Source of the DNA: Hydrogenovibrio kuenenii DSM 12350
GTDB taxonomy: Bacteria > Pseudomonadota > Gammaproteobacteria > Thiomicrospirales > Thiomicrospiraceae
NCBI RefSeq assembly: GCF_000526715.1
Contig: NZ_JAGP01000001.1
Coordinates: 434,001 to 498,000, forward strand
Length of the DNA: 64,000 bases
Reading direction: 5' to 3'
Below, one piece after another: positions 1 through 64,000 of this stretch (within the stretch, counting starts at the first letter, position 1; every line of letters starts with the position of its first letter). Below the pieces are notes generated by a model. That model searched no databases and was not told the origin of the DNA. It saw nothing but the letters and a program-made list of their open reading frames with translations. The position numbers and the translations under genes are program-made.

Positions 1-1
1 T

Positions 2-976
2 TTTGATGCACATGTTGCAGACTATGTCATAAAGGATGGTCAAGTTTCGATTGATTATGCTGTGTCGAGTGTGCACTCCTTATTGCAAAACCCAGAAAGA
101 ACCATTTGGATTCTTTCTGACAACATAAGGTCAATACATAGAACACAAGGGCTTCTTAGAATTCAGCGGTATCAATTAAAAGTTTTTGAAGATTATATAG
201 ACTTGATTCGTGCTTTGGATGATGAAGTTCCTGATTTATTGATTATTGACCGCCTATCTGATGAGCGGAAGATGAGTGTATATGATCTTGTTCGCGAAAT
301 TCGAACAAAATATTCTGATCATGACCTACCTATAATATCTATTGAAAAAAAGAATAAGATTAATCAGTCTATTAAGTTAATGAAGTATGGCGTTGGCGAT
401 TTGGTTTCTGAAAACTATTCTCCTGAAGAGCTTTACTTACGGGTTCGAAAAAACCTTGAGCAAAGTCAGGCTTATAAAGATATTAAACGTATTTCAGAAG
501 TGGATGCACTGACTCAAATTTATAACCGCCGTGCCTTTTTTGAAAAAGCAGAACAGATGTTTGAATGTTATCAGAATGAGAAAAGAAAATTTTTCTTGAT
601 AATGGTAGATATTGATCATTTTAAGCAAGTAAACGACAAGTATGGTCATCAAATTGGTGATCAGGCAATAATTTTTACTGCCACTTATTTGAAGAGTGTT
701 TTTTCCAATGAACTTGTAGCGCGTTTTGGTGGTGAGGAGTTTATTGTCTTAGGTGAATGCGATTCTGTGGATAAAGTTTCATCTCTTTGTGAAGTCTTCA
801 GACAAGAAATCGAGGTTCAGTCTTATGCATCTATTGAAGTAGAGTTTACTGTCAGTCAAGGTGTTGCATTTAGTGGAAATTCACTTGATAAAGCTATTGC
901 TAAGGCAGATGAACTTCTCTACGAAGCGAAACAAGCGGGAAGAAATCAGGTTGTAACTGAAAGTCAAAAAAGATAA
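2..976 (+). CDS. Receiver-GGDEF diguanylate cyclase, 5' end outside the window
   Basis: The reading frame is open to the left edge, so this is the 3' part of a longer gene; the GTG at 62 is unlikely to be the start. The first visible residues include DYVIK, the usual end of a receiver domain with its conserved Lys. A second receiver-like domain follows (about residues 40-155 of the visible part); it keeps an Asp in LLIIDR, but the conserved Lys-Pro near its end is replaced (DLVSENYSPEEL), so it looks degenerate. The C-terminal GGDEF domain (about 165-315) has DALTQIYNRR and an intact GGEEF active site. The expected role is c-di-GMP synthesis controlled by phosphorylation. It lies 37 bp before the SprA-like gene, on the same strand. 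Confidence 0.85.
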   Translation, partial: FDAHVADYVIKDGQVSIDYAVSSVHSLLQNPERTIWILSDNIRSIHRTQGLLRIQRYQLKVFEDYIDLIRALDDEVPDLLIIDRLSDERKMSVYDLVREIRTKYSDHDLPIISIEKKNKINQSIKLMKYGVGDLVSENYSPEELYLRVRKNLEQSQAYKDIKRISEVDALTQIYNRRAFFEKAEQMFECYQNEKRKFFLIMVDIDHFKQVNDKYGHQIGDQAIIFTATYLKSVFSNELVARFGGEEFIVLGECDSVDKVSSLCEVFRQEIEVQSYASIEVEFTVSQGVAFSGNSLDKAIAKADELLYEAKQAGRNQVVTESQKR

Positions 977-1013
977 AATAAAAATATAGAAATCATGTAC
1001 TTGGGGGTAGATT

Positions 1014-1709
1014 ATGAATGTGTCTACAAGTACTTACAGTAGTACAGCCATGTTTTCAGCTCTATCTGAGCTTCATTCGATTGCGCCCAAGTATATAAAT
1101 ACCTCTTCTGTTGGATCTGTTTCAGCGGTTTCCAAGTCAGCAACGAACTCTGATAGTTCTTCCAATTCATTAAGTAGTCAGAAAGAGTTACAACAGTCCC
1201 AAAAATATCAGCAAGCTATATCAGAATTAAAAGCCAGGGATCAGCATGTCAGAGCTCATGAACGTGCACACTTAAGTGCCGCTGGTGGGTACGCGACTGG
1301 TGGGGCTTCATATACCTATCAGGTAGGTCCTGATGGAAGACGCTATGCTGTAGGTGGTGAGGTTGGTATTAATACTTCACCAGTAGAAGGGGATCTTCAG
1401 GCAACAATACAAAAAGCAAGAATTGTTCAAAGAGCTGCGTTGGCACCTTCAGATCCTTCGGCTCAGGATTTAAAAGTTCATGCACAAGCTGTGCAAATGG
1501 AAATGAAAGCATCTCAAGAGCTTCAAAATGAAAAGAGCAAACAGAATACCGACACAGCTAATAACAGTCTTTCACTGGCTTCTAACGGTGATCTAGCTAA
1601 TCAAAAAGGGATGTTTAATCATTCAGGTATTGGGAGTTCGGGAATTAATCCTCAAACCACAGATTCTTCAAGGCTTAGTTTTGAAATAAGGATGAGAATG
1701 GGGGGATAA
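1014..1709 (+). CDS. SprA-related putative metalloprotease
   Basis: A 231-residue protein of the SprA-related family (also named putative metalloprotease, CJM1_0395 type). The first 60 residues are Ser/Thr-rich and of low complexity. The conserved block at about 75-170 contains HVRAHERAH, with a zinc-protease-like HERAH at 82-86, followed by AAGGYATGGASY and YQVGPDGRRYAVGGEV. The C-terminal third is again Ser/Asn/Gln-rich. There is no evident signal peptide or membrane segment. The family is common in Proteobacteria, but its substrate is not known to me. RBS-like GGGGG lies about 7 bases before the ATG. It is convergent with the ArsR gene. Confidence 0.75.
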   Translation: MNVSTSTYSSTAMFSALSELHSIAPKYINTSSVGSVSAVSKSATNSDSSSNSLSSQKELQQSQKYQQAISELKARDQHVRAHERAHLSAAGGYATGGASYTYQVGPDGRRYAVGGEVGINTSPVEGDLQATIQKARIVQRAALAPSDPSAQDLKVHAQAVQMEMKASQELQNEKSKQNTDTANNSLSLASNGDLANQKGMFNHSGIGSSGINPQTTDSSRLSFEIRMRMGG

Positions 1710-1719
1710 AGAGCCCCCC
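1700..1719. terminator. G/C hairpin at the end of the SprA-like gene
   Basis: Six G (1700-1705) and six C (1714-1719) flank an 8-base loop, and the structure overlaps the stop codon. It separates two convergent genes. There is no clear T-run on either side, so a terminator role is only plausible. Confidence 0.35.
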
Positions 1720-1729
1720 TGAAATAGAA

Positions 1730-2038
1730 TTATATTTGACAGAAGGTTTGTTGCATTGATTCTAGAAGGTTCAATATCTGATTATCTCTTACTTTACAAA
1801 GAATTTTGCTGCCTTCACGTCTTGAAGTGATAATTTCTTTTTCTCTTAAAATATCAATGTGTTGGGAAATGTTACTTTGAGTTGTTCCTACTCGAGATAC
1901 TATGTCCATAACAGGCATTTCATTATTACCAAGAACGCAGAGAATTTTAAGTCTTAATGGGTGTCCCATTGCTTTTAATGCTTTAGACGCCTTTTCTATG
2001 TTTTCTTCTTTCATCGCCATCTGGCTAATTTCTTCCAT
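1730..2038 (-). CDS. ArsR-family repressor, probable persulfide sensor (SqrR/BigR/YgaV type)
   Basis: A 102-residue winged-helix protein with the ArsR pattern: GHPLRLKIL, then the recognition region TTQSNISQHIDILRE, then the wing SRREGSKILCKV. Cysteines are at 34, 81 and 100. The pair C34/C100 is 66 residues apart. C34 sits in the KILC helix and C100 near the C-terminus. This spacing equals the disulfide-forming pair of the persulfide/H2S-responsive repressors SqrR and BigR. The arsenic-type CVC motif is absent. Starts at M7 or M9 are possible. It is divergent from ctpA; no sulfide-oxidation gene is adjacent, so its regulon is unknown. Confidence 0.75.
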   Translation of the reverse strand: MEEISQMAMKEENIEKASKALKAMGHPLRLKILCVLGNNEMPVMDIVSRVGTTQSNISQHIDILREKEIITSRREGSKILCKVRDNQILNLLESMQQTFCQI

Positions 2039-2068
2039 GTACCTTCACCATTTAATTTGCATTAAAAT

Positions 2069-2080
2069 CAATAACTATTG
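2069..2080. promoter_or_regulatory. Candidate operator between arsR and ctpA
   Basis: A perfect 5-bp inverted repeat, CAATA-AC-TATTG, lies 30 bp upstream of the ArsR start in the divergent promoter region. ArsR proteins usually bind such short inverted repeats near their own promoter. Assignment is by position only. Confidence 0.25.
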
Positions 2081-2186
2081 TAATTCTAATGAAATACTTC
2101 TCTAATGTCATTAAAAGTTACCTTATAATTGGAGAGAATTTTTTAATGTTAGATATGGATAGATATCTGGATAATCGTAAAAATAA

Positions 2187-3542
2187 ATGGAGTTGTCTGT
2201 GAGAGTTTCTTGGGCTAAAAAAGGTTTATGGTTAAGTACTGGAGCAATTTTGGGTGCGTTTATTGTACTTGCCACCAGTGTATTTGCTGATAACGAAAAA
2301 CAGAATGGTACAACTCCAGCAACAAAGGTAGAAGCTCAGTTACCTTTAAATGAATTGCGCTCATTCGTAGAAGTCTTCGAACGAATTTCTAAAGATTACG
2401 TTGAACCAGTTGATGACAAAAAACTATTAGAAGGTGCGATTAGCGGGATGCTATCGAGTCTTGACCCTCATTCAGCCTATCTTTCGCCTAAAAACTTCAA
2501 AGAAATGGAAGAACACACGACTGGTGAGTTTGGTGGTCTTGGCATGGAAGTTGGCTTAGAAGATGGTTTTGTAAAAGTAGTTTCCCCTATTGATGATACG
2601 CCAGCGCAGAAGGCAGGGGTAAAAGCAGGCGATCTAATCATTAAATTGAATGATGAGCCAGTAAAGGGGAAAACACTTGCTGAGGCCGTTAAAATTATGC
2701 GTGGTAAGCCGGGTTCAAAAATCAAGTTAACGATTGTGCGCGAAGGTGCGACTAAGCCACTCGTGCTTGAGCTTACGAGAGCTGTTATAAAAGTAACGAG
2801 TGTTAAGCAAAAATTACTACCAAATGGTATGGGATATGTTCGTATTAGTCAGTTCCAGCTTAGAACGGGTCCTGATTTAATTAAAGCTATCAAAAAATTA
2901 GACAAAGAAAATAAAAAGCCACTTAATGGACTTGTGCTGGATTTAAGAAATAACCCTGGTGGTGTTCTTCGTGCTGCGGTTCAAGTAGCAGATTCTTTCA
3001 TAAATTCAGGTCTAATTGTATATACCAAAGGAAGAGTAAAGGACTCTCAGTTACGTTTTGAGGCGGAAAAAGGAGATATCCTAAAAGGTCGTCCAATGGT
3101 TGTTTTGATTAATGAAGGGTCAGCATCCGCTTCCGAAATCGTAGCGGGTGCGTTACAAGATCAAAAACGTGCATTGATCGCAGGTAGAAACAGTTTTGGT
3201 AAAGGATCTGTGCAAACTCTTATGCCTTTGAATAATGGTGGTGCAATTAAGTTAACCACAGCTCGTTATTACACGCCAAGTGGACGTTCAATTCAGGCAA
3301 AAGGAATTGTGCCTGATGTCGAGATTGATCGAGTGAAGGTCGAAAAACTTAAAGCTGGAGAGTTTGGTCGAATTAAAGAAAAAGACTTGTCAGGTCACTT
3401 AGTGAACGATACCAAGCCTAAAGGCTCATCTGTAAAAACTAAGGATGACGTAAAAGGCTTACTCGCAAACGATTTTGAACTTTATGAAGCATTAAGTCTA
3501 TTGAAAGGCATGTACTTCACTCAGCAAATGGGCAGTAAATAA
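2187..3542 (+). CDS. ctpA: Carboxy-terminal processing protease, S41 family
   Basis: A 451-residue periplasmic serine protease. The N-terminal hydrophobic segment (about 13-34, ending VFA) is a Sec signal or anchor. It is followed by an S41 N-terminal helical part, a PDZ domain (about 105-185, GGLGMEVG to KLTIVREG) and the protease core. The catalytic dyad is visible as S314 in GSASASE and K339 in FGKGSVQT. The 25-residue spacing equals that of Prc/Tsp (S430/K455). The likely role is tail-specific processing of envelope proteins and peptidoglycan hydrolases. Its stop overlaps the start of the next gene (TAATG), which suggests translational coupling. Confidence 0.93.
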   Translation: MELSVRVSWAKKGLWLSTGAILGAFIVLATSVFADNEKQNGTTPATKVEAQLPLNELRSFVEVFERISKDYVEPVDDKKLLEGAISGMLSSLDPHSAYLSPKNFKEMEEHTTGEFGGLGMEVGLEDGFVKVVSPIDDTPAQKAGVKAGDLIIKLNDEPVKGKTLAEAVKIMRGKPGSKIKLTIVREGATKPLVLELTRAVIKVTSVKQKLLPNGMGYVRISQFQLRTGPDLIKAIKKLDKENKKPLNGLVLDLRNNPGGVLRAAVQVADSFINSGLIVYTKGRVKDSQLRFEAEKGDILKGRPMVVLINEGSASASEIVAGALQDQKRALIAGRNSFGKGSVQTLMPLNNGGAIKLTTARYYTPSGRSIQAKGIVPDVEIDRVKVEKLKAGEFGRIKEKDLSGHLVNDTKPKGSSVKTKDDVKGLLANDFELYEALSLLKGMYFTQQMGSK

Positions 3543-4099
3543 TGATCAAACACGCCATGGTTCCTCTAGCGCAAGGCTGTGAGGAGCTTGAAGCGGTTAC
3601 CATTATCGATTTGCTAGTCAGGGCTGGCGTTAAGGTTACGACAGTTAGTTTGGATAAAGAGCTCACCATCGTTGCTAGTAGAGGGGTTAAGTTAATCGTA
3701 GATACACCTCTTTCTGAAGTGAACTCAACTGACTTTGATATGGTTGTTTTGCCAGGCGGGTTGCCTGGCGCCGATAACCTTAATGCAAGTGATGAGCTCC
3801 ATGCGTTTTTAAATGAAATGTCTGCTAAGAATGCATTAATAGGGGCAATTTGTGCTGCACCGAAAGTGCTGGTTTCTGCAGGATTGCTTGATAATAAACA
3901 AGCGACAAGCTATCCAGGGCATATTGATAAGTTACCAGGTAATAATATGACTTACCAAGAAGATGCTGTTGTCGTCGATGGCAATATCATTACTTCAAGA
4001 GGGCCTGGAACAGCAATGGATTTTGCGTTGACTTTAATTGAGTTATTGGTTGGAAAGGAAGTTAAATCTCAAGTTGAAGCAGGTCTTGTTCGCGCTTAA
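3542..4099 (+). CDS. DJ-1/PfpI family protein (YajL/ThiJ-like)
   Basis: A 185-residue flavodoxin-like protein of the DJ-1 superfamily. The nucleophile elbow is IGAICAAPKVL, with the reactive Cys preceded by Gly-Ala-Ile. The upstream acidic residue (QGCEELEAVTIIDLLVRAG) that tunes its pKa is present. Length and motifs match YajL/ThiJ and PARK7-type proteins, which act in protein deglycation/chaperone or oxidative-stress roles. The activity of this member cannot be read from the sequence. The ATG overlaps the ctpA stop by one base. Confidence 0.88.
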   Translation: MIKHAMVPLAQGCEELEAVTIIDLLVRAGVKVTTVSLDKELTIVASRGVKLIVDTPLSEVNSTDFDMVVLPGGLPGADNLNASDELHAFLNEMSAKNALIGAICAAPKVLVSAGLLDNKQATSYPGHIDKLPGNNMTYQEDAVVVDGNIITSRGPGTAMDFALTLIELLVGKEVKSQVEAGLVRA

Positions 4100-4248
4100 T
4101 GAAGCTGTTGCTTTAATAGTTTTTTAATGACTCTAGCCAGTTGTTCAGTTTGTTCCTTACTCAGTTTAATTTGAGTTTGGGATTCTTTATCTTCAAGTTG
4201 CTCTAACAACTTAATCAACTTCCGTTTTTCTGTTTCTACATCATTCAT
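4096..4248 (-). CDS. Small hypothetical protein, 50 aa, Lys/Gln/Leu-rich helix
   Basis: An uninterrupted 50-codon frame begins with ATG at 4248 and ends with TAA at 4096-4098, overlapping the end of the convergent DJ-1 gene by four bases. A GGAAT sequence lies about 8 bases before the ATG. The product begins MNDVETEKRKL and ends KKLLKQQLH. It is highly charged, has no Cys or Trp, and should form an amphipathic helix or coiled coil. No family is recognised. Support is the plausible RBS, the full use of the gap and the protein-like composition. Confidence 0.5.
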   Translation of the reverse strand: MNDVETEKRKLIKLLEQLEDKESQTQIKLSKEQTEQLARVIKKLLKQQLH

Positions 4249-4422
4249 ACTTATTCCAGTAATCAAACTTTTAATTGGTAAGAACCATAATAAAATGGCT
4301 TACTAATGAAAGAAAACTCACTTTATTGGGTCTATTACTTTGAGACGCAGTAGTTGTAGGTCAGCCCATTTATTTTTTCGGCAGTAAATAAACACGTTAA
4401 TTTAGTTTTATTGGAGAATACC
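4249..4422 (+). promoter_or_regulatory. Leader and promoter region of the RiPP operon
   Basis: A 174-bp stretch between the small minus-strand gene and the RiPP precursor. It holds an imperfect inverted repeat, GTAAG..CCAT / ATGG.CTTAC (4278-4303), which could be an operator or RNA hairpin. No convincing sigma-70 or ECF promoter pair was found by eye. A GGAG (4413-4416) precedes the ATG at 4423 by 6 bases and fixes the precursor start. Confidence 0.4.
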
Positions 4423-4782
4423 ATGTCTAAATATTCAAGAAGAAATTTTCTAAAGTTAGCCGGCGCATCTGTTGCTGTTGGTGTATCCGGCGTAGCTGTG
4501 GCAGGAGAAAATCCGTTCGAATTTAAATCTTTAGAGGGTGGTTATGAGCAAGTTGCTGCTGCACAAGGTAATTGCGGTGCAAATAAGCAAATGAATAATG
4601 ACCAATCTAAGGGTGAGACTATGCAAAAGAATAGTCAGTCGCAGATGAAAAATGGTCAAGGCAGTTGTGGGGCAGCGGTTATGAAGCAGCATAACGGCAA
4701 TTGTGGAGCAGCGATGCCACAACAAAAACAAAAAAATCAGAAAGAGTCTAGTGAAGGAAAATGTGGTTATCAAATGCAATAA
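4423..4782 (+). CDS. Putative RiPP precursor with Tat signal and four GxCG motifs (bufferin/HvfA-like)
   Basis: A 119-residue precursor. Residues 4-11 (YSRRNFLK) are a textbook twin-arginine motif, followed by a hydrophobic stretch ending AVA at 25-27. The rest is Gln/Asn/Lys-rich and carries exactly four cysteines, at 51, 82, 94 and 114, in the repeated motif [QNE]G[NSK]CG[AY]. The last copy is EGKCG, the modified motif of HvfA-type copper-binding RiPPs; the others deviate (GNCG, GSCG). The next genes encode a DUF692 (MNIO) enzyme and a DUF2063 protein, the known maturation pair. MNIO enzymes convert Cys in such motifs to oxazolone/thioamide or thiooxazole. Export of a modified, possibly metal-loaded product is inferred. 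The ATG at 4423 is chosen for its RBS. Confidence 0.8.
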   Translation: MSKYSRRNFLKLAGASVAVGVSGVAVAGENPFEFKSLEGGYEQVAAAQGNCGANKQMNNDQSKGETMQKNSQSQMKNGQGSCGAAVMKQHNGNCGAAMPQQKQKNQKESSEGKCGYQMQ

Positions 4783-4793
4783 CTCTCATTTTC

Positions 4794-4818
4794 AAAGCCG
4801 CTTATGCGGTTTTTTTTA
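4794..4818 (+). terminator. Hairpin plus T-run between precursor and maturase
   Basis: CCGC-TTAT-GCGG, extended by a G:T and three A:T pairs, is followed by eight T. It is a classic intrinsic terminator 12 bp after the precursor stop. Partial read-through would give much more precursor mRNA than maturase mRNA, as is usual in RiPP operons. Confidence 0.8.
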
Positions 4819-4839
4819 TAATGGCTTGGCAGTTTGTGT

Positions 4840-5694
4840 ATGAGTTTTGACCCGAATGCAATCCATGGAGTCGGCTTAGGTCTGAGAAGAGATTTCTTTT
4901 ATGAAGTTTTGGAAGCTCCTAGTATTGATGTCGATTTTTTTGAAGTAGCGCCTGAAAACTGGCTTAACCTAGGCGGGAAGATGGGGCGTGATTTACAGCG
5001 TCTAACTGAACGCTATCCTTTTGTTTGTCATGGCCTGTCACTTGATCTGGGAGGGATTTCTCCGTTAAATGAAGACTACCTTTATCAGCTCAAGACATTT
5101 TTTCAACAGCATGATATTCGGTATTACACGGAGCATTTGAGTTATTGTGGCGACTCTGGTCAGCTTTATGACTTGATGCCCATTCCTTTTACCGAAGAGG
5201 CTGTTCACTATGTTGCAGATCGTATTAAACGGGCTCAAGATATTTTAGAAAGAACGATTGGTATCGAAAATATTTCATTTTATGCTATGCCATGCAATGA
5301 AATGACTGAGCAAGATTTTGTAAATGCTGTTGTGAGTGAAGCCAAGTGTGGTTTATTGTTTGACGTTAACAACACCTACGTGAATAGCATTAATCACGAT
5401 TATGATGCAGTGGACTTTATGCAGAGCATGCCGACAGATGCCATTATGTATTTACATATGGCAGGTCATTTTGACGAAGCAGAAGATTTAAAAGTCGATA
5501 CTCATGGTGAAGATGTTAAACAAGAAGTTTGGGATTTATTGGATCAGACTTACAGTGTTCATGGTTTGAAGCCGACTCTTCTAGAAAGGGATTTCAATAT
5601 TCCTCCTTTACCTGACTTGATGGTGGAGGTAGAGCAGATTCGCCAAGCTCAACAACGTTATCTTGCGCAATTTGGAGCGAAGAAGTATGGATAA
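4840..5694 (+). CDS. DUF692 (MNIO) RiPP maturase, BufB/HvfB-like
   Basis: A 284-residue TIM-barrel enzyme of the multinuclear non-haem iron oxidase family. Family landmarks are in order: GVGLGLR at the start, CHGLSLDLGG, YTEHLSYC, IENISFY, LLFDVNNTYVNS, YLHMAGH, DTHGEDV and LLERDFNIPP. They include the His, Asp and Glu residues expected to bind the iron cluster. The enzyme oxidatively rearranges cysteines of the partner precursor. The start at 4840 (MSFDPNAIHG) is preferred to the in-frame TTG six bases upstream. Its 3' end overlaps the DUF2063 gene by 8 bp. Confidence 0.9.
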   Translation: MSFDPNAIHGVGLGLRRDFFYEVLEAPSIDVDFFEVAPENWLNLGGKMGRDLQRLTERYPFVCHGLSLDLGGISPLNEDYLYQLKTFFQQHDIRYYTEHLSYCGDSGQLYDLMPIPFTEEAVHYVADRIKRAQDILERTIGIENISFYAMPCNEMTEQDFVNAVVSEAKCGLLFDVNNTYVNSINHDYDAVDFMQSMPTDAIMYLHMAGHFDEAEDLKVDTHGEDVKQEVWDLLDQTYSVHGLKPTLLERDFNIPPLPDLMVEVEQIRQAQQRYLAQFGAKKYG

Positions 5695-6469
5695 GAATTC
5701 TTCTACTCCTGCATTTCAGAAAATTCAGCAATCTTTTTCTGCCCATATACGGGATCCCGATCATAATGTATACGATGTTAAAGGTATTCCTTCTGCGCTG
5801 TCGATAGAAGATCGTCGTCTAAAGCTTTATGAAAAGCTTTTCTTTAATAACATTTATGAAATCTTTACGAGTCAATTCCCAGTTTTATATTCATTATTAG
5901 GTGAAGAACGTTGGGATCAGATTTTAAGGGAATACATGGTTAAGCACCGTGCAAAAACCCCTTTGTTCCATGAATTAGGGCAAGAGTTCTTGATATTTCT
6001 GCAGCAAGAATATCAGCCCATAGAAAGTGATCCGTCGTTTATGTTTGAGTTGGCTCATTACGAGTGGGTAGAGGTTGCTTTAGCGATAGCACCAGAGCTG
6101 GGCTTTAATAATACGAATACATCAGACGCTTCAGTTGATGATTGTTTTGAGCTTTCACCTGTAGCCTGGTATTTGTCTTATCAATGGCCTGTTCATGAGA
6201 TTTCAAAAGATTCTGTTCCAGAAAGTATTGGGGAACCATCCACTTTATTGGTTTATCGCGATGAAGAGGATGAAGTTCAGTTTATGGCGCTTTCACCTTT
6301 ACTGTATCATTTGGTTGCTTATATTGATGAACATGCTGAGATGACATTTCGAGAGATAGTGATGACTTTAGCGGAAAATTATAATCAACCCTTAGAGCGT
6401 TTGTTACCTTTTTCCGAAACCATTTTGGAGATGTTGTATAGCAAAAATATCATTCGTCCCGTTGTCTAG
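5687..6469 (+). CDS. DUF2063 RiPP maturation partner, BufC/HvfC-like
   Basis: A 260-residue protein. The N-terminal DUF2063 domain (about 5-105) has the pattern RLKLYEKLFFNNIYEIFTSQFPVL, a DNA-binding-like helical fold. The C-terminal half (about 120-260) resembles a degenerate precursor-binding domain. In methanobactin, bufferin and Hvf systems this protein pairs with the MNIO enzyme and recruits the leader peptide. The ATG at 5687 has GGAG 9-12 bases upstream and overlaps the DUF692 stop, so the two are translationally coupled. No DoxX-type gene follows. Confidence 0.88.
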   Translation: MDKNSSTPAFQKIQQSFSAHIRDPDHNVYDVKGIPSALSIEDRRLKLYEKLFFNNIYEIFTSQFPVLYSLLGEERWDQILREYMVKHRAKTPLFHELGQEFLIFLQQEYQPIESDPSFMFELAHYEWVEVALAIAPELGFNNTNTSDASVDDCFELSPVAWYLSYQWPVHEISKDSVPESIGEPSTLLVYRDEEDEVQFMALSPLLYHLVAYIDEHAEMTFREIVMTLAENYNQPLERLLPFSETILEMLYSKNIIRPVV

Positions 6470-6473
6470 CGTA

Positions 6474-7409
6474 CTACCGGATCAGGTTATCAAAATTAAA
6501 GCTGATACTTAATTGACCACCTCTAAAATGACGACCTTGCAGATAACTAAAGCCATACGTTAGGTTGTTCCACCATTTATCTTCATAAGATTTAAGACGA
6601 AAATTTAAGTTAGCTTCATACCAATAATTGGTTGAAAGTGCTTCTTGAACTTTGCCATAGGCATCCGTTCGGTTAAATTGAGGGTTAATTGCAATCCCCC
6701 AAGTATTCATGGAAAACTTCCATGGTTCACCAAAGTCAATTTTATTGGACCAAAGACCTGAGCGCGAAGAAACGTCTTCCACACCACTTTTTGCGAATAC
6801 ACTTTCAGTAAATAGGTATACCGCTTTTGTTTCAAACAGCCAATTTGTGCGTCTGGGCAAGATAGGAAAGCGAAGACCCAAGGCTGGAATCACTGAAAGC
6901 GTGTTAGTTTTCCAATCAAAATGAACGTAGTCTATTGGTGTAGTAGTTGTTGGAACGGTGTAATGGTGGTGTATCCGACTATAGGCGAGTTCTAACGTAG
7001 AAAACCATCGAACATCTGGATTGAGGTTCTTTGAGTAGCCGATGCCTGCACTCAAAGAGTTTGCCTGCCAAGATGAATTGGTTGTGCCGTTAGCAACTTC
7101 AAACTGTTGGTTCATGTCAAAACGACCATAGCCTAGTAACATAGACCACTTGGAAGAGTCGCTATGAAGACCATATGTTTTCCGATAGGGTATCTTAAAA
7201 GTTGAAAAGCTTGATGATGGTGAATTGTTATCTGTTTTTTCAACCGCATAGCTTCCAGTTGACACCGACTCCTGGCTAGTCAAAAAGGTAATAATGCCGG
7301 TTGTAGCGGCTAAGTTACGTTGAATTTCATCTGAAACGATTGTATCGGCATGAGCCAGATCATTATAGGTAAGGAGCAAAAAGGCAACTAAGAGGAGAAA
7401 CTGAGGCAT
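6474..7409 (-). CDS. Outer-membrane beta-barrel protein (solitary autotransporter-barrel-like)
   Basis: A 311-residue exported protein. MPQFLLLVAFLLLTYNDLAHA is a Sec signal peptide, and the start at 7409 rather than the upstream TTG at 7433 places it at the N-terminus. The mature part is rich in alternating aromatic/polar strands (SMLLGYGRFDM, SLSAGIGYSKNL, ANLNFRLKSY) and ends GGQLSISFNFDNLIR, typical of outer-membrane barrels. Its overall pattern resembles the solitary autotransporter beta-barrel family, but no passenger is attached. Function unknown. It converges on the RiPP operon with 4 bp between stops. Confidence 0.65.
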   Translation of the reverse strand: MPQFLLLVAFLLLTYNDLAHADTIVSDEIQRNLAATTGIITFLTSQESVSTGSYAVEKTDNNSPSSSFSTFKIPYRKTYGLHSDSSKWSMLLGYGRFDMNQQFEVANGTTNSSWQANSLSAGIGYSKNLNPDVRWFSTLELAYSRIHHHYTVPTTTTPIDYVHFDWKTNTLSVIPALGLRFPILPRRTNWLFETKAVYLFTESVFAKSGVEDVSSRSGLWSNKIDFGEPWKFSMNTWGIAINPQFNRTDAYGKVQEALSTNYWYEANLNFRLKSYEDKWWNNLTYGFSYLQGRHFRGGQLSISFNFDNLIR

Positions 7410-7464
7410 TTGTGAAATTATTTCTCCAAACAAAGTGATGAGCCATGTTTGTATTATGCCTGAG

Positions 7465-9822
7465 TTAAGAAAGACATTTTAATTCAAATCTTTCAGCATT
7501 GATTGGTTTGCTGAATAAAAAGCCTTGTCCTTCATCACAATCGAGTTGCTTTAGAATGTCGAGTTGATTAGGAGTTTCTATCCCTTCCGCAAGTACTTTT
7601 AAGCCTAAACTATGCCCCATTTTTATAATAGCTTTAACGATAGACCGTGCTTCACGGTTAAACTCGATGTCGTCAATAAAGCTCTTGTCGATTTTGATAC
7701 GATCAATGTTTAAATGTTTTATATAAGACAGTGATGAATAGCCCGTTCCAAAATCATCGATAGAAATTTCGAGTCCTTTTTCTTGAAGAAAGCTGAGGCA
7801 AGTTGAGTCTGGAGAATCATTTTTTTCGATGTTTTTCATCATAACCGACTCTGTTACTTCAATATCTACCCTATCTGCATTTATGTTGTTCAGCTTGAGT
7901 TGGTCTTCAACAAACGTTCCGAAGTTGCCTGCAAGGAGTTGAATGGATGAGGCATTAATGGCCATGCGAGGGAGCGGAGTTGGACAGCTATTCCATTTCG
8001 CCAGCTGATTAATTGCCGTTTTAAATACGAACTCACCGATTTCGTTAATTAGACCGAATTGCTCGGCTAAAGGAATAAATTCATCAGGTGGAATATGCTT
8101 GTTTTCCAAAGGCCAGCGTATCAGTGCTTCGGCACCGACGAGTTTTAAAGAGTGCAGGCTGTATTGAGGTTGATAATGTAACTCAAAACTTTTGTTTTTA
8201 ACTGCGGTTCTTAAGTTTTGTTCCAACTCATGAAGATAGCGCAGTTCTTCACTCAATTTGTGTGAAAAAAGGCAATAACGGTTTCGACCGCCTTTTTTCG
8301 CTTGATACATAGCAAAATCAGCGCTTTTAAGAAGCGCTTCAGCCGTGTAGCCATGAGTTGGATAACTTGCAATACCAATACTGCATCCAATCTCGTGCTC
8401 AACGTGATGGCCTTTATTGACTCCTTTCAGGTCGCCTAGAAGCATAATAGCCATACGTTCAAGCTGTTTTGTATCCATGGGTTGATCGATAAGAATGGCA
8501 AACTCATCTCCACCAATGCGAGCAAGGAATTGATTCGGTGGTAGGGCGTTTTTAAATGTTTTTCCAACTTGCATCAAGAATTCATCACCCGCAGCATGCC
8601 CTAGATGGTCATTTACCCATTTAAAATCATCTAAATCCAAATAAAACAGGTGAAAGGTTTGGTCAGGGTTTTCTTCTATGGCAGTTTGAACTTTTTTATT
8701 GAAGCTATAACGGTTTGGTAAGTGCGTTACTGCATCAAAGTTTGCCGTAAACTCTAATTGGTTCTGTATGTTTTTAAGTTCTGTAATGTCCGTTAATATA
8801 ATCGAATAGTATTGCTCTGGAAGACTAGGGTCTTGAATGCTCGATATATCAAGCATCATAAACTGACTTGGATCGCTGTTGGTTTTCCCCTCGCCACGCC
8901 AACCGTGATGATTAAGTAGTTGGTGTTGAACGTCTTGTAGGTCAAGATCAGCAAATAGAGTAGACAGAATCTCCCAGATAGTTTGTTGCAATGGGATATT
9001 AAAAGTATCGAGAAGTTTAGAAAGTTTTTTATTGGTAATTTGTAGTCGGTTGTCCTGGCTAAAAATACCAATCGCTTCGTTCAAGTTATGCATGAGCTGG
9101 CGATCAAGTAAAAGTTCTTGAGTTCGGTTATGAACAATGTTCTCTAGGTTTTCAAGAAGCTCTTGTTGTGCATTGGCAAAACGTTTAAGTTTACGGATGG
9201 TTAGAAGTGCGATGACCAGCAAACTGAGAATGATTGGCATGGCAACCGACAAAATCATATTCCGCATTTCAGAGATTAAAGATGCAAACTCTTGCTGAGA
9301 ATGATTGGCATTTTTTCTATAGTTGTTTTGTAGCTTGTTCAGGATAGTTTGCACATCAAGCTGACTTTGTATTGCCTTATCAACCAATAAAGCAAGGGCT
9401 TCCTTTTTTTTGTTACCCATTAACAACGAGTAGACTTGGTTTTGATAGGTTCTAGTGACTAACATAGTTTTTCGAACAGATGAAAGTAAAGGCATTTGAT
9501 CGGCGGAAGCATGTTTCTCAAGTGCTATCAAACCCAGGCTGATTTGATGTTCATAGTGGTTCATATCCATTTGTAAGTCGTCGATAGCAAAGGCATCTTT
9601 AGCGTTGAGCATACGGACCATTAAAATGCTGCGTTGTGCTGCTGAACGGAATAGTGAATCGATATTTGCTTGGTATCCAACATTCTGTGAATAGGATTGA
9701 AAAGACTTAGAAATTTTTTGTTCGTAATTAAAGAAAATGCCCGCTGATAACGCTACCAAAATGATAACAAAGGCATAACCAATAACTAGGAAATTAACAA
9801 ATGTGTTAGACGACTTATTCAT
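7465..9822 (-). CDS. Membrane GGDEF-EAL protein (c-di-GMP synthase/phosphodiesterase)
   Basis: A 785-residue sensor. TM1 at about 10-32 and TM2 at about 190-210 bracket a helical periplasmic domain of some 155 residues. A short coiled coil and a PAS-like region (about 240-350, ending IILTDITELKNIQNQLE) follow. The GGDEF domain (about 360-520) has an intact GGDEF near residue 437. The EAL domain (about 535-780) has EALIRWP near 568, IDDFGTGYSSLSYIK and AEGIET. Both active sites look complete, so it could be bifunctional, with direction set by the sensory part. Its stop is 55 bp from the start of the barrel gene on the same strand. Confidence 0.93.
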   Translation of the reverse strand: MNKSSNTFVNFLVIGYAFVIILVALSAGIFFNYEQKISKSFQSYSQNVGYQANIDSLFRSAAQRSILMVRMLNAKDAFAIDDLQMDMNHYEHQISLGLIALEKHASADQMPLLSSVRKTMLVTRTYQNQVYSLLMGNKKKEALALLVDKAIQSQLDVQTILNKLQNNYRKNANHSQQEFASLISEMRNMILSVAMPIILSLLVIALLTIRKLKRFANAQQELLENLENIVHNRTQELLLDRQLMHNLNEAIGIFSQDNRLQITNKKLSKLLDTFNIPLQQTIWEILSTLFADLDLQDVQHQLLNHHGWRGEGKTNSDPSQFMMLDISSIQDPSLPEQYYSIILTDITELKNIQNQLEFTANFDAVTHLPNRYSFNKKVQTAIEENPDQTFHLFYLDLDDFKWVNDHLGHAAGDEFLMQVGKTFKNALPPNQFLARIGGDEFAILIDQPMDTKQLERMAIMLLGDLKGVNKGHHVEHEIGCSIGIASYPTHGYTAEALLKSADFAMYQAKKGGRNRYCLFSHKLSEELRYLHELEQNLRTAVKNKSFELHYQPQYSLHSLKLVGAEALIRWPLENKHIPPDEFIPLAEQFGLINEIGEFVFKTAINQLAKWNSCPTPLPRMAINASSIQLLAGNFGTFVEDQLKLNNINADRVDIEVTESVMMKNIEKNDSPDSTCLSFLQEKGLEISIDDFGTGYSSLSYIKHLNIDRIKIDKSFIDDIEFNREARSIVKAIIKMGHSLGLKVLAEGIETPNQLDILKQLDCDEGQGFLFSKPINAERFELKCLS

Positions 9823-9949
9823 GAGGATATTTTGATAGAATGAGGCTATCTAAGCAATTTAAAAAAATTAATGATGACATGTTTAAATGTTAACCCTATC
9901 TTTAATTTTTAAAAACAGTGACTTAGGTATCTTTGAGGCGATTTGTTAA

Positions 9950-10786
9950 ATGAAAAATTATCTGGTTTTCCAGTTGATACGTGGTCATTTTTGGATACGT
10001 ACCTTTCGTAACTTTTTGCAAAAGGACGGTTTAGATGCTGTGACCGTTTTATCTTATACCTCACTGGTAGGCGTAGTCCCTTTTTTGGGTGTTATTGTTA
10101 GCGTACTTTCGGTGACGAATTACTTTAAAGACCAGACCAATCAAATCTTGAATCAATTACTCGCTCACCTTCTGCCGAGTAGTTCTCCCTTAGTTGAACG
10201 TTATTTAATCGAATTTTCTTCTCATGCCAGTCATTTAAAGGGTATAGGCATTATTTTCATTTTTATCACCAGCCTGATGATGCTGTGGGCAGTCGATAAT
10301 AAGATCAATGCCATGTGGGACAAGAACATGCAGAGAAAACTTTGGGTGAGCTTGTTAAGTTACTTCAGTATCGGATTGCTAGGTCCTTTGCTGCTGGTAC
10401 TCAGTTTTGCGATAACTTCCGTTTTACCGGCATTAAATCATTCTGGTATGAGTAACGTCTTGTGGCATTGGGTATTTAACTTACCACTATTAATGAACAT
10501 GCTCGGTTTTTGGTTTTTATTTCATTATGTACCAATTTCGCGAGTGAATTGGCGGGCATCATTTCTTGGCGCATTGATTGTAACCCTGTTGCTTGAAGTC
10601 TTGAAACTAGGGTTTGTTTTTTATGTGCAGTGGTTCCCAAGTTATGACCTTATCTATGGCGCATTTGCTGCAGTACCACTTTTCTTGCTTTGGATGTACC
10701 TTGTTTGGATGGTCATTATCATCGGCGCTTCTTGTGTGCATGAACTTGACACAGCATATCGAGCCCTACAAAAAATCTCGGAATAA
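9950..10786 (+). CDS. YihY/BrkB family inner-membrane protein
   Basis: A 278-residue polytopic protein. It has the N-terminal family signature (FLQKDGLDAVTVLSYTSLVGVVPFLGVIVSVLS) and about six membrane segments. The loop WAVDNKINAMWDKN and the final segment YGAFAAVPLFLLWMYLVWMVIIIGA are diagnostic of the YihY/BrkB (formerly RNase BN) family. The family lacks RNase activity; transport or envelope roles are suspected. RBS evidence is weak. It is divergent from the GGDEF-EAL gene and precedes the ECF sigma gene by 68 bp. Confidence 0.85.
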   Translation: MKNYLVFQLIRGHFWIRTFRNFLQKDGLDAVTVLSYTSLVGVVPFLGVIVSVLSVTNYFKDQTNQILNQLLAHLLPSSSPLVERYLIEFSSHASHLKGIGIIFIFITSLMMLWAVDNKINAMWDKNMQRKLWVSLLSYFSIGLLGPLLLVLSFAITSVLPALNHSGMSNVLWHWVFNLPLLMNMLGFWFLFHYVPISRVNWRASFLGALIVTLLLEVLKLGFVFYVQWFPSYDLIYGAFAAVPLFLLWMYLVWMVIIIGASCVHELDTAYRALQKISE

Positions 10787-10854
10787 ATCAGCCGTAACTC
10801 GGTCTTATAAGTAATAGCATTTCCAGTGTTAGTGGAAATTGGAGAGCACGACAG

Positions 10855-11379
10855 TTGAAAAGAGCACATCCTTTTTTTGAAAAGTTAGTTAAAGCCTATG
10901 CAAGTGACTTGTATCGGGTAGCTTTTTGGTTGGCAAAAGACAAGCAGGTTGCCGAAGACTTAGTCCAAGAAACTTTTGCACGTGCTTGGAAAGCAATTGA
11001 TAATTTACAAGATGAAAAAGCGGCCAAAGCATGGTTGATGACGATTTTACGCCGAGAAAATGCAAGACGTTTCGAGAAAAAAACACCGGAATGGTTAGAG
11101 ATTGAAGAAGCCTTAGTTGCTGAGGATTCTCGTTATGAACCTGTCGAACAGTTAGCACAACAACAACTTTATCGTGCCATTATGAAATTAGAAGATGAAT
11201 TTAAAGAACCCTTGGTCATGCAAATTATTTGGGGATTTTCTGGTGACGAAATTGCAGCAGAATTGGACTTAAAATTGGCGACAGTTAATACACGATTGTT
11301 TCGAGCGCGCCAGCAGTTGAAAAAAATAATGGGTGACTCGCCAAAAGAACAACGTCAAGGACAAGGAGGCCGTCTATGA
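10855..11379 (+). CDS. ECF-type RNA polymerase sigma factor
   Basis: A 174-residue sigma factor with region 2 (AKDKQVAEDLVQETFARAWKAIDNL and AWLMTILRRENARRF) and region 4 (LEDEFKEPLVMQIIWGFSGDEIAAELDLKLATVNTRLFRARQQLKKI). The start is TTG at 10855, with GGAG ten bases upstream. It overlaps the next gene by four bases (ATGA); that gene encodes a membrane protein likely to act as anti-sigma. The promoter set it reads cannot be deduced. Confidence 0.92.
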   Translation: MKRAHPFFEKLVKAYASDLYRVAFWLAKDKQVAEDLVQETFARAWKAIDNLQDEKAAKAWLMTILRRENARRFEKKTPEWLEIEEALVAEDSRYEPVEQLAQQQLYRAIMKLEDEFKEPLVMQIIWGFSGDEIAAELDLKLATVNTRLFRARQQLKKIMGDSPKEQRQGQGGRL

Positions 11380-12173
11380 AACCAGTAGAATTAGACGATA
11401 TCAGCTTCCAACAGCGCTTGTGGCAAGCACCAAATGAGTTGGATGAAAGTATGCAGGCCTACTTAGAGGCGCATCCCGAAAAAATCGAATTGGTTAAGCA
11501 GGCTAAACAGTTTGACGAGCAGTTGACGCGAACAATGGATGTGGATGTGCCAGAAGGTCTTCACGCCCGCATTTTAATGAAGAACACCTTTGAAACAGCA
11601 AGTGAATTATCGACAGAATCTGAGCCGAATAAACAAACGGTTTTGAGTTGGAATGTATTTTCTAAATGGACCGCTCTGGCCGCTTCTTTCATGGTGCTGG
11701 CAATAGGTTTATCACTTTATGATTATCAGTGGGGACGAAATGTACCACAGATATTGCAGAACAATGCTGTTGAAATGGAAAATGCCGTTTTACAACATAT
11801 TGTCGAGCACACCACAGATCACCCTGAGATTATGGCTAAAAATGCGCCAGAACCTGGTGCTAAAGAATTACAACGTATTTTTAAATACGTTGGTGCAACA
11901 TTACATAAACCTATTGACTTCATGAGCTATGCTGGCCAATGTGAAGTAGATGGCCAAAAAGGATTACACATTGTGCTTCAAGAGGAGGCGGGTCCCGTTA
12001 CCATTATTGTGTTACCGCATAGGCAGTTAAACGGTATGTACACTTTTGCTCAGAATGGTTTAAAAGGTCAAATTATCCCGGTAAGAGGAGCGGTGGTTGC
12101 GATTGTAGGAGCAACCGATAAACAGCTCGCCATGGCACAAATGCACTTTTTTAAAGCGGTGAGTTTTGGTTGA
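11376..12173 (+). CDS. DUF3379 membrane protein, putative anti-sigma factor
   Basis: A 265-residue protein of the DUF3379 family, usually encoded directly after an ECF sigma gene. The N-terminal cytoplasmic part (about 1-95) has FQQRLWQAPNELDESMQAYLEAHPEK. One membrane segment at about 103-118 (WTALAASFMVLAIGLSLY) is followed by a periplasmic domain with VVAIVGATDKQLAMAQ near the end. The ATGA overlap with the sigma gene supports a sigma/anti-sigma pair. The zinc-binding HxxxCxxC of classic ZAS anti-sigmas is absent. Confidence 0.8.
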   Translation: MKPVELDDISFQQRLWQAPNELDESMQAYLEAHPEKIELVKQAKQFDEQLTRTMDVDVPEGLHARILMKNTFETASELSTESEPNKQTVLSWNVFSKWTALAASFMVLAIGLSLYDYQWGRNVPQILQNNAVEMENAVLQHIVEHTTDHPEIMAKNAPEPGAKELQRIFKYVGATLHKPIDFMSYAGQCEVDGQKGLHIVLQEEAGPVTIIVLPHRQLNGMYTFAQNGLKGQIIPVRGAVVAIVGATDKQLAMAQMHFFKAVSFG

Positions 12174-12206
12174 GATTGTGATTAGAAGTGGAGTCGGAGG
12201 AGATTA

Positions 12207-12247
12207 CCCCAGCCTGGTAGATTTTGATGAAAATCTGCCAGGCTGGG
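12207..12247. repeat. Palindromic repeat, copy 1, between convergent genes
   Basis: An inverted repeat with arms CCCAGCCTGGtAGATTTT and AAAATCTGCCAGGCTGGG around a GATG loop, one mismatch. It fills the 96-bp gap between the DUF3379 gene and nrdB, both of which end here. A bidirectional terminator role is likely from structure and position. Confidence 0.85.
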
Positions 12248-12269
12248 TAGGGGCTTTTGAGCTTTTGGC

Positions 12270-13403
12270 TTAAAGTGAGAAGTCGTTAAAGTCAGCTTTC
12301 TCAACCGTTGAATCGACTTGGCCAACCAAGTAAGAACTGATTTCCGATTCTTGCGGTGCAACCTGTACATTGTCACTCACAAGCCAGTTGTTCATCCAAG
12401 GCAGCGGGTTTCCTTTTTGTGGGAAAATAGGCTCCATTTTCAGAGCCTTAATGCGGATATTGGTGATGTACTCAACATAGTCTTTTAGGATGCTTGCGTT
12501 TAAACCAATCATGGAACCGTTTTTAAACAAGTATTCAGCCCACTGTTTTTCTTGCTCGGCCGCTTCCCGGAAGATTTGATAAACCATTTCTTCTTGTTCT
12601 TGCGCGATTTGAACCATTTCTGGGTCGTCTTTACCTTCTTTCAAGATATTGATCATGTGTTGCGTGCCAGATAGGTGTAAGGCTTCATCACGAGCAATCA
12701 GCTTGATAACTTTGGCATTACCTTCCATAAGTGAGCGTTCTGCAAAAGAGAAGCTGCAAGCAAAAGAGACATAGAAACGAATCGCTTCAAGCACGTTAAC
12801 CGATACAACGGTCAGGTATAAAGCGGTTTTGATTTTCTTACGGAAAGCATCGTCTTTTGTAATATCGATTTCTTCGGCATACATTTTATTGGTTAGCGCA
12901 ATTAACTCATCGTAATACTCCGTTACACTCACTGCGCGTTTTACGATTTCATCATTGGTCACAATGTCATCGAAAACCAATGATGGGTTCGAGACGATAT
13001 TGCGGATGATATGTGTGTAAGAACGGCTATGAATCGTTTCGGAGAAAGACCAAGTCTCAATCCAAGTTTCCAATTCAGGAATGGAAACCAATGGTAACAA
13101 AGCAACGTTTGGTGAGCGGCCTTGAACAGAATCTAGCAGGGTCTGGTATTTTAGATTACTGATGAAAATGTGTTTTTCATGTTCTGGTAGGTCGGAATAT
13201 TCACCGCGATCAGATGACAAATCAATTTCTTCTGGGCGCCAGAAAAAGCTTAACTGCTTTTCAATTAACTTTTCAAAAATAGGGTGTTTTTGCTGGTCGT
13301 AACGTGCCACATTGACGTTCTGACCAAAGAACATTGGCTCTTTCATCGCGTTGTTTGAAGAGCGACAAAATGTTGAGTATGAATGTTTATCTTTACAGCT
13401 CAT
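12270..13403 (-). CDS. nrdB: Class Ia ribonucleotide reductase, beta subunit
   Basis: A 377-residue di-iron protein that holds the tyrosyl radical for Nrd[24 protein letters not shown] matches the E. coli NrdB N-terminus. The metal and radical ligands are visible in [16 protein letters not shown] (Glu, His and radical Tyr) and in [13 protein letters not shown]. The C-terminus, [23 protein letters not shown], resembles the tail that docks to NrdA. The ATG at 13403 has AGGAAA about 9 bases upstream. nrdA is not adjacent in this window, which is unusual, and no clear NrdR box was seen upstream. Confidence 0.95.
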
Positions 13404-13655
13404 ATAACCTATTTCCTGTTAATCCTATTTTTGTTCAGCGGCTGCTTAGCGTGCGGAACAAAGCCAAAAGGCCGAATAAAAAGTCTTTTGAAAATGATAA
13501 TTTCGACGAAATAGTATAGCCTAAAAATGCTATTCGGCATTAAAGAAAAAGCCTAATTTTCCGCTAGATTTTATATGAGGGCTGGGAATCCTTTGTCAGC
13601 TCTAGCATAATGAAAAAAGAAAATATAATAAACACGGCAAACGGAAGGAGGCACC

Positions 13656-14123
13656 TTGGATAAGTTATCTTGGATACAAGGACGCAAGATTGCCTTGTGT
13701 GAGCCTGACGCTGAAAGGGCACAGACACTGAAGAAATTGTTGGATCGGCTCGGTTTGGAGGTGGCGATTTTCTCCACGCCCGATGAAGTACTGTCTGAAA
13801 TAGAGCGGCATCGTTATACCACTTATCGTATGTACCTGATTATTTTGATTGATTTGAAGTTGGCAATGAGTGTTGAAAGCAAGTGGATTGCCGTTACCAA
13901 TGGCAACCCTGGTATTTTACAAACCCCTGTCACTTTGATGTATGAAGCAAAAGATGCAGCGCTGGCAAAAACCTTGATGAAAAATGGGTATGTTCGTTTT
14001 GAATTACAACAACCAGTTGCCGAAGATGCGTTAAAGCGCCTGCTAATACTTTTGAATCGTTGGAAAGGCCGACAACATCTTTTGGCAAAATCTGCTTCAG
14101 CCCCTGCTAAGTTAAGTCGCTAA
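13656..14123 (+). CDS. Degenerate receiver-like protein
   Basis: A 155-residue stand-alone protein resembling a CheY-type receiver. IALCEPDAERAQTLKKLLDRLGLEV matches beta1-alpha1 with the acidic pocket, and LIILIDLKL could hold a phospho-Asp. TLMYEAKD would be the Thr-bearing strand. The signature Lys-Pro is replaced by Gln-Pro (RFELQQPVAEDAL), so normal phospho-signalling is doubtful. The start is TTG at 13656, just after a strong GGAAGGAGG. It stands alone between nrdB and uup. No partner is evident. Confidence 0.6.
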   Translation: MDKLSWIQGRKIALCEPDAERAQTLKKLLDRLGLEVAIFSTPDEVLSEIERHRYTTYRMYLIILIDLKLAMSVESKWIAVTNGNPGILQTPVTLMYEAKDAALAKTLMKNGYVRFELQQPVAEDALKRLLILLNRWKGRQHLLAKSASAPAKLSR

Positions 14124-14142
14124 CCCTTAAAAAAATTCAGGT

Positions 14143-16059
14143 TTAAGATAGTTTCGCTTCCAATATTTCCCAACGTTCAAACGCTTGTTCTAATTCCGCT
14201 TCGTGTTTTGCCATTTCATCCAAAACCTTTTGAAAGTCAGGTTGTTGGTAAAAGTCTGCTTGAGATACAGTTTCTGCTGATTGTTCTAATGCCTGCTCTA
14301 AAGACTCAATCAGTGCAGGTAAAGCATCATATTCGCGTTGATCATTAAAGCTGAGTTTTTTGGTTTTTGGTTTGTCCGTTGCTGCGGCGTTGGATGAATC
14401 CATGTCAGCAGGCTTGTCTGAACTGGCTTTATTTTTGTTTGCAGCGTGCAATGCTTCAAAGCCTTCTGGGCGTTGGCGTAACCAGTCGTCATAGCCACCA
14501 ACGTATTCATTTACCACTCCAGGCGCATCAAATACGATTGAGCTGGTGACTACCGAGTTCAAGAATGCGCGGTCATGGCTAACAATAAGAACGGTGCCCG
14601 GGTAGTTCAGTAGCAACTCTTCTAAGAGCTCAAGCGTTTCGACATCTAGGTCGTTGGTTGGCTCATCGAGAATTAATAAGTTCGATGGCTTCGCAAATAC
14701 GCGTGCTAGCAATAAGCGGTTACGTTCTCCACCAGATAAAGCTTTAACTGGCTGGCGAGCACGTTCAGGTGAAAATAAGAAATCCTGCAAATAACCCATT
14801 ACATGCTTACGCTGACCGTTGATTTCAATATAGTCAGACTCTTCCAATACGCTCTCGATAACAGGTGCTTCTTCATCAAGCTGTGCACGATGTTGGTCAA
14901 AATAAGCAATCTGTAAGTTAGTTCCAAGTTTTACCTGGCCAGATTGTGGTTCCAATTTACCCAGTAAAAGGTTCAATAGCGTTGATTTTCCACAGCCGTT
15001 TTCACCAATGATACCGACCTTGTCGCCACGTACAATCATCGTACTAAAGTCTTGAATAACCGTTTGATTCGGCCAAGCAAAAGACAGGTTTTCAACTTCA
15101 ATCACCTGTTTACCTGATTTGTCAGCAGTATTGGATTGTAATTGTGCCTTGCCTTGCTGACTACGGCGTGCTTGATGTTCTTCTCTTAGTCTTTCAAGTG
15201 CGCGCACACGCCCTTCATTTCGGGTGCGGCGCGCTTTAATGCCCTGACGAATCCAAGTTTCTTCTTGTGCAAGCTTCTTATCAAACTCAGCATTCGCTTT
15301 GGCTTCTACTTCAAGCTTTTCTTCTTTACGTTGCAGGTAGGTTTGGTAGTCACATTCCCAGTTGCTTAAGTTTCCGCGATCAAGCTCAACAATACGTGTT
15401 GCCAAAGCTTGTAAAAAGGCACGGTCATGCGTAATAAACACCAGACTGCAATTCAGATTTTTCAGGAAATCTTCCAGCCATTGAATTGAAGGAATATCTA
15501 AGTGGTTGGTCGGTTCATCCAGCAATAAAATATCTGGGGTTTGTACCAAAGCCTGCGCTAACAATACGCGACGTTTCATCCCACCCGACAGCGACGAAAA
15601 TTCTGCATCGGCAGGTAAGCCTAGTTTGGAAATGACGGTTTCGACTTTTTGACTAAAGCCCCAGCCATCAGCAGCTTCGATCTTTTGCTGTGCTTTGGTC
15701 ATTTGATCCATTAAGTCATCAGAGTAGTTTTCTGCAACCTGATGACTAAGCTGGTGGAACTGCTCAATCAGCCCGCCAATATCGCCTAAACCTTGTGAGA
15801 TAATGTGAAATACACTGCCATGCATATCGTGCGGTACTTCTTGTTGAAGCTTGGCGATTTTAACGCCATCCTGAATAATACGGCTGCCGTCATCCGCTTC
15901 GATGCTACCTTCAATGACTTTCAGTAAAGTCGACTTACCTTCACCATTACGACCGACAATACAGACCCGTTCATTGGGCTCCACTTGAAAGTGAATTTTA
16001 TCCAATAGCGTTTGAGTGCCGTAGCTGAGTTGCATGTCGCGTAAAAAAAGTAAGGCCAT
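14143..16059 (-). CDS. uup: ABC-F family ATPase Uup
   Basis: A 638-residue soluble protein with two ABC domains and no membrane segments. The first has GRNGEGKSTLLK, LSGGMKRRVLLAQ and LLLDEPTNHLD. The second has GENGCGKSTLLN, LSGGERNRLLLAR and LILDEPTNDLD. The linker at about 235-315 is Arg/Lys/Glu-rich. The C-terminal 90 residues form the coiled coil seen in Uup, with LSFNDQREYDALPALIESLEQ. Uup acts on ribosomes and branched DNA intermediates; length matches the family. It converges on the receiver-like gene. Confidence 0.93.
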   Translation of the reverse strand: MALLFLRDMQLSYGTQTLLDKIHFQVEPNERVCIVGRNGEGKSTLLKVIEGSIEADDGSRIIQDGVKIAKLQQEVPHDMHGSVFHIISQGLGDIGGLIEQFHQLSHQVAENYSDDLMDQMTKAQQKIEAADGWGFSQKVETVISKLGLPADAEFSSLSGGMKRRVLLAQALVQTPDILLLDEPTNHLDIPSIQWLEDFLKNLNCSLVFITHDRAFLQALATRIVELDRGNLSNWECDYQTYLQRKEEKLEVEAKANAEFDKKLAQEETWIRQGIKARRTRNEGRVRALERLREEHQARRSQQGKAQLQSNTADKSGKQVIEVENLSFAWPNQTVIQDFSTMIVRGDKVGIIGENGCGKSTLLNLLLGKLEPQSGQVKLGTNLQIAYFDQHRAQLDEEAPVIESVLEESDYIEINGQRKHVMGYLQDFLFSPERARQPVKALSGGERNRLLLARVFAKPSNLLILDEPTNDLDVETLELLEELLLNYPGTVLIVSHDRAFLNSVVTSSIVFDAPGVVNEYVGGYDDWLRQRPEGFEALHAANKNKASSDKPADMDSSNAAATDKPKTKKLSFNDQREYDALPALIESLEQALEQSAETVSQADFYQQPDFQKVLDEMAKHEAELEQAFERWEILEAKLS

Positions 16060-16163
16060 AAATTCAAGTGTGCTCGTGTAAGGTTTAAGAATTTCTCGGG
16101 CGACATTATACCAATGCCGCAGGCTAGATAGTCAGAGTATCAAGAAGTTAAATAGGAAAGAAG

Positions 16164-16868
16164 TTATTGAACACTAACAATGACATTTCCAGTGGATTGG
16201 GTTTTCTCCATACGGATTTTGCAGTCAGGTTGTGCTTCCCAAAAATGAATAATATTCAAAGTAGATTGAGGAGATGATGACCATAGATTAAACAGCAATA
16301 CTGTGTCTGGGCGCTTGAGCTCATGTAATAGACGTAAAAAATCCTCTTCACAAAAAACATCCGGCATGGATTCACCATCATAAAGGTCGATTAAAATAGC
16401 TGAGTAGCTATCGTTATTGTCGACAGCGTTTTCAATAAAAGCATAGGCATCCGTGTTATGAATGTGAATTGTTGGCTCTTGCGTCATATAGAAAAAGGTT
16501 TTTGCGGTTTCAATTACCGCTGCACGTAACTCAACGACATGATGCTGTGCTTTTGGCCAATAGCAATGTAGATGATTTGTCAGCAGTCCGCCACCGAGGC
16601 CTAACATGAGTGTTTTTTCCACGCGATTTTTTTGTGCAAAGTCATCCAACATATCCAGCATGAGTTGCTGGTATTCAAATGCCAATGTCATAGGTGCCTC
16701 AAAATACATGCGACCTTGCTCAACGGGCGAGTCAAAATACAGGCTACGCGTAGTGTCTGTATCGATTACCTGTATCAAACCGAAATAATCCCTTTCCGAA
16801 TGAATGAGCCGACCTTTTACAGGGTGAGAGACTTTTTTGCTTTTACGTTTTGGAAATAGATTGAACAA
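16164..16868 (-). CDS. Spermidine-synthase-like protein
   Basis: A 234-residue protein with the spermidine/spermine synthase fold. It has an N-terminal beta-strand part (DYFGLIQVIDTDTTRSLYFD) and a Rossmann core with MLGLGGGLLTNHL, VVELRAAVI and ILIDLYDGESMPDVFCEEDFLRLL. The Asp pair used for decarboxy-SAM/putrescine binding is only partly conserved, so it may be a spermidine-synthase-like methyltransferase rather than SpeE. The start is TTG at 16868, 15 bp after the upstream thioredoxin gene, with which it should be co-transcribed. Confidence 0.7.
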   Translation of the reverse strand: MFNLFPKRKSKKVSHPVKGRLIHSERDYFGLIQVIDTDTTRSLYFDSPVEQGRMYFEAPMTLAFEYQQLMLDMLDDFAQKNRVEKTLMLGLGGGLLTNHLHCYWPKAQHHVVELRAAVIETAKTFFYMTQEPTIHIHNTDAYAFIENAVDNNDSYSAILIDLYDGESMPDVFCEEDFLRLLHELKRPDTVLLFNLWSSSPQSTLNIIHFWEAQPDCKIRMEKTQSTGNVIVSVQ

Positions 16869-16883
16869 GAATAACCGCCGAGT

Positions 16884-17426
16884 TTATTTAAGATACCAAA
16901 GTCGGGCTTTTAACCCCATGCTAGTCGAAAAGCCAACTTCAACAAAACGAATTTGACCTGTTTTATCGACAATAAACGTCGCGGGTACCGCGCGTGCGCC
17001 GAATGTCTTCATTAGATTGCCGTCTTTATCATTAACAATCAGGTTTGGGTTCATGCCATTTTGTTTGGCAAAAGCCAGAAGCTCTTTGTTGCTGCCGGAT
17101 TGTGTCGCAATATTGATAACATTGTATTTTTCGGCAACCCGTTCAATTCCTTCGCGCTCATAAGCACAAATAGGGCACCAAGTTGCCCAAAACTGAATCA
17201 ATACCGGTTTGCCATGATAGTCCTGGATGTTGACTGGCTTGCCGGTAATACTGGTGGTTTGAATGTTTGGCACCTGCCCATGAATCACATCACCTTGCAT
17301 GAAAGGCCGAGCTGCTAAATACAGAACAATCGCTCCCAGTATCCAAAGTGTGTTTTGAACCCAACCTTTTTTCCAAAAAGAAACGGGGGTGTGTTCGGAT
17401 TGTTCGGGCTGTTTTGTTTCTGTCAT
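16884..17426 (-). CDS. Membrane-anchored TlpA/ScsD-like thioredoxin
   Basis: A 180-residue protein with an N-terminal anchor (about 25-42, VQNTLWILGAIVLYLAA) and a periplasmic thioredoxin domain. The active site is WATWCPICAYE (CPIC) and the cis-Pro lies in ARAVPATFIVD. It resembles the protein-disulfide reductase ScsD and TlpA-type proteins, which keep periplasmic thiols reduced or act in cytochrome c or copper-stress pathways. No ccm or scs genes are nearby, so the client is unknown. Confidence 0.85.
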   Translation of the reverse strand: MTETKQPEQSEHTPVSFWKKGWVQNTLWILGAIVLYLAARPFMQGDVIHGQVPNIQTTSITGKPVNIQDYHGKPVLIQFWATWCPICAYEREGIERVAEKYNVINIATQSGSNKELLAFAKQNGMNPNLIVNDKDGNLMKTFGARAVPATFIVDKTGQIRFVEVGFSTSMGLKARLWYLK

Positions 17427-17506
17427 GGTTTAAGTCATCATCTTATTGAAAAGTATTAGCATGATATTATAAGCTGCATTCATCAATATCAAAATTGGAG
17501 AGAGTG

Positions 17507-18169
17507 TTGCAAAACGAATTTTGGCATCAAATGTGGGCATCTGGTGTAGTCGGCTTTCATCAACCCGAAGTCAATCCCTATCTCAAAAACTACTGGCACA
17601 AGTTATTACCGAGCGTGGATTCTGACCACGCAGGAGAAGTATTAGTTCCTCTTAGTGGCAAGACATTGGACATGCTTTGGCTCAAAGAGCAAGGGCATGA
17701 TATTTTAGCGGTGGAGTTAAGTCAAAAAGCATTGGATGAATTTATTGCAGAAAATGAATTGCATCGCCGTTACAAAATTCAAGATTTGGAGCACGAACGC
17801 TTCTGTGGTTATGAATTGGAAGCTTTGCGCTTGTTTTGTGGCGACTTCTTTCATTTAACCAAAGAAGATTGCAAGGATATAGTCGCAGTGTATGACCGTG
17901 CCGCACTGGTTGCCCTGCCACCGGAAATGCGAGCGGATTACGCAAAACATTTGTTGGAAATATTGCCTGAAAAGACCCCAATGCTTTTGATTGCAATGGA
18001 CTACGATCAAAGCCTAAGAAATGGCCCTCCATTTGCCGTGAGCGAACAAGAAATACACACACTTTATGGCGAGCATTACCAAGTCGAAAAGGTTCAGGAA
18101 GATAAGTTTGAGCGCAAAGGAGTTGAGACGGTGGAAAGCACTTATTTGCTGATACCGCATTCAAAATGA
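17507..18169 (+). CDS. tpm: Thiopurine S-methyltransferase family protein
   Basis: A 220-residue class I methyltransferase of the TPMT family. Landmarks are EFWHQMWASGVVGFHQPEVNPYL at the N-terminus, VLVPLSGKTLDMLWL (SAM loop), VELSQKALDEF, YDRAALVALPPEMR and MLLIAMDYDQ. Bacterial members methylate selenium, tellurium and thiol compounds, a plausible detoxification role. The TTG at 17507 is chosen because GGAG lies 6 bases upstream and MQNEFWH matches family N-termini; an in-frame TTG at 17495 overlaps the RBS. Confidence 0.9.
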   Translation: MQNEFWHQMWASGVVGFHQPEVNPYLKNYWHKLLPSVDSDHAGEVLVPLSGKTLDMLWLKEQGHDILAVELSQKALDEFIAENELHRRYKIQDLEHERFCGYELEALRLFCGDFFHLTKEDCKDIVAVYDRAALVALPPEMRADYAKHLLEILPEKTPMLLIAMDYDQSLRNGPPFAVSEQEIHTLYGEHYQVEKVQEDKFERKGVETVESTYLLIPHSK

Positions 18170-18180
18170 AAGGAATTTCA

Positions 18181-18276
18181 ATGAATCGTTTTTCAGTACA
18201 AAAAGCACCAAAAATCTACCAGGCTGGGGGTATTATTTCGACTCTTTTAACAGTGCAGCATTACTGTTTAAAATGA
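18181..18276 (+). CDS. Possible 31-aa ORF containing a repeat half-arm
   Basis: A short frame starting with ATG at 18181, 11 bp after the TPMT stop, with AAGGA seven bases upstream. The product begins MNRFSVQKAPKIYQAGG. Residues 11-17 are encoded by the half palindrome at 18210-18230, and the last 44 bp overlap the convergent lipoprotein gene. It may be the remains of a gene truncated by repeat insertion, or chance. Confidence 0.25.
   Translation: MNRFSVQKAPKIYQAGGIISTLLTVQHYCLK
18210..18230 (+). repeat. Palindromic repeat, half copy (right arm only)
   Basis: AAAAATCTACCAGGCTGGGG matches the right arm of the family, with the G-to-A change also present in the composite copy at 20436. No left arm lies within the upstream 40 bp. 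It is again between convergent gene ends. Confidence 0.7.
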
Positions 18277-19126
18277 CGTTCGCGTAATGATGTTTTTGAA
18301 TGTAATTAACTGTAAGCTCAATTAACTCTTTCTTGAAGGCTTTCATTTGATCTTCAGGCAAATTTTCCCCAAAAAACGACTTTAACTGAGGTGAATAAAA
18401 ACTTACTAGAATCGCTTTATCAATTGGAAAATAGTGTCCCAAATTACACTCATTTCGATAGTTAAAAACGGTTTTATTTAACGGACTCTTTTCTGCATTT
18501 TTATCTGGAATAAGCCCTTCCAGTAAAGCATTTTGTAAATAGCAGTAATCGCTTGCCTTTAAAAAATTAGAAATTAATATGTAACGAGCTAAAAATCGAT
18601 CATTTCCCCTAATTATCTGTTTTGAACTAGTTGTCTGACTGTGCAAATAGTCTATAAATTCCCTATCAGACATTCGTGCTAGTGCAGGGTTTCCTGACTT
18701 ATACCATTTAGCTTTGTAAGCAATTTCAAAACGCCAATCTTTGGCAAATAGTAATGCAGTATTAGTCTTCTTCCAGTTATCTACTTTTTGTGTATCTAAC
18801 CCTGTTAAGACTCTTAATTGGACATAATTTTTAGAAATTAAGGCATTTTGCTCTGCACTGAATTTATAAGGCGTAGCAAAATATGTTTGATACCTAATTT
18901 GTTTATTCCATCGCAGAATTCCTGGAGAAAAATTTTTTTTCTGGTCATCATTAAGTAGAGAGTTAACTTGAAGTGTAACCAAATATTTAAGTGGATCTGA
19001 TGTTTTAAGATTATCGTCACTAGGCTTATTTTGAGAACATCCACTTAAGAAGAGTACAAGAGAAAATGATACCAGCCATCCTGCCTGGCATGTTTTCAGT
19101 GTTTTTTGTTTAAGGCATGATTTCAT
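18233..19126 (-). CDS. Hypothetical lipoprotein
   Basis: A 297-residue protein starting MKSCLKQKTLKTCQ. It has a hydrophobic segment and the lipobox LSGC, so it is predicted to be lipidated and moved to the envelope. The mature part is Lys/Asn/Leu-rich and mostly helical, with no family I recognise. The ATG at 19126 puts the signal at the N-terminus and overlaps the yrfG end by 17 bp; a longer frame begins at 19186. The gene appears more AT-rich than its neighbours, so recent acquisition is possible. Confidence 0.65.
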   Translation of the reverse strand: MKSCLKQKTLKTCQAGWLVSFSLVLFLSGCSQNKPSDDNLKTSDPLKYLVTLQVNSLLNDDQKKNFSPGILRWNKQIRYQTYFATPYKFSAEQNALISKNYVQLRVLTGLDTQKVDNWKKTNTALLFAKDWRFEIAYKAKWYKSGNPALARMSDREFIDYLHSQTTSSKQIIRGNDRFLARYILISNFLKASDYCYLQNALLEGLIPDKNAEKSPLNKTVFNYRNECNLGHYFPIDKAILVSFYSPQLKSFFGENLPEDQMKAFKKELIELTVNYIQKHHYANVILNSNAALLKESK

Positions 19127-19766
19127 CGAATGTCTCAAAATTCGGAAAGCCTTTCGGGTCAACTTTGTCCATATTCGGGCTGACATGGGTTGCCGCTAAA
19201 CAGTATTTGATGCCGAAATCTTGTGCGGTTTGTAGCGCGTGAATATTGTCGTCAACTAGTAGCGTGGTTTCCGGGTTGTAAGGGAAATCGTGTTGAATTT
19301 TTTGCCAAATCTCCGCATTTTCTTTGGGAATGCCATAGTCATGTGCGGACACCATGGCGTCAAAATAGTCGCCGATTTCAGTCATTTCGAGTTTAATCGC
19401 CAAGCTGTCTCTATGGGCATTGGTCACCATAATCACGGTTTTATTTAATCCCTTCAATTTTTTTAGAAAGTTGATGACTTCTGGATGCGCCTGAATCATG
19501 TGCTTTAAATCACGCTTTAATTCGGCAACGGGCAGTTGTAGTTCTTGTGACCAATAATCCAAACAATACCAGTTCAAAGTACCTGTTTGCGAGTGGATTT
19601 TTTTATGGATGATTTTATTGGCTTCATCGACGGTCAGATGGTTTTCTTTGGCGTAGATGCTAGGTAAATAGGTCATCCAAAAGTGCCAGTCGAAGTGTAA
19701 ATCCAATAGTGTACCGTCCATATCCAGCAGTACGGTTTCGATGTTTTGCCAAGGAACTATTGCCAT
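19110..19766 (-). CDS. yrfG: GMP/IMP nucleotidase YrfG (HAD hydrolase)
   Basis: A 218-residue HAD-superfamily phosphatase. Motif I is LLDMDGTLLDLHFD, motif II MVTNAH, the Lys of motif III is in GIPKENAEIW, and motif IV is TLLVDDN. The cap contains TLNWYCLDYWSQEL, which is characteristic of YrfG and distinguishes it from Gph or YjjG. It dephosphorylates purine nucleotides. It is divergent from nudE; the pair yrfG-nudE is adjacent in many gammaproteobacteria. Confidence 0.92.
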   Translation of the reverse strand: MAIVPWQNIETVLLDMDGTLLDLHFDWHFWMTYLPSIYAKENHLTVDEANKIIHKKIHSQTGTLNWYCLDYWSQELQLPVAELKRDLKHMIQAHPEVINFLKKLKGLNKTVIMVTNAHRDSLAIKLEMTEIGDYFDAMVSAHDYGIPKENAEIWQKIQHDFPYNPETTLLVDDNIHALQTAQDFGIKYCLAATHVSPNMDKVDPKGFPNFETFDEIMP

Positions 19767-19826
19767 AAAGTTAGGTGCTCGCCGTGTTTTTTTGTGGATT
19801 ACGTTATTAACGTTTAACAGGAGTTT

Positions 19827-20426
19827 TTGTCGCTTTTTAGAGCGGCTTTTCGTATGATTGGTTTTATGAAAAAAGAAAACTCTTCTGAACGCTTTCCTCG
19901 TATTTTAGCGAAAAACCAAACGGTTAAGTCGCGGATTTTTACCGTTGAGACGCTGGCGTTGCAATTTGCCAACGGCGTTGAGGTGGAATACGAACGACTC
20001 ATCAGCTCCAAAAACGGTGCGGTATTACTGGTGCCTGTGTTGGACGATAAAATCGTGTTGATTCGAGAATATGCTGCGGGCGTTGAACGCTACGAATTGG
20101 GCTTTCCGAAAGGCAAGATTGACGAGGGCGAAGGCTGGTATGAAGCGGCAGCTAGAGAGAGTCAGGAAGAGATCGGTTATTTGCCTGCGAAGTTGGAACT
20201 CTTGGATTCACTCAGTTTGGCAGCGGGTTATATGACGCATCATACCCATATTGTGTTGGCAGAAGAGCTGACGCCACAAACCGCAGAGGGTGATGAACCA
20301 GAACCTTTGGAAGTGGTGCATTGGCCACTGGCAGACTGGCATAGCCTATTGAGTCACCCTGAATTTTCGGAAGGGCGCGCTTATGCCGCATTGATGCTGT
20401 TGTTGAAAAACAAGGGATTGATTTAA
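19827..20426 (+). CDS. nudE: ADP compounds hydrolase NudE
   Basis: A Nudix hydrolase of up to 199 residues. The Nudix box is complete: GKIDEGEGWYEAAARESQEEIGY fits GX5EX7REXXEEXG. The flanking ELGFPKG and GDEPEPLEVVHWPL match NudE, which cleaves ADP-ribose, NADH and Ap3A-type compounds. The start is uncertain: TTG at 19827 has AGGAG only 3 bases away, while ATG at 19854 or 19866 gives lengths closer to E. coli NudE but no good RBS. Confidence 0.9.
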   Translation: MSLFRAAFRMIGFMKKENSSERFPRILAKNQTVKSRIFTVETLALQFANGVEVEYERLISSKNGAVLLVPVLDDKIVLIREYAAGVERYELGFPKGKIDEGEGWYEAAARESQEEIGYLPAKLELLDSLSLAAGYMTHHTHIVLAEELTPQTAEGDEPEPLEVVHWPLADWHSLLSHPEFSEGRAYAALMLLLKNKGLI

Positions 20427-20435
20427 GGGTTGATA

Positions 20436-20508
20436 CCCAGCCTGGCAGATTTTGAAACGAAGCACTCGCCGCCCGAAGGGGTAAGGCGAGAAAATCTACC
20501 AGGCTGGG
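20436..20508. repeat. Palindromic repeat, composite copy with inserted inner hairpin
   Basis: Outer arms CCCAGCCTGGCAGATTTT and AAAATCTACCAGGCTGGG enclose 37 bp instead of the usual 2-5. The insert contains CTCGCC and GGCGAG, a second inverted repeat, making a long two-stage hairpin. It lies between the convergent nudE and aminotransferase genes. Confidence 0.85.
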
Positions 20509-20525
20509 TGCTTGGAGAGAAAAGC

Positions 20526-21716
20526 TTAGGCTTGCATAAAGCTGTCGATGCGATTCAATGCTTCGACCAAGTTTTCCATACTGGTTGCAAAAGAGATACG
20601 TAAGTAACCTTCTGAGCCAAACCCTGAACCCGGAACAGCGGCAACATCTACTTGTTCTAGAATCGCAGTTGCAAAATCCGCATCTGAATCAAAGCCTTTC
20701 ATTTTGATGGCTTCTTTTACATCCATAAACGCATAAAAAGCACCGGCCGCTGGAATGCATTTAAAGCCAGGAATCTGGTTGATGCGTTCAACCACAAACT
20801 CGTGGCGTTCTTTGAATGCTTTCAACATGACTTGAATACACTCTTGCGGACCATCCAAAGCTTCTACCGATGCATATTGTGAAATTGAGCAAGGGTTTGA
20901 TGTGCTCTGCGATTGTACTTTGCGCATGGCTGCAATCAAGTCAACCGGGCCACCGGCATAACCAATACGCCACCCAGTCATCGAATAGGCTTTTGAAACA
21001 CCATTCATGACAACCGTTCTATCTGTTAGCTCTGGGCAAACTTGCAAGATATTGGTGAATGGCATGTCTGATAGCAAAATATGCTCATACATATCGTCAG
21101 AAGCAATGATGATGTTTGGATGTTTTGCCAGCACATCTCCAATCGCTTTCAGCTCTTCCGCAGAATAAATTGCACCCGTTGGGTTGGATGGACTGTTTAA
21201 AACGAACATTTTGGTTTTAGGGGTGATTGCCGCTTCTAGCTGGGCAGCCGTCACTTTAAAGCCCTGTTCAATGCCTGCTTCGATAATGACTGGCTCGCCA
21301 CCAGCCAATAACGCCATATCTGGATAAGATACCCAGTAAGGCGCTGGAATAATGACTTCGTCGCCATCGTTTAACACGCCTTGGCATAGGTTGTAAAAGC
21401 TTTGTTTACCACCGGAAGATACCAGGATTTGATTCGCTTCAAAGTCCAGCTTATTGTCGCGCTTGAACTTGGCGATAATGGCGTCTTTTAGCTCAGGAAT
21501 ACCGTCAACGGCAGTATAACGTGTGTGCTCTGTTTCAATGGCTTTAATGCCCGCTGCTTTGATGTGATCAGGTGTACCAAAATCTGGTTCGCCAGCGCCA
21601 AGGCTGATAATGTTGCGGCCTGCGCGACGTAGTTCGGCAGCTTTTGCAGTGATGACTAAAGTCAGGGAAGGTTTGACACGGTTTACTCGATCAGACAGTC
21701 TAGAATTTGAGGGCAT
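20526..21716 (-). CDS. aspC: Aspartate aminotransferase, class I PLP enzyme
   Basis: A 396-residue aminotransferase of the Ib subgroup (AatA-like). Landmarks are LGAGEPDFGTPDHIK, YTAVDGIPELKDAI, VLNSPSNPTGA, SDDMYEH and the PLP-Lys motif NGVSKAYSMTGWRIGYAGGP. The substrate-carboxylate Arg is in GYLRISFATS near the C-terminus. Likely aspartate/2-oxoglutarate transamination; prephenate activity is possible in this subgroup. It is divergent from uvrB across 270 bp. Confidence 0.92.
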   Translation of the reverse strand: MPSNSRLSDRVNRVKPSLTLVITAKAAELRRAGRNIISLGAGEPDFGTPDHIKAAGIKAIETEHTRYTAVDGIPELKDAIIAKFKRDNKLDFEANQILVSSGGKQSFYNLCQGVLNDGDEVIIPAPYWVSYPDMALLAGGEPVIIEAGIEQGFKVTAAQLEAAITPKTKMFVLNSPSNPTGAIYSAEELKAIGDVLAKHPNIIIASDDMYEHILLSDMPFTNILQVCPELTDRTVVMNGVSKAYSMTGWRIGYAGGPVDLIAAMRKVQSQSTSNPCSISQYASVEALDGPQECIQVMLKAFKERHEFVVERINQIPGFKCIPAAGAFYAFMDVKEAIKMKGFDSDADFATAILEQVDVAAVPGSGFGSEGYLRISFATSMENLVEALNRIDSFMQA

Positions 21717-21986
21717 TGTTTTCGGTTCTCGTCCAAGTTTTTAGCTAGAATAGTTTCGTGCTGTTTTGTGTTATATTTAGCAGCTTTGTGAACGCAGCAC
21801 CAAAGTTTTTTTCGATTGGCAAAACGCTGTGTTAAATGTTTTCTCAAGTTTCAGCAAAAACAGAGAGCATTTAACAGAGAATTCGGTGATTCGTTCATAT
21901 GGTTAGACTTGTTAAAGCGCTTCCGACATTTTACAACCAATTTTTTGATTTTTTAAGTAGATTTTGACCTTTAAGAGTGTTTTTTC

Positions 21987-24023
21987 ATGGCGAAAAGCTT
22001 TCAGATTTCATCACAGTATCAACCAGCCGGGGATCAGCCGACGGCAATAGCCGGTTTGGTGGAAGGTTTGGAGGATGGTGAAGCATTTCAGACTTTGCTT
22101 GGGGTAACGGGTTCAGGTAAGACGTTTACCATGGCAAATGTCATTGAAAATGTGCAACGTCCGACGATTATTCTGGCACACAACAAAACACTTGCCGCCC
22201 AATTGTATGGTGAGATGAAAGGATTCTTTCCGAATAATGCGGTGGAATATTTTGTTTCTTACTATGACTACTACCAGCCAGAAGCTTATGTTCCTGCATC
22301 TGATACTTATATTTCCAAAGACTCTTCAGTAAACGAGCAGATTGAGCAACTACGTTTGTCAGCAACCAAAGCCTTGTTGGAAAGGCAAGATGTGGTGTTG
22401 ATTGCGACGGTTTCCGCCATCTATGGGTTGGGGGATCCAGAACAATATCTCAAAATGATTCTGCAATTGCGCTTGGGTGACCAAATTTCGCAACGCGATA
22501 TTTTGCGTCAGCTTTCGACCATGCAATATACGCGTAATGACATTGAGCTCTGGCGAGGAACTTTTCGTGTACGCGGTGATGTGATTGATATTTACCCTGC
22601 AGAATCCGAAGAATATGCCGTGCGCATTGAGTTGTTTGATGATGAAGTGGAAACGCTCGCTTGGTTTGATCCTTTGACGGGGGAGATATTAAGTCGTCCT
22701 ACGCGTATTACCGTTTATCCTAAGTCTCACTATGTCACGCCTAAAGAGCGGGTTTTACAAACTATAGATCAGGTGAAAGAAGATCTGAAAATCCGCTTGG
22801 ACGAGTTGCGCAGTTTGAATAAGTTGGTCGAAGCACAGCGGTTGGAAGAGCGCACGCGATTGGATATTGAAATGATGCAAGAGCTGGGCTACTGCTCTGG
22901 TATTGAAAATTACTCCCGTTATTTATCTGGACGCAATCCTGGAGAGCCACCACCGACCTTGCTGGATTATTTGCCGAAAAATGCGTTGATGTTCATTGAT
23001 GAAAGTCACGTGACCATTCCGCAGATTGGCGGTATGTATAAAGGGGATCGCTCTCGTAAAGAAAATCTTGTAACTTACGGTTTCCGTTTACCGTCAGCAA
23101 TGGACAATCGTCCGATGCGATTTGACGAGTTTGAAAAAATTATGCCGCAAACCATTTTTGTCAGTGCAACACCTGGTAACTACGAAGCGGAGCATCAGTC
23201 TAAAGTGGTTGAGCAGGTGGTTCGCCCGACCGGATTGCTTGATCCTGTCATTGAAGTGCGTCCAGCATTGACGCAGGTGGATGATTTGCTGGGTGAAATT
23301 CGCATACGCGCTGACCTAAACGAACGAGTTTTAGTTACGACGTTGACAAAACGCATGGCAGAAAATCTAACCGAGTATTTGGAAGATCATCAGGTTCGTG
23401 TGCGTTATTTGCATTCGGATATTGATACTGTTGAGCGAATTGAGATTATTCGGGATTTGCGACTGGGTGAGTTTGATGTATTGGTCGGTATTAACCTGTT
23501 AAGAGAAGGGTTGGATATTCCAGAAGTATCTTTGGTGGCGATTTTGGATGCTGATAAGGAAGGTTTCTTGCGCTCAGAGCGTTCATTGATCCAGACCATC
23601 GGGCGAGCTGCACGTAATGTTGCCGGTAAGGCGATTTTGTATGCAGACAAAATTACCGCATCAATGAATAAAGCCATTTCCGAGACGGAAAGACGTCGTG
23701 CTAAGCAAATCGCTTATAACGAAGAAAAAGGCATACAGCCACAGGCATTGAATAAAAAAGTGACGGATATTTTGGAAGATTCGCCTTATGCCGTGAAAGG
23801 TATGAAAAAAGGGTCTGGGCAAAAGGCAGCAGAGCAAGCTGGGCAGTATGATGACAGTGCGCTAGTGAAGATGACACCGGCGCAAATAGCTTCACAAATC
23901 AAGTCAATGGAGAAGGCAATGTTTAAGGCCGCCAAAGATTTAGACTTTGAGAAGGCAGCTCAATTGAGAGACGAAGTCAAACACATGAAAAGTTCTATGG
24001 TCGGTGTTGGAGATTTACGTTAA
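21987..24023 (+). CDS. uvrB: Excinuclease ABC subunit B
   Basis: A 678-residue DNA-repair helicase-like ATPase. Walker A is [14 protein letters not shown] (about 40). The beta-hairpin [12 protein letters not shown] follows near 95. The DEAD-like box is [24 protein letters not shown], and the helicase motifs [26 protein letters not shown] and [10 protein letters not shown] are intact. The C-terminal UVR motif (about 635-670) binds UvrC. The 270-bp region upstream shows no CTGT-N8-ACAG LexA box by eye. Confidence 0.97.
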
Positions 24024-24117
24024 AATGATAAGGTTAATCAATGGAATAGCTCGCGAAGCCCGTGGTATGAATAATAGAAAATCGGGTGAAATGTAGTCTA
24101 AGTAAAAATTTTAATGA

Positions 24118-24999
24118 ATGCTTCTGGTTATAGTCGAAAAGCAATCAAATAGGTCGTTGAGCGTGTCAAAAAATATCGGGAAAGGGAATTTGAAAAACGG
24201 AATTTTGCTAATAGGTTGGTTGGTAAGTGTTTTTACTTGCCAGTTAGTGTTTGCTCAAGAAAGCAATCAAAACTATAAAACGCGCTTTATGCAGGCTGAG
24301 CAAATGGCACAATCAGATACTGAAAATGGCGCTCAGAAAGCAATTGATTTGTGGAAAGCCATGCTTAAGGATTACCCAAATGATTTGGCGATATCCAACA
24401 ACCTAGCGGCAACCTTAATGAAGCAAAAGAAATATGCTGAAGCCCAGCATTATTTAGAATCTGCACTGAATGCTGATCCTAAAATTTCGGTCATTATGGC
24501 GAACCTTAATGGTATTTATGCCTATCAGGCGCAGCTTGCTTATCAGTCTGTTTTCAAACCGTCGGAAATTAAATATCCGACAGGTAAATGGGTTGCTTTA
24601 GCTGGTGAAGCGGTTAAAACACCAGAAAAAGCTCAGATGGATAAAGTGAAAAAAGACATGCAGCGTGTGTTGAATCGTGTTGAAAACTGGCGTATGGCTT
24701 GGTCGGCAAAAGACGTAAAAGCCTATTTGAGTTTTTATACTAATACCTATTATTCAGATAAATTCTCTAGTCATAAAGATTGGGTAAAAAATCGTGAAAA
24801 TAGCTTAAAGCGCCCTAAATATATTAAAATTAAGTTATCTAATATTAAAATCGTGCCTTTGGCAAACCATACTTTCCAAGTGAGCTTTAAACAAAGCTAT
24901 CACTCGAACCGTTTTAAAGATTCAGTGAAGAAGTATTTGGTTTGGCAGGAAACTGGTAATAATTGGAAAATTATTCAGGAAAAAGTGGTTTATGGCTAA
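24118..24999 (+). CDS. Exported TPR protein with Cds6/NTF2-like C-terminal domain
   Basis: A 293-residue protein. A signal peptide (GILLIGWLVSVFTCQLVFAQ) ends near residue 43. TPR-like helices at about 55-135 include AISNNLAATLMKQKKYAEAQHYLESALNADP. The C-terminal domain at about 180-293 (VENWRMAWSAKDVKAYLSFYTNTY to WKIIQEKVVYG) resembles the NTF2-like domain found at the C-terminus of Cds6-type L,D-transpeptidases. It overlaps the next gene, an L,D-transpeptidase, by 8 bp, so the two probably act together in the periplasm. GTG at 24163 is an alternative start. Confidence 0.75.
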   Translation: MLLVIVEKQSNRSLSVSKNIGKGNLKNGILLIGWLVSVFTCQLVFAQESNQNYKTRFMQAEQMAQSDTENGAQKAIDLWKAMLKDYPNDLAISNNLAATLMKQKKYAEAQHYLESALNADPKISVIMANLNGIYAYQAQLAYQSVFKPSEIKYPTGKWVALAGEAVKTPEKAQMDKVKKDMQRVLNRVENWRMAWSAKDVKAYLSFYTNTYYSDKFSSHKDWVKNRENSLKRPKYIKIKLSNIKIVPLANHTFQVSFKQSYHSNRFKDSVKKYLVWQETGNNWKIIQEKVVYG

Positions 25000-26149
25000 T
25001 AGGAAGCAGGTTTTGTTTCAAGCATTTCGCGCGCGAGCTGTCACTGGCTACCTATTGGTAAGTTTGGGTGCTTTAGCGTTGCCGACTGCTGTTATGGCCG
25101 AAAGTGCTGAAAAACAACTGTTGAGCGGGTTTAAATCCATTCACGATTATTCTTTTAATCGAGCGATGCATCATATTGAAACGCTAGCTAAAGAGAACCC
25201 TAAATACCAGCTTGCTCAATTGATGAAAGCAGACTTTTTAGCAATTAAAGCCGGAAAATCTCGCTGGATTGAAGAATACCGAAAAGCTTATCCGAAAAAA
25301 GTCAGATCATTATTGGAAGAAGCAAAAGTTCGTTGGCAAGCAACAGGTTTAACACCTCAACAAGAAACTGAGATTTTAGGGCAGTTTGTTTTGAAGTCTA
25401 GCGCACAACCTTACTTGGTGATTGTTAACTCCATTGCACACCGTTTGTTTCTTTATCAACAAAGCGCGGGCAGTTATCACGAAGTTGCCAATTACTATGT
25501 TTCTATCGGGCGTAAAGGTGCTGGCAAGCAGACAAGGGGCGACTTAAAAACGCCGGTTGGCGTTTATCAAATCGTAAAACAACTTTCTGACCGCCAACTT
25601 CCTGAACTGTATGGTGTGGCTGCGCTTACGTTGAATTATCCAAACCAATGGGATCGAGAGCTTGGGCGTACAGGTTCCGGTATCTGGTTGCATGGTACAC
25701 CACGTTCTACTTATAGCCGTCCGCCAATGGCGAGTAAAGGCTGCGTTGTTTTGAATAACCCTGCGATGACTGATTTGATTCGACGATTCCATTTACCATC
25801 TGAAACACCGGTTATCATTGCGTCTAGCGCGAATGTGAAGCCGCTTAATGCAACAGATGAGATTGCGATGGCAGACGACAAGCAACAAGTGCTAAGCCGT
25901 ATCAATGAATGGTTGCGTGAGCAGCAACAGTATCAGGTAGATTGGTCTAAGGTAGGTGTTTTCCACTATCCTGGTGAAAAAGGGATGTACTATGTTAGCT
26001 TCCCGACGCTAATGGATGGCAAAGAGCAAATGGTTGAACAGTTCTGGAAAAAGAAAACAGATCAGAATGGTTGGCAGCTAGTTTTAAAAGTACAACAAAC
26101 AAGCCCATCACAAACTCATAGTGTTGCCTACGACTTAGCTAGCAGATAG
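24992..26149 (+). CDS. L,D-transpeptidase (YkuD domain), periplasmic
   Basis: A 385-residue exported enzyme. The signal peptide ends AVMAE near residue 36. A helical region follows. The YkuD domain at about 135-275 has the catalytic pattern IWLHGTP followed by SKGCVVLNN, with the nucleophile Cys. The last 90 residues (VLSRINEWLREQQQYQVDWSKVGVFHYPGEKGMYYVSFPT) are NTF2-like, as in Cds6 and the preceding protein. It should form or anchor 3-3 peptidoglycan cross-links, or tether proteins to peptidoglycan. Confidence 0.88.
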   Translation: MANRKQVLFQAFRARAVTGYLLVSLGALALPTAVMAESAEKQLLSGFKSIHDYSFNRAMHHIETLAKENPKYQLAQLMKADFLAIKAGKSRWIEEYRKAYPKKVRSLLEEAKVRWQATGLTPQQETEILGQFVLKSSAQPYLVIVNSIAHRLFLYQQSAGSYHEVANYYVSIGRKGAGKQTRGDLKTPVGVYQIVKQLSDRQLPELYGVAALTLNYPNQWDRELGRTGSGIWLHGTPRSTYSRPPMASKGCVVLNNPAMTDLIRRFHLPSETPVIIASSANVKPLNATDEIAMADDKQQVLSRINEWLREQQQYQVDWSKVGVFHYPGEKGMYYVSFPTLMDGKEQMVEQFWKKKTDQNGWQLVLKVQQTSPSQTHSVAYDLASR

Positions 26150-26156
26150 TTTTTTA

Positions 26157-26193
26157 CCCAGCCTGGCAGATTTTTAAAATCTATCAAACTGGG
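26157..26193. repeat. Palindromic repeat, decayed copy
   Basis: The left arm CCCAGCCTGGCAGATTTT is perfect. The right arm AAAATCTATCAAACTGGG has three changes from the consensus. It lies between the convergent transpeptidase and mpaA genes. Confidence 0.8.
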
Positions 26194-26202
26194 CTTTCAT
26201 TT

Positions 26203-27120
26203 CTACATATCTTCATCACGTTGTTTGATTTTATCGTTAACCCAGTCTTCTAAATCTTCTAGCATGTTATGTATTTCATGCGAAGTCGGCATGCGTCCTG
26301 CAGATGTGAGTTCCAACGTCAAAACAGGAATATTCAAATATTCTCCCGCATAGCGTCCCAATGAACCAGGGTAAGTTCCCAGCTCGCGGCGTTTTAAGTG
26401 GCCGATTTTATTGGGTTGAGCATGTTCAGGTCCATCGTAGTCCAAAAGCCCGTAAGGTGCGTGGATAGAAATAATGGCATCCGGTCTATAGGCTTTGATA
26501 ATTTTTACAATCCATTGTGTTTCTGGTTCGCTATTGGCTTTGGGGCCAGGGTAACGGCGTGGACTTGAATGGGTATGGTTTTTCCAAGATTTGATTGCCA
26601 GTTTATTCCAGTCTGGAGAAGGGAAGTTGCGGTTTAAATCGACTCCATGCGCATTCATGCGTGTAGATTTTTTTTGCAGAAGACCATCTGGGTTGGCGGC
26701 AGGTAAAAACAGCCAATGATAAGGTGTACTATTCTCTGGGTGTAATAGTGCTTGCAGCCAAAGATAGGTAATGCTGATTGCGGCATACTCATCGCCGTGA
26801 ATCCCCCCGATGAAAAGAATTTTTCCTTTTGGCGGCATATTTCCTTTGGGCAGAATTTCGCGTGTTGTTAAGGGCAGGTGCTTTACCGAGTATTCGGAGA
26901 CGTGTAAGTTTAAAGATTCACAGCCCTGATAGTTTATGGTACGGAGTTTATTGGACAGTAATTTACATAAGTGATTTACATCGTCTTTCTGCAAATGCTC
27001 AGTCGATTCTTGCGTCGTTTCTGGTGGGGGTAAGGTTGCTTTTGCATAAGCAAGTTGAGAGCTACTAAGGGCGGCAATGGTAATCAAAATAAGACGTTGT
27101 AAAAATTTAAAAAAATGCAT
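26203..27120 (-). CDS. mpaA: Murein peptide amidase A-like M14 carboxypeptidase
   Basis: A 305-residue zinc peptidase with a signal peptide (LILITIAALSSSQLAYA). The zinc ligands are in IGGIHGDEYAAI (HxxE) and in SIHAPYGLLDYDGP. The substrate-binding HGVDLNRNFPSPDW and catalytic LELTSAGR are intact. MpaA cleaves the gamma-D-Glu-diaminopimelate bond in murein tripeptides. E. coli MpaA is cytoplasmic; this one appears exported, a notable difference. It fits the neighbouring cell-wall transpeptidase pair. Confidence 0.82.
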   Translation of the reverse strand: MHFFKFLQRLILITIAALSSSQLAYAKATLPPPETTQESTEHLQKDDVNHLCKLLSNKLRTINYQGCESLNLHVSEYSVKHLPLTTREILPKGNMPPKGKILFIGGIHGDEYAAISITYLWLQALLHPENSTPYHWLFLPAANPDGLLQKKSTRMNAHGVDLNRNFPSPDWNKLAIKSWKNHTHSSPRRYPGPKANSEPETQWIVKIIKAYRPDAIISIHAPYGLLDYDGPEHAQPNKIGHLKRRELGTYPGSLGRYAGEYLNIPVLTLELTSAGRMPTSHEIHNMLEDLEDWVNDKIKQRDEDM

Positions 27121-27231
27121 GGTGTATTAAGAATCCTGAGGGCCATTACATAGCACAAACTTGAATAATACGGTGTTTGAGCTGTGTGTTTTTGATATGT
27201 ATGGCGTTATTTTAATCATTGGAGATAAATT

Positions 27232-28272
27232 TTAAAGGAAATCGGTTTTATTGACGGCTTTACTGCGAGCTTCATCTTTGTTGATAAGCCCATCGTCTAA
27301 TAGTTGTTTAAGGTTTTGATCCAGTGTCTGCATACCCAATTTGTTAGAGGTTTGAATCATAGAGTACATTTGCGCTACTTTGTCTTCACGAATCAAGTTT
27401 CGAATCGCTGAAGAACCAAGCATAATTTCATGTGCCGCAATGCGACCACCGCCAGTTTTCTTTAATAGGGTTTGTGAAATAACCGCTTGTAGGGACTCGG
27501 ATAACATGGAGCGCACCATGGATTTTTCGTCTCCCGGGAATATATCAATGATACGGTCAATGGTTTTGGCGGCTGAGCTGGTGTGCAGTGTAGCAAAGAC
27601 CAGGTGCCCAGTTTCAGCGGCTGTCATGGCTAGGCTGATGGTTTCAAGATCGCGCAATTCACCGACCAAGATAACATCAGGGTCTTCTCGCAACGCGGAT
27701 CTTAATGCACTGCTAAAGCTTTTGGTATCACGGTGCACTTCCCGTTGATTTATTAAGGCATTTTTTGATTGATGTACAAACTCTATCGGGTCTTCAATGG
27801 TGAGGATGTGTAGTTTTTGCGTGTTGTTGATGTGGTCTATCATTGCGGCTAATGTGGTTGACTTGCCTGATCCGGTAGGCCCTGTTACCAGTACTAACCC
27901 TCTAGGCATGGCCGCGATGCTTTTAAAAATCTCCGGCGCACGAATCGCTTCTAATGACAGAACTTCACTTGGAATGGTTCTAAATACGGCTCCGATCCCT
28001 CGGTTTTGTTGGAAGACATTAACGCGAAAGCGAGCGATACCTGGTAATTCAAACGAAAAATCAACCTCCATATGTTTTTCAAATTCCGCTTGTTGCCGGT
28101 CGGTCATGACTTCATAAGCCAAAGTTTGAATGGCATCGGCATCTAAACTGGGGGTGTCGATTTTCTGAATGTCGCCATCTCTACGGAGTAAAGGGGGCAT
28201 GCCGGCAGACAAATGCAGGTCTGAAGCATTTTGGTTTACCGAAAATTCGAGAAGTTGCTTGATGTCCATCAT
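27232..28272 (-). CDS. pilT: Type IV pilus retraction ATPase PilT
   Basis: A 346-residue hexameric ATPase. NASDLHLSAGMPPLLRRDGD matches PilT N-termini. Walker A is GPTGSGKSTTLAAM, the Asp box is HILTIEDPIEFVH, Walker B is EDPDVILVGELRD, and the His box is ETGHLVFATLHT. The AIRNLIRE motif, typical of retraction ATPases, is in SSAIRNLIREDK. Twitching motility is implied, separate from the Tad system further right. It sits after holC, where E. coli has valS. Confidence 0.93.
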   Translation of the reverse strand: MMDIKQLLEFSVNQNASDLHLSAGMPPLLRRDGDIQKIDTPSLDADAIQTLAYEVMTDRQQAEFEKHMEVDFSFELPGIARFRVNVFQQNRGIGAVFRTIPSEVLSLEAIRAPEIFKSIAAMPRGLVLVTGPTGSGKSTTLAAMIDHINNTQKLHILTIEDPIEFVHQSKNALINQREVHRDTKSFSSALRSALREDPDVILVGELRDLETISLAMTAAETGHLVFATLHTSSAAKTIDRIIDIFPGDEKSMVRSMLSESLQAVISQTLLKKTGGGRIAAHEIMLGSSAIRNLIREDKVAQMYSMIQTSNKLGMQTLDQNLKQLLDDGLINKDEARSKAVNKTDFL

Positions 28273-28290
28273 TGGGTTTTGCCTTGTTAT

Positions 28291-28743
28291 TTAAGGAGAT
28301 GGAATTTTATGCACAGTTGGTTCAACGCCCAGTGCTTTGTATTGGCGCCAGCGCTCGCGACCCCGTTCAATCAATGCTTCTGATTGATCCAAAACTTCAA
28401 TGGTGCGTGCATATTGCTGAAAGTTTTCTGCGAAGTCGGTATGCAGGTTGAGTAATACGTCTTCGCAGGGTTCAACAACGTGTTGTGACCAAAGTTGAAT
28501 AGGAGCTTTGACTTCAAGGGCAACAGCATGAGGTATAAAAGCATCTGGACGAAACTGCCAAATAGCTTGGTCAATACGCTGTGTATCTTGTTCATTGCCA
28601 CAACGAACATCACAAAGGCGACTTTGTTGGTAAATCTTGTTGACCAACTTCGCTATAAAAGCATCTCTAGCTGCGGTGTCCTGCGTTTCTAATACATAGA
28701 ACAACACATCTTTTTCTATCTTTGGTGAAGTTTGTTGATTCAT
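28291..28743 (-). CDS. holC: DNA polymerase III chi subunit
   Basis: A 150-residue HolC protein. DVLFYVLETQDTAARDAFIAKLVNKIYQQSRL followed by RIDQAIWQFRPDAFIPHA matches the chi fold that links SSB to the clamp loader. A C-terminal extension of about 20 residues follows ERGRERWRQYKALG. The gene follows pepA by 12 bp, the order found across gammaproteobacteria. Confidence 0.9.
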   Translation of the reverse strand: MNQQTSPKIEKDVLFYVLETQDTAARDAFIAKLVNKIYQQSRLCDVRCGNEQDTQRIDQAIWQFRPDAFIPHAVALEVKAPIQLWSQHVVEPCEDVLLNLHTDFAENFQQYARTIEVLDQSEALIERGRERWRQYKALGVEPTVHKIPSP

Positions 28744-28755
28744 GAACTGCTCAGC

Positions 28756-30234
28756 CTAAGCTTGACTTACCAAGTATTCCACCAATGCTGGTACTGGGCG
28801 GCCAGTCGCACCTTTGTTTGCACCACTTGTCCAAGCAGTTCCTGCAATATCCAGATGTGCCCAGTCAATGTCTTTGGTAAAGCGCGCAAGAAATTGTGCT
28901 GCAGTAATTGTGCCCGCTGCGCGACCACCGATATTCGCCATGTCTGCAAAGTTAGATTTCAGCTGTTCGTCGTATTCTTCACTTAAAGGCAATTGCCAGA
29001 AACGATCATAGGTCATTTGGCTGGCCTTAAGTAAATCATTTACCAAGTCTTGGTTATTCCCCAATACGGCAGAGATATGATGCCCTAAAGCGATGATGCA
29101 AGCACCAGTTAAGGTTGCCATATCAATGATTTTGCTTGGTTTGTAGGTTTGCTGTGCGTAGGTTAGGGCATCACACAAAATCAAACGACCTTCAGCATCC
29201 GTATTCAAAATTTCAATGGTTTGACCGGAAAGCGAGGTGACCACATCACCTGGCTTGATTGCATTGCCTGAAGGCATGTTTTCCGTTGCGGGAATAACAC
29301 CAACCACATTGATTTCGGGCTTTAAGCGACCTAAAGCTTCAAATACACCTAGAACCGTTGCGGCACCGCCCATGTCATATTTCATTTCATCCATGGCAGC
29401 GCCAGGCTTAAGAGAAATACCACCTGTGTCAAAAGTAACCCCTTTACCAACCAATGCAATAGGTGCTTTAGATTTGTCGGCCCCGTTATAGGACAAGCAA
29501 ATCATTTTTGGAGGGGTAATTGAACCTTGTGCGACCGCCATGAAAGAGCCCATGCCCATATTAAGCATTTTTTCTCGTTCTAGGATGTCACAGTCAAAAT
29601 CGTAATCTTTAGCCAATTGTTTAGCGGTTTCAGCTAGGTGAGTCGGCGTACAGAAATTACTCGGCATGTCCGCTAGTTCCTGCGTGAGTGCCATACCAAG
29701 TGCCGTTGCCTGTGCTTGGTCAATTTTAGCTTGCCACTCTTCTCTATCGTTCAGCAAATAGGTAACACTTTCAAGGTGAATTTCTTTAGGTTTCAAATCA
29801 CCGCTTCGGCTGATGTGAGTGTATTCGTACAGGCTTTTTTGTACAGCTAGGGTCAACTGGTATATTACTCTAGCCTGACTGATTTGATCGTTAGAAATAC
29901 TACCTGCCAAACTCAGAACATTTGCGGCACTTGATTTGGTAATTGCTTTAGCGATGGCATCTGCAGTTTCAGTTAGTGCTTTATCTGTGAGATCTGATTT
30001 TACACCAAAGCCAATTAAGCAAACGCGTGCAAAGTCTTTTTGTTCAAACAGCATTAAGGTCTCGCCCGCTTTACCTGCAAAGTCTTTCTGTTCAATCAGT
30101 TTTTTGACCAGGCCGGAAATTTCCCATTTTTCAGCGGCTTCAGGGAAAGTGCCATCATCAAAAACAGGCAGTAGTAAAGTATCAAAATCTGCGTTATCGA
30201 TAGAAGATTGTAGTGAAAAGTTGATTGACTTCAT
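28756..30234 (-). CDS. pepA: Leucyl aminopeptidase (cytosol aminopeptidase)
   Basis: A 492-residue M17 aminopeptidase. The metal-binding core includes LVGKGVTFDTGGISLKPG and the signature NTDAEGRLIL (NTDAEGR). The catalytic Lys of VGKGVTFDTGG and the Arg of EGRL are present. The N-terminal domain (1-170) is the variable macro-like part. In E. coli PepA also binds DNA at cer/carAB; that role cannot be judged here. It is divergent from lptF. Confidence 0.95.
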   Translation of the reverse strand: MKSINFSLQSSIDNADFDTLLLPVFDDGTFPEAAEKWEISGLVKKLIEQKDFAGKAGETLMLFEQKDFARVCLIGFGVKSDLTDKALTETADAIAKAITKSSAANVLSLAGSISNDQISQARVIYQLTLAVQKSLYEYTHISRSGDLKPKEIHLESVTYLLNDREEWQAKIDQAQATALGMALTQELADMPSNFCTPTHLAETAKQLAKDYDFDCDILEREKMLNMGMGSFMAVAQGSITPPKMICLSYNGADKSKAPIALVGKGVTFDTGGISLKPGAAMDEMKYDMGGAATVLGVFEALGRLKPEINVVGVIPATENMPSGNAIKPGDVVTSLSGQTIEILNTDAEGRLILCDALTYAQQTYKPSKIIDMATLTGACIIALGHHISAVLGNNQDLVNDLLKASQMTYDRFWQLPLSEEYDEQLKSNFADMANIGGRAAGTITAAQFLARFTKDIDWAHLDIAGTAWTSGANKGATGRPVPALVEYLVSQA

Positions 30235-30302
30235 GGAATCGAATTACCTTTTAATTTTGCTGTCGGAACAGTCACTTTAAGTCATAGGATTGTGGATTAG
30301 GG

Positions 30303-30308
30303 TATAAT
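30303..30308 (+). promoter_or_regulatory. Candidate -10 box for lptF
   Basis: A perfect TATAAT lies 86 bp upstream of the lptF start in the pepA-lptF divergent region. No good -35 hexamer was found 16-18 bp upstream, so this is tentative. Confidence 0.3.
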
Positions 30309-30393
30309 TTTGCCAGGAACGATTATGAATAATGGTTCCGTTTATTTACCCTTTATCCATTAATGTTTCTATTCTAGCGTTTGGCGGTGTTTT

Positions 30394-31512
30394 TTGCGAA
30401 TACTTGATAAGTATCTCTATAAAGAATTGTATTCGACCTTTTTCGCGGTGCTATTGGTGTTGCTGTTGATTACAGTGGGAACCGAGGCTACTAAGCTCTT
30501 AGGCGTCGCTGTAGAGGGAGAAATTGCTCCGTCTGCTGTAATGCAAGTGCTTCTCTATAAAATACCTCCCGCGCTTGAAGTGATTTTGCCTTTAGTGGCT
30601 TTGCTGTCAGTGATGTTGGCAGTGGGACGACTGTACCAAGATCAGGAAATGGTTGTGCTAAGCAGTTGTGGTGTGAAGCCGAGCTATTTTCAAAAGCGGG
30701 TATTTTGGTTTCTATTACCATTGGCACTTGTGACAGCTTATGTAACGCTTTATGTCACCCCTTGGAGTTTTAAGCAGGAAAGACTGTTGATGCTTAAAAC
30801 GCAAACTGCCACGCCTTTAGCTGCGCTGACACCCGGTAAGTTTAATGAGCTTCCAAACGGTGAAGGGGTTTTTTATGCAAAATCAATCTCTGAAGATAAG
30901 CAGTTACAATCAGTTTGGGTTCGACTCTATGGCGAACAAGATGTGTTGATGGTGGCGCCAAAAGGACGTTTTGAGTTGATAAATGGTAAGTTGGCGTTAG
31001 TGTTATTTAACGGCCACAGTTATGAAGGACTGGTTGATGGTGATACTTTTAGAGTACGAGCGTTTGCTCGATTTGAAGGTTTTTTACCCGACATGCAAGG
31101 TACTATGCCGCAAAAACAAAAGTTTGAAACGTCAACAGCAGCGCTTTGGCAATCCGATGATGTGGAGGCAAAAGCCTTGTTGCAATGGCGCCTGATTACC
31201 CCACTTTCCATTTTAGTATTGGGTTTACTTGGACTGAAGGTGAGTAAAACTGGACCGAGAGAAGGGCGTTTTGCTAAGGTGTTTTTGGCTTTGGTTCTTT
31301 ATGTGATCTTCAATCAATTGCTGGTAACCACTCGAGATTCTATCGAGCATGGTGCTTTTCCAGCCACTATCGGGCTTTGGCCAATCCCCATCCTATTTTT
31401 AGCCTTTGCACTTTATCAAGACAATTTGAAACCCAGTTGGTTTGAGTGGCCGGATTGGCATCATTGGCTACATAAGTTTTCTCAGAAAACTGCGTCTAAA
31501 AATAAGAGTTGA
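30394..31512 (+). CDS. lptF: LPS export permease LptF
   Basis: A 372-residue inner-membrane permease of the YjgP/YjgQ family. Six membrane segments are arranged as 3 + 3 around a periplasmic beta-jellyroll (about 130-255). The N-terminus RILDKYLYKELYSTFFAVLLVLLLIT and VLSSCGVKPSYFQK match LptF. With LptG and LptB it extracts lipopolysaccharide from the inner membrane. The start is TTG at 30394, with only a weak RBS (GGCGGTG). Confidence 0.93.
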   Translation: MRILDKYLYKELYSTFFAVLLVLLLITVGTEATKLLGVAVEGEIAPSAVMQVLLYKIPPALEVILPLVALLSVMLAVGRLYQDQEMVVLSSCGVKPSYFQKRVFWFLLPLALVTAYVTLYVTPWSFKQERLLMLKTQTATPLAALTPGKFNELPNGEGVFYAKSISEDKQLQSVWVRLYGEQDVLMVAPKGRFELINGKLALVLFNGHSYEGLVDGDTFRVRAFARFEGFLPDMQGTMPQKQKFETSTAALWQSDDVEAKALLQWRLITPLSILVLGLLGLKVSKTGPREGRFAKVFLALVLYVIFNQLLVTTRDSIEHGAFPATIGLWPIPILFLAFALYQDNLKPSWFEWPDWHHWLHKFSQKTASKNKS

Positions 31513-31522
31513 TAGGTGCGGA

Positions 31523-32647
31523 ATGAATTTAATTGAACGTTACTTAGGCCGAGTTTTAGTAAGTTATACGCTTATTGTTTTAATGGTGTTGCTAATTATT
31601 CTAGGCTTTTCAGAGTTTATGATTCAACTGGGTAAGTTAAATGATAGCTATACGCTTGCAAAGGGTACTTTCTATACTCTGTTAAAGCTCCCTGTTTATG
31701 CTTATGAAATTTTTCCAGTTGCTTTACTCATAGGAACTTTACTTGGTCTTGGTGGCTTGGCAAACCATTCTGAGTTGACAATCCTGCGTGTTACAGGCTG
31801 GCCAATTAGACGTATTTTTTGGGGCGTAATGAAATCAGCAATGATTCTTTGGTTTGTGGTTGCAGTAATGGGGGAGTGGATAGCGCCGCATGCCGAAGCC
31901 TACGCAAAAAAGATGCGTAGTGAAGCCTTGAGTCAAAGTTTTTCGATTGGAAGTTCAGCTGATTTTTGGATGAAGGACGAAGATGTTTTTGTTCATGTTG
32001 GTAAAGTGATTTCAGAGCGTCAATTTTTTGATGTGAGTCTGTACAAGGTTAAAGATGATAGATTGGAAAGCAGGATCTTTGCACAAAAGGCAAACTACTT
32101 GGCAGGTACGGAGCATCAATGGGAACTGATTAATGTGACTGAAAGCTCACTCGGCTGGCAATACCGTAAACTGCCTCTGCCAAACATTTATCCCGATAAA
32201 AAGAATTGGCAAAAACTTATTTATGAGCAAAAACATATGCATAGTATGCAAGTCTCTTTACCTGTAAACCCCGAGTTGCTACAAAGTTTACATGTTGATA
32301 CCCGTTATATGGGAATTGTTGATCTTTACCGCTATATCGACTTCTTAGAAAAGAACGACTTAGATGCAGAACCTTATCGCTTGGCATTTTGGCGAAAAAT
32401 CGCCATGCCGCTGGTGATTATCAGTATGGTCTCGTTAGTGTTTCCATTGATATTTGGTTCTCAACGACAAGTCAGTATGGGGCAAAGAGTTTTTGTTGGG
32501 ATTTTGGTTGGCATGGGGTTCCATTTGCTCAACCAGATTTTTGGTAACTTGAGCGTGGTTTATCACATCTCCGCTATCTTGGGCGCGTTCTTGCCCGCAG
32601 TAACGCTCTTTGTTCTCTCCTTGTTCTTGATGAGGCGGTTGCGTTGA
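31523..32647 (+). CDS. lptG: LPS export permease LptG
   Basis: A 374-residue partner of LptF with the same topology. NLIERYLGRVLVSYTLIVLMVLL is TM1, and SELTILRVTGWPIRRIFWG is the coupling-helix region. The final segments include GILVGMGFHLLNQIFGNLSVVY. The ATG at 31523, preceded by AGGTGCGG, is preferred over the longer frame that begins inside lptF at 31442. It is 10 bp after lptF. Confidence 0.93.
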   Translation: MNLIERYLGRVLVSYTLIVLMVLLIILGFSEFMIQLGKLNDSYTLAKGTFYTLLKLPVYAYEIFPVALLIGTLLGLGGLANHSELTILRVTGWPIRRIFWGVMKSAMILWFVVAVMGEWIAPHAEAYAKKMRSEALSQSFSIGSSADFWMKDEDVFVHVGKVISERQFFDVSLYKVKDDRLESRIFAQKANYLAGTEHQWELINVTESSLGWQYRKLPLPNIYPDKKNWQKLIYEQKHMHSMQVSLPVNPELLQSLHVDTRYMGIVDLYRYIDFLEKNDLDAEPYRLAFWRKIAMPLVIISMVSLVFPLIFGSQRQVSMGQRVFVGILVGMGFHLLNQIFGNLSVVYHISAILGAFLPAVTLFVLSLFLMRRLR

Positions 32648-32677
32648 ACAGTTTACTTTCAAAACCTTAAGGTCACT

Positions 32678-33202
32678 ATGGCAATACTTGATGTTGTAAC
32701 AAAAACACTGCGTTATCGGCAGTTGGCAAAGACCCTTCATGCACATTTTGGTGATGAAGCAAAATTAAAAGGCCTTAAATGCCTGAATGTGGGCGGTGGC
32801 TATGGCGGTGCGCATCAAATACTTGAGCGTTTCGGTTTTGAAGTGACAACGTGTGATATTGATGGCTCTTGCGATTACTGCGATTTGAATCAACCCTTGT
32901 CTTACGCTGACGATTCGTTCGATGTGGTTATTTGTTTGGCGGTGTTAGAGCATTTGCACGACTGGCAAAATGGATTGGAAGAGTTGAAACGTGTCGCTAA
33001 ACATCTTGTCATCGCGACAACTCCTTCGGTTTATGGGAAACCCGTACTGGAAACGCTGGCGTTTATACATCTGGTCAATAAAGACCATATTGATGATCAC
33101 AAGTATTACCTGAGCAAACAGGACATTGTGAAGGCTGGTTATCAGCACCGATATTTCACTTTCTTGATGAATCAACTAGCGGTTTTCAGAAAGTCGAATT
33201 GA
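32678..33202 (+). CDS. Class I SAM-dependent methyltransferase, function unknown
   Basis: A 174-residue Rossmann methyltransferase. Motif I is CLNVGGGYGGAHQIL, motif II TCDIDG, and the post-motif is FDVVICLAVLEHLHD. The short length and the VLEHLHDW pattern resemble methyltransferases of cell-surface glycan clusters. The next genes on the other strand are envelope glycan genes, but the strand differs, so this is weak. It follows lptG by 30 bp and is likely co-transcribed. Confidence 0.8.
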   Translation: MAILDVVTKTLRYRQLAKTLHAHFGDEAKLKGLKCLNVGGGYGGAHQILERFGFEVTTCDIDGSCDYCDLNQPLSYADDSFDVVICLAVLEHLHDWQNGLEELKRVAKHLVIATTPSVYGKPVLETLAFIHLVNKDHIDDHKYYLSKQDIVKAGYQHRYFTFLMNQLAVFRKSN

Positions 33203-33219
33203 TGACATGATTGTGCTAG

Positions 33220-33254
33220 CCAGCCTGGCAGATTTTGAAAATCTGCCAGGCTGG
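33220..33254. repeat. Palindromic repeat, perfect copy
   Basis: CCAGCCTGGCAGATTTT and AAAATCTGCCAGGCTGG form a perfect 17-bp stem around a single G. It lies between the convergent methyltransferase and GT9 genes, which end 18 bp and 11 bp from it. Confidence 0.88.
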
Positions 33255-33264
33255 GGGGCAAGTT

Positions 33265-34479
33265 TTAGTAATCTAATTCGATTTTGACTTGCTGATAAAC
33301 TGTATCGACCGTAATGGCGTCCATGCAAACCGGCTCGGTGCATGGAGTTTTTCGGTGGTTGGCAGCACTTACACAAGGTGAGCAGGCAAGACCTGCATAG
33401 ATAGGGGTGCTGTTACCAAGAGAGCCATAGAGTTTTGGGGTTTCTGGTCCAAATAATACAAATGTTTTAAGCGGTGTGATAGCAGAAAAATGCCCAGGGC
33501 CAGAATCGTTTGTAACCATCAATTTAGACAAGCAATACAAAATTGGCATTTCCAGTAGTTTAAGCTGGCCTGCAAAATTCACGCAACGCTCATGATTCAC
33601 TTGTTTCCTCAACGCTTCCGCTTCTGGTTGCTCGTTTGGCGCACCGGTAATCAATACCAATACATTCGGATATTCGTTAAGAATGCGTTGCATCAATTCG
33701 ACAAAGTTTGGCTTTGGCCAACGACGTTGCGGTAAAAGGTCACTGGCGTTAGGGTTAATCAACACCAGTTGAGGCGTGTTTTCTTCATAACTTGGGTAGC
33801 AATGTTTAACTTGCCTTAGAACGTGTTGCTGCTCTGCTTCAGAAAAACTGACTTGATCGAGCTTAACGTCTTCATCGGTAATCAAAATTTTGGAGAAAGG
33901 GACTTCAGCTGTTTTCGCTTCTAGTGCATAAATCAAAGAGATGAAGTTTTTAGCGATGTGAATATGGGGGTTGTAGCTGACTTTATGGGTAAGCATTTCA
34001 CCACGATATAACCCTTCACCGTGGAAGTTGTGGTAACCGACGCGATTGTTGGCGCCACTGAATCCGGTCAACAACGCCGATACTCTGGAAAAAAGTTCTA
34101 GGTCGATTGCGGTATCGATTTTGTTTTTTCGACACCAGAACAAGTAACGGACAGCATCGCGAATGAGGGTGAATAGATTGTCTTCGCAAAGTGTGAAGAT
34201 GTTTTCTTGAGGAATGGTTTTCAGTAAATCTAGACTAGGTTTGTTTTTCTTGAAAATAACAAAGAACAAATTGGCATCAAAGTTTTTCTGAGTACGCTTC
34301 ATTGCAGGGTCAGCGATGATGGTGCTGCCCATTTCGGATAATTCAACGAATAAGATGTTTTTAGGGATAACTTTTTTTTGGCCTGTGATCCAATGAATCA
34401 GCTTAAGCCAGTAAGTAGCTAAAAACGTCAGTGGAATTCCGATATGGTGATCCACTTTACGCATCATATCAACATTCAT
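33265..34479 (-). CDS. Glycosyltransferase family 9 (heptosyltransferase-like)
   Basis: A 404-residue GT-B enzyme. NILFVELSEMGSTIIADPA is the acceptor-side start. LVLINPNASDLLPQRRWP and MVTNDSGPGHFSAITPLKTFVLFGPETPKLY are the ADP-heptose-type donor motifs. The C-terminal LACSPCVSAANHRKTPCTEPVCM is Cys-rich, a feature of one GT9 subgroup. It should add a sugar to LPS core or a related surface glycan. Its substrate is not determinable. Confidence 0.85.
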   Translation of the reverse strand: MNVDMMRKVDHHIGIPLTFLATYWLKLIHWITGQKKVIPKNILFVELSEMGSTIIADPAMKRTQKNFDANLFFVIFKKNKPSLDLLKTIPQENIFTLCEDNLFTLIRDAVRYLFWCRKNKIDTAIDLELFSRVSALLTGFSGANNRVGYHNFHGEGLYRGEMLTHKVSYNPHIHIAKNFISLIYALEAKTAEVPFSKILITDEDVKLDQVSFSEAEQQHVLRQVKHCYPSYEENTPQLVLINPNASDLLPQRRWPKPNFVELMQRILNEYPNVLVLITGAPNEQPEAEALRKQVNHERCVNFAGQLKLLEMPILYCLSKLMVTNDSGPGHFSAITPLKTFVLFGPETPKLYGSLGNSTPIYAGLACSPCVSAANHRKTPCTEPVCMDAITVDTVYQQVKIELDY

Positions 34480-34543
34480 TTTTGCAAGAGTTTCCTAGTT
34501 GTTTAGTTTAAATCGCGACTTAAAACGCATTATGACATTTTTA

Positions 34544-34568
34544 CGGCTAAAGCCATAATTTTTAGCCG
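34544..34568. repeat. Inverted repeat between GT9 and flippase-like genes
   Basis: An 8-bp perfect inverted repeat, CGGCTAAA / TTTAGCCG, with a 9-base loop, lies 26 bp past the stop of the flippase-like gene. On the minus strand it is not followed by T residues, so it is a poor intrinsic terminator; it could also be an mRNA-stability structure. Confidence 0.4.
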
Positions 34569-34594
34569 CAGATTGAAAAGGGTAATCAATCGTT

Positions 34595-35503
34595 TTATAA
34601 AAATTTGTGTTTGCCTTTTAGGTAGTAATAAAGGCCTGGCAAAGCACTGATAATCAAGATGATGCCATAGAGCAGAGACATGGCTAGCACTTGGGTTTGG
34701 TCAATGCCGATTAGTAAGAATAAAGCAACCAGTGCACCTTCTCTAACGCCCCAGCCGGCAAAGGAGATAGGGAGGATGGTTAATAAAATTGCAGGTGGAA
34801 TCAGTACTAAATAGGTTACTAAAGGTTCATTGATACCCACGCTGTGACCTATGCCGAAAATACAAATCATGGAAAGCAAGTGAATCAATAAAGAGAGCCC
34901 TAGCTGCTGGGAAATACGTTTGGGCGTGCGGTAGATAAAGCGGAAGCGGTTGGATAGCTGATAAAACAAGCGAGTGATTTTATAACGGTCAAATAACGCA
35001 ACTTTGCGAATCAATAATAAAACGACCAGCCCCGCAATACCGAGTATCAAGACAATGTTGATACTCCAGAAAACTTCCTCTGGCAGGAGGTTGCTTTCAA
35101 TCAGGTTGGCAAGTAGGTTTAATATCAACAGCCCGACCAAGCCGACAATACGGTCGATAAAGATACCATAGAAAGCTTCTTTGACCAGCCCGCCATTGGC
35201 AGCGACTTCAGCGATACGATAGGCATCCCCGCCAACACTAGTTGGCAGCACCTGATTGAATAGACTGCCTTTGAAATAACTGCGGAAATAAAATGAAAAA
35301 GGGTGGTCGAATTTAAGTAGCCCCATAATTAGAGACCAGCGATAGGCGGCGATGGATTGACTCAGAATTTGTACGACAAGCGCAGCTGCCAATAATCCGA
35401 TATTGGCGGATAAAATTGTGTTTAACACGCTGCTCATTTCGAATTTATAAAAGATAAAACCGATAATGGCCGCAGATAACAAAAGTTTAATCAGGTTGCC
35501 CAA
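34595..35503 (-). CDS. Flippase-like membrane protein (LPG synthase TM / UPF0104 family)
   Basis: A 302-residue polytopic protein, about eight membrane segments. VGGDAYRIAEVAANGG and PISFAGWGVREGALVALF are the two conserved motifs of the lysylphosphatidylglycerol-synthase TM/AglD-like family. There is no C-terminal synthase domain, so it is the stand-alone integral membrane type linked to glycolipid or polyprenyl-sugar handling. The start is TTG at 35503, with GGAG about 8 bases upstream. It sits between GT9 and GT39 genes, supporting an envelope glycan role. Confidence 0.8.
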   Translation of the reverse strand: MGNLIKLLLSAAIIGFIFYKFEMSSVLNTILSANIGLLAAALVVQILSQSIAAYRWSLIMGLLKFDHPFSFYFRSYFKGSLFNQVLPTSVGGDAYRIAEVAANGGLVKEAFYGIFIDRIVGLVGLLILNLLANLIESNLLPEEVFWSINIVLILGIAGLVVLLLIRKVALFDRYKITRLFYQLSNRFRFIYRTPKRISQQLGLSLLIHLLSMICIFGIGHSVGINEPLVTYLVLIPPAILLTILPISFAGWGVREGALVALFLLIGIDQTQVLAMSLLYGIILIISALPGLYYYLKGKHKFL

Positions 35504-35600
35504 AAAAGTTCTCCAAGCTGGCTTTGTCTGAGTGTTGAGTCATTTTGATAACGTCGGTATTATCGCAAAAATACAATCGAGATTGAGGGAGAATTTTCTT

Positions 35601-37151
35601 CTACTGAGTCTGAGCTTGTAAAGTCTGTACTTGTTGCACGATTGGAAGCTTTAATGCCCAACCTGAATAGCTTGGCGCTTCAAAGTCTTGGCAGTAAAAC
35701 AAACGATAGGTCACAATGGTGTCGTGGTGCGCTTGTATTGGCAAAGTTTTTGCCAGTTGACAGGTTTTAAAATGACCGGGTTGATTGAGTTTAAGGTCTT
35801 GGCTTTCGTAGCTAGGTACGATGACAATGCCATTAGAACCCTGTTTAGGGTTGCCAAACCAAAGGTCGAATTGATCAAAACGGTTATCTGTAACATAAAC
35901 CGGTTGTGGATAAGCGTACCAACCAATACGGCTGGCTTGTGACCAGTTTGCAGCGAATAATGCAGTATTTGGGTGCTGGTTTTGCAGTGATATCGCTTCA
36001 TTCACTGCTTGTTGCCAGCCGTGTAATTCATGTACAGGATTGTCTTTCGATTTTACCGGCATCCAAGGCGTGTAAAGTTGTGAGTTTAGAATGATTACCA
36101 TAATCAAGCTGACACTGCTTGAAAGGTAAATAAACCAGCGTAATGCTTTTGATGCCCAATGTTGCCATACCCAAAACACCACAGCAGGTGCAATAAATAA
36201 CCAGGCCAGTTGTGTCCAATGTGGTAGGCTCATTTCGTGCCCGGAATTCATGGCAAATAAAATAACAGTAGGCAGAGAAAACGCCGCAAGCAATTTATTG
36301 GACGGTGAGTGAGAAACCCAGGCTGACAACATTAGCCAAGCGCCCAGTAGATAAAGGGTTGGTGTATAGAGAGCAAATTGTGCGAGTTGAGTGCTTAAAA
36401 CGCGTACCCAAGACCAGTCTTGATTGTAGGTGCCATGATGGATTTGGTAGAGGAAAGAAATCCAGTCGTGGGTTGCGTTCCAATAAAGTACAGGCGTTAT
36501 CATGATGCCGGCTAAAACAATTGCAAACCAAAGGCCTTTATCCCATAACCAGTTCCAACGGCGCTCAAGTAGAACAATCAAAACCAAAGAGGCAATCAAT
36601 ATCACCGAAGTATATTTTGAAAGGCCAGCAATGCCTATCCAGAAGCCAAGCCATAGCCAGTATTTAAGTGTTGAATGACGCTGTTCGGACGCATCCCTAA
36701 GATTCAGTAAGTGCCAAACAGCCATTAAGCTGGCAAACATTAAGGGGGTGTCAGGTAACATGGATGTGGCGAGGAGTTCGAACATAAAAGCGGAGTTGAC
36801 CAATGCCAATGTCCAGAAACCGATCCAGCGGAAGCTAGGGTAAAGGCGACAAGCAACATGATAAAGTACAAAATTAGAAGCGGCGAAGAAGGTGATTGGA
36901 ATGACTCTTAAGCCGAAGTCACTATGAGAAAAATAGGTGGCAATCGCATTTAACCAACCAACCATCGGGGGATGGTCAAAATAGCTCCAGTCAAGTTTTA
37001 GCCCGTAAAGCGCATAGTGGGCCTCATCAACACTCAAATTCACACGGCCAGCAAGTATCAGATGCCAAGCCGTCATTGCTAATATCAACAGTAATGCATA
37101 ACCGTAAGCTGAGTTTTGGTGCAAGTTGTGTCGATAAAAAGCGTTTTGCAT
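35601..37151 (-). CDS. Glycosyltransferase family 39 (ArnT/PMT-like)
   Basis: A 516-residue integral membrane GT-C enzyme. The first luminal loop has VDEAHYALYGLKLDWSYFDHPPMVGWL, with the catalytic Asp-Glu. About ten to twelve membrane segments follow, then a periplasmic C-terminal part (about 380-515). It transfers a sugar from polyprenyl phosphate to a lipid or protein acceptor. The ATG at 37151 has GGA six bases upstream and is preferred to TTG at 37160. Confidence 0.85.
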   Translation of the reverse strand: MQNAFYRHNLHQNSAYGYALLLILAMTAWHLILAGRVNLSVDEAHYALYGLKLDWSYFDHPPMVGWLNAIATYFSHSDFGLRVIPITFFAASNFVLYHVACRLYPSFRWIGFWTLALVNSAFMFELLATSMLPDTPLMFASLMAVWHLLNLRDASEQRHSTLKYWLWLGFWIGIAGLSKYTSVILIASLVLIVLLERRWNWLWDKGLWFAIVLAGIMITPVLYWNATHDWISFLYQIHHGTYNQDWSWVRVLSTQLAQFALYTPTLYLLGAWLMLSAWVSHSPSNKLLAAFSLPTVILFAMNSGHEMSLPHWTQLAWLFIAPAVVFWVWQHWASKALRWFIYLSSSVSLIMVIILNSQLYTPWMPVKSKDNPVHELHGWQQAVNEAISLQNQHPNTALFAANWSQASRIGWYAYPQPVYVTDNRFDQFDLWFGNPKQGSNGIVIVPSYESQDLKLNQPGHFKTCQLAKTLPIQAHHDTIVTYRLFYCQDFEAPSYSGWALKLPIVQQVQTLQAQTQ

Positions 37152-37175
37152 AAATTCCAAGTAGCTGATTCTTAA

Positions 37176-38129
37176 TTATAGTGTTTTGATTATAGGGGTT
37201 TTATAGGGCTCGCCGGCAATTTCCCGAACCAGTTTTGGTACGAGATACCCAGGTAGTTCTTTGCGCAAGGTTTCAAAAATCTGCCAGGCTGGGGTATCGT
37301 CCACTTCAAAGTGTGAAGCACCTTCCACTCTATCCAGTAGGTGACAATAATAAGGTAAGATGCCTTGTGAAAAAAGTTTTTTACTCAAAGCTTTTAAGAT
37401 AGGTGCAGAATCATTAATGCCTTTGAGTAGTACGGATTGGTTTAATAAAGTAACGTCCGCACGTCGATATTGTTCAAATAGAGTTTTTGTTTCGTCACTT
37501 AACTCATTTGGATGATTACAGTGCACAACCAAAACTACATTGAAACGTGAAGCTTTAAGTGCTGCTAACCAGTCAAGTTTTAGCGCTCGTTCAGGGGCGA
37601 CCACAGGGGTGCGGCTATGGATACGTAAAGTTTCAATATGAGGGATTTGCTCTAGCTGGCGAAGTAATTCAAGCAACCCAGTTTCCGATAGGGTTAAAGG
37701 GTCGCCGCCACTCAATATGATTTCGTGAATGGAGTTGTCCGAGGCAAGGTGTTCAAGTGCAGTTTGCCAGTGACGTTTTTTTGCCTGCTCATAAGGAAAG
37801 TGACGGCGAAAACAATAACGGCAATGGATATCACATTGCGGGCTGGTAATGAGTAGTGCTCGCCCTTGATATTTGTGCAGTAAGCTGTCGATGGGGTTGG
37901 CGTTTAGGTCTCCGACAGGGTCTTGTGAGAAACCTTTCACGCTTTTTGCTTCGTCAATGCTAGGTAAAATTTGACGAAGTAGGGGGTCGTTAAGATTGCC
38001 TTTTTCGATTTGACGTGCAAAGTGAACGGGGACTTTGAGTTTAAAATTGGTGTCCAGATAATGCTGGTTTAGCGTTGCCAAAGGCACTTCAATCACTTCT
38101 GCAAGTTCGTCTAATCGTTGGATAATCAT
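37176..38129 (-). CDS. epmB: EF-P lysine 2,3-aminomutase EpmB (YjeK)
   Basis: A 317-residue radical-SAM enzyme. The cluster motif is CDIHCRYCFRRHFPYE (CxxxCxxC). LSGGDPLTLS and RIHSRTPVVAPERA follow, then NQSVLLKGIND. It converts (S)-alpha-lysine to (R)-beta-lysine for transfer to EF-P by EpmA. It is divergent from efp; epmA follows efp. Odd point: codons for TPAWQIF near residue 280 are identical to one arm of the local intergenic palindrome family. Confidence 0.94.
   Translation of the reverse strand: MIIQRLDELAEVIEVPLATLNQHYLDTNFKLKVPVHFARQIEKGNLNDPLLRQILPSIDEAKSVKGFSQDPVGDLNANPIDSLLHKYQGRALLITSPQCDIHCRYCFRRHFPYEQAKKRHWQTALEHLASDNSIHEIILSGGDPLTLSETGLLELLRQLEQIPHIETLRIHSRTPVVAPERALKLDWLAALKASRFNVVLVVHCNHPNELSDETKTLFEQYRRADVTLLNQSVLLKGINDSAPILKALSKKLFSQGILPYYCHLLDRVEGASHFEVDDTPAWQIFETLRKELPGYLVPKLVREIAGEPYKTPIIKTL
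37274..37294 (+). repeat. Palindromic repeat arm inside the epmB coding sequence
   Basis: CAAAAATCTGCCAGGCTGGGG is identical over at least 18 bases to the right arm of the intergenic repeats. It is in frame in epmB, read from the other strand as PAWQIF. There is no second arm nearby. The match is too long to be chance. Confidence 0.75.
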
Positions 38130-38199
38130 CTTTGTAGGCCGTTTTATAGGGCATTAGTGCTAGGCGGAAAGCAGTATTCTAAGGGAAAACTGTTAACGA

Positions 38200-38229
38200 T
38201 TGCCCATCAGACTGTGCATAAGTTAAAAT
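38200..38229 (+). promoter_or_regulatory. Candidate sigma-70 promoter of efp
   Basis: TTGCCC (38200-38205) and TAAAAT (38224-38229) are separated by 18 bp and lie 98 bp upstream of the efp start. It is the best pair in the epmB-efp gap. Confidence 0.4.
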
Positions 38230-38327
38230 ATGCCGCTTATTTTAGAGATTTTAATTGCAAGCGCAAATCCAATGATGGCGCGTGTTTAAATCGCCTCACA
38301 AAATCAAGATAATCAAATAGGTGAAAT

Positions 38328-38894
38328 ATGGCTAGTATTAGTACAAGTGAATTTAAAAACGGTTTAAAGTTTCTGATGGATGGTCAGCCTTGTACCATTG
38401 TTGATAACACAATCGTTCAGCCAGGAAAAGGTCAGGCGTTTAACCGCGTAAAATATCGTAACCTGATTACAGGTAAAGTATTGGAAAATACTTTTAAATC
38501 AGGTGAAAAAGTTGAAAGTGCTGACGTTATGGACACCGACTTGCAATACCTTTATGCCGATGGTGAATTCTGGCACTTTATGGACCCTACTTCATTTGAG
38601 CAGTATCAAGCAGGGCCAGCAGCAGTTGTAGATGTTGATAAATGGTTAGTTGAGCAAGATATGTGTACGGTGACGCTTTGGAATGGTGACCCGATTGTTG
38701 TTAAACCACCTAAGCAAGTTATCTTGGAAGTGACAGATACTGATCCCGGTTTAAAAGGCGATACTGCTGGAACAGGCGGTAAACCTGCAACGCTATCTAC
38801 AGGTGCAGTCGTGCAAGTGCCTTTATTTATCACAATTGGTGAAAAAATCATTTGTAATACTGAGACTGGCGAGTACGTTTCTCGCGCAAAATAA
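38328..38894 (+). CDS. efp: Translation elongation factor P
   Basis: A 188-residue EF-P. The modification loop is QPGKGQAF, with K34 as the beta-lysylation site, matching the neighbouring epmA and epmB. The KOW-like N-domain, OB domains and C-terminal signature ([16 protein letters not shown]) are intact. It rescues ribosomes stalled at polyproline. A GTG-AAA spacer with AGGTGA precedes the ATG. Confidence 0.97.
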
Positions 38895-38913
38895 TTTAGC
38901 GACATTTCTCTAT

Positions 38914-38946
38914 TTTGGTGAGGTGATTCAGTATCAACTCACCAAA
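38914..38946 (+). terminator. Hairpin between efp and epmA
   Basis: A perfect 9-bp inverted repeat (TTTGGTGAG / CTCACCAAA) with a 15-base loop, followed by a pyrimidine-rich stretch. It could partly terminate transcription so that efp is expressed far above epmA. Confidence 0.5.
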
Positions 38947-39006
38947 CTTCCTTTCTTTATGTTTCCATACAACTTTCAATATTAAGTTTGAGTGCTGAGA
39001 ACCAAC

Positions 39007-39972
39007 ATGACTTCAGAACGCATCGAGCTCCTTCAGAAACGAGCACAAGCCTTAACGGTCTTGCGGGACTACTTTCGCAAAAATGCTGTGATGGAGGTCG
39101 ATACGCCGGTTTTGTCTCGTGCGGCGGTGTCAGATGTTCATTTGTCGTCATTACAGACGGCAATTGATTTGCCGAATGTTGGCCAACAGCAAATTTATTA
39201 TCTGCATACCTCGCCGGAATATCCAATGAAACGCCTTTTGTGTGAAGGTATTGGAGACATTTACTATCTTGGGAAGGTGTTTCGTAATGGCGATTTAAGC
39301 CCACGACACCAACCGGAATTTACCATGTTGGAGTGGTATCGTTTGGATTTCGATTTGTCTGAGATGGTTGAAGAAACGCTTTCAGTTGCCCAGCTACTAC
39401 TCGGAAGACTGTCAACAGAGGTTATGACTTACCAACAAGCTTTTTCTCGTTTTGCGGGTATTGATGATATTCACCATACTTCCGCTGAAGTGTGCCGTGC
39501 TTGTTTACAAAAGCATCAAGTATCAGAAATTATTGGCGTGGATGCTGACGATAAACCTTTGTGGGAACAGTTGGTTTTAACGGAAGTGATTGAGCCACAG
39601 TTAGGGCAAGGTGGATTGACTTGCTTGACACACTTTCCCGCAAGAGAGGCGGCATTGGCACAAATTTCACCTGATAATAATTTGACCGCCGAACGCTTTG
39701 AGGTTTTTTATCAGGGCATGGAGTTGGCAAATGGTTATCACGAACTGCAAGATGCGGATGCTTATCGCCAACGCTTTGAAGCCAATCAATTACTGCGCCG
39801 ACAAAACGGCTTGGCAGAAGTACCGTTGGATGAAGCTCTTTTACAGACGTTGAAAGAACAAGGGTTACCGGATTGTTCAGGCGTTGCGATGGGGTTTGAT
39901 CGCTTATTTGCTTTATCGCAAGGCAAAACAGATTTAGCCGATATATTAAGCTTTGACACTCTAAATGCTTAG
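39007..39972 (+). CDS. epmA: EF-P lysine ligase EpmA (PoxA/GenX)
   Basis: A 321-residue class II lysyl-tRNA-synthetase-like protein without the anticodon-binding domain. Motif 2 is GKVFRNGDLSPRHQPEFTMLEWYR, and motif 3 is GVAMGFDRLFAL. MELANGYHEL is the lysine pocket. It ligates beta-lysine to EF-P K34. The ATG at 39007 (MTSERIELLQKRA) is preferred to an in-frame GTG 15 bases upstream. Confidence 0.93.
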   Translation: MTSERIELLQKRAQALTVLRDYFRKNAVMEVDTPVLSRAAVSDVHLSSLQTAIDLPNVGQQQIYYLHTSPEYPMKRLLCEGIGDIYYLGKVFRNGDLSPRHQPEFTMLEWYRLDFDLSEMVEETLSVAQLLLGRLSTEVMTYQQAFSRFAGIDDIHHTSAEVCRACLQKHQVSEIIGVDADDKPLWEQLVLTEVIEPQLGQGGLTCLTHFPAREAALAQISPDNNLTAERFEVFYQGMELANGYHELQDADAYRQRFEANQLLRRQNGLAEVPLDEALLQTLKEQGLPDCSGVAMGFDRLFALSQGKTDLADILSFDTLNA

Positions 39973-40054
39973 TTAATAAGGTTTTCAGCATTACTTAAGT
40001 GTCTTTGCAACAAAACCGTTGATAATTACCCAAAAAATAGAAGGCTTGACAGGC

Positions 40055-40077
40055 AAGGTATAATGTATTGATACCTT
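40055..40077. promoter_or_regulatory. Inverted repeat in the sspA promoter region
   Basis: Perfect 7-bp arms AAGGTAT (40055-40061) and ATACCTT (40071-40077) flank 9 bases, 32 bp upstream of the sspA start. A TATAAT at 40059-40064 overlaps the left arm, and a TTGACA lies at 40046-40051, too close to it to be its -35. A repressor site or leader hairpin is possible. Confidence 0.4.
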
Positions 40078-40109
40078 ATCGTAAGATTCTAATGTGGAGT
40101 TAAAAAAGT

Positions 40110-40751
40110 ATGTCAGATGTGTCAATGGTACAACGTTCGGTGATGACCCTGTTTTCTGATTCAAAAGGGCCAAGCTCTCATCGCGTGCGTTTGATGGCAA
40201 AAGAAAAAGATATTCCAATGGAAGTCGTTGAAGTGAATCTAGAAGAAGGCTTGCCAGAAGATTTAATGGAATTAAATCCATATGGTACATTGCCAACACT
40301 AGTTGATCGCGACTTAGTTCTTTACGATCCACAAGTTATTATTGAATATTTGGATGAGCGTTTTCCTCACCCACCGCTAATGTCAGTAGACCCTATTTCA
40401 AAAGCACGTTCGCGTCAAATGCTTCGTCAAATCGAAATGGAGTGGTATCCGTTGGTTGAAACTATTCAAAACAACGAAAATGAAAAAGAAGTTAAAGAAG
40501 CACGTCGTAACTTCCAAGAAAGATTGATTCAAATGATTCCTGCGTTTGAGCATCAAGCGTATTTTTTGAGTGACGAATACTCTTTGGTTGATATTAGTTT
40601 GGCGGTATTAATGTGGCGTTTGCCAGCATTGGGTATTGATTTACCAAAGTCAGCTAAACCGATTATCGATTACTCAGAAAAAGTATTATCGCGAGAAGTT
40701 TTCATGGAATCTCTTTCTGACGATGAGTTAGACATGAGAGACGTTGTTTAA
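40110..40751 (+). CDS. sspA: Stringent starvation protein A
   Basis: A 213-residue glutathione-S-transferase-fold protein without the catalytic residue. The N-domain has MTLFSDSKGPSSHRVRLMAKEKDIPMEVVEV and NPYGTLPTLVDRDLVLYDPQVIIEYLDERFPHPPL. The pocket that binds sigma-70 and RNA polymerase in E. coli SspA (PHPPL region) is conserved. It directly precedes sspB, 12 bp apart. Confidence 0.94.
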   Translation: MSDVSMVQRSVMTLFSDSKGPSSHRVRLMAKEKDIPMEVVEVNLEEGLPEDLMELNPYGTLPTLVDRDLVLYDPQVIIEYLDERFPHPPLMSVDPISKARSRQMLRQIEMEWYPLVETIQNNENEKEVKEARRNFQERLIQMIPAFEHQAYFLSDEYSLVDISLAVLMWRLPALGIDLPKSAKPIIDYSEKVLSREVFMESLSDDELDMRDVV

Positions 40752-40763
40752 GAGAGTTTTTGT

Positions 40764-41201
40764 ATGATTTCAAACCGCCCCTATTTAATTCGTGCCATGT
40801 TCGATTGGATAGTCGATAACCATTGGACACCGCATATGCAGGTGGATGCGAATTACCCTGGGGTAGTTGTGCCGCAGCAACACGTTCAAGAAGGTATGAT
40901 TGTCCTGAATGTGCATCCAGAAGCTGTTAGAGAGTTGCAGATGGATAACCATCTGTTTCGCTTTAAGGCGCGTTTTCAGGGCGTTGAGCAACAGCTTTTC
41001 TTTCCACCTGAATCAGTGTTGGCGATTTTTGCCAGAGAAAATGGACAAGGAATGCCGTTTCCTCCGGAAGAATATCCAGAAAGAAGTGGAGAAAGTGCTG
41101 AGCATGCAATTGCAGAGTCCAGTGAAAAGGCTTCCAAAGATAAGTCTTCTATGGATAAAGAAAAAACCTCTAAAAAACCACATTTAACAATCGTTAAATA
41201 G
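40764..41201 (+). CDS. sspB: ClpXP protease specificity-enhancing factor SspB
   Basis: A 145-residue adaptor. The substrate-binding core (about 1-110) begins RPYLIRAMFDWIVDNHWTPHMQVD. A flexible, charged linker follows, and the final KPHLTIVK is the ClpX-binding tail. It delivers ssrA-tagged proteins to ClpXP. Two arrangements of the linker repeats (SSEKASKDKSS) show low complexity, as usual. Confidence 0.94.
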   Translation: MISNRPYLIRAMFDWIVDNHWTPHMQVDANYPGVVVPQQHVQEGMIVLNVHPEAVRELQMDNHLFRFKARFQGVEQQLFFPPESVLAIFARENGQGMPFPPEEYPERSGESAEHAIAESSEKASKDKSSMDKEKTSKKPHLTIVK

Positions 41202-41211
41202 TTTCTAGCTA

Positions 41212-41251
41212 CCCCAGCCTGGCAGATTTTTCAAAATCTGCCAGGCTGGGG
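41212..41251. repeat. Palindromic repeat, perfect long-arm copy
   Basis: CCCCAGCCTGGCAGATTTT and AAAATCTGCCAGGCTGGGG form a perfect 19-bp stem around TC. It lies between the convergent sspB and mvaD genes, 10 bp and 8 bp from their ends. Confidence 0.88.
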
Positions 41252-41259
41252 GGCGACTC

Positions 41260-42258
41260 CTAATGAAATGGCCGAATCAGTTTTAGTTTTGGAAAAGCTT
41301 GTTGAATAGCGTCAGCATCTTTTTCTAAAAAAAGCAGCTTTAAGTTTGGGCCAGCATCCATAGTGAAATAAACATCTATACCTGATTCGCGTAATGCCCA
41401 AACGGTTTGCATCGCTTCAACGGATTCTGGTTGCCAATATAGAATCGGTGGCCAAGTCGCAATCATTGTCGCGTGCATGCTTAGCGCATTATTTTCTGCC
41501 AGTGCACCAAGTTGTGAAAAGTCCTTTTGCACAATAGCTTGTTGAATGGCCTTTACATCCTCTTCTGCTTTTTCAGGCCAAGCCTGGTATAAGGCACAAT
41601 GGTTTACTGTTTGTTGCATTCCGGCTGTTGAGCCTATTTTCTTTGCTTTTAAGTCAATTTCCAATAGCCCGACACAGAATTCTGGCCAACAGGTGTTGAT
41701 GGTTTCAGCAAAGCTGTCCAATCCATTTTCCGCGTTACCTTTATGCCAAATAACAAAGCCGTCGTAAACTGAACGACTGGCACTGCCACTTCCTAAGCGA
41801 GCGAGCAACGATAGGTCTTTTTTTGTGAGTTGCCAATCAAAACAGTCGTTCAATGCCAAGACTAATGCCGCATAACCTGATGCGGAGGATGCAAGCCCCG
41901 CTGCGGTAGGAACAGTGTTTTTAGTATTAATTTCAAAGTAGGTGCTTGGTGTTGCGCGAAACAAGTCTAAAAATTTTGATAGGCGAGTGGCAAAAGGATT
42001 GTCTGCATCCAGCTTCTGGTTGTTTAACCATATTTGGTCAGAAGTTATATCGGCATTGTTGTGCACAGATACTTGAGTGCGCGTGCCCAACCCCGGTAAA
42101 GAAATGGACAGGCTGCTGTTAGTTGGTAGGTTTAATTCTGAATCGCGTTTCCCCCAGTATTTGCTTAAAGCAATATTGACATCTGCTAAGCCAGTACCAG
42201 TCTTTTTAGCAATCTTGTGGGGAATAATTGCGTTAATAAATTCTTGTGTTTTGGTCAT
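41260..42258 (-). CDS. mvaD: Diphosphomevalonate decarboxylase
   Basis: A 332-residue GHMP-fold enzyme. ADVNIALSKYWGKRD at the N-terminus, LPTNSSLSISL and the phosphate loop AAGLASSASGYAALVLAL match mevalonate diphosphate decarboxylases. TMDAGPNLKLL near the C-terminus is the conserved catalytic segment. It makes isopentenyl diphosphate from mevalonate diphosphate. It is the last of three minus-strand genes of the pathway. Confidence 0.93.
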   Translation of the reverse strand: MTKTQEFINAIIPHKIAKKTGTGLADVNIALSKYWGKRDSELNLPTNSSLSISLPGLGTRTQVSVHNNADITSDQIWLNNQKLDADNPFATRLSKFLDLFRATPSTYFEINTKNTVPTAAGLASSASGYAALVLALNDCFDWQLTKKDLSLLARLGSGSASRSVYDGFVIWHKGNAENGLDSFAETINTCWPEFCVGLLEIDLKAKKIGSTAGMQQTVNHCALYQAWPEKAEEDVKAIQQAIVQKDFSQLGALAENNALSMHATMIATWPPILYWQPESVEAMQTVWALRESGIDVYFTMDAGPNLKLLFLEKDADAIQQAFPKLKLIRPFH

Positions 42259-42267
42259 TGGGGTTGA

Positions 42268-43227
42268 TTAGTTGTTAGTTAGGTCTTTTACGGTCATGCC
42301 TTGAGAGGCGGTTTGAATTTCGATATGACGGAAATCTTTTAATTCGGTGTTTGACGACGCGTCAATGGTGTTTGTACCTAATCCCAGTGCGCAATCCCCA
42401 AGCCCTGATCCGGAGATTTTGCTCGCTCTGATACCCGGTTGATTTCTTAGGGCATAAACAATTTGGCTAAGTGTTTTGTCATTTACGCCAAGCGCATCCA
42501 TTAAGCCTTGATAGGTATTAACCATTTGGTAGAAACCTGCGCTGTCGTTTTTTGCTAATGCGTTAAACGCTTTTTGTGTTGTTTTTCCCATGAGTTTGTA
42601 TAGGGATTTCAAAATTTCTGGTTGAGAAAGCCAGTTTTGATGGACTTTCCTAAGTACTTTAGCTGTCGGTGTTTTATAGCCGCTATAGACCAGTATTGCA
42701 GGCAGAAACGCTTCAATAGGTGTGATGTTTTGTTTCTTAGGTTCAAAAAGTATGACGCCACCAGCAAGGGAAGCTGCCAAGTCTGTTCCTGAACCTTGAC
42801 CTTGTATTTGGTGAATAACTTTTAAACCTTGTCTGAAGGTGTCGACAAGGTTGCAGGTTTTATTTAAATAAAATTGTAGGCCGCCTAAAGTAGCTGCTAG
42901 TACTGCGGCAGAGCTGCCTAGCCCTAATGTAGATTCAAATTCGCTTTCTACTCTTATGTCAAACCCGCGATCTAGCTCATTGCTTAGGTTGCGTATTGGA
43001 TAAAGTATCCACTTAAAAGGAGAATCCTGAGGAATGTTTGTAAGCTGATCTAAGTTGGTCTGAAGATTACCCAAAGAGGAGTCAATTGTAATTTCACGGT
43101 CATTTCGTGATTGCCAAAAAATGGTTAAACGTTGCGATAAAGCCATTGCTATAGCAGGGTAGCCATGAACAACACTGTGTTCGCCCATAAGCATAAGATT
43201 GGCTGGAGCGCTACTAGACCAGTTCAC
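42268..43227 (-). CDS. GHMP kinase, probably phosphomevalonate or mevalonate kinase
   Basis: A 319-residue kinase. SAPANLMLMGEHSVVHGYPAIAMAL is the N-terminal substrate motif, GLGSSAAVLAATLGGL the ATP loop, and ISGSGLGDCALGLG motif 3. IQGQGSGTDLAASLAGGVILFEP and LVYSGYKTPTAKVLRKV resemble phosphomevalonate kinase-like branches, but the GEHSVVHG motif is mevalonate-kinase-like. I cannot decide which step it performs. The GTG at 43227 has AGGAAG about 7 bases upstream; an in-frame GTG at 43245 is also possible. It overlaps the upstream kinase gene by 14 bp. Confidence 0.75.
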   Translation of the reverse strand: MNWSSSAPANLMLMGEHSVVHGYPAIAMALSQRLTIFWQSRNDREITIDSSLGNLQTNLDQLTNIPQDSPFKWILYPIRNLSNELDRGFDIRVESEFESTLGLGSSAAVLAATLGGLQFYLNKTCNLVDTFRQGLKVIHQIQGQGSGTDLAASLAGGVILFEPKKQNITPIEAFLPAILVYSGYKTPTAKVLRKVHQNWLSQPEILKSLYKLMGKTTQKAFNALAKNDSAGFYQMVNTYQGLMDALGVNDKTLSQIVYALRNQPGIRASKISGSGLGDCALGLGTNTIDASSNTELKDFRHIEIQTASQGMTVKDLTNN

Positions 43228-44251
43228 AATGACTTCCTTTCTCACTTAGGTTAATTGCTATGCAATTATAGCCATAGTGATTACAAAGTGCTAATGGTGG
43301 CATTGGGCTCATACAAAGTAGCATACCAGCATTTTGCCCCTTATGATTACCAGCGCCACAGACTTTTGCAACTTGGTCAGGGGTTTGTTCGAGTTCTTTA
43401 ATAAAGCGTTTTACCTTATCAGGAACGATGCCGATTTCTTCCAGTAGCGATTGGTTTTTCTGAATGCCTTCTTTTAAACAAAAGCCATCTTGAGCTTCCC
43501 AGGCGTTGCGAATTTCTTCAGTTATTTGGGTAAAGTGATTCCATATAGGATGATCACTGGGAAAGCGTGATTTTACGTGATTCACGACTTGTCCAGTCGT
43601 GCTTTCTGGTGAACCTGTATCAATTAACCAAGCATTGAAACTATGAGGTGTTAAGTGTTGAAATGGTTTGTTTTGCTGGTAGTAAATTAGCCCGCCTTGG
43701 AAAATCGTACTGGGATCTATGCCGCTAGAATGACCGTGCTGTCGAGATTCAACGGTTTTTGCAAGTGAGAGTAATTCTAATGTATTGATTGATTTGTGGT
43801 GATGCTTAAATAAGCTGTGCAATAGGCTGATAATGACCGCAGCAGAACTCCCTAAGCCTTTGCCTAACATGCCATGGCCGTAAAGCTTAATTTCCCAGTG
43901 CATGGGTTGAAGTTTGAAATGATGGTGAAAGTGGAGCAGTGTTACAAGTATTAAGTCGATAGGTTGTTTCAATACGCTACGGATTGAAAGCGCTCCAGCC
44001 TCATATAGTTGATAACGGCTTTCAATATCTATGGCCAGTTGTTGCCATACTGAGGACGGAAATGCATGTTTTTGGTGGCAGTCGACAAGCTCGATTTCAA
44101 TAAAAGGAGTTTGACCGACTTCCGTAGCGTTAGAAGTCATTTCACAAAACATCGGCAAGTCTACTGCCATACTGATAGCAGGACAATTGTTCACTACAGC
44201 GTGCTCTCCGCTGATAATTAATTTTGCCGGGGTTTTGCACAAAGTTTTCAT
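43214..44251 (-). CDS. GHMP kinase, probably mevalonate kinase
   Basis: A 345-residue kinase. CKTPAKLIISGEHAVVNNCPAISMAV and GMLGKGLGSSAAVIISLLHSLF are the substrate and ATP loops. SSGIDPSTIFQGGLIYY and WLIDTGSPESTTGQVV match mevalonate kinase more closely than the next gene does. KVCGAGNHKGQNAGMLLC is motif 3. It starts the operon toward mvaD. HMG-CoA synthase, HMG-CoA reductase and IPP isomerase are not in the window. Confidence 0.78.
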   Translation of the reverse strand: MKTLCKTPAKLIISGEHAVVNNCPAISMAVDLPMFCEMTSNATEVGQTPFIEIELVDCHQKHAFPSSVWQQLAIDIESRYQLYEAGALSIRSVLKQPIDLILVTLLHFHHHFKLQPMHWEIKLYGHGMLGKGLGSSAAVIISLLHSLFKHHHKSINTLELLSLAKTVESRQHGHSSGIDPSTIFQGGLIYYQQNKPFQHLTPHSFNAWLIDTGSPESTTGQVVNHVKSRFPSDHPIWNHFTQITEEIRNAWEAQDGFCLKEGIQKNQSLLEEIGIVPDKVKRFIKELEQTPDQVAKVCGAGNHKGQNAGMLLCMSPMPPLALCNHYGYNCIAINLSEKGSHCELV

Positions 44252-44262
44252 TTAAAATGTCA

Positions 44263-44292
44263 TTTACAAAAGGTTTAAATCAAGGGCATAAT
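44263..44292 (+). promoter_or_regulatory. Candidate promoter of the HbpS-like gene
   Basis: TTTACA (44263-44268) and CATAAT (44287-44292) are 18 bp apart, giving a leader of about 115 bases. It lies between divergent genes. Confidence 0.35.
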
Positions 44293-44412
44293 GAAATCTA
44301 TTCTACCTATGATTATAAACGACAAATTTTAAATAAAAATGTTTTCCTTGTAGGGCGAATGTTTCCAATATTGCAAAATGATGGAAGCCAACATGGCTTA
44401 AGGAGTGTAAAT

Positions 44413-44907
44413 ATGAAAAAAAGAATCAATACTTTATTATTAGCTGGTGCTTTAAGTGCATTGCCATCTATTGGGGCAGCGCAAGATTTGGCGGTAAATG
44501 TTAGTCGTCTAACAGTGGATGTTGCCAATAAAATTGCGATGGCTTCTATTGAAGCGTGCCGTGAAAAAGGGATTCCTATTAGTGTCACGGTAGTTGATCG
44601 AAGTGGTATCCCTCAAGCGCAGTTGCGCGACACTATGGCGCCGCCGGTTTCTTGGAATATCAGCTTTAAAAAAGCCTATACCTCAGTGATGTTTAACGTT
44701 AAAGGTTCGCAAATGGAATCTCGCGCAAACAGCCCATTGGTTAATTTGGGAGAGGGCTTGGCATTTATGGCGGGTTCTGTGCCAATCCAAGCTGGCGGTA
44801 AGCTTTATGGTGCAATTGGTGTCAGCGGTGCGCCAGATGGAAAAGATGATGAAAAGTGTGCAGCTGCAGGTTTAAATTCCGTTATTGATGACCTAGAAAT
44901 GATGTAA
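44413..44907 (+). CDS. GlcG/HbpS-family haem-binding protein, exported
   Basis: A 164-residue protein with a signal peptide (INTLLLAGALSALPSIGAAQ). The GlcG/HbpS domain starts at LTVDVANKIAMASIEACREKGIPISVTVVDRSG and ends GAIGVSGAPDGKDDEKCAAAGLNSV. The family binds haem or acts as a redox sensor; the substrate is not clear. The ATG at 44413 has AGGAG about 8 bases upstream; the reading frame is open to 44224, but that part overlaps the divergent kinase start. Confidence 0.85.
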   Translation: MKKRINTLLLAGALSALPSIGAAQDLAVNVSRLTVDVANKIAMASIEACREKGIPISVTVVDRSGIPQAQLRDTMAPPVSWNISFKKAYTSVMFNVKGSQMESRANSPLVNLGEGLAFMAGSVPIQAGGKLYGAIGVSGAPDGKDDEKCAAAGLNSVIDDLEMM

Positions 44908-44932
44908 TTTTTTAGTTTATTATTTCGTTATT

Positions 44933-44968
44933 AAAAGCCCCGTTTGTTTTTCAAACGGGGCTTTTTTT
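44933..44968 (+). terminator. Strong intrinsic terminator after the HbpS-like gene
   Basis: AAAAGCCCCGTTTG and CAAACGGGGCTTTT form a 14-bp stem with a TTTTT-type loop, followed by a T-run. It is a clean rho-independent terminator that isolates the Tad operon from upstream transcription. Confidence 0.92.
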
Positions 44969-45240
44969 ATGGGAAAACGCAAAACAAAACAGCTTGTTCT
45001 AATATTAAAAAATAATAATATTTTTATATTTTTTTAGGGTATAAGTAAAAATATTATCTTATAAATCAATGACTTGAGGTTTTTTGGTGCTGCGTAAAAA
45101 ACCATAGAAAAAATGTTTATTCTTCTATTAAAAAAATCACTTATAAAAGCCCATTAAAAATGTTGATTCTTTGAGTTTGCCTTCGTTAAGATAGCGACCG
45201 TCAAACCTTCTGACGGACATATTTTTAATGGAGATAAATT
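44969..45240 (+). promoter_or_regulatory. flp: AT-rich upstream region and promoter of flp
   Basis: A 272-bp, very AT-rich gap with runs of A and T (for example 45006-45040). The best promoter pair is TTGATT (45163-45168) and TAAGAT (45187-45192), 18 bp apart. A hairpin CCGTCA / TGACGG (45198-45216) would lie at the very start of the transcript. GGAG precedes the ATG by 7 bases. The hairpin could protect or regulate the highly expressed pilin mRNA. Confidence 0.45.
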
Positions 45241-45450
45241 ATGTTGGATCAAGCAAAACTTAAAAACATTCAAGCTGAAATGGCACAAAAAAAGCAAAAA
45301 CAAAAAGGTGCTAGCATGATTGAGTATGCACTTGTTGTAGCTGCTGTTGTAGGTATTGCTAGTTATTTCTTTTCTGCAGATAACTCTACAGGTATTTCAA
45401 AAGCTCTTAATGACAAGATGACAAGTGTTGCAAACAAAATTAATAGCTAA
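45241..45450 (+). CDS. flp: Flp-type IVb pilin
   Basis: A 69-residue major pilin. Prepilin cleavage is expected after G23, giving ASMIEYALVV, which fits the Flp motif G/xxxxEY with Glu at +5. The hydrophobic segment (about 26-45) is followed by a short polar tail ending VANKINS. The pre-sequence is unusually long and Lys/Gln-rich. It is the first gene of the Tad operon. Confidence 0.93.
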   Translation: MLDQAKLKNIQAEMAQKKQKQKGASMIEYALVVAAVVGIASYFFSADNSTGISKALNDKMTSVANKINS

Positions 45451-45474
45451 GTTCTTTATGCGTTTTTAAATTGA

Positions 45475-46005
45475 ATGAAAACTCGTGAAAGACATTGTTT
45501 AAAGAGGCAAAAGGGAGCAGTCATGCTAGAAATAGTTTATGTGCTGCCTCTTATGGTTCTTGCAGTGTTGATGATTTTGGAGACGGTCAATTTTTCTAGT
45601 GATAGTTTGGTTTGGAATCAAAATATGAATAACCTCTATCACAGGATTATGGCGGATGCAGATCAGGGAACACAAAATGTTTTTAGTTCAACAACAGGGA
45701 TGTTGACTTGTAATAGCGGTGTTGTTCAGCCTAGTGGAGATGCCTCTTCTCTCATGCAACAGCAGTTATATACATGGCTTAAAGCAAAATACGATTTGGC
45801 TGGTGCTACTCTACCTATTGGTGCATCAGATATTACGATAAAAAATAATCAGGTCGTTAACGCGACAGGGGATAGTTTTTTCGTTGTTGAAGCTAGCTAT
45901 CCAATGCAAACCTTGGTCTTGCCTGAACTAAAAACACTGTTTAACAATATTAGAGTTTCTGGAACCAGTATTTACGAGATTCACTTTAACTGTCGAGCCA
46001 GTTAA
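45475..46005 (+). CDS. tadE: TadE-like pseudopilin
   Basis: A 176-residue protein. The pseudopilin site is G14/AVMLEIVYVLPLMVL, with Glu at +5, followed by a hydrophobic helix to about residue 38. Two Cys (LTCNSG and HFNCRAS) could form a disulfide in the mature domain. It fits TadE, a minor subunit of the Flp fibre. It starts 24 bp after flp. Confidence 0.82.
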   Translation: MKTRERHCLKRQKGAVMLEIVYVLPLMVLAVLMILETVNFSSDSLVWNQNMNNLYHRIMADADQGTQNVFSSTTGMLTCNSGVVQPSGDASSLMQQQLYTWLKAKYDLAGATLPIGASDITIKNNQVVNATGDSFFVVEASYPMQTLVLPELKTLFNNIRVSGTSIYEIHFNCRAS

Positions 46006-46047
46006 TTTCACTTTCTCTTGAAGTAATAATTTTTGGATAAAAATAAT

Positions 46048-46935
46048 ATGAAGCTGAAAACCAGTGATTGGTTGATTTACGGCTCTGCTGGGCTGTCTGC
46101 AATTCTTGCGGTAGTGTTTGTATATGGGTATGTGCAAAACCGCATTGAAAATGCAGAAAAAAACGCCCACGTTAAGACTATTACAGTTGTTGAAAAGCCG
46201 AAGTTGCTATCTGTTGTGGTTGCCAATCGAGACATTTATAGAGGCGAGAAAATTGCCGTTGATGACCTAAAAGTATTGAATGTTCCTACTGATGGTGTCG
46301 TTGTTAATGGCGTTATTACTAATCCTCAAGATGCAGTAGGGCACATTGCCTATCAAAAAATATATGCCGGTGAGTGGCTGATTAATAAAAAAATTGGTAC
46401 AGGAAAAGATAAGCAGAAACAAAGTGTTGAGGCTCTGCTGGATAAAGGTGAACGAGCAATCAGAATTCCTGTTCGTGCAGATACTGGCTTGTTGGGTATT
46501 TTGAATCCTGGCGATCATATTGACGTAATCAGCGTATTTCAAAGTACGGATAACAAGCGCATGATCAGCCGAACCATTTTGCAAAACATTCCGGTTCTTT
46601 CTATTGGCCAAGCCAATCGAATGAAAGTCTCGGGTGAAAACAGTAAAGAAGACTCTAAAGACGGAGCGGATAGTGAAAAAACTGCTACAGAATCAATGAT
46701 TGCCGTTGAAGTCGATAATAAGCAGGCAGAACAACTGGCACTGGCGATGAATGTTGGTGCAATCCATTTGATGCTAAGAAATCCTTCGGATACAGCTTTG
46801 GTTAAAACCAAAGGAGTGAATTTGAAAGTCATGGAAAGAGGTAAAGGACGTCCGCCGAAATTTAAACCAAAATCAAAACGCGATGTAATTGAAGTGATGC
46901 AAGGTGGCGATGTTCAAGAGGTAATTACGCGATGA
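46048..46935 (+). CDS. cpaB: Flp pilus assembly protein CpaB/RcpC
   Basis: A 295-residue protein with an N-terminal membrane segment (WLIYGSAGLSAILAVVFVYGYV). A SAF-like domain at about 55-120 (LSVVVANRDIYRGEKIAVDDLK) and a CpaB domain (AIRIPVRADTGLLGILNPGDHIDVI) follow. It probably stabilises the secretin. The ATG at 46048 is preferred to TTG at 46033. It overlaps the secretin gene by 4 bp. Confidence 0.9.
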   Translation: MKLKTSDWLIYGSAGLSAILAVVFVYGYVQNRIENAEKNAHVKTITVVEKPKLLSVVVANRDIYRGEKIAVDDLKVLNVPTDGVVVNGVITNPQDAVGHIAYQKIYAGEWLINKKIGTGKDKQKQSVEALLDKGERAIRIPVRADTGLLGILNPGDHIDVISVFQSTDNKRMISRTILQNIPVLSIGQANRMKVSGENSKEDSKDGADSEKTATESMIAVEVDNKQAEQLALAMNVGAIHLMLRNPSDTALVKTKGVNLKVMERGKGRPPKFKPKSKRDVIEVMQGGDVQEVITR

Positions 46936-48491
46936 ATGCTGGAAAAAGATTTGTAATGCTAGTTTGGGTTTGTTTGACACTGGTTTGGTCTAGTCAAGTG
47001 AATGCAATGCCAAACAAAACCTATAACATAATGGCAACTGAGAGCATTATTATTAAGTTCGACTCCCCTATAAAACGTGCTTTGGTTGCCAACCCAGATT
47101 TAGCATCATTAAAGGTTATTAACTCGAAGGAATTGCTAGTTAGTGGAAAGCAGTCTGGGCGAACGGATCTGATTGTGTGGTATCAAAATACACCAAACGA
47201 AGGGCATAACATTGTTTTGAATGTTTCGCCAGACGCATCAAGACGTGAAGAAATTTCAAAAACTGTTAGTGAACTGATTTCGCAGTTAGACCCTGATAAA
47301 ACAGTGAATTTCGAGTTAAAGAATATTTGGATAGATTCAAATTCTTCGGTGAGACGAGAGTTGGATAATCTGGGTAATCAGATTGACGATGATGGTACTT
47401 TGCAAGTTGAAGCTGGTAAGAATAAAGATATTCTGCAGAAAACCCAAAAGGTTGGGCGTTTAAATATCCACCCTATTGCGGGTAATTATATGGTGCTTTT
47501 GAAAGGAACGGTACCTTATAAAGCACGAAAGAAACGTATTCAAGCTGTTATCTCTACGTTAGGTTTGAGTGTGGTAAACATGATTAAGGTTAAAGGCCGT
47601 GATCAAGTTAAGCTTTCAGTTCGTGTCGCAGAAGTAAGTAAGGGTAATCCGTTTAGAAGCGGTATGGCGGTACGAGATAAAAAAGACCGTTTTGGGATTT
47701 TCCCTCCTGGTAATTTGGGAGCGCAGGCGTTATTTAGCTTAAATAACTCACCATCTAATTCTGCAGGTATTGCTTTTCCACATGCTGATGCTTTTCAGCT
47801 TGGATTTAACCCGCAACATGGCAGCATTTTTGGTGTCCTATCCGTGTTGGAGGGGCATAATTTGGCCAGAGTTTTGGCTAAGCCTGAGTTGGTTGTGCAG
47901 TCTGGAGAAACGGCCTCTTTCCTTGTGGGCGGAGAAGTGCCAATTCCAACGGCACAAAATCAGAATACCATTACCGTTACTTATAAAGAATATGGAATCC
48001 GTTTGAGGTTTAGTCCAATTATTACCGAGGGTGGCAATATCCAGCTAACTGTGGCACCAGAGGTAAGTAATATTGATGAATCTTCTGGTGCTAACTACTT
48101 AAATATAGTTGTTCCTGGTTTTAAATCGCGTAAAGCAAATACCACTATTACGTTAGCACCAGGGCAAAGCTTTGTTATTGGCGGTCTGTTATCCGACAAC
48201 TTGCGTAGTCAGATTAACAAGGTACCCCTACTGGGTGATATTCCAATATTGGGCAGTCTATTCCGTTCAACCTCCTATGAAGAAGATAAGTCAGAGCTGG
48301 CGATTTTGGTTACGCCTACACTGGTTGATCCAATTGGAGCAAATAAAAAGGTGATTCTGCCAGGCGAAAATGTCACTCGTGCCAGCACATTTGATGGGTT
48401 CTTTTTAGGGAAAATTGCCAAAGTATTACCTCAAGGTGAATCGGCATTACCGAAAAGCATGGTTAAGATTGGATTGGAGACAGTGGAATGA
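46932..48491 (+). CDS. rcpA: Tad secretin RcpA/CpaC
   Basis: A 519-residue outer-membrane secretin. The signal peptide ends NAMPNKTY. The pilus-type N-domain (KRALVANPDLASLKVINSKELLVSGKQSGRTDLIVW) and a BON-like region are followed by the secretin domain. The latter has VLAKPELVVQSGETASFLVGGEVPIP and PGQSFVIGGLLSDNLRSQINKVPLLGDIPILGSLFRS. It forms the channel for the Flp pilus. It overlaps cpaE by 4 bp. Confidence 0.94.
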   Translation: MNAGKRFVMLVWVCLTLVWSSQVNAMPNKTYNIMATESIIIKFDSPIKRALVANPDLASLKVINSKELLVSGKQSGRTDLIVWYQNTPNEGHNIVLNVSPDASRREEISKTVSELISQLDPDKTVNFELKNIWIDSNSSVRRELDNLGNQIDDDGTLQVEAGKNKDILQKTQKVGRLNIHPIAGNYMVLLKGTVPYKARKKRIQAVISTLGLSVVNMIKVKGRDQVKLSVRVAEVSKGNPFRSGMAVRDKKDRFGIFPPGNLGAQALFSLNNSPSNSAGIAFPHADAFQLGFNPQHGSIFGVLSVLEGHNLARVLAKPELVVQSGETASFLVGGEVPIPTAQNQNTITVTYKEYGIRLRFSPIITEGGNIQLTVAPEVSNIDESSGANYLNIVVPGFKSRKANTTITLAPGQSFVIGGLLSDNLRSQINKVPLLGDIPILGSLFRSTSYEEDKSELAILVTPTLVDPIGANKKVILPGENVTRASTFDGFFLGKIAKVLPQGESALPKSMVKIGLETVE

Positions 48492-49744
48492 CACAACAAT
48501 TGTCTGCGACATCAATTGCTCTAAAACAAGCTGTCTTTATCGGGAGAGATGAAGATCTTGAAGAAGCGGTTCGTGTTTCTATTATGTCTAAATTTCAATT
48601 AGAGCGAATGGATGAACTGCCTCATGTTTGGCCTGACTCTATTGATTTAGTGCTTGTTGAATATGATGGAGAGTCTAAGGGAATTTTAGAAAAAATCAGC
48701 CAGATTTTGACTTTGTCTAAGGGCGTATCTTTGTACGTTTTGCTTAAACAAAAAGATGCTGATTTTATTATTGAAGCCAATCATCAAGGCGTGCAAGGTT
48801 TTATAGAGTGTCCGAATGAAATATTTCATATTTTATCGATTCTGCACATGCAAGACCGTCGGCGTAAAGGTAAGAACGGTAATGTGTCTTCCTTGTTTAG
48901 CTTAAAAGGCGGGGTAGGGTGTACGGCTTTAGCTACAAATATAGCCGCTCAAATTTCTACCATGACAGAAAATCGTACGGTTTTAGTCGATTTGAATATG
49001 CCGTTAGGAGATACGGCACTTTATCTGAATATGGAGAATGATCGTTTATATACCATTACGGACTTTATTTATAACCTGAATCGTTTTGATGAGAACTTGA
49101 TTTATAAATCTTTGTCACAACATGAATCGGGTTTGTATTTGCTGTCACTTCCCTCTGATATTGGTGAGTTGGATAACCTGAATTCAGAAATGATTAAAAC
49201 TATTATCAGTTCGCTGAGAAAATATTTTGACCATGTTGTTATTGATTGTTCATCAGATTTGTCAGACGTTACGCTAAGTTGTTTGGACGAGTCTGACAAT
49301 ATCGTATTAGTGACCGAGCCGTCTTTATCTTCTCTAAGAGCTGTCAATGCCGTTATTCGATTAACGCAGCGTTTAGGCTATTTGCAAGATTCAATTAAAT
49401 TAATTATCAATCGAGACACTTCGAATCAGGACGAAATGCTGGAAGAGGTGATTGACGCATTGGAAGTAGACAAGGTGGCACGTGTATCCAACGACTATAT
49501 TAGCTTTAATGAATCGTTGAAAGAAGGGCTGCTATTAAAAGAGTTTAACCCTGAATCTAAAGTCAATCGACAACTGAACTGTATTGCCAATATGTTACAC
49601 AATGGAAGCATTAATGTTGAGGTGAAAGAGGATCTTCAGCCTATAGAGACGAAGCCTTGGGATGAGTGGTTGCAATTAGCAAAAGACATGTTGAAGCATT
49701 TAAAAAGCAAAGTTCGACAAAAAACCGTCGGTGAAGCTGCGTAA
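48488..49744 (+). CDS. tadZ: CpaE/TadZ-like pilus localisation ATPase
   Basis: A 418-residue protein. The N-terminal receiver-like domain (about 1-125) has no clear phospho-Asp. The MinD/ParA-like ATPase has SLKGGVGCTALATNIA, where the Walker A Lys before Thr is Cys, while the signature Lys of KGG remains. VLVDLNMPLGDTALYL and HVVIDCSSDL follow. Reduced ATPase activity is likely, as in several TadZ proteins. It directs the Tad machine to its site in the cell. Confidence 0.9.
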   Translation: MTQQLSATSIALKQAVFIGRDEDLEEAVRVSIMSKFQLERMDELPHVWPDSIDLVLVEYDGESKGILEKISQILTLSKGVSLYVLLKQKDADFIIEANHQGVQGFIECPNEIFHILSILHMQDRRRKGKNGNVSSLFSLKGGVGCTALATNIAAQISTMTENRTVLVDLNMPLGDTALYLNMENDRLYTITDFIYNLNRFDENLIYKSLSQHESGLYLLSLPSDIGELDNLNSEMIKTIISSLRKYFDHVVIDCSSDLSDVTLSCLDESDNIVLVTEPSLSSLRAVNAVIRLTQRLGYLQDSIKLIINRDTSNQDEMLEEVIDALEVDKVARVSNDYISFNESLKEGLLLKEFNPESKVNRQLNCIANMLHNGSINVEVKEDLQPIETKPWDEWLQLAKDMLKHLKSKVRQKTVGEAA

Positions 49745-49758
49745 AGGAAAAGTGTCAC

Positions 49759-51165
49759 ATGGGTATACGTGAAAGATTACGCCAAGTAGAACAAACTCGT
49801 CAAACAGAAATAACGAAACCAACCTCTGAAGAGGTGATGTTGCAAGAAGAAGAGGAGAGTTCACCCGCCGAAAAACGCAATGTTCAAAATACTTCATTTT
49901 TGGAAATTAAAGAGCGGTGTCAAAAACTTGCAGCAGAAGATGAAGCCTTTTATGAGGCGGACAGTAAAGAAACGCGAAATGAGTTACGTCCAAGGCTTCA
50001 AGAGCTGGTCAGAGAAGTGGCTTCCGAAATGGGGTATCCGCTTACAGAGTTGGAAGTTCGGCAGCTTGGCCTAGAGTTATTGGACGAAATTTATGGTTTA
50101 GGTCCCATTGAACCTTTGATGTCTGATCCAACGGTATCAGATATATTAATTAATGGTTACAACAAAATCTACGTAGAGCGTCGAGGCAAACTTGAGTTGA
50201 CGGATGTTTCATTTATCAGTGAAGATCATTTGCGCAACAAAGTCGACCGTATGCTTTACAGTACAGGTCGTCGTGTAGACGAATCTTCTCCATTAGTGGA
50301 TGCTCGTTTGCCTGATGGATCTCGTATAAATATCATTATTCCACCATTAGCTGTTGATGGTATCTCCGTTTCAATTCGTCGTTTCCCTGAGCAGCATCTG
50401 CGCCCAAAAGACATGATTGCATTTGGCACCATGACTGAAGAAATGTATCAATTTTTGGATTATGGCGTTAAATCTGGACTGAATGTATTGGTTTGTGGTG
50501 GGACGGGATCCGGGAAAACCACTACTTTGAACATGCTTTCAGGTCTTATTCCTGTAAATGAGCGGACAGTAACTATTGAAGATAGTGCCGAATTACGTAT
50601 GCAACAGGACCACGTGGTTCGTCTTGAAACGCGGCCTTCCAATGCAGAAGGGCAGGGAGAAATTTCCCAGCGTGAATTGTTGAAGAATGCACTGCGTATG
50701 CGCCCAGACCGCATCGTTCTGGGGGAGGTTCGTGGTGGTGAAGTGTTGGATATGCTTCAGGCGATGAATACGGGGCATGACGGTTCTTTGGCAACCTTGC
50801 ATGCCAACAGCCCTAGAGATTGTATTGCACGTTTAGAGCTGATGATTAACTTGAGTGGGGTTGAAATTCCTCCTGCTTCTATTCGTAAGCAAATTTCCAG
50901 TGCTATTGATTTGATCATTTACGTAAACAGAGGGCGGGATGGTAAACGTCGAGTTGAGTCGATTACCGAGGTAGTGGGCGTTGAAGAAGACAATGTAGTC
51001 TTGCAAGAAGTCTATGTTTTTGAAAATAAAATTGACCCTGTGAATGAACGGATGTACGGCGTTTTTCGGGCAACAGGATTGCGCCCAGCTTGTGGTAAGA
51101 AGTGTGAGTCAGCAGGAATGACTATGCCCGAGAACTTGTTCAACTTCCGTAAAGAAGTGGTTTAA
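49759..51165 (+). CDS. tadA: Tad secretion ATPase TadA/CpaF
   Basis: A 468-residue secretion ATPase. The N-terminal charged region (1-60) is followed by DEIYGLGPIEPLMSDPTVSDILINGYNKIYVER. Walker A is CGGTGSGKTTTLNML, the Asp box TVTIEDSAELR, Walker B RPDRIVLGEVRGGE, and the His box TGHDGSLATLHANSP. It powers pilus extension and retraction. The C-terminus has an extra CGKKC motif. It follows cpaE by 14 bp. Confidence 0.95.
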   Translation: MGIRERLRQVEQTRQTEITKPTSEEVMLQEEEESSPAEKRNVQNTSFLEIKERCQKLAAEDEAFYEADSKETRNELRPRLQELVREVASEMGYPLTELEVRQLGLELLDEIYGLGPIEPLMSDPTVSDILINGYNKIYVERRGKLELTDVSFISEDHLRNKVDRMLYSTGRRVDESSPLVDARLPDGSRINIIIPPLAVDGISVSIRRFPEQHLRPKDMIAFGTMTEEMYQFLDYGVKSGLNVLVCGGTGSGKTTTLNMLSGLIPVNERTVTIEDSAELRMQQDHVVRLETRPSNAEGQGEISQRELLKNALRMRPDRIVLGEVRGGEVLDMLQAMNTGHDGSLATLHANSPRDCIARLELMINLSGVEIPPASIRKQISSAIDLIIYVNRGRDGKRRVESITEVVGVEEDNVVLQEVYVFENKIDPVNERMYGVFRATGLRPACGKKCESAGMTMPENLFNFRKEVV

Positions 51166-51190
51166 AGGCAAAATTCCGAGGAAATTTCGT

Positions 51191-52132
51191 ATGGATATGA
51201 GTTTTTTGTTGTTGATTTTTGCCGTACTCACGCCTTTTGTGATTTTAGCTTTTGGTTTGTCATGGCAATCTAAACAAGATAGAGCTGAGCAGCTTCACTT
51301 GTTGTTAAAGCGCGTTGGTGTTGAAACAGCTCAACAAAAGAAAATTAGTAAAAATTTTTATGAGCTGAAGAATTTGAAACTCTATCTCAGCACCATGGTG
51401 TGGCTAAAGAAAGCCGGGATTAGTGATTCAAATACGGTTTATCAGATACTTGTGGTGCAAATTGTATTGTTAATGATTAGTAGTTATTTGGTTGTGGCGC
51501 GTTTGCAGGATATGGATTCTAAAATGTGGCTGATCACTGTGATGCTTCCATTGTTACCTAGTGCCTACATCATATTTAGACGACAGCAGCGGCAGGAAAA
51601 AATGAAAAAACAATTTCCTGAAATGTTGGATTCTCTTGTTCGAGCACTTCATTCCGGTTATGGCATTGACGGTGGTTTGAATATGATTGCGAATGAGTTC
51701 CCAAAACCACTAGGGCAAGAAATGAAAGAGGTCACAAGACAGTTGGCGCTTGGCATTAATATGAGAGATATTTTGCGAGAGTTTCAATCCCGTGTTGAGT
51801 TACAAGAAGCTCAATTTTTTGTTGTGACGCTGATTATCCAACGTGAAACGGGAGGGCAGTTAGCAGCGATTTTAAACGAGTTGTCAAAGTTAATGCGTCG
51901 TAGAGAAGTTTTTCTGGCGAAACTTCGAACTATGACGGCAGAATCTCGTTTTACCGCTTGGTTTATTGGCTCCGCGCCACTGCTTTATTTGCTCTATAAA
52001 TACCTGTTTGATTACAAGTCCATGGCGTTCTTTTTATCTGACCCAACAGGGCAAAAAATGCTCTATGTTTCCCTAGCGCTCATTGCGACAGGAACACTTC
52101 TATTAAGAAAAATGTTAAAGGTTAGATTCTGA
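51191..52132 (+). CDS. tadB: Tad inner-membrane platform protein TadB
   Basis: A 313-residue GspF-like protein with an N-terminal membrane segment, two near 95-120 and one or two at the C-terminus. The conserved core is KKQFPEMLDSLVRALHSGYGIDGGLNMIANEFPKPLGQEM. LQEAQFFVVTLIIQRETGGQLAAILNELS is the second conserved helix pair. It overlaps tadC by one base. Confidence 0.92.
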   Translation: MDMSFLLLIFAVLTPFVILAFGLSWQSKQDRAEQLHLLLKRVGVETAQQKKISKNFYELKNLKLYLSTMVWLKKAGISDSNTVYQILVVQIVLLMISSYLVVARLQDMDSKMWLITVMLPLLPSAYIIFRRQQRQEKMKKQFPEMLDSLVRALHSGYGIDGGLNMIANEFPKPLGQEMKEVTRQLALGINMRDILREFQSRVELQEAQFFVVTLIIQRETGGQLAAILNELSKLMRRREVFLAKLRTMTAESRFTAWFIGSAPLLYLLYKYLFDYKSMAFFLSDPTGQKMLYVSLALIATGTLLLRKMLKVRF

Positions 52133-53022
52133 TGATTGGTCTTTTATTGTTAGTGGCTGGTTTAACATTCTTTTCCGTATTTTTACTTGCAAAACGTTTT
52201 TCGTTAAAACAAACACGCCATATGCATGCAGAACACTTAAAGGCAAGAGTTGGTTTGATAAACAATTATGTCGAAGAAAAACAAAAAGAGCAGGCGTGTT
52301 GGTGGTGTGCTTTTGGTCGATTGTTAGGGGATTCTAATGAAAAAGAATTGAACAAAATTAGGGGGTTATTGGTTAAGGGTGGGTATCGGGATGAAAAACA
52401 CCTAGGTGCTTACTTTTTTATTAAATACAGTTTTGTTCTTTTTGTTGTACTCATTAGTTTGGGGCTCTGGACTTGGTTTAGTATCAAGACACCAATCGCG
52501 ATTCTTATGCCGGTTATTAGTTTGTTATTGCCAGAAAGGGTTTTGATTGAACTAGGCAAAAGACGGCTTAATCGTATTAAAGATGCACTCCCAGATTTTT
52601 TGGATATGGCAAACATTTGTATGAATGCTGGTTTGAGTTACTTGGTCGCGTTTAAGCGAGTTACGGAAGAGCTTAAATCTATGTACCCTGAAATTTGTTA
52701 TGAGTTTAATTATCTCTTGGAACAGATTCAGATAGGTGTGCCTAGACAAGAAGCATTAAAGCAATTCAGCGAACGTAATCCATCAGATGAAATCAAAGAG
52801 CTTATCCAAGTACTGGCTCAAAACGAAAAGCTGGGTACACCTATTGGTGCCGCAATCAACGAGTTTTCGCGTAGGCTTTATCAACAACGTGAGAGTAAGA
52901 TCGAAGAAAAGGCCGCAAAAACATCAGCCAAAATGGCAATAGTAATTTTGCCTTTTTTAATGTTGCCGTATTTCATTTTGATGTTAGGCGAGAAAATGGT
53001 CATGCTGGGGAGAAATTGGTAA
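52132..53022 (+). CDS. tadC: Tad inner-membrane platform protein TadC
   Basis: A 296-residue GspF-like protein, partner of TadB. The core is RIKDALPDFLDMANICMNAGLSYLVAFKRVTEELKSMYPEI, followed by RNPSDEIKELIQVLAQNEKLGTPIGAAINEFS. The last membrane segment is IVILPFLMLPYFILMLG. Its stop overlaps the tadD start (TAATG). Confidence 0.92.
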   Translation: MIGLLLLVAGLTFFSVFLLAKRFSLKQTRHMHAEHLKARVGLINNYVEEKQKEQACWWCAFGRLLGDSNEKELNKIRGLLVKGGYRDEKHLGAYFFIKYSFVLFVVLISLGLWTWFSIKTPIAILMPVISLLLPERVLIELGKRRLNRIKDALPDFLDMANICMNAGLSYLVAFKRVTEELKSMYPEICYEFNYLLEQIQIGVPRQEALKQFSERNPSDEIKELIQVLAQNEKLGTPIGAAINEFSRRLYQQRESKIEEKAAKTSAKMAIVILPFLMLPYFILMLGEKMVMLGRNW

Positions 53023-53642
53023 TGCATCTTTATTTAAAAGGTGGTCTTCTAACGACCATTGTACTCATGGTTGTGGGTTGTACTTCTTCGCCAGCCATTC
53101 CTGATAAATCTCATCCAAATGAAATTCCCGTGGATCAGGTTGAGCCTTTGGCAAGTAATTTAACTCAGGATGATGAGTATAAATTTGGTTTAGATTTGGT
53201 AGCACTTGAAATTCGTAACAAACAGTTTGGCCGTGCAGATCGTTTGTTAGGTAAGCTCAAAAAATACAAACCTGATGACATTCGTGTCTATCGTTTATAC
53301 ACCGACTATTACGAGGCAAAACAGGATTATGCAATGGCCTTTGTTTCCAGTGAGCAAGTGTTAAAAAAATCGGGTGTAAATAGTAAAGATGAAGACAGGC
53401 ATGCTAAATATGCGCTGATGACAGATCACTATGCTGAAGCTGACAAGATCTATCAACACTGGCTAGATGATGCTGACTCAACCAGTGTGGAAGTGATTGC
53501 TCTTAATAACCTAGGATTCAGCGCACTACTGCAGAAGCACTATCGAAAAGCTAAAGATTATTTTCAGAAAGCAATCAATAAAGATCCTTTGAACGAAAAA
53601 GCACGAAATAACTTGAAGTTGATTCAAACAGTTGAACCCTAA
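53022..53642 (+). CDS. tadD: TadD TPR lipoprotein
   Basis: A 206-residue lipoprotein. The lipobox is MVVGCTS. TPR repeats at about 55-200 include VIALNNLGFSALLQKHYRKAKDYFQKAINKDPLNEKARNNL. TadD helps secretin assembly. The ATG at 53022 overlaps the tadC stop. Confidence 0.88.
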   Translation: MHLYLKGGLLTTIVLMVVGCTSSPAIPDKSHPNEIPVDQVEPLASNLTQDDEYKFGLDLVALEIRNKQFGRADRLLGKLKKYKPDDIRVYRLYTDYYEAKQDYAMAFVSSEQVLKKSGVNSKDEDRHAKYALMTDHYAEADKIYQHWLDDADSTSVEVIALNNLGFSALLQKHYRKAKDYFQKAINKDPLNEKARNNLKLIQTVEP

Positions 53643-53645
53643 CGA

Positions 53646-54989
53646 ATGGAGAAAGGAATGACCCCCCGTCAACGAAGACACGCACAACAAGGATCAATTA
53701 GTTTATTAGGCGTACTAAGTATTTTTGTAGGGCTCACCGCACTAGTCGGCGTAATGCAACTAGGGAATGCAACAATTTTAGACAGGCATTTGGATAATTA
53801 TGCTCAATCATTGGCGCCTGTTGCTCTTCGTTCAGAAGTAACTTTAAGCAAGGCTATGGTTGATAATGGAGTATCTATCAATGTTGCTAAGGATACTTTG
53901 CAGAAAGCCTTGGATGCTGTTACCGAGCCTGGTTCAGTTAAAGTAAATATATCATTTGGTAATATCACAAATGGGAAGTTCACCCCTTTAACTTCAAATC
54001 CATCTAATCCAAAGGCTGGCTTGTCGGCTACAGCAACTGTTCCTGGATTTGCCGCTGTAGCGGTTCAGTTTATAGGGCCATCTACTTTTGGTTTTGTACC
54101 TGAAGGCAGAGCTATTTATGGTCTGACGGATCAAGACCAGGATTCTCCCGATGTAGCTAGCTGTTATTGTGACGCTCGTTATGATCAGTGTTTGCAGCAG
54201 CCTAGTACCAATAGTGCGATGGGAGGTGTGGATACAAAAGAAAGGCAAAGATACTGTGAAACGGGGATTGCGCCTTCTGTTAGCGGCGGCATGATGGGGA
54301 TGTTTTTTGGAGGAGATCCTGAATATCCTGATGCTGATAGTGTTCAATTCTCTCCACAATGGGTTGGAAAACCTTATGAAAATGGAACTGTAAAAACGGA
54401 TACGGGGAGTTCGGCTTGGCAGGCTGTTAAACAGGATGCGCCTTTAAATGTTTCCAGTGGAAACAATCCATTTCCTGAAGCAAGCTGGGATCCAGCTACT
54501 GAGGACTGGAAAGAGGGTAATTTTCTTATGCAATTTACCGGATATAAAAATGTAAGTACACTTTTTGGTTCGTTTAAAAAATATAAAAACCCATGGAAAG
54601 TAGATGGTACTTTTTATGCTGGTCGCTCGGGAACCTGTGCTTATCCATCAAACGGATTCTTTTTCTTTGGGGTAATGTCGGATGTACAAACCTACATGAC
54701 TGGAAATACAGACTGTTTGAGATATACCGCAAACCCTGCATCAAAATATGATTATGCAAACTTTATGCAACCTTTTATGAATGCAATCAATAGTTCAACC
54801 GGAGCGAATCAACACTATTATAGCTGCCGTGACTTTACTGGCTTACAGTCTTCTAGAAGTGGCGTAATACAAATTATGCGACGTATTTGGACATCACCAT
54901 TGCAGGTATGGGATCGTACTTATCGGGAGACAGGATGTTCAGCAAAACAGATGAGATGGTTTAGTTCGTCCATTTGGAATGGGTGGTAA
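53646..54989 (+). CDS. TadG-like pilus-associated protein, Cys-rich
   Basis: A 447-residue protein. HAQQGSISLLGVLSIFVGLTALVGVMQLG is the N-terminal pseudopilin/TadG-like membrane helix, without the Glu of TadE. The large extracytoplasmic part contains several Cys pairs (CYCDARYDQC, GTCAYP, YYSCRDF, TGCSAKQ), implying disulfides. No von Willebrand domain was recognised, so it is TadG-like by position and N-terminus only. A role as tip or anchor component is inferred. Confidence 0.6.
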   Translation: MEKGMTPRQRRHAQQGSISLLGVLSIFVGLTALVGVMQLGNATILDRHLDNYAQSLAPVALRSEVTLSKAMVDNGVSINVAKDTLQKALDAVTEPGSVKVNISFGNITNGKFTPLTSNPSNPKAGLSATATVPGFAAVAVQFIGPSTFGFVPEGRAIYGLTDQDQDSPDVASCYCDARYDQCLQQPSTNSAMGGVDTKERQRYCETGIAPSVSGGMMGMFFGGDPEYPDADSVQFSPQWVGKPYENGTVKTDTGSSAWQAVKQDAPLNVSSGNNPFPEASWDPATEDWKEGNFLMQFTGYKNVSTLFGSFKKYKNPWKVDGTFYAGRSGTCAYPSNGFFFFGVMSDVQTYMTGNTDCLRYTANPASKYDYANFMQPFMNAINSSTGANQHYYSCRDFTGLQSSRSGVIQIMRRIWTSPLQVWDRTYRETGCSAKQMRWFSSSIWNGW

Positions 54990-55013
54990 AAAGTGGAATT
55001 TAGGAAGAAGATA

Positions 55014-55589
55014 ATGAAAAATATTGTTTTAGTAATTTGTTTGTGTGTAAGTTCTACTGCTTGGTCATCGGAACCTGTCATTTCTGGTTACGGTATTGAC
55101 CCTTATCATGGTTATGTCGGTATAGGTTATGACAGTAATATTATTAATCTGAAGGGGTATTCGGAAGGGCGCATTCCAGGGTTGGCGTTTACCTTTGGTC
55201 ATAACTATAAGCCATGGCTAGATCTTGAATTCCGCGCCTCGACCGCATCTGGGTACATCAAAGCGAAAACCGGCAGTACAACTAATTTCAAGTATAAGTA
55301 TAACTATAACCTGACAGGACTTTTGAAATTTAAATGGCAACCAACTCAGTTATTGGATTTCAATTTGTTGACCGGTTTGAACTATATGGAAACGGAAAAG
55401 GCTATGACTAGTGGCACAACCCAATACGTTTATGACTCTGGGCTGGTGCTTGGCGGTGGGTTTGGTTTTAACCTAACGCCAAAATTTTCACTTAATGCCG
55501 ATTACTTAACCTATCAACGCAATAGTTTTATGGGATCAAGTGAAGATACTTGGGATGTCGCTAATTTATCGCTTCAATATCATTTTTGA
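55014..55589 (+). CDS. Small outer-membrane beta-barrel protein of the Tad operon
   Basis: A 191-residue protein with a signal peptide (NIVLVICLCVSSTAWS). It contains repeated amphipathic strands (GYVGIGYDSNI, LAFTFGHNYKPWLDLEFRAS, LGGGFGFNLTPKFSLNADY) and ends with the aromatic residue in LSLQYHF, typical of Omp barrels. Eight strands are estimated. The ATG at 55014, with AGGAAG about 7 bases upstream, is better than GTG at 54993. Confidence 0.75.
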   Translation: MKNIVLVICLCVSSTAWSSEPVISGYGIDPYHGYVGIGYDSNIINLKGYSEGRIPGLAFTFGHNYKPWLDLEFRASTASGYIKAKTGSTTNFKYKYNYNLTGLLKFKWQPTQLLDFNLLTGLNYMETEKAMTSGTTQYVYDSGLVLGGGFGFNLTPKFSLNADYLTYQRNSFMGSSEDTWDVANLSLQYHF

Positions 55590-55624
55590 GGATAAATACT
55601 AAATACTGAGACGACTAATGTTGG

Positions 55625-55649
55625 TGGTTTCTATTTTGATAAGAAACCA
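55625..55649. terminator. Hairpin after the Tad operon
   Basis: TGGTTTCT and AGAAACCA form a perfect 8-bp stem around 9 bases, 35 bp after the last Tad gene. It has no strong T-run, but its position suggests the operon terminator. Confidence 0.5.
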
Positions 55650-55650
55650 T

Positions 55651-55656
55651 TATAAT
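55651..55656 (+). promoter_or_regulatory. -10 box of the tRNA-Ser promoter
   Basis: TATAAT followed by GCGCAC, the G/C-rich discriminator typical of stable-RNA promoters, lies 28 bp upstream of the tRNA. The -35 is not clear because of the hairpin just upstream. Confidence 0.4.
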
Positions 55657-55684
55657 GCGCACTTCTTTTGAAACACCCATTTAC

Positions 55685-55775
55685 GGATAGCTGGCTGAGC
55701 GGTTGAAGGCGCACGCCTGGAAAGTGTGTATAGGTTAATAGCCTATCGGGGGTTCGAATCCCCCGCTATCCGCCA
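55685..55775 (+). tRNA. tRNA-Ser (anticodon GGA)
   Basis: A 91-nt tRNA. The acceptor stem GGATAGC pairs with GCTATCC, then discriminator G and encoded CCA. The anticodon GGA (55719-55721) sits in the loop CTGGAAA, closed by CACGC/GTGTG. A long class II variable arm (TATAGG...CCTAT) is present, and the T-arm has GGTTCGAATCC. It reads UCC/UCU Ser codons. Confidence 0.96.
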
Positions 55776-56259
55776 TTACTTAAAAGCATTAAAATCAATA
55801 GATTACGTTTTATTGCATCGTTATTTTTATTGTTTTTTAATTCGAATCCCAATTCCTAACGTATTGTAAAAAGTGAGTACGAACACTTGTTAAAACTGCA
55901 TACTGACAAATATACACATCCGCAAAAATCTTAAAAGTTCATATGATCCTAGATTGAAGTACTGTCGAAAGCTCGCATCCTATGTGAGGATTAGAATTTA
56001 TAGTGAACAAAATGCTATAAAAATCATAAGAAATAGATTTTTGTTAAGAATGAAGTAAGTTAGAAAGCACTTTTAAAAACATACACATGTTTCTCCTAGC
56101 TCCAGATATGATGTAAAAAATACTAAGAAAGCATTGTGTCAGTAAAGTGGTAGCAATCTTGTCCACAAAATATTAAAATGCGCCTCACAAATATGGGTAA
56201 TAAACAATATAAGCATTATTAAAAATAAACCATAATCTTTACACAAAAGAAGAAAAGTT
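55776..56259. other. Gene-free, AT-rich stretch between tRNA-Ser and the polyene-type cluster
   Basis: A 484-bp gap with no credible ORF on either strand. It is AT-rich. A 10-base piece of the tRNA T-arm (TTCGAATCCC) recurs at 55841-55850. Its position, between a tRNA and a secondary-metabolite-type cluster, fits a boundary region. An upstream promoter for the ACP operon must lie here, but no convincing pair was singled out. Confidence 0.5.
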
Positions 56260-56514
56260 ATGACGCCTGAACAAGCAGAAACAGCCAAGATGATTATTGA
56301 TGCAGTTAACTTGGAAGATGTAACACTTAATGACATTGAACCAAACGAACCTATATTTAACGATGGATTAGGTTTGGACTCTATAGATGCCTTGGAAATC
56401 TCTCTTGAAATTCAAAAACGTTATGGCATTAAAATCAAGTCTGGTGACAAAAATATTTCACAGGTTTTTGCATCCATAGCCTCTCTTTCAGAGTTTATAG
56501 AAGCAAATAAATGA
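56260..56514 (+). CDS. Acyl carrier protein of the aryl-polyene-type cluster
   Basis: An 84-residue ACP. The phosphopantetheine site is GLGLDSIDALEI, with S41. NDIEPNEPIFNDGLGLDSID is typical of the ApeE/ApeF-type carriers in aryl polyene clusters rather than of FabD-linked AcpP. It begins the plus-strand operon that runs to the MMPL exporter. Confidence 0.9.
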   Translation: MTPEQAETAKMIIDAVNLEDVTLNDIEPNEPIFNDGLGLDSIDALEISLEIQKRYGIKIKSGDKNISQVFASIASLSEFIEANK

Positions 56515-56528
56515 AGCTTTGATTTGAG

Positions 56529-57872
56529 ATGACTTTCTGCTCATTGGAGAGAGATGATATAGATCTGCTGCTCTCCGAAGCACCTTTTGTTGAATATAAA
56601 GGCCGAAGTTATAGCCGCCTCCAAATTGTTTCAGCTGCCTATCGTTTAAGTCAGCAACTTCCCGACACTTCAAATATTATCAATTTGCATGATTTACGCC
56701 ATGAATTTATGGTTGTGTTGATGGCAACGGCCTTTAAACAGGTTTCGGCTATATTGCCCCCTAGTATTGCAAAGAATGCATTGCTGACTTTGGTCGAGGG
56801 GGCAAAAAACTTAATATCCAGTAGCCAGCCACTTTACAGTGATCTTTCAGATTACCTTGTACCTGCAATTAATTTTTCTTCGTTATTGAATGATTCAATT
56901 ATTGATCGAAGTTTACTTGAAGAAAAAGTAAGAGAACTTCCAAACGGTGTTATTAAGATTTATACATCTGGTACGACAGGACATCCTAAACAAGTCATTA
57001 AATCCTGGTATAGCATGTCTAAGATGGCCAGTAAGGCAATAGACAGATTTCACTTAACAAGTGACAAGATAATCGTTGGGACTATTCCTAGTCAGCACAT
57101 GTTTGGCTTGGAAACAACAGTGTTTTGGCCATTATTTTCAACAGCGAGACTATGGTCGGAGAAACCTCTGTTTGCTGGGGATATGATGGATGTTTTTGAG
57201 AACTCACATGGTGAAATTCTTCTTGTATCGACGCCCCTTCATTTAAAAAATTGGGTTGAGAGTCAAGGGGGGTCCTGGCCGAGCAGGAAAGTTTCAGTTC
57301 TTTCTGCAACGGCTCCAATGGATAAAGAGTTGGCAGAAAAAGCTACGATGCAGTGGCAAGTTAGATTGTTTGAAGTGTTAGGTAGCACAGAAACAGCCTC
57401 ATTCGCATCAAGAGAAATAATGTCATCAGAATTGTGGGAACCGTATCAAAATACGAATATTCAGTTATCTGGTAGTAAGTATGAGGTTTCTTTTACAGAT
57501 TTAGGAGAGTTTTATCCATTGCAAGATGAGATTCAGATGGAAGTAGGTGGCCGTTTCAAGTTGCTGGGCAGGCAGTCTGACATGATAAAGGTTGCAGGAA
57601 AGAGAGCTTCTTTGTGTGAATTGAACCGTGTGCTCTTATCTATTGATGGTGTCAGAGATGGTGTCTTTCTTAACCTAGGAAAGGAAAGGCTCTCGGCGGT
57701 GGTCGAATCAGATTTGCCTATTAAAGATATTAAGCAGAAGTTAAATGAATCAATGGATTCTGTATTTTTACCACGACCTATTTACTTTATTGATAACCTT
57801 CCTCGGAATGAACTTGGAAAGTTGCAAATGAATAAATTATTAGAAGAAATTGATGGGCGGCACAATGATTAG
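56529..57872 (+). CDS. AMP-dependent ligase (ApeH-like acyl-activating enzyme)
   Basis: A 447-residue adenylate-forming enzyme. The P-loop-like core is IKIYTSGTTGHPKQVIKSW. TIPSQHMFGLETTVFWPL and EVLGSTETASFASR follow. The C-terminal part has LLGRQSDMIKVAGKR and NELGKLQMNKLL, including the catalytic Lys. It is shorter than typical acyl-CoA synthetases, as in ApeH. It should activate an aryl or fatty acid and load the ACP. Confidence 0.85.
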   Translation: MTFCSLERDDIDLLLSEAPFVEYKGRSYSRLQIVSAAYRLSQQLPDTSNIINLHDLRHEFMVVLMATAFKQVSAILPPSIAKNALLTLVEGAKNLISSSQPLYSDLSDYLVPAINFSSLLNDSIIDRSLLEEKVRELPNGVIKIYTSGTTGHPKQVIKSWYSMSKMASKAIDRFHLTSDKIIVGTIPSQHMFGLETTVFWPLFSTARLWSEKPLFAGDMMDVFENSHGEILLVSTPLHLKNWVESQGGSWPSRKVSVLSATAPMDKELAEKATMQWQVRLFEVLGSTETASFASREIMSSELWEPYQNTNIQLSGSKYEVSFTDLGEFYPLQDEIQMEVGGRFKLLGRQSDMIKVAGKRASLCELNRVLLSIDGVRDGVFLNLGKERLSAVVESDLPIKDIKQKLNESMDSVFLPRPIYFIDNLPRNELGKLQMNKLLEEIDGRHND

Positions 57873-58218
57873 TGCAAAAGTGGATTCCATGCCAGAACGT
57901 TTGGATGCCTTATTTTCCATTTCGAGTGAACACCCTAGTTTGGAAGGGCATTTTCCAGGGCATCCTGTTGTCCCGGCAGTGGTACTGTTGAATGAAGTCG
58001 AGCGTTTAGTAAAGCAGAAGTGCTTTGGATTTCGTTTGAGTGAATTTACTCAGGCAAAGTTCATGCAGTTGGTGTTTCCAGGACAAAATATTTGTTTACA
58101 AGCAGATATGGATGTGGCGAACGACACAGAAATTAAAGTGAAGTTTACTTTGATGAATGAGGATGGACGGCTTTGCGTGAAAGGTTCCTGTCTTTTTTTT
58201 AAAGAATTGGAGCTGTAG
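57865..58218 (+). CDS. Hotdog-fold dehydratase/thioesterase (ApeI/FabZ-like)
   Basis: A 117-residue single hotdog protein. SSEHPSLEGHFPGHPVVPAVVLLNEV matches the FabA/FabZ/ApeI signature with the catalytic His. It would dehydrate 3-hydroxyacyl-ACP during chain growth. The ATG at 57865 overlaps the ligase stop by 8 bp; the in-frame ATG at 57850 is less likely. Confidence 0.85.
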   Translation: MISAKVDSMPERLDALFSISSEHPSLEGHFPGHPVVPAVVLLNEVERLVKQKCFGFRLSEFTQAKFMQLVFPGQNICLQADMDVANDTEIKVKFTLMNEDGRLCVKGSCLFFKELEL

Positions 58219-58220
58219 GT

Positions 58221-59108
58221 GTGAGCGATAATTATCATTCGGATTGGACGAACCAGAAAGAACGTGTATCTAGTTTCTGGTTAAAGTTGATTTTGAATAT
58301 TGCATTAATGCTGCCTAGAAATTGGGTTAAATTATTATTGCATCCTATCGTCTGTTTTTATTTGTTGATATCGCGTAATCAGATTATTGCTTCACGCCAT
58401 TATCTAAATCAAGCGCTGGGGCGTCCTGCAACGATAAGGGATGTATATCGTCATTTTTTTTGGTTTGCAACTACCATTCTTGACAGAGTTTATTTTCTGT
58501 CAGGTAGACATTCAGCCTTTAATATTACCTATGAAAATCGTGAGAAGTGGAAAGAATCCATGCAGGAACGTCCCACACAACTGTATTTTGGAGCGCATTT
58601 TGGTAGTTTGGATGCAGTCAGATTTCTTTCACAAGAAATTCATAATATAAAAATTAAAGCTGTAGTGAAAGTTGATCAGAACGAAAGGATCATGAAAATA
58701 TTTAATGAGCTAAATCCAGAGTTGCAATCGGGAATAATTCCCAATGATGGTATGAATACGATTTTTGATATTTATGACGCATTGAAGACTGGAAGCTCGG
58801 TGGCAATCTTAAAGGATCGTTCGGTTAGTCAGGAAAAAACTGTAGAAGTTCAATTTTTTAAAGACAAGATTAGAATTCCGATTTCAGGATTTAAACTGGC
58901 ACAGAAGAGAAATATTCCAGTAACTGTTTTTTTCGGACGATATGAAGGAAAAAATCATTATCATGTGTTCAGTAAGCCGTTAGATTTTTGCCCAGATATG
59001 GCAATAGAAGAAATGGCGCAACTGTATATCTCTGAAGTTGAAGCGCAATGTCGAATTTCTCCCTATAACTGGTTTAATTTCTATCACTATTGGGTTGGAG
59101 GTGCGTAA
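58221..59108 (+). CDS. LpxL/HtrB-like acyltransferase
   Basis: A 295-residue lysophospholipid-acyltransferase-like protein. The N-terminal membrane segment (FWLKLILNIALMLPRNWVKLLL) precedes the acyltransferase motif AHFGSLDAV (HxxxxD). KDRSVSQEKTVEVQFF follows. It would attach the finished polyene or acyl chain to a lipid or glycan. GTG at 58221 has TTGGAG upstream by about 9 bases. Confidence 0.82.
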   Translation: MSDNYHSDWTNQKERVSSFWLKLILNIALMLPRNWVKLLLHPIVCFYLLISRNQIIASRHYLNQALGRPATIRDVYRHFFWFATTILDRVYFLSGRHSAFNITYENREKWKESMQERPTQLYFGAHFGSLDAVRFLSQEIHNIKIKAVVKVDQNERIMKIFNELNPELQSGIIPNDGMNTIFDIYDALKTGSSVAILKDRSVSQEKTVEVQFFKDKIRIPISGFKLAQKRNIPVTVFFGRYEGKNHYHVFSKPLDFCPDMAIEEMAQLYISEVEAQCRISPYNWFNFYHYWVGGA

Positions 59109-59109
59109 A

Positions 59110-59739
59110 GTGTTCACATCCCGCACTTTTTTAGGAATCGCTTTAAGTTTTGTTTGTTTGATTTTTTCGCAGTCAGTTTTTGCTAAAGACTCGCTATCCC
59201 TTCCTTACTTGATTCAAAATTGGCCTCAGCCTTTAAACAACCAGCCCTTCAATGAAACCCGCTATGACACTCTGTTAGGTCTGACCAGTGAATATAAAGG
59301 AGCGTTCAAATTTAACAATAAATCGGATATTTCAATTGTCTATACATCGCCGATTAAAGGCAGTATTGAATTGAGAGGACAGTCTGTTACGGTCAATTTT
59401 CCTTCTAAGACAGTCTCTGTTTCTTTGGAGCAGGTTCCTGAGGTTAAAAGTTTTATTGAGCCAGTTAAAGCTTTGTTGAGTGGAGATGTCGAAAAGCTTA
59501 TCAAAGAAAATAAGGTAATGTTTTCAAGTGAAAATGTAGCATTGGATAAAAGCAGTCAAGTCAATCAAAGTTGGACATTGACGCTATCACCACCGGGGTC
59601 AATTGTTTTGTCAGCAAAGGAAGTTACGGTTAAAGGGGGAGAGCTTAAAGGCAAAGTAATGATTTCATCTATCAAACTTACTTTTGCTAATGGGGATTGG
59701 CGAGAATTTCGTTTAGATGGTGTCGAAAATGACAGATAA
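59110..59739 (+). CDS. LolA-like outer-membrane lipoprotein carrier
   Basis: A 209-residue exported protein, signal peptide FLGIALSFVCLIFSQSVFA. RYDTLLGLTSEYKGAFKFNNKSDI and DGVENDR at the end match the LolA-like proteins found in aryl polyene clusters. It probably ferries the hydrophobic product through the periplasm. GTG at 59110 has GGAGG 9 bases upstream. Confidence 0.78.
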   Translation: MFTSRTFLGIALSFVCLIFSQSVFAKDSLSLPYLIQNWPQPLNNQPFNETRYDTLLGLTSEYKGAFKFNNKSDISIVYTSPIKGSIELRGQSVTVNFPSKTVSVSLEQVPEVKSFIEPVKALLSGDVEKLIKENKVMFSSENVALDKSSQVNQSWTLTLSPPGSIVLSAKEVTVKGGELKGKVMISSIKLTFANGDWREFRLDGVENDR

Positions 59740-62086
59740 GAAAAGGAAGCTTTTTTTTGGTGCTATCAGCTGGCGTTCATTGACCGTTTTCTTGTTATTG
59801 CTTGTTTCGGTATTACTTTTTGCACCTAACCTGAAAGTAGAAAATCATTTAACCAATTTTTTTCCGAACGACAATTCCTCACCACAGAATCAGATTTTTC
59901 TGAAGACCTTAGCTAAGCTATTGCAGAACAGTTCTTTTGATCAGCCTGTTTTGTTGTCTGTAACAGCCAATGCAGATGAGGAGAGTTTAGCAGCTTTGAG
60001 TAAATCTTTAAAAGCAATACTCGAAAATGCTAAGGTAGTTAAAAAAGTTACCAACGCTAATCCCAATATCTTTCGCATCGAACATCAGCTAAATTCCTAT
60101 CGTTACTTATTAACCGATTTTAGAGCGCATGATATTTCCGAAGCAATTGAAACGCTGTGGTCAGCTTGGCAGCTTGGTGTTGTGTTGGATAAAAAAGACA
60201 GCTTATCTGACCCAACCAATCAGTGGCTTCATTATTTAAAGGGTTCGTTCTTCGCCTCTCGACTGCCGACCAAAGATGGAGTTTGGTTGGTGCCTCAAAC
60301 AAAAGGCAGAGATAACGCACAAGCTCTTATGCTTATTGAACTGAATCACGAAGCTGTTTTTCCCATAGTATCAATTGAAGATGTGGTTGAAACCTTTGAA
60401 AATGCTCATAAAAGTCAGCAGGTAAAAGTACGCTATTCAAGTGCGTCGACTATTGCCTATCAGGCGCGAAAACAGATACAAACTCAAGTAACAGTGTTAT
60501 CAGCGGCGGCCTCTTTTATCGTATTGGCATTTTTATTTTGGGTATTTCGAAAGCCTGTTTGGGTATTATTTAGTTTTGTACCTCTTGTGGCCGCCAGTTG
60601 GCTTGGCGCATTAGCTGTTTATATGTTGTTCGGTTCTATTGAAGCAATCACGTTAGCATTAGGCATTGTGCTGATTGGTGTGAGTGTGGATTACCCAATC
60701 CATGTTTTTTCAGCTACGTTAAAAACACCAAGTCAAAAAGAGCAAGTGTGGAGAGTTGTCCGGCTTGGAGGTATAACCAGTGCATTTGGTTTTTTGGTTC
60801 TCGTTGTTTTGGGCATTGAAGGCTTTAAGCAGATTGCAGTCTTTGCTACAGTTGGTTTGTTGTCTGCATTGATGATGTCAAGAATGCTGATGTTAGATAT
60901 GACGTCAGCACTTAGCAATCACGAAGACCACACTTTGTTAACGGGTGACAAGCTTCAAACAGAGACTTCAAAAAATAATGAGTATCAGTTAAGGTTTGTG
61001 TGGGTTGGCTTGTTGATGCTTTTGATCGTATTCTTATGGCGCTCACCAGTTTCTTGGCAAGATGATTTGGCTAGTTTAAGCCCGGTACCGGCCTCCTTGC
61101 TGAAACAGGATCATGAGCTGAGAATTTTGTTTTCACAGCCGGAAAGCACACAGTTTTTGATGTTACAGGCAAGTTCAGTTGAAGACCTTCTGCAAAAAGA
61201 GGAAGCCTTAACTCATCAGCTTCAGCTACTGAAACATCAGGGAATAATTAAGCAGTCGCTGTCCCTAAGTAATTGGTTGCCTAGCCAGAAACTTCAAGAA
61301 CAAAGAATGCAAGCTTTGCCCAGTAGAGCTGAATTGGATCAGCTGATTGCACATCAACACAGTCCTTTAAATTCAAAAGTGCTTAAACCATTTATAGATG
61401 CCGTTGAGAACACAAAACAACTTCCGTTGTTAACTCTAGAGATGTTCAAAGAAAAGGCAGTGGATTGGCAGAAAAGATTATTGCCGTTGCTGGTAACGCA
61501 TGATGAGCTGAGTAAGTCAGAGTGGACTGGAAAAGTTTTACTGACCGGTATAAGCAGCGGAGCTGCAATGGAAGCCTGGAGCAAACAGAATCAGGTTTTG
61601 TATTTTAATCAAAGAGCTTTCGTTGCCGATGCCGTTCAAACTTTAAGAGGTCAGTTATTGAATTTGTCATCAGCGGTTTTAGGGGTGTTTGCATTGTTGT
61701 TACTTTGGCAACAGCGTTCTGTGATGCAAGCCATAGATATATTAATACCCGTAACACTAGGTGTATTGATTACGTTCATTTGCTTGAATGTGTGGGCAGG
61801 GCAGCTATCGATTTTCCATTTGCTGGCATCCTTACTATTGATTGCGATTGGCATAGATTACAGCCTATTTGTTCAAGCGGCATCCGTAAAAAATAAAGAG
61901 TATGACTCTGCTCATCAAGCAGCTAAAGAAATACTTCATTCCGTTCCCATTGCTATGGCAACAACAGTGGTGTCATTCGGGTTGTTACTTTTTACACAAA
62001 TACCTATTTTGGTAGCTATAGGGCAAACCATTGTGTTGGGAGTGCCTTTGGTTTACCTCTTTTCGAGGTTATACCACCGTTTTTAA
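59729..62086 (+). CDS. MMPL/RND-family exporter
   Basis: A 785-residue transporter with two homologous halves. Each begins with a membrane segment and a large periplasmic domain and ends with five membrane segments. LIGVSVDYPIHVFS and IGIDYSLFVQAAS are the two conserved MMPL motifs with the Asp-Tyr proton relay. It exports the cluster product. The ATG at 59729 overlaps the LolA-like stop by 11 bp; ATG at 59717 is an alternative. Confidence 0.88.
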   Translation: MTDKKRKLFFGAISWRSLTVFLLLLVSVLLFAPNLKVENHLTNFFPNDNSSPQNQIFLKTLAKLLQNSSFDQPVLLSVTANADEESLAALSKSLKAILENAKVVKKVTNANPNIFRIEHQLNSYRYLLTDFRAHDISEAIETLWSAWQLGVVLDKKDSLSDPTNQWLHYLKGSFFASRLPTKDGVWLVPQTKGRDNAQALMLIELNHEAVFPIVSIEDVVETFENAHKSQQVKVRYSSASTIAYQARKQIQTQVTVLSAAASFIVLAFLFWVFRKPVWVLFSFVPLVAASWLGALAVYMLFGSIEAITLALGIVLIGVSVDYPIHVFSATLKTPSQKEQVWRVVRLGGITSAFGFLVLVVLGIEGFKQIAVFATVGLLSALMMSRMLMLDMTSALSNHEDHTLLTGDKLQTETSKNNEYQLRFVWVGLLMLLIVFLWRSPVSWQDDLASLSPVPASLLKQDHELRILFSQPESTQFLMLQASSVEDLLQKEEALTHQLQLLKHQGIIKQSLSLSNWLPSQKLQEQRMQALPSRAELDQLIAHQHSPLNSKVLKPFIDAVENTKQLPLLTLEMFKEKAVDWQKRLLPLLVTHDELSKSEWTGKVLLTGISSGAAMEAWSKQNQVLYFNQRAFVADAVQTLRGQLLNLSSAVLGVFALLLLWQQRSVMQAIDILIPVTLGVLITFICLNVWAGQLSIFHLLASLLLIAIGIDYSLFVQAASVKNKEYDSAHQAAKEILHSVPIAMATTVVSFGLLLFTQIPILVAIGQTIVLGVPLVYLFSRLYHRF

Positions 62087-62106
62087 CGTGAAGTGTTTGT
62101 TTAGGA

Positions 62107-63336
62107 TTATCGTAATTGAATAATCTGCGCTAAAGCACTAACGACATGAGGGGATTTTTTGACAAAGAAATTGTCTTTATTCCAAACATAGCCACTCAAT
62201 ACGGAAGTAATGGCTTGTTTGATTTTTTCTTCTTTGTTGCCTGCAAAAAACACAGTTTGTAAGTCACCGTTGTACCAAGTCTCGACGAACTCTCTAAATA
62301 CATTGATACCACGCATCATGTAATCTTCATAGTCTGTTTGCCAATCGACGGTTTTACCTTGTAATTCCTTAGCAGTTAAATCCGCGGCAACAGATCCTGA
62401 TTCAAGCGCGAGAGTGACTCCTGAGCTAAAAACTGGGTCAAGGAACTCAGAAGCATTTCCAACCAGTACAAAATTGTCGCCATAGAGTTTTTTCACCGCG
62501 GCGGAATAGCCACTCAAGAAACCGACTTCATTGATTTTATGTGCAGAAGCATAGCGCTTTTGCGTGCTAGGGTTGGTTGAGATGATGTGATCCCAGAATT
62601 CGGCTTCAGCCATATTAAACGACTGGAAATATTCTTCAGTGCAGACAATCCCCACAGAGGTGATACCATCGTTAAACGGAATGTTCCAAACCCAAGCATC
62701 GTTATTGCCGTGGATATCGACATAAATATAGCCATCCGTGCCATCAGTTGGGCGAACATCACCCTCTACGCGGCAGAAAGTCGCACGTCTGAGTGCCAAA
62801 CTCGGCTTCGCATCCAGGTTCAGCAAGCGTGGTAAGACACGACCATAACCTGATGCGTCAATGACTTTCTTGGTTTGATAAATTTTGATTTGGCCGTCTT
62901 TAGCTTTAACTGTGACTTGATTTAAATCTGGGTCATAGGCAATGACTTCCGACTCAAATTCGACATCTGCACCTTTGCTTTCTGCATCCTTAATTAACTC
63001 ATGGTCGAACTGTTCGCGTTTGACTTGAAAAGAACCATTGAACGGCTCTCCAAGGTTGTTATTGAAATGGAAAATTTCAAAGTGTTCAGTATCTTGGAAT
63101 GCGACGCCACCCTTGAATTGAAAGTTAGCTTTCTCTATGGCTTCCAGCATGTTGGCTTCGCTTAATAATTCATTACAGCGAGGCAGAAGGGATTCTCCTA
63201 TGACGAAGCGAGGAAAAACCTGGCGCTCAACAACTTTAACACAAAAACCTTTTTGTACCAGTTTTGCCGCAGCGATTGAACCTGCTGGGCCAGCTCCAAT
63301 AATAAAGACATCAAATTTTTGTATTGAACTGTTCAT
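62107..63336 (-). CDS. Flavin-dependent halogenase-like oxidoreductase
   Basis: A 409-residue flavoprotein. GAGPAGSIAAAKL is the FAD-binding GxGxxG (14-26), and GESLLPRCNELL (48-59) is typical of this superfamily. WVWNIP at 215-220 fits the WxWxIP motif of flavin-dependent halogenases, and K75 in FQFKGGVAF is a candidate for their catalytic Lys. NASEFLDPVFSSGVTLALESG is the FAD-ribityl region. Halogenase function is likely but not proven; an alternative is a geranylgeranyl-reductase-like or monooxygenase role. It faces the exporter gene, with 20 bp between stops, and lies 44 bp from the GT2 gene. Confidence 0.72.
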   Translation of the reverse strand: MNSSIQKFDVFIIGAGPAGSIAAAKLVQKGFCVKVVERQVFPRFVIGESLLPRCNELLSEANMLEAIEKANFQFKGGVAFQDTEHFEIFHFNNNLGEPFNGSFQVKREQFDHELIKDAESKGADVEFESEVIAYDPDLNQVTVKAKDGQIKIYQTKKVIDASGYGRVLPRLLNLDAKPSLALRRATFCRVEGDVRPTDGTDGYIYVDIHGNNDAWVWNIPFNDGITSVGIVCTEEYFQSFNMAEAEFWDHIISTNPSTQKRYASAHKINEVGFLSGYSAAVKKLYGDNFVLVGNASEFLDPVFSSGVTLALESGSVAADLTAKELQGKTVDWQTDYEDYMMRGINVFREFVETWYNGDLQTVFFAGNKEEKIKQAITSVLSGYVWNKDNFFVKKSPHVVSALAQIIQLR

Positions 63337-63380
63337 TGTTTTCCTGGTTTTACTGAATAGAAAGGAGGTCGTTTAAGTAT

Positions 63381-64000
63381 TTATTTTTGTTTAATGATTG
63401 GTTTAGTAAAAAAGTAACGGAATAGACCAACTGGATTGAGAGCTTTTCTTAAAAGTGTAAGGGCAACCATTCGAGTTATTTGGTTAATATCATAAAAAGG
63501 ACGAAAATGGCTAGCTCTTCGTTGTTCAGGATAGAAAGAGTCAATTGCAACAAATGCAAACTTGAAGCCGAGTTTTGCCGCAATGATTAGGATTTCACTT
63601 TCAAAAACAAAGCCCTGAGCTTTATTGTAGTGGGATTTTATTTGTGAGACCAATGAGATGGGGTAGAGGCGAAACCCTGATTGGCTGTCGACGATCTTAT
63701 AGGAAGCTGCCCAGCTTACCCAGAAGTCTGCAAATTTATTGGCAAATAGGCGAGCTTTAGGTGCATTTTCTCTGTTGTTTAGGCGTGCTGCGATAATCAA
63801 ACGATTCGGATAAGCTGCATAAGCTTGTATAAGCTCTGGAATATTGTCTGGGTTATGTTGACCGTCACCATCCAAGGTGATAACAAAGTCGATGCCATTT
63901 AATGATTTAGCGTGATTGAACCCAGTAATAAGGGCTTCAGCCTTACCTGAGTTCACTGCATGAGAAATAACGATAGCCTTGGTTTCTTGAGCTAGGGCTG
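63381..64000 (-). CDS. Glycosyltransferase family 2 (DPM1/DPG-synthase-like), partial
   Basis: The 5' end lies beyond the right edge; the frame is open from 64000. The core TLDGDGQHNPDNIPELIQAY has the DGDGQH metal-binding motif. SGFRLYPISL and FESEILI are typical of dolichyl-phosphate-sugar-synthase-like GT2s in aryl polyene clusters. It would glycosylate the polyene head group or supply a lipid-linked sugar. The in-frame GTG at 63956 is not a convincing start. Confidence 0.85.
   Translation of the reverse strand, partial: ALAQETKAIVISHAVNSGKAEALITGFNHAKSLNGIDFVITLDGDGQHNPDNIPELIQAYAAYPNRLIIAARLNNRENAPKARLFANKFADFWVSWAASYKIVDSQSGFRLYPISLVSQIKSHYNKAQGFVFESEILIIAAKLGFKFAFVAIDSFYPEQRRASHFRPFYDINQITRMVALTLLRKALNPVGLFRYFFTKPIIKQK

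Follow-up and report, generated by a model that had tools for sequence, protein, structure and literature searches.

A predicted twin-arginine signal on the HvfA-like precursor of Hydrogenovibrio kuenenii and of the family Thiomicrospiraceae

Among the MNIO-dependent systems closest to the locus described here, captophorins have been reported to carry 5-thiooxazoles and to bind copper (PMC12668002), and the product of Microbulbifer MmrABC binds copper as well (PMC12538549). A 2025 landscape paper names a problem of such systems, namely how precursors bearing a Sec signal are retained in the cell until modification has taken place (PMC12452194). For the same reason, engineers have sent nisin, a RiPP, through the Tat pathway (PMC11048544); Tat was also proposed for lanthipeptides, the first attempts being unsuccessful (PMC5686179). 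As described in its passages on sampling, the landscape survey collected precursors by their predicted Sec signal and then, separately, cysteine-containing proteins lacking one; these passages do not mention Tat, and Tat-type precursors may therefore have been gathered unrecognised (PMC12452194). The terms "Tat" and "twin-arginine" have 0 occurrences each in the texts of PMC12668002 and PMC12538549. None of the matches listed from the full-text literature links a twin-arginine signal to an MNIO enzyme, a bufferin, a thiooxazole or a natural RiPP precursor, a mention in the two PNAS founding papers or in the 2026 bufferin-leader paper being possible. DUF692 and Tat do both appear in the genome papers PMC5852495 and PMC9369656, but, in the parts concerned, in unrelated places.

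The locus analysed here lies in a stretch of 64,000 nucleotides (the window, to which all coordinates refer) from the genome of the marine sulfur oxidiser H. kuenenii, which amounts to 2.45 Mb in two contigs. A sequence-only reading of the window had described a 119-aa precursor, a terminator, a DUF692 gene and a DUF2063 gene in succession, and this architecture was recovered on the plus strand. The hvfA-like precursor gene (119 aa; 4423..4782, ATG at 4423, stop included) is preceded by a GGAG ribosome binding site, read from the sequence upstream of the ATG (4413..4416). It is followed, in the gap before hvfB, by an intrinsic-terminator-like hairpin with a T run (4794..4817, hairpin at 4794-4813), by the gene of an hvfB-like MNIO (DUF692) maturase (284 aa; 4840..5694) and by that of an hvfC-like DUF2063/RRE partner (260 aa; 5687..6469), the last two overlapping by 8 bp as had been noted. 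A promoter scan of 4080-6560 returned 8 sites where 6.5 were expected, and alignment of the upstream region of three species revealed no clear operator.

Curated models bear out the HvfABC-type assignment made from the sequence. The maturase scores 414.9 bits against the HvfB-family model NF003818 (cut-off 360) and the product of the adjoining gene 238 bits against the HvfC model NF050145 (cut-off 142); the locus had been termed divergent, which does not hold for these enzymes since both exceed the curated family cut-offs. Pfam concurs, with PF09836 and PF22106 both found on the DUF2063 partner. The best solved relative of the MNIO is 3BWW (246 bits), which has been called closely related to HvfB (PMC13419390), and the enzyme folds can be regarded as settled by sequence. 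HvfB of Haemophilus influenzae is inactive without N175, D242 or H244 (PMC13419390); guided by the DVNN and DTHG motifs, we read these residues as corresponding to N177/N178, D220 and H222 here, all invariant in 16 aligned Thiomicrospiraceae sequences. The profile search of the precursor against the bufferin and HvfA families that had been proposed gave a divided result: the HvfA family domain model NF050137 is narrowly reached (20.4 bits, cut-off 19.5), and matches the precursors of 24 of 29 Tat-type relatives at E 0.01, whereas the HvfA equivalog NF050188 is far from reached (10.3 bits, cut-off 95) and no BufA model matches up to E 1. A bufferin identity was rejected on this last result and on the BufB score of the MNIO (NF050167, 262.1 bits, cut-off 310), and a methanobactin identity on that of MbnB (TIGR04159, 42 bits, cut-off 325). 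Judged by curated models, the locus is an HvfABC (oxazolin/captophorin) operon. HvfX (DoxX) is common in HvfABC gene clusters without being universal. The best HvfX match in the H. kuenenii genome lies away from the locus at 29.5 bits (cut-off 80), and 4 of 11 Hydrogenovibrio genomes contain HvfX over the cut-off.

All 11 Hydrogenovibrio genomes encode an MNIO and a twin-arginine precursor, the latter near the MNIO gene in nine and at another locus in two. The order hvfA-hvfB-hvfC is the same, with intact reading frames, in three species. For residues 1-53 of the precursor, pairwise comparison of the three closest species gives dN/dS values of 0.026, 0.043 and 0.052, two of which are imprecise, with dS above 1.5; the signal and leader are under purifying selection. 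Between G003 and G008, two sister species, dN/dS is 0.032 for hvfB and 0.122 for hvfC, the comparisons of H. kuenenii with its sisters being unusable for these two genes owing to saturated dS.

The twin-arginine motif claimed for the precursor was verified as SRRNFLK at residues 5-11, within a signal peptide of residues 1-27 (4423..4503) whose cleavage we place after AVA. TIGR01409, an external NCBI model of Tat signals that was not built in this analysis, scores 20.7 bits on the precursor (cut-off 16.7), while the Pfam model PF10518 stays just short (20.7 bits, cut-off 22.7). TatC was found in all 18 genomes asked, H. kuenenii included (PF00902, 223.8 bits). From these sequence features, use of Tat for export appears very probable.

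To place this signal among relatives, precursors were sought at 200 loci, 190 of them with distinct MNIO sequences, made up of Thiomicrospiraceae, 89 loci of a class sample and the best 80 of 552 loci of a named scan; 5 further HvfB-like matches of the class sample (E < 1e-75) fall outside the loci looked at. An MNIO match is present in 32 of 62 Thiomicrospiraceae genomes, HvfB-like in 31 of these (the order holds the same 62), and, at 1e-20, in 170 of 274 genomes of the class sample, bufferin-type enzymes counted in. At the HvfB loci of Thiomicrospiraceae, 28 precursors were readable, and 27 of them contain the pattern RR.FL[KRM]. No precursor was found at three loci of the family, L009, L010 and L013, the last of which has a bufferin-type MNIO. 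For L009 and L010 a precursor turned up at another locus together with hvfX, in both cases carrying RRQFLK, hence a total of 29 of 30 readable precursors once the two separate-locus ones (G006, G007) are included; loss of the precursor in G006 and G007, which had been considered, was rejected on this ground. The remaining member, L032, has a Sec-type signal in a genome that contains TatC. Outside the family the pattern was found in 0 of 118 precursors, either in the first 60 residues or upon a recheck of whole ORFs; 36 loci there were left without a precursor by the filter and 5 were doubtful. One of the 36, L129, lies on a cut-off contig of Thiomicrorhabdus, itself a genus of Thiomicrospiraceae. 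Within this sample, the Tat-type signal marks a whole bacterial family, to which it is restricted, and not the H. kuenenii locus alone.

A looser pattern (RR followed by two hydrophobic residues) flagged L063, L116 and L162 and missed L003, L004 and L123, which the strict pattern recovered. L063 and L162 were rejected as twin-arginine precursors because the likely start comes only after their RR, and L116 because its RRGAV is off consensus; all three were counted as non-Tat. Invariance of F9 and L10 after the arginines was set aside as evidence, the rows having been chosen by that very pattern. At E 0.01, TIGR01409 matched 27 of 29 twin-arginine precursors and 0 of 50 controls, these being every second of 100 usable non-RR precursors, L032 included. 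The h-region is less hydrophobic in 27 RR rows (mean 1.47) than in 117 others (mean 1.85), with p 4e-12 after two of the 117 were dropped as outliers and with kinship uncorrected. A twin arginine in other HvfA lineages was also considered and rejected: in 398 genomes of a phylum sample, a profile of the Tat-type leader (E 1e-6) gave, besides H. kuenenii, five matches, all Sec-type and starting only at profile position 14 or later. Among bufferin-type loci, precursors at 2 of 21 show an RR motif (L013, RRMFL; L229, RRKFA); TIGR01409 matches neither, and we consequently do not propose Tat export for bufferins.

A tree built from 70 of the 190 distinct MNIO sequences places HvfB of Thiomicrospiraceae in one clade (SH-aLRT 100) holding 27 Tat-type loci, two without an adjacent precursor and the Sec-type L032. 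Mapping the signal on this tree requires two changes, a count that cannot tell gain from loss. The history is read most simply as one gain and one loss, and Sec was probably replaced by Tat once in Thiomicrospiraceae.

Downstream of the signal, the 12-residue stretch NPFEFKSLEGGY (residues 30-41; 4510..4545) is a probable HvfBC recognition element. Its pattern, [NDS][PA]F-x7-G[YF], follows the signal in 23 of 27 Tat-type and 104 of 119 other precursors (L032 among the others), with the exact length of 12 residues in 23 of 27 and 102 of 119, respectively; shuffled N-termini yield it at a rate of about 0.002. Since NPF-x7-GY is common to both kinds of signal, the export signal appears to have been swapped while the probable HvfC-recognition element was kept, which suggests that HvfC reads this element more than the signal. 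A conserved leader has likewise been noted in Microbulbifer MmrA, and the HvfC-like MmrC was modelled on it (PMC12538549). Two observations speak against recognition mainly through this element: H. influenzae HvfA is poorly modified without its Sec signal (PMC13419390), and a shortened FonA tolerated each of the single alanine substitutions made ahead of its core (PMC12668002).

The four cysteines reported for the precursor (Cys51, 82, 94 and 114, spaced by 31, 12 and 20 residues) all lie in GxCG, a situation that never arose when the mature part was shuffled 200,000 times. As had also been remarked, only the last core is canonical, QGNCGA (4564..4581), QGSCGA (4657..4674) and NGNCGA (4693..4710) being followed by EGKCGY (4753..4770), which is conserved in all three sister species. 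EGKCG repeats, 1 of 4 cores here, account for 155 of 193 cores over 27 Tat-type precursors and for 609 of 794 in others. H. kuenenii and its sisters G003 and G008, with core totals of 4, 5 and 7, have EGKCGY in the last position alone, the internal cores being QGNCGA, QGSCGA, NGNCGA, TGNCGA, HGNCGA or QGNCGS. QGNCG was found in these three alone among 190 loci, and the internal cores have drifted from EGKCG to QGNCG-like forms in the three sister species. Non-conservation of the cysteine motifs in close homologues, named beforehand as one outcome that would count against the finding, was looked for in the relatives and did not occur. FonBC accepts several core changes in vitro, excluding Pro and a charged residue after the cysteine (PMC12668002); modification of the drifted cores is therefore plausible, and we consider it likely that the internal cores are modified.

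The genomic surroundings point to metal handling. In 5 of 10 other Hydrogenovibrio genomes the hvf maturation genes adjoin Cus-type metal-efflux genes, named by similarity and by eye except for those tested. G001, G005 and G010 show cusB-cusA-cusC-hvfA-hvfB-hvfC on one strand, and in G006 and G007 the Cus-type genes run straight into hvfB-hvfC. Both permeases tested, from two genomes, exceed the CusA/CzcA family cut-off (1213.8 and 1276.1 bits, cut-off 701.45) and the adaptor of G006 carries a CusF domain (140.7 bits, cut-off 27), while both adaptors tested stay below the cut-off of the NCBIfam CusB model (232.9 and 163.6 bits, cut-off 390). Cus-type genes are not adjacent to the hvf locus in H. 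kuenenii; its Cus-type cluster, at 2.30 Mb, is about 1.86 Mb away, or 0.59 Mb if the contig is circular, and its permease is 75% identical to that of G001. This neighbourhood ties the system to efflux of heavy metal, probably copper, and taken together with the characterised relatives it makes copper the likely metal of the product.

The hairpin at 4794-4813 with its T tail proves little by itself, a scan of 4080-6560 having found 2 terminator-like hairpins where shuffling predicts 1.8; its weight comes from recurrence in relatives. Among loci with both genes on one strand and a gap of 11-399 bases, a hairpin occupies the hvfA-hvfB gap in 17 of 25 Tat-type loci versus 15 of 103 others (L032 among the latter), and in 0 of 250 and 1 of 1030 shuffled gaps, respectively, kinship being uncorrected. 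These counts rest on a criterion fixed after the gap sequences were seen, and some matches, such as L016, resemble palindromes and not terminators. We read the hairpin as a device giving more precursor than enzyme.

The reading we favour, and consider likely, is that of a copper metallophore carrying thiooxazoles, which matures in the cytoplasm and is then exported through Tat. The precursor would exceed the enzymes because the terminator after hvfA would let only part of transcription through into hvfBC. HvfC would bind the N-terminal part of the precursor, mainly NPF-x7-GY, and HvfB, as in its family, would act in the cytoplasm, oxidising the GxCG-core cysteines to 5-thiooxazoles. The modified peptide would then reach the periplasm via the Tat translocase, and there bind and buffer copper alongside the Cus-type efflux system. 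The Tat route would allow the enzymes to complete their work before the peptide leaves. The sequence-only reading had taken Tat export as a sign of modification or metal loading before exit. The Tat-like signal on which it relied stands, but the argument does not discriminate, since HvfA with a Sec signal is also modified better while the signal is still on (PMC13419390); Tat rather opens the way to a slow export, or to one in which the peptide is folded or loaded with metal. A bolder version, which we put forward tentatively and think less likely than not to hold in full, is that the lineage moved from Sec to Tat so that full oxidation, and perhaps folding around copper, could take place in the cytoplasm. 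The peptide would then be a carrier taking copper out and not only a periplasmic buffer, with NPF-x7-GY, not the signal, as the true HvfC site.

Alternatives to the favoured reading bear on its separate steps. RR signals can be promiscuous, and the twin arginines might only be part of a leader read by HvfC, the peptide itself leaving via Sec. A Sec-type HvfA signal does seem to act as a leader too (PMC13419390), so that the N-terminus could be kept for HvfC. Against this, the signal passes a Tat model as do nearly all its relatives, the h-region is less hydrophobic in the RR set, and NPF-x7-GY offers HvfC a handle independent of signal type; we regard a Sec exit as quite unlikely. It is also rather doubtful, though slightly less so, that only EGKCGY is modified and that the QGNCG-like cores have decayed, their free thiols binding metal or idling. 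EGKCG is indeed the standard core, QGNCG is confined to 3 of 190 loci, and a single-repeat FonA test peptide remained unmodified (PMC12668002). Nevertheless, all internal cores in the three species retain GxCG[AS], and FonBC tolerates Ala, Arg or Thr before the cysteine and several residues other than Glu at position 1, and modified an NVCGG variant once (PMC12668002).

The metal is open to a similar discussion. Hydrogenovibrio hosts are sulfur oxidisers, and the product might handle reactive sulfur or a metal other than copper; the CusA/CzcA models leave the identity of the metal unspecified, neither adaptor tested reaches the CusB cut-off, and other metals have been suggested for related precursors (PMC12452194). 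The CusF copper-binding domain fused to the neighbouring adaptor in G006 argues against this, as do the characterised relatives, which bind copper, and we judge such a product improbable. Finally, the operon could be degenerate and heading for loss, given that hvfX is missing and that the precursor has four cysteines where many relatives have more. Intact frames in the same order in three species, together with low dN/dS in the hvfA N-terminus and in hvfB and hvfC of G003 and G008, make this explanation very hard to sustain.

Compared with oxazolin, the HvfABC product of nontypeable H. influenzae, the locus has enzymes of the same HvfB and HvfC families, an export signal, GxCG cores and the same copper-metallophore model. 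Unlike oxazolin, it has a Tat-type instead of a Sec signal, mostly QGNCG-like cores that stand singly and widely spaced in a Gln/Asn-rich linker, a terminator-like hairpin after hvfA and a genome without HvfX. With the captophorins (fontiphorin FonABC, gonophorin) and Microbulbifer MmrABC it shares an MNIO and a DUF2063 partner acting on EGKCG-type cores. The bufferins Buf1 and Buf2 also combine an MNIO with a partner, of PME-type 1, an exported cysteine peptide, thiooxazole and copper buffering (PMC12452194), but the MNIO found here lies below the BufB cut-off and its precursor has no BufA match. A lineage that pairs a Tat-type signal with these enzyme families and with the shared motif downstream represents a natural experiment on the problem of premature export: export signal and recognition element come apart in it, and it provides strain pairs for direct tests. 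Through their QGNCG drift, the three species add to the core sequences worth trying with HvfBC enzymes. Whereas the HvfABC family is known, its lineage-wide Tat-type variant is new as far as the literature was searched.

The window genome has its Cus cluster apart from the operon, and the CusB-like adaptor encoded there (locus L247, 8639-9910, corresponding to about 2.3046-2.3059 Mb of contig C1; further copies lie in loci L257, L258, L264 and L265) starts with MKTRRQFL, as do its counterparts in the two sister species G003 and G008. The N-terminus was compared across the window genome, G001-G005 and G008-G010. The copies of G002 and G004 start with NRRQFI/NRRQLL and those of G001, G005, G009 and G010 appear to be of the Sec type. 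Neither of the two adaptors tested matched the Tat signal model TIGR01409. Cus-type clusters open with a gene coding for a small exported protein rich in Cys, His and Met, as at L207 (15411-15839), L203 (14655-15032) and L247 (10012-10443); the L207 protein, the only one scanned, had no Pfam or NCBIfam match.

Outside the HvfA group, two bufferin-type precursors carry twin arginines in their signals, RRMFL in L013 (2383-2706) and RRKFA in L229 (1145-1408). The bufferin precursor model BufA2 (cut-off 60) matched the L229 precursor at 86.9 and the L013 precursor scored 28, below the cut-off.

The precursor and maturation-enzyme genes occupy different loci in G006 and G007, where hvfX-hvfA is located apart from cus-hvfBC (L234 and L235). 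In the window, the operon has as convergent neighbour a solitary outer-membrane autotransporter barrel gene (6474-7433, minus strand; PF11557, 40.7 bits, cut-off 22.5), and a convergent gene also occupies this position in G003 and G008.

In two Thiomicrorhabdus-group loci, L016 and L018, the hvfA-hvfB gap contains a near-perfect palindrome around GTxACCAGGCCTGGTxAC. It may be a mobile repeat or serve as an operator, and it is distinct from the terminator hairpins.
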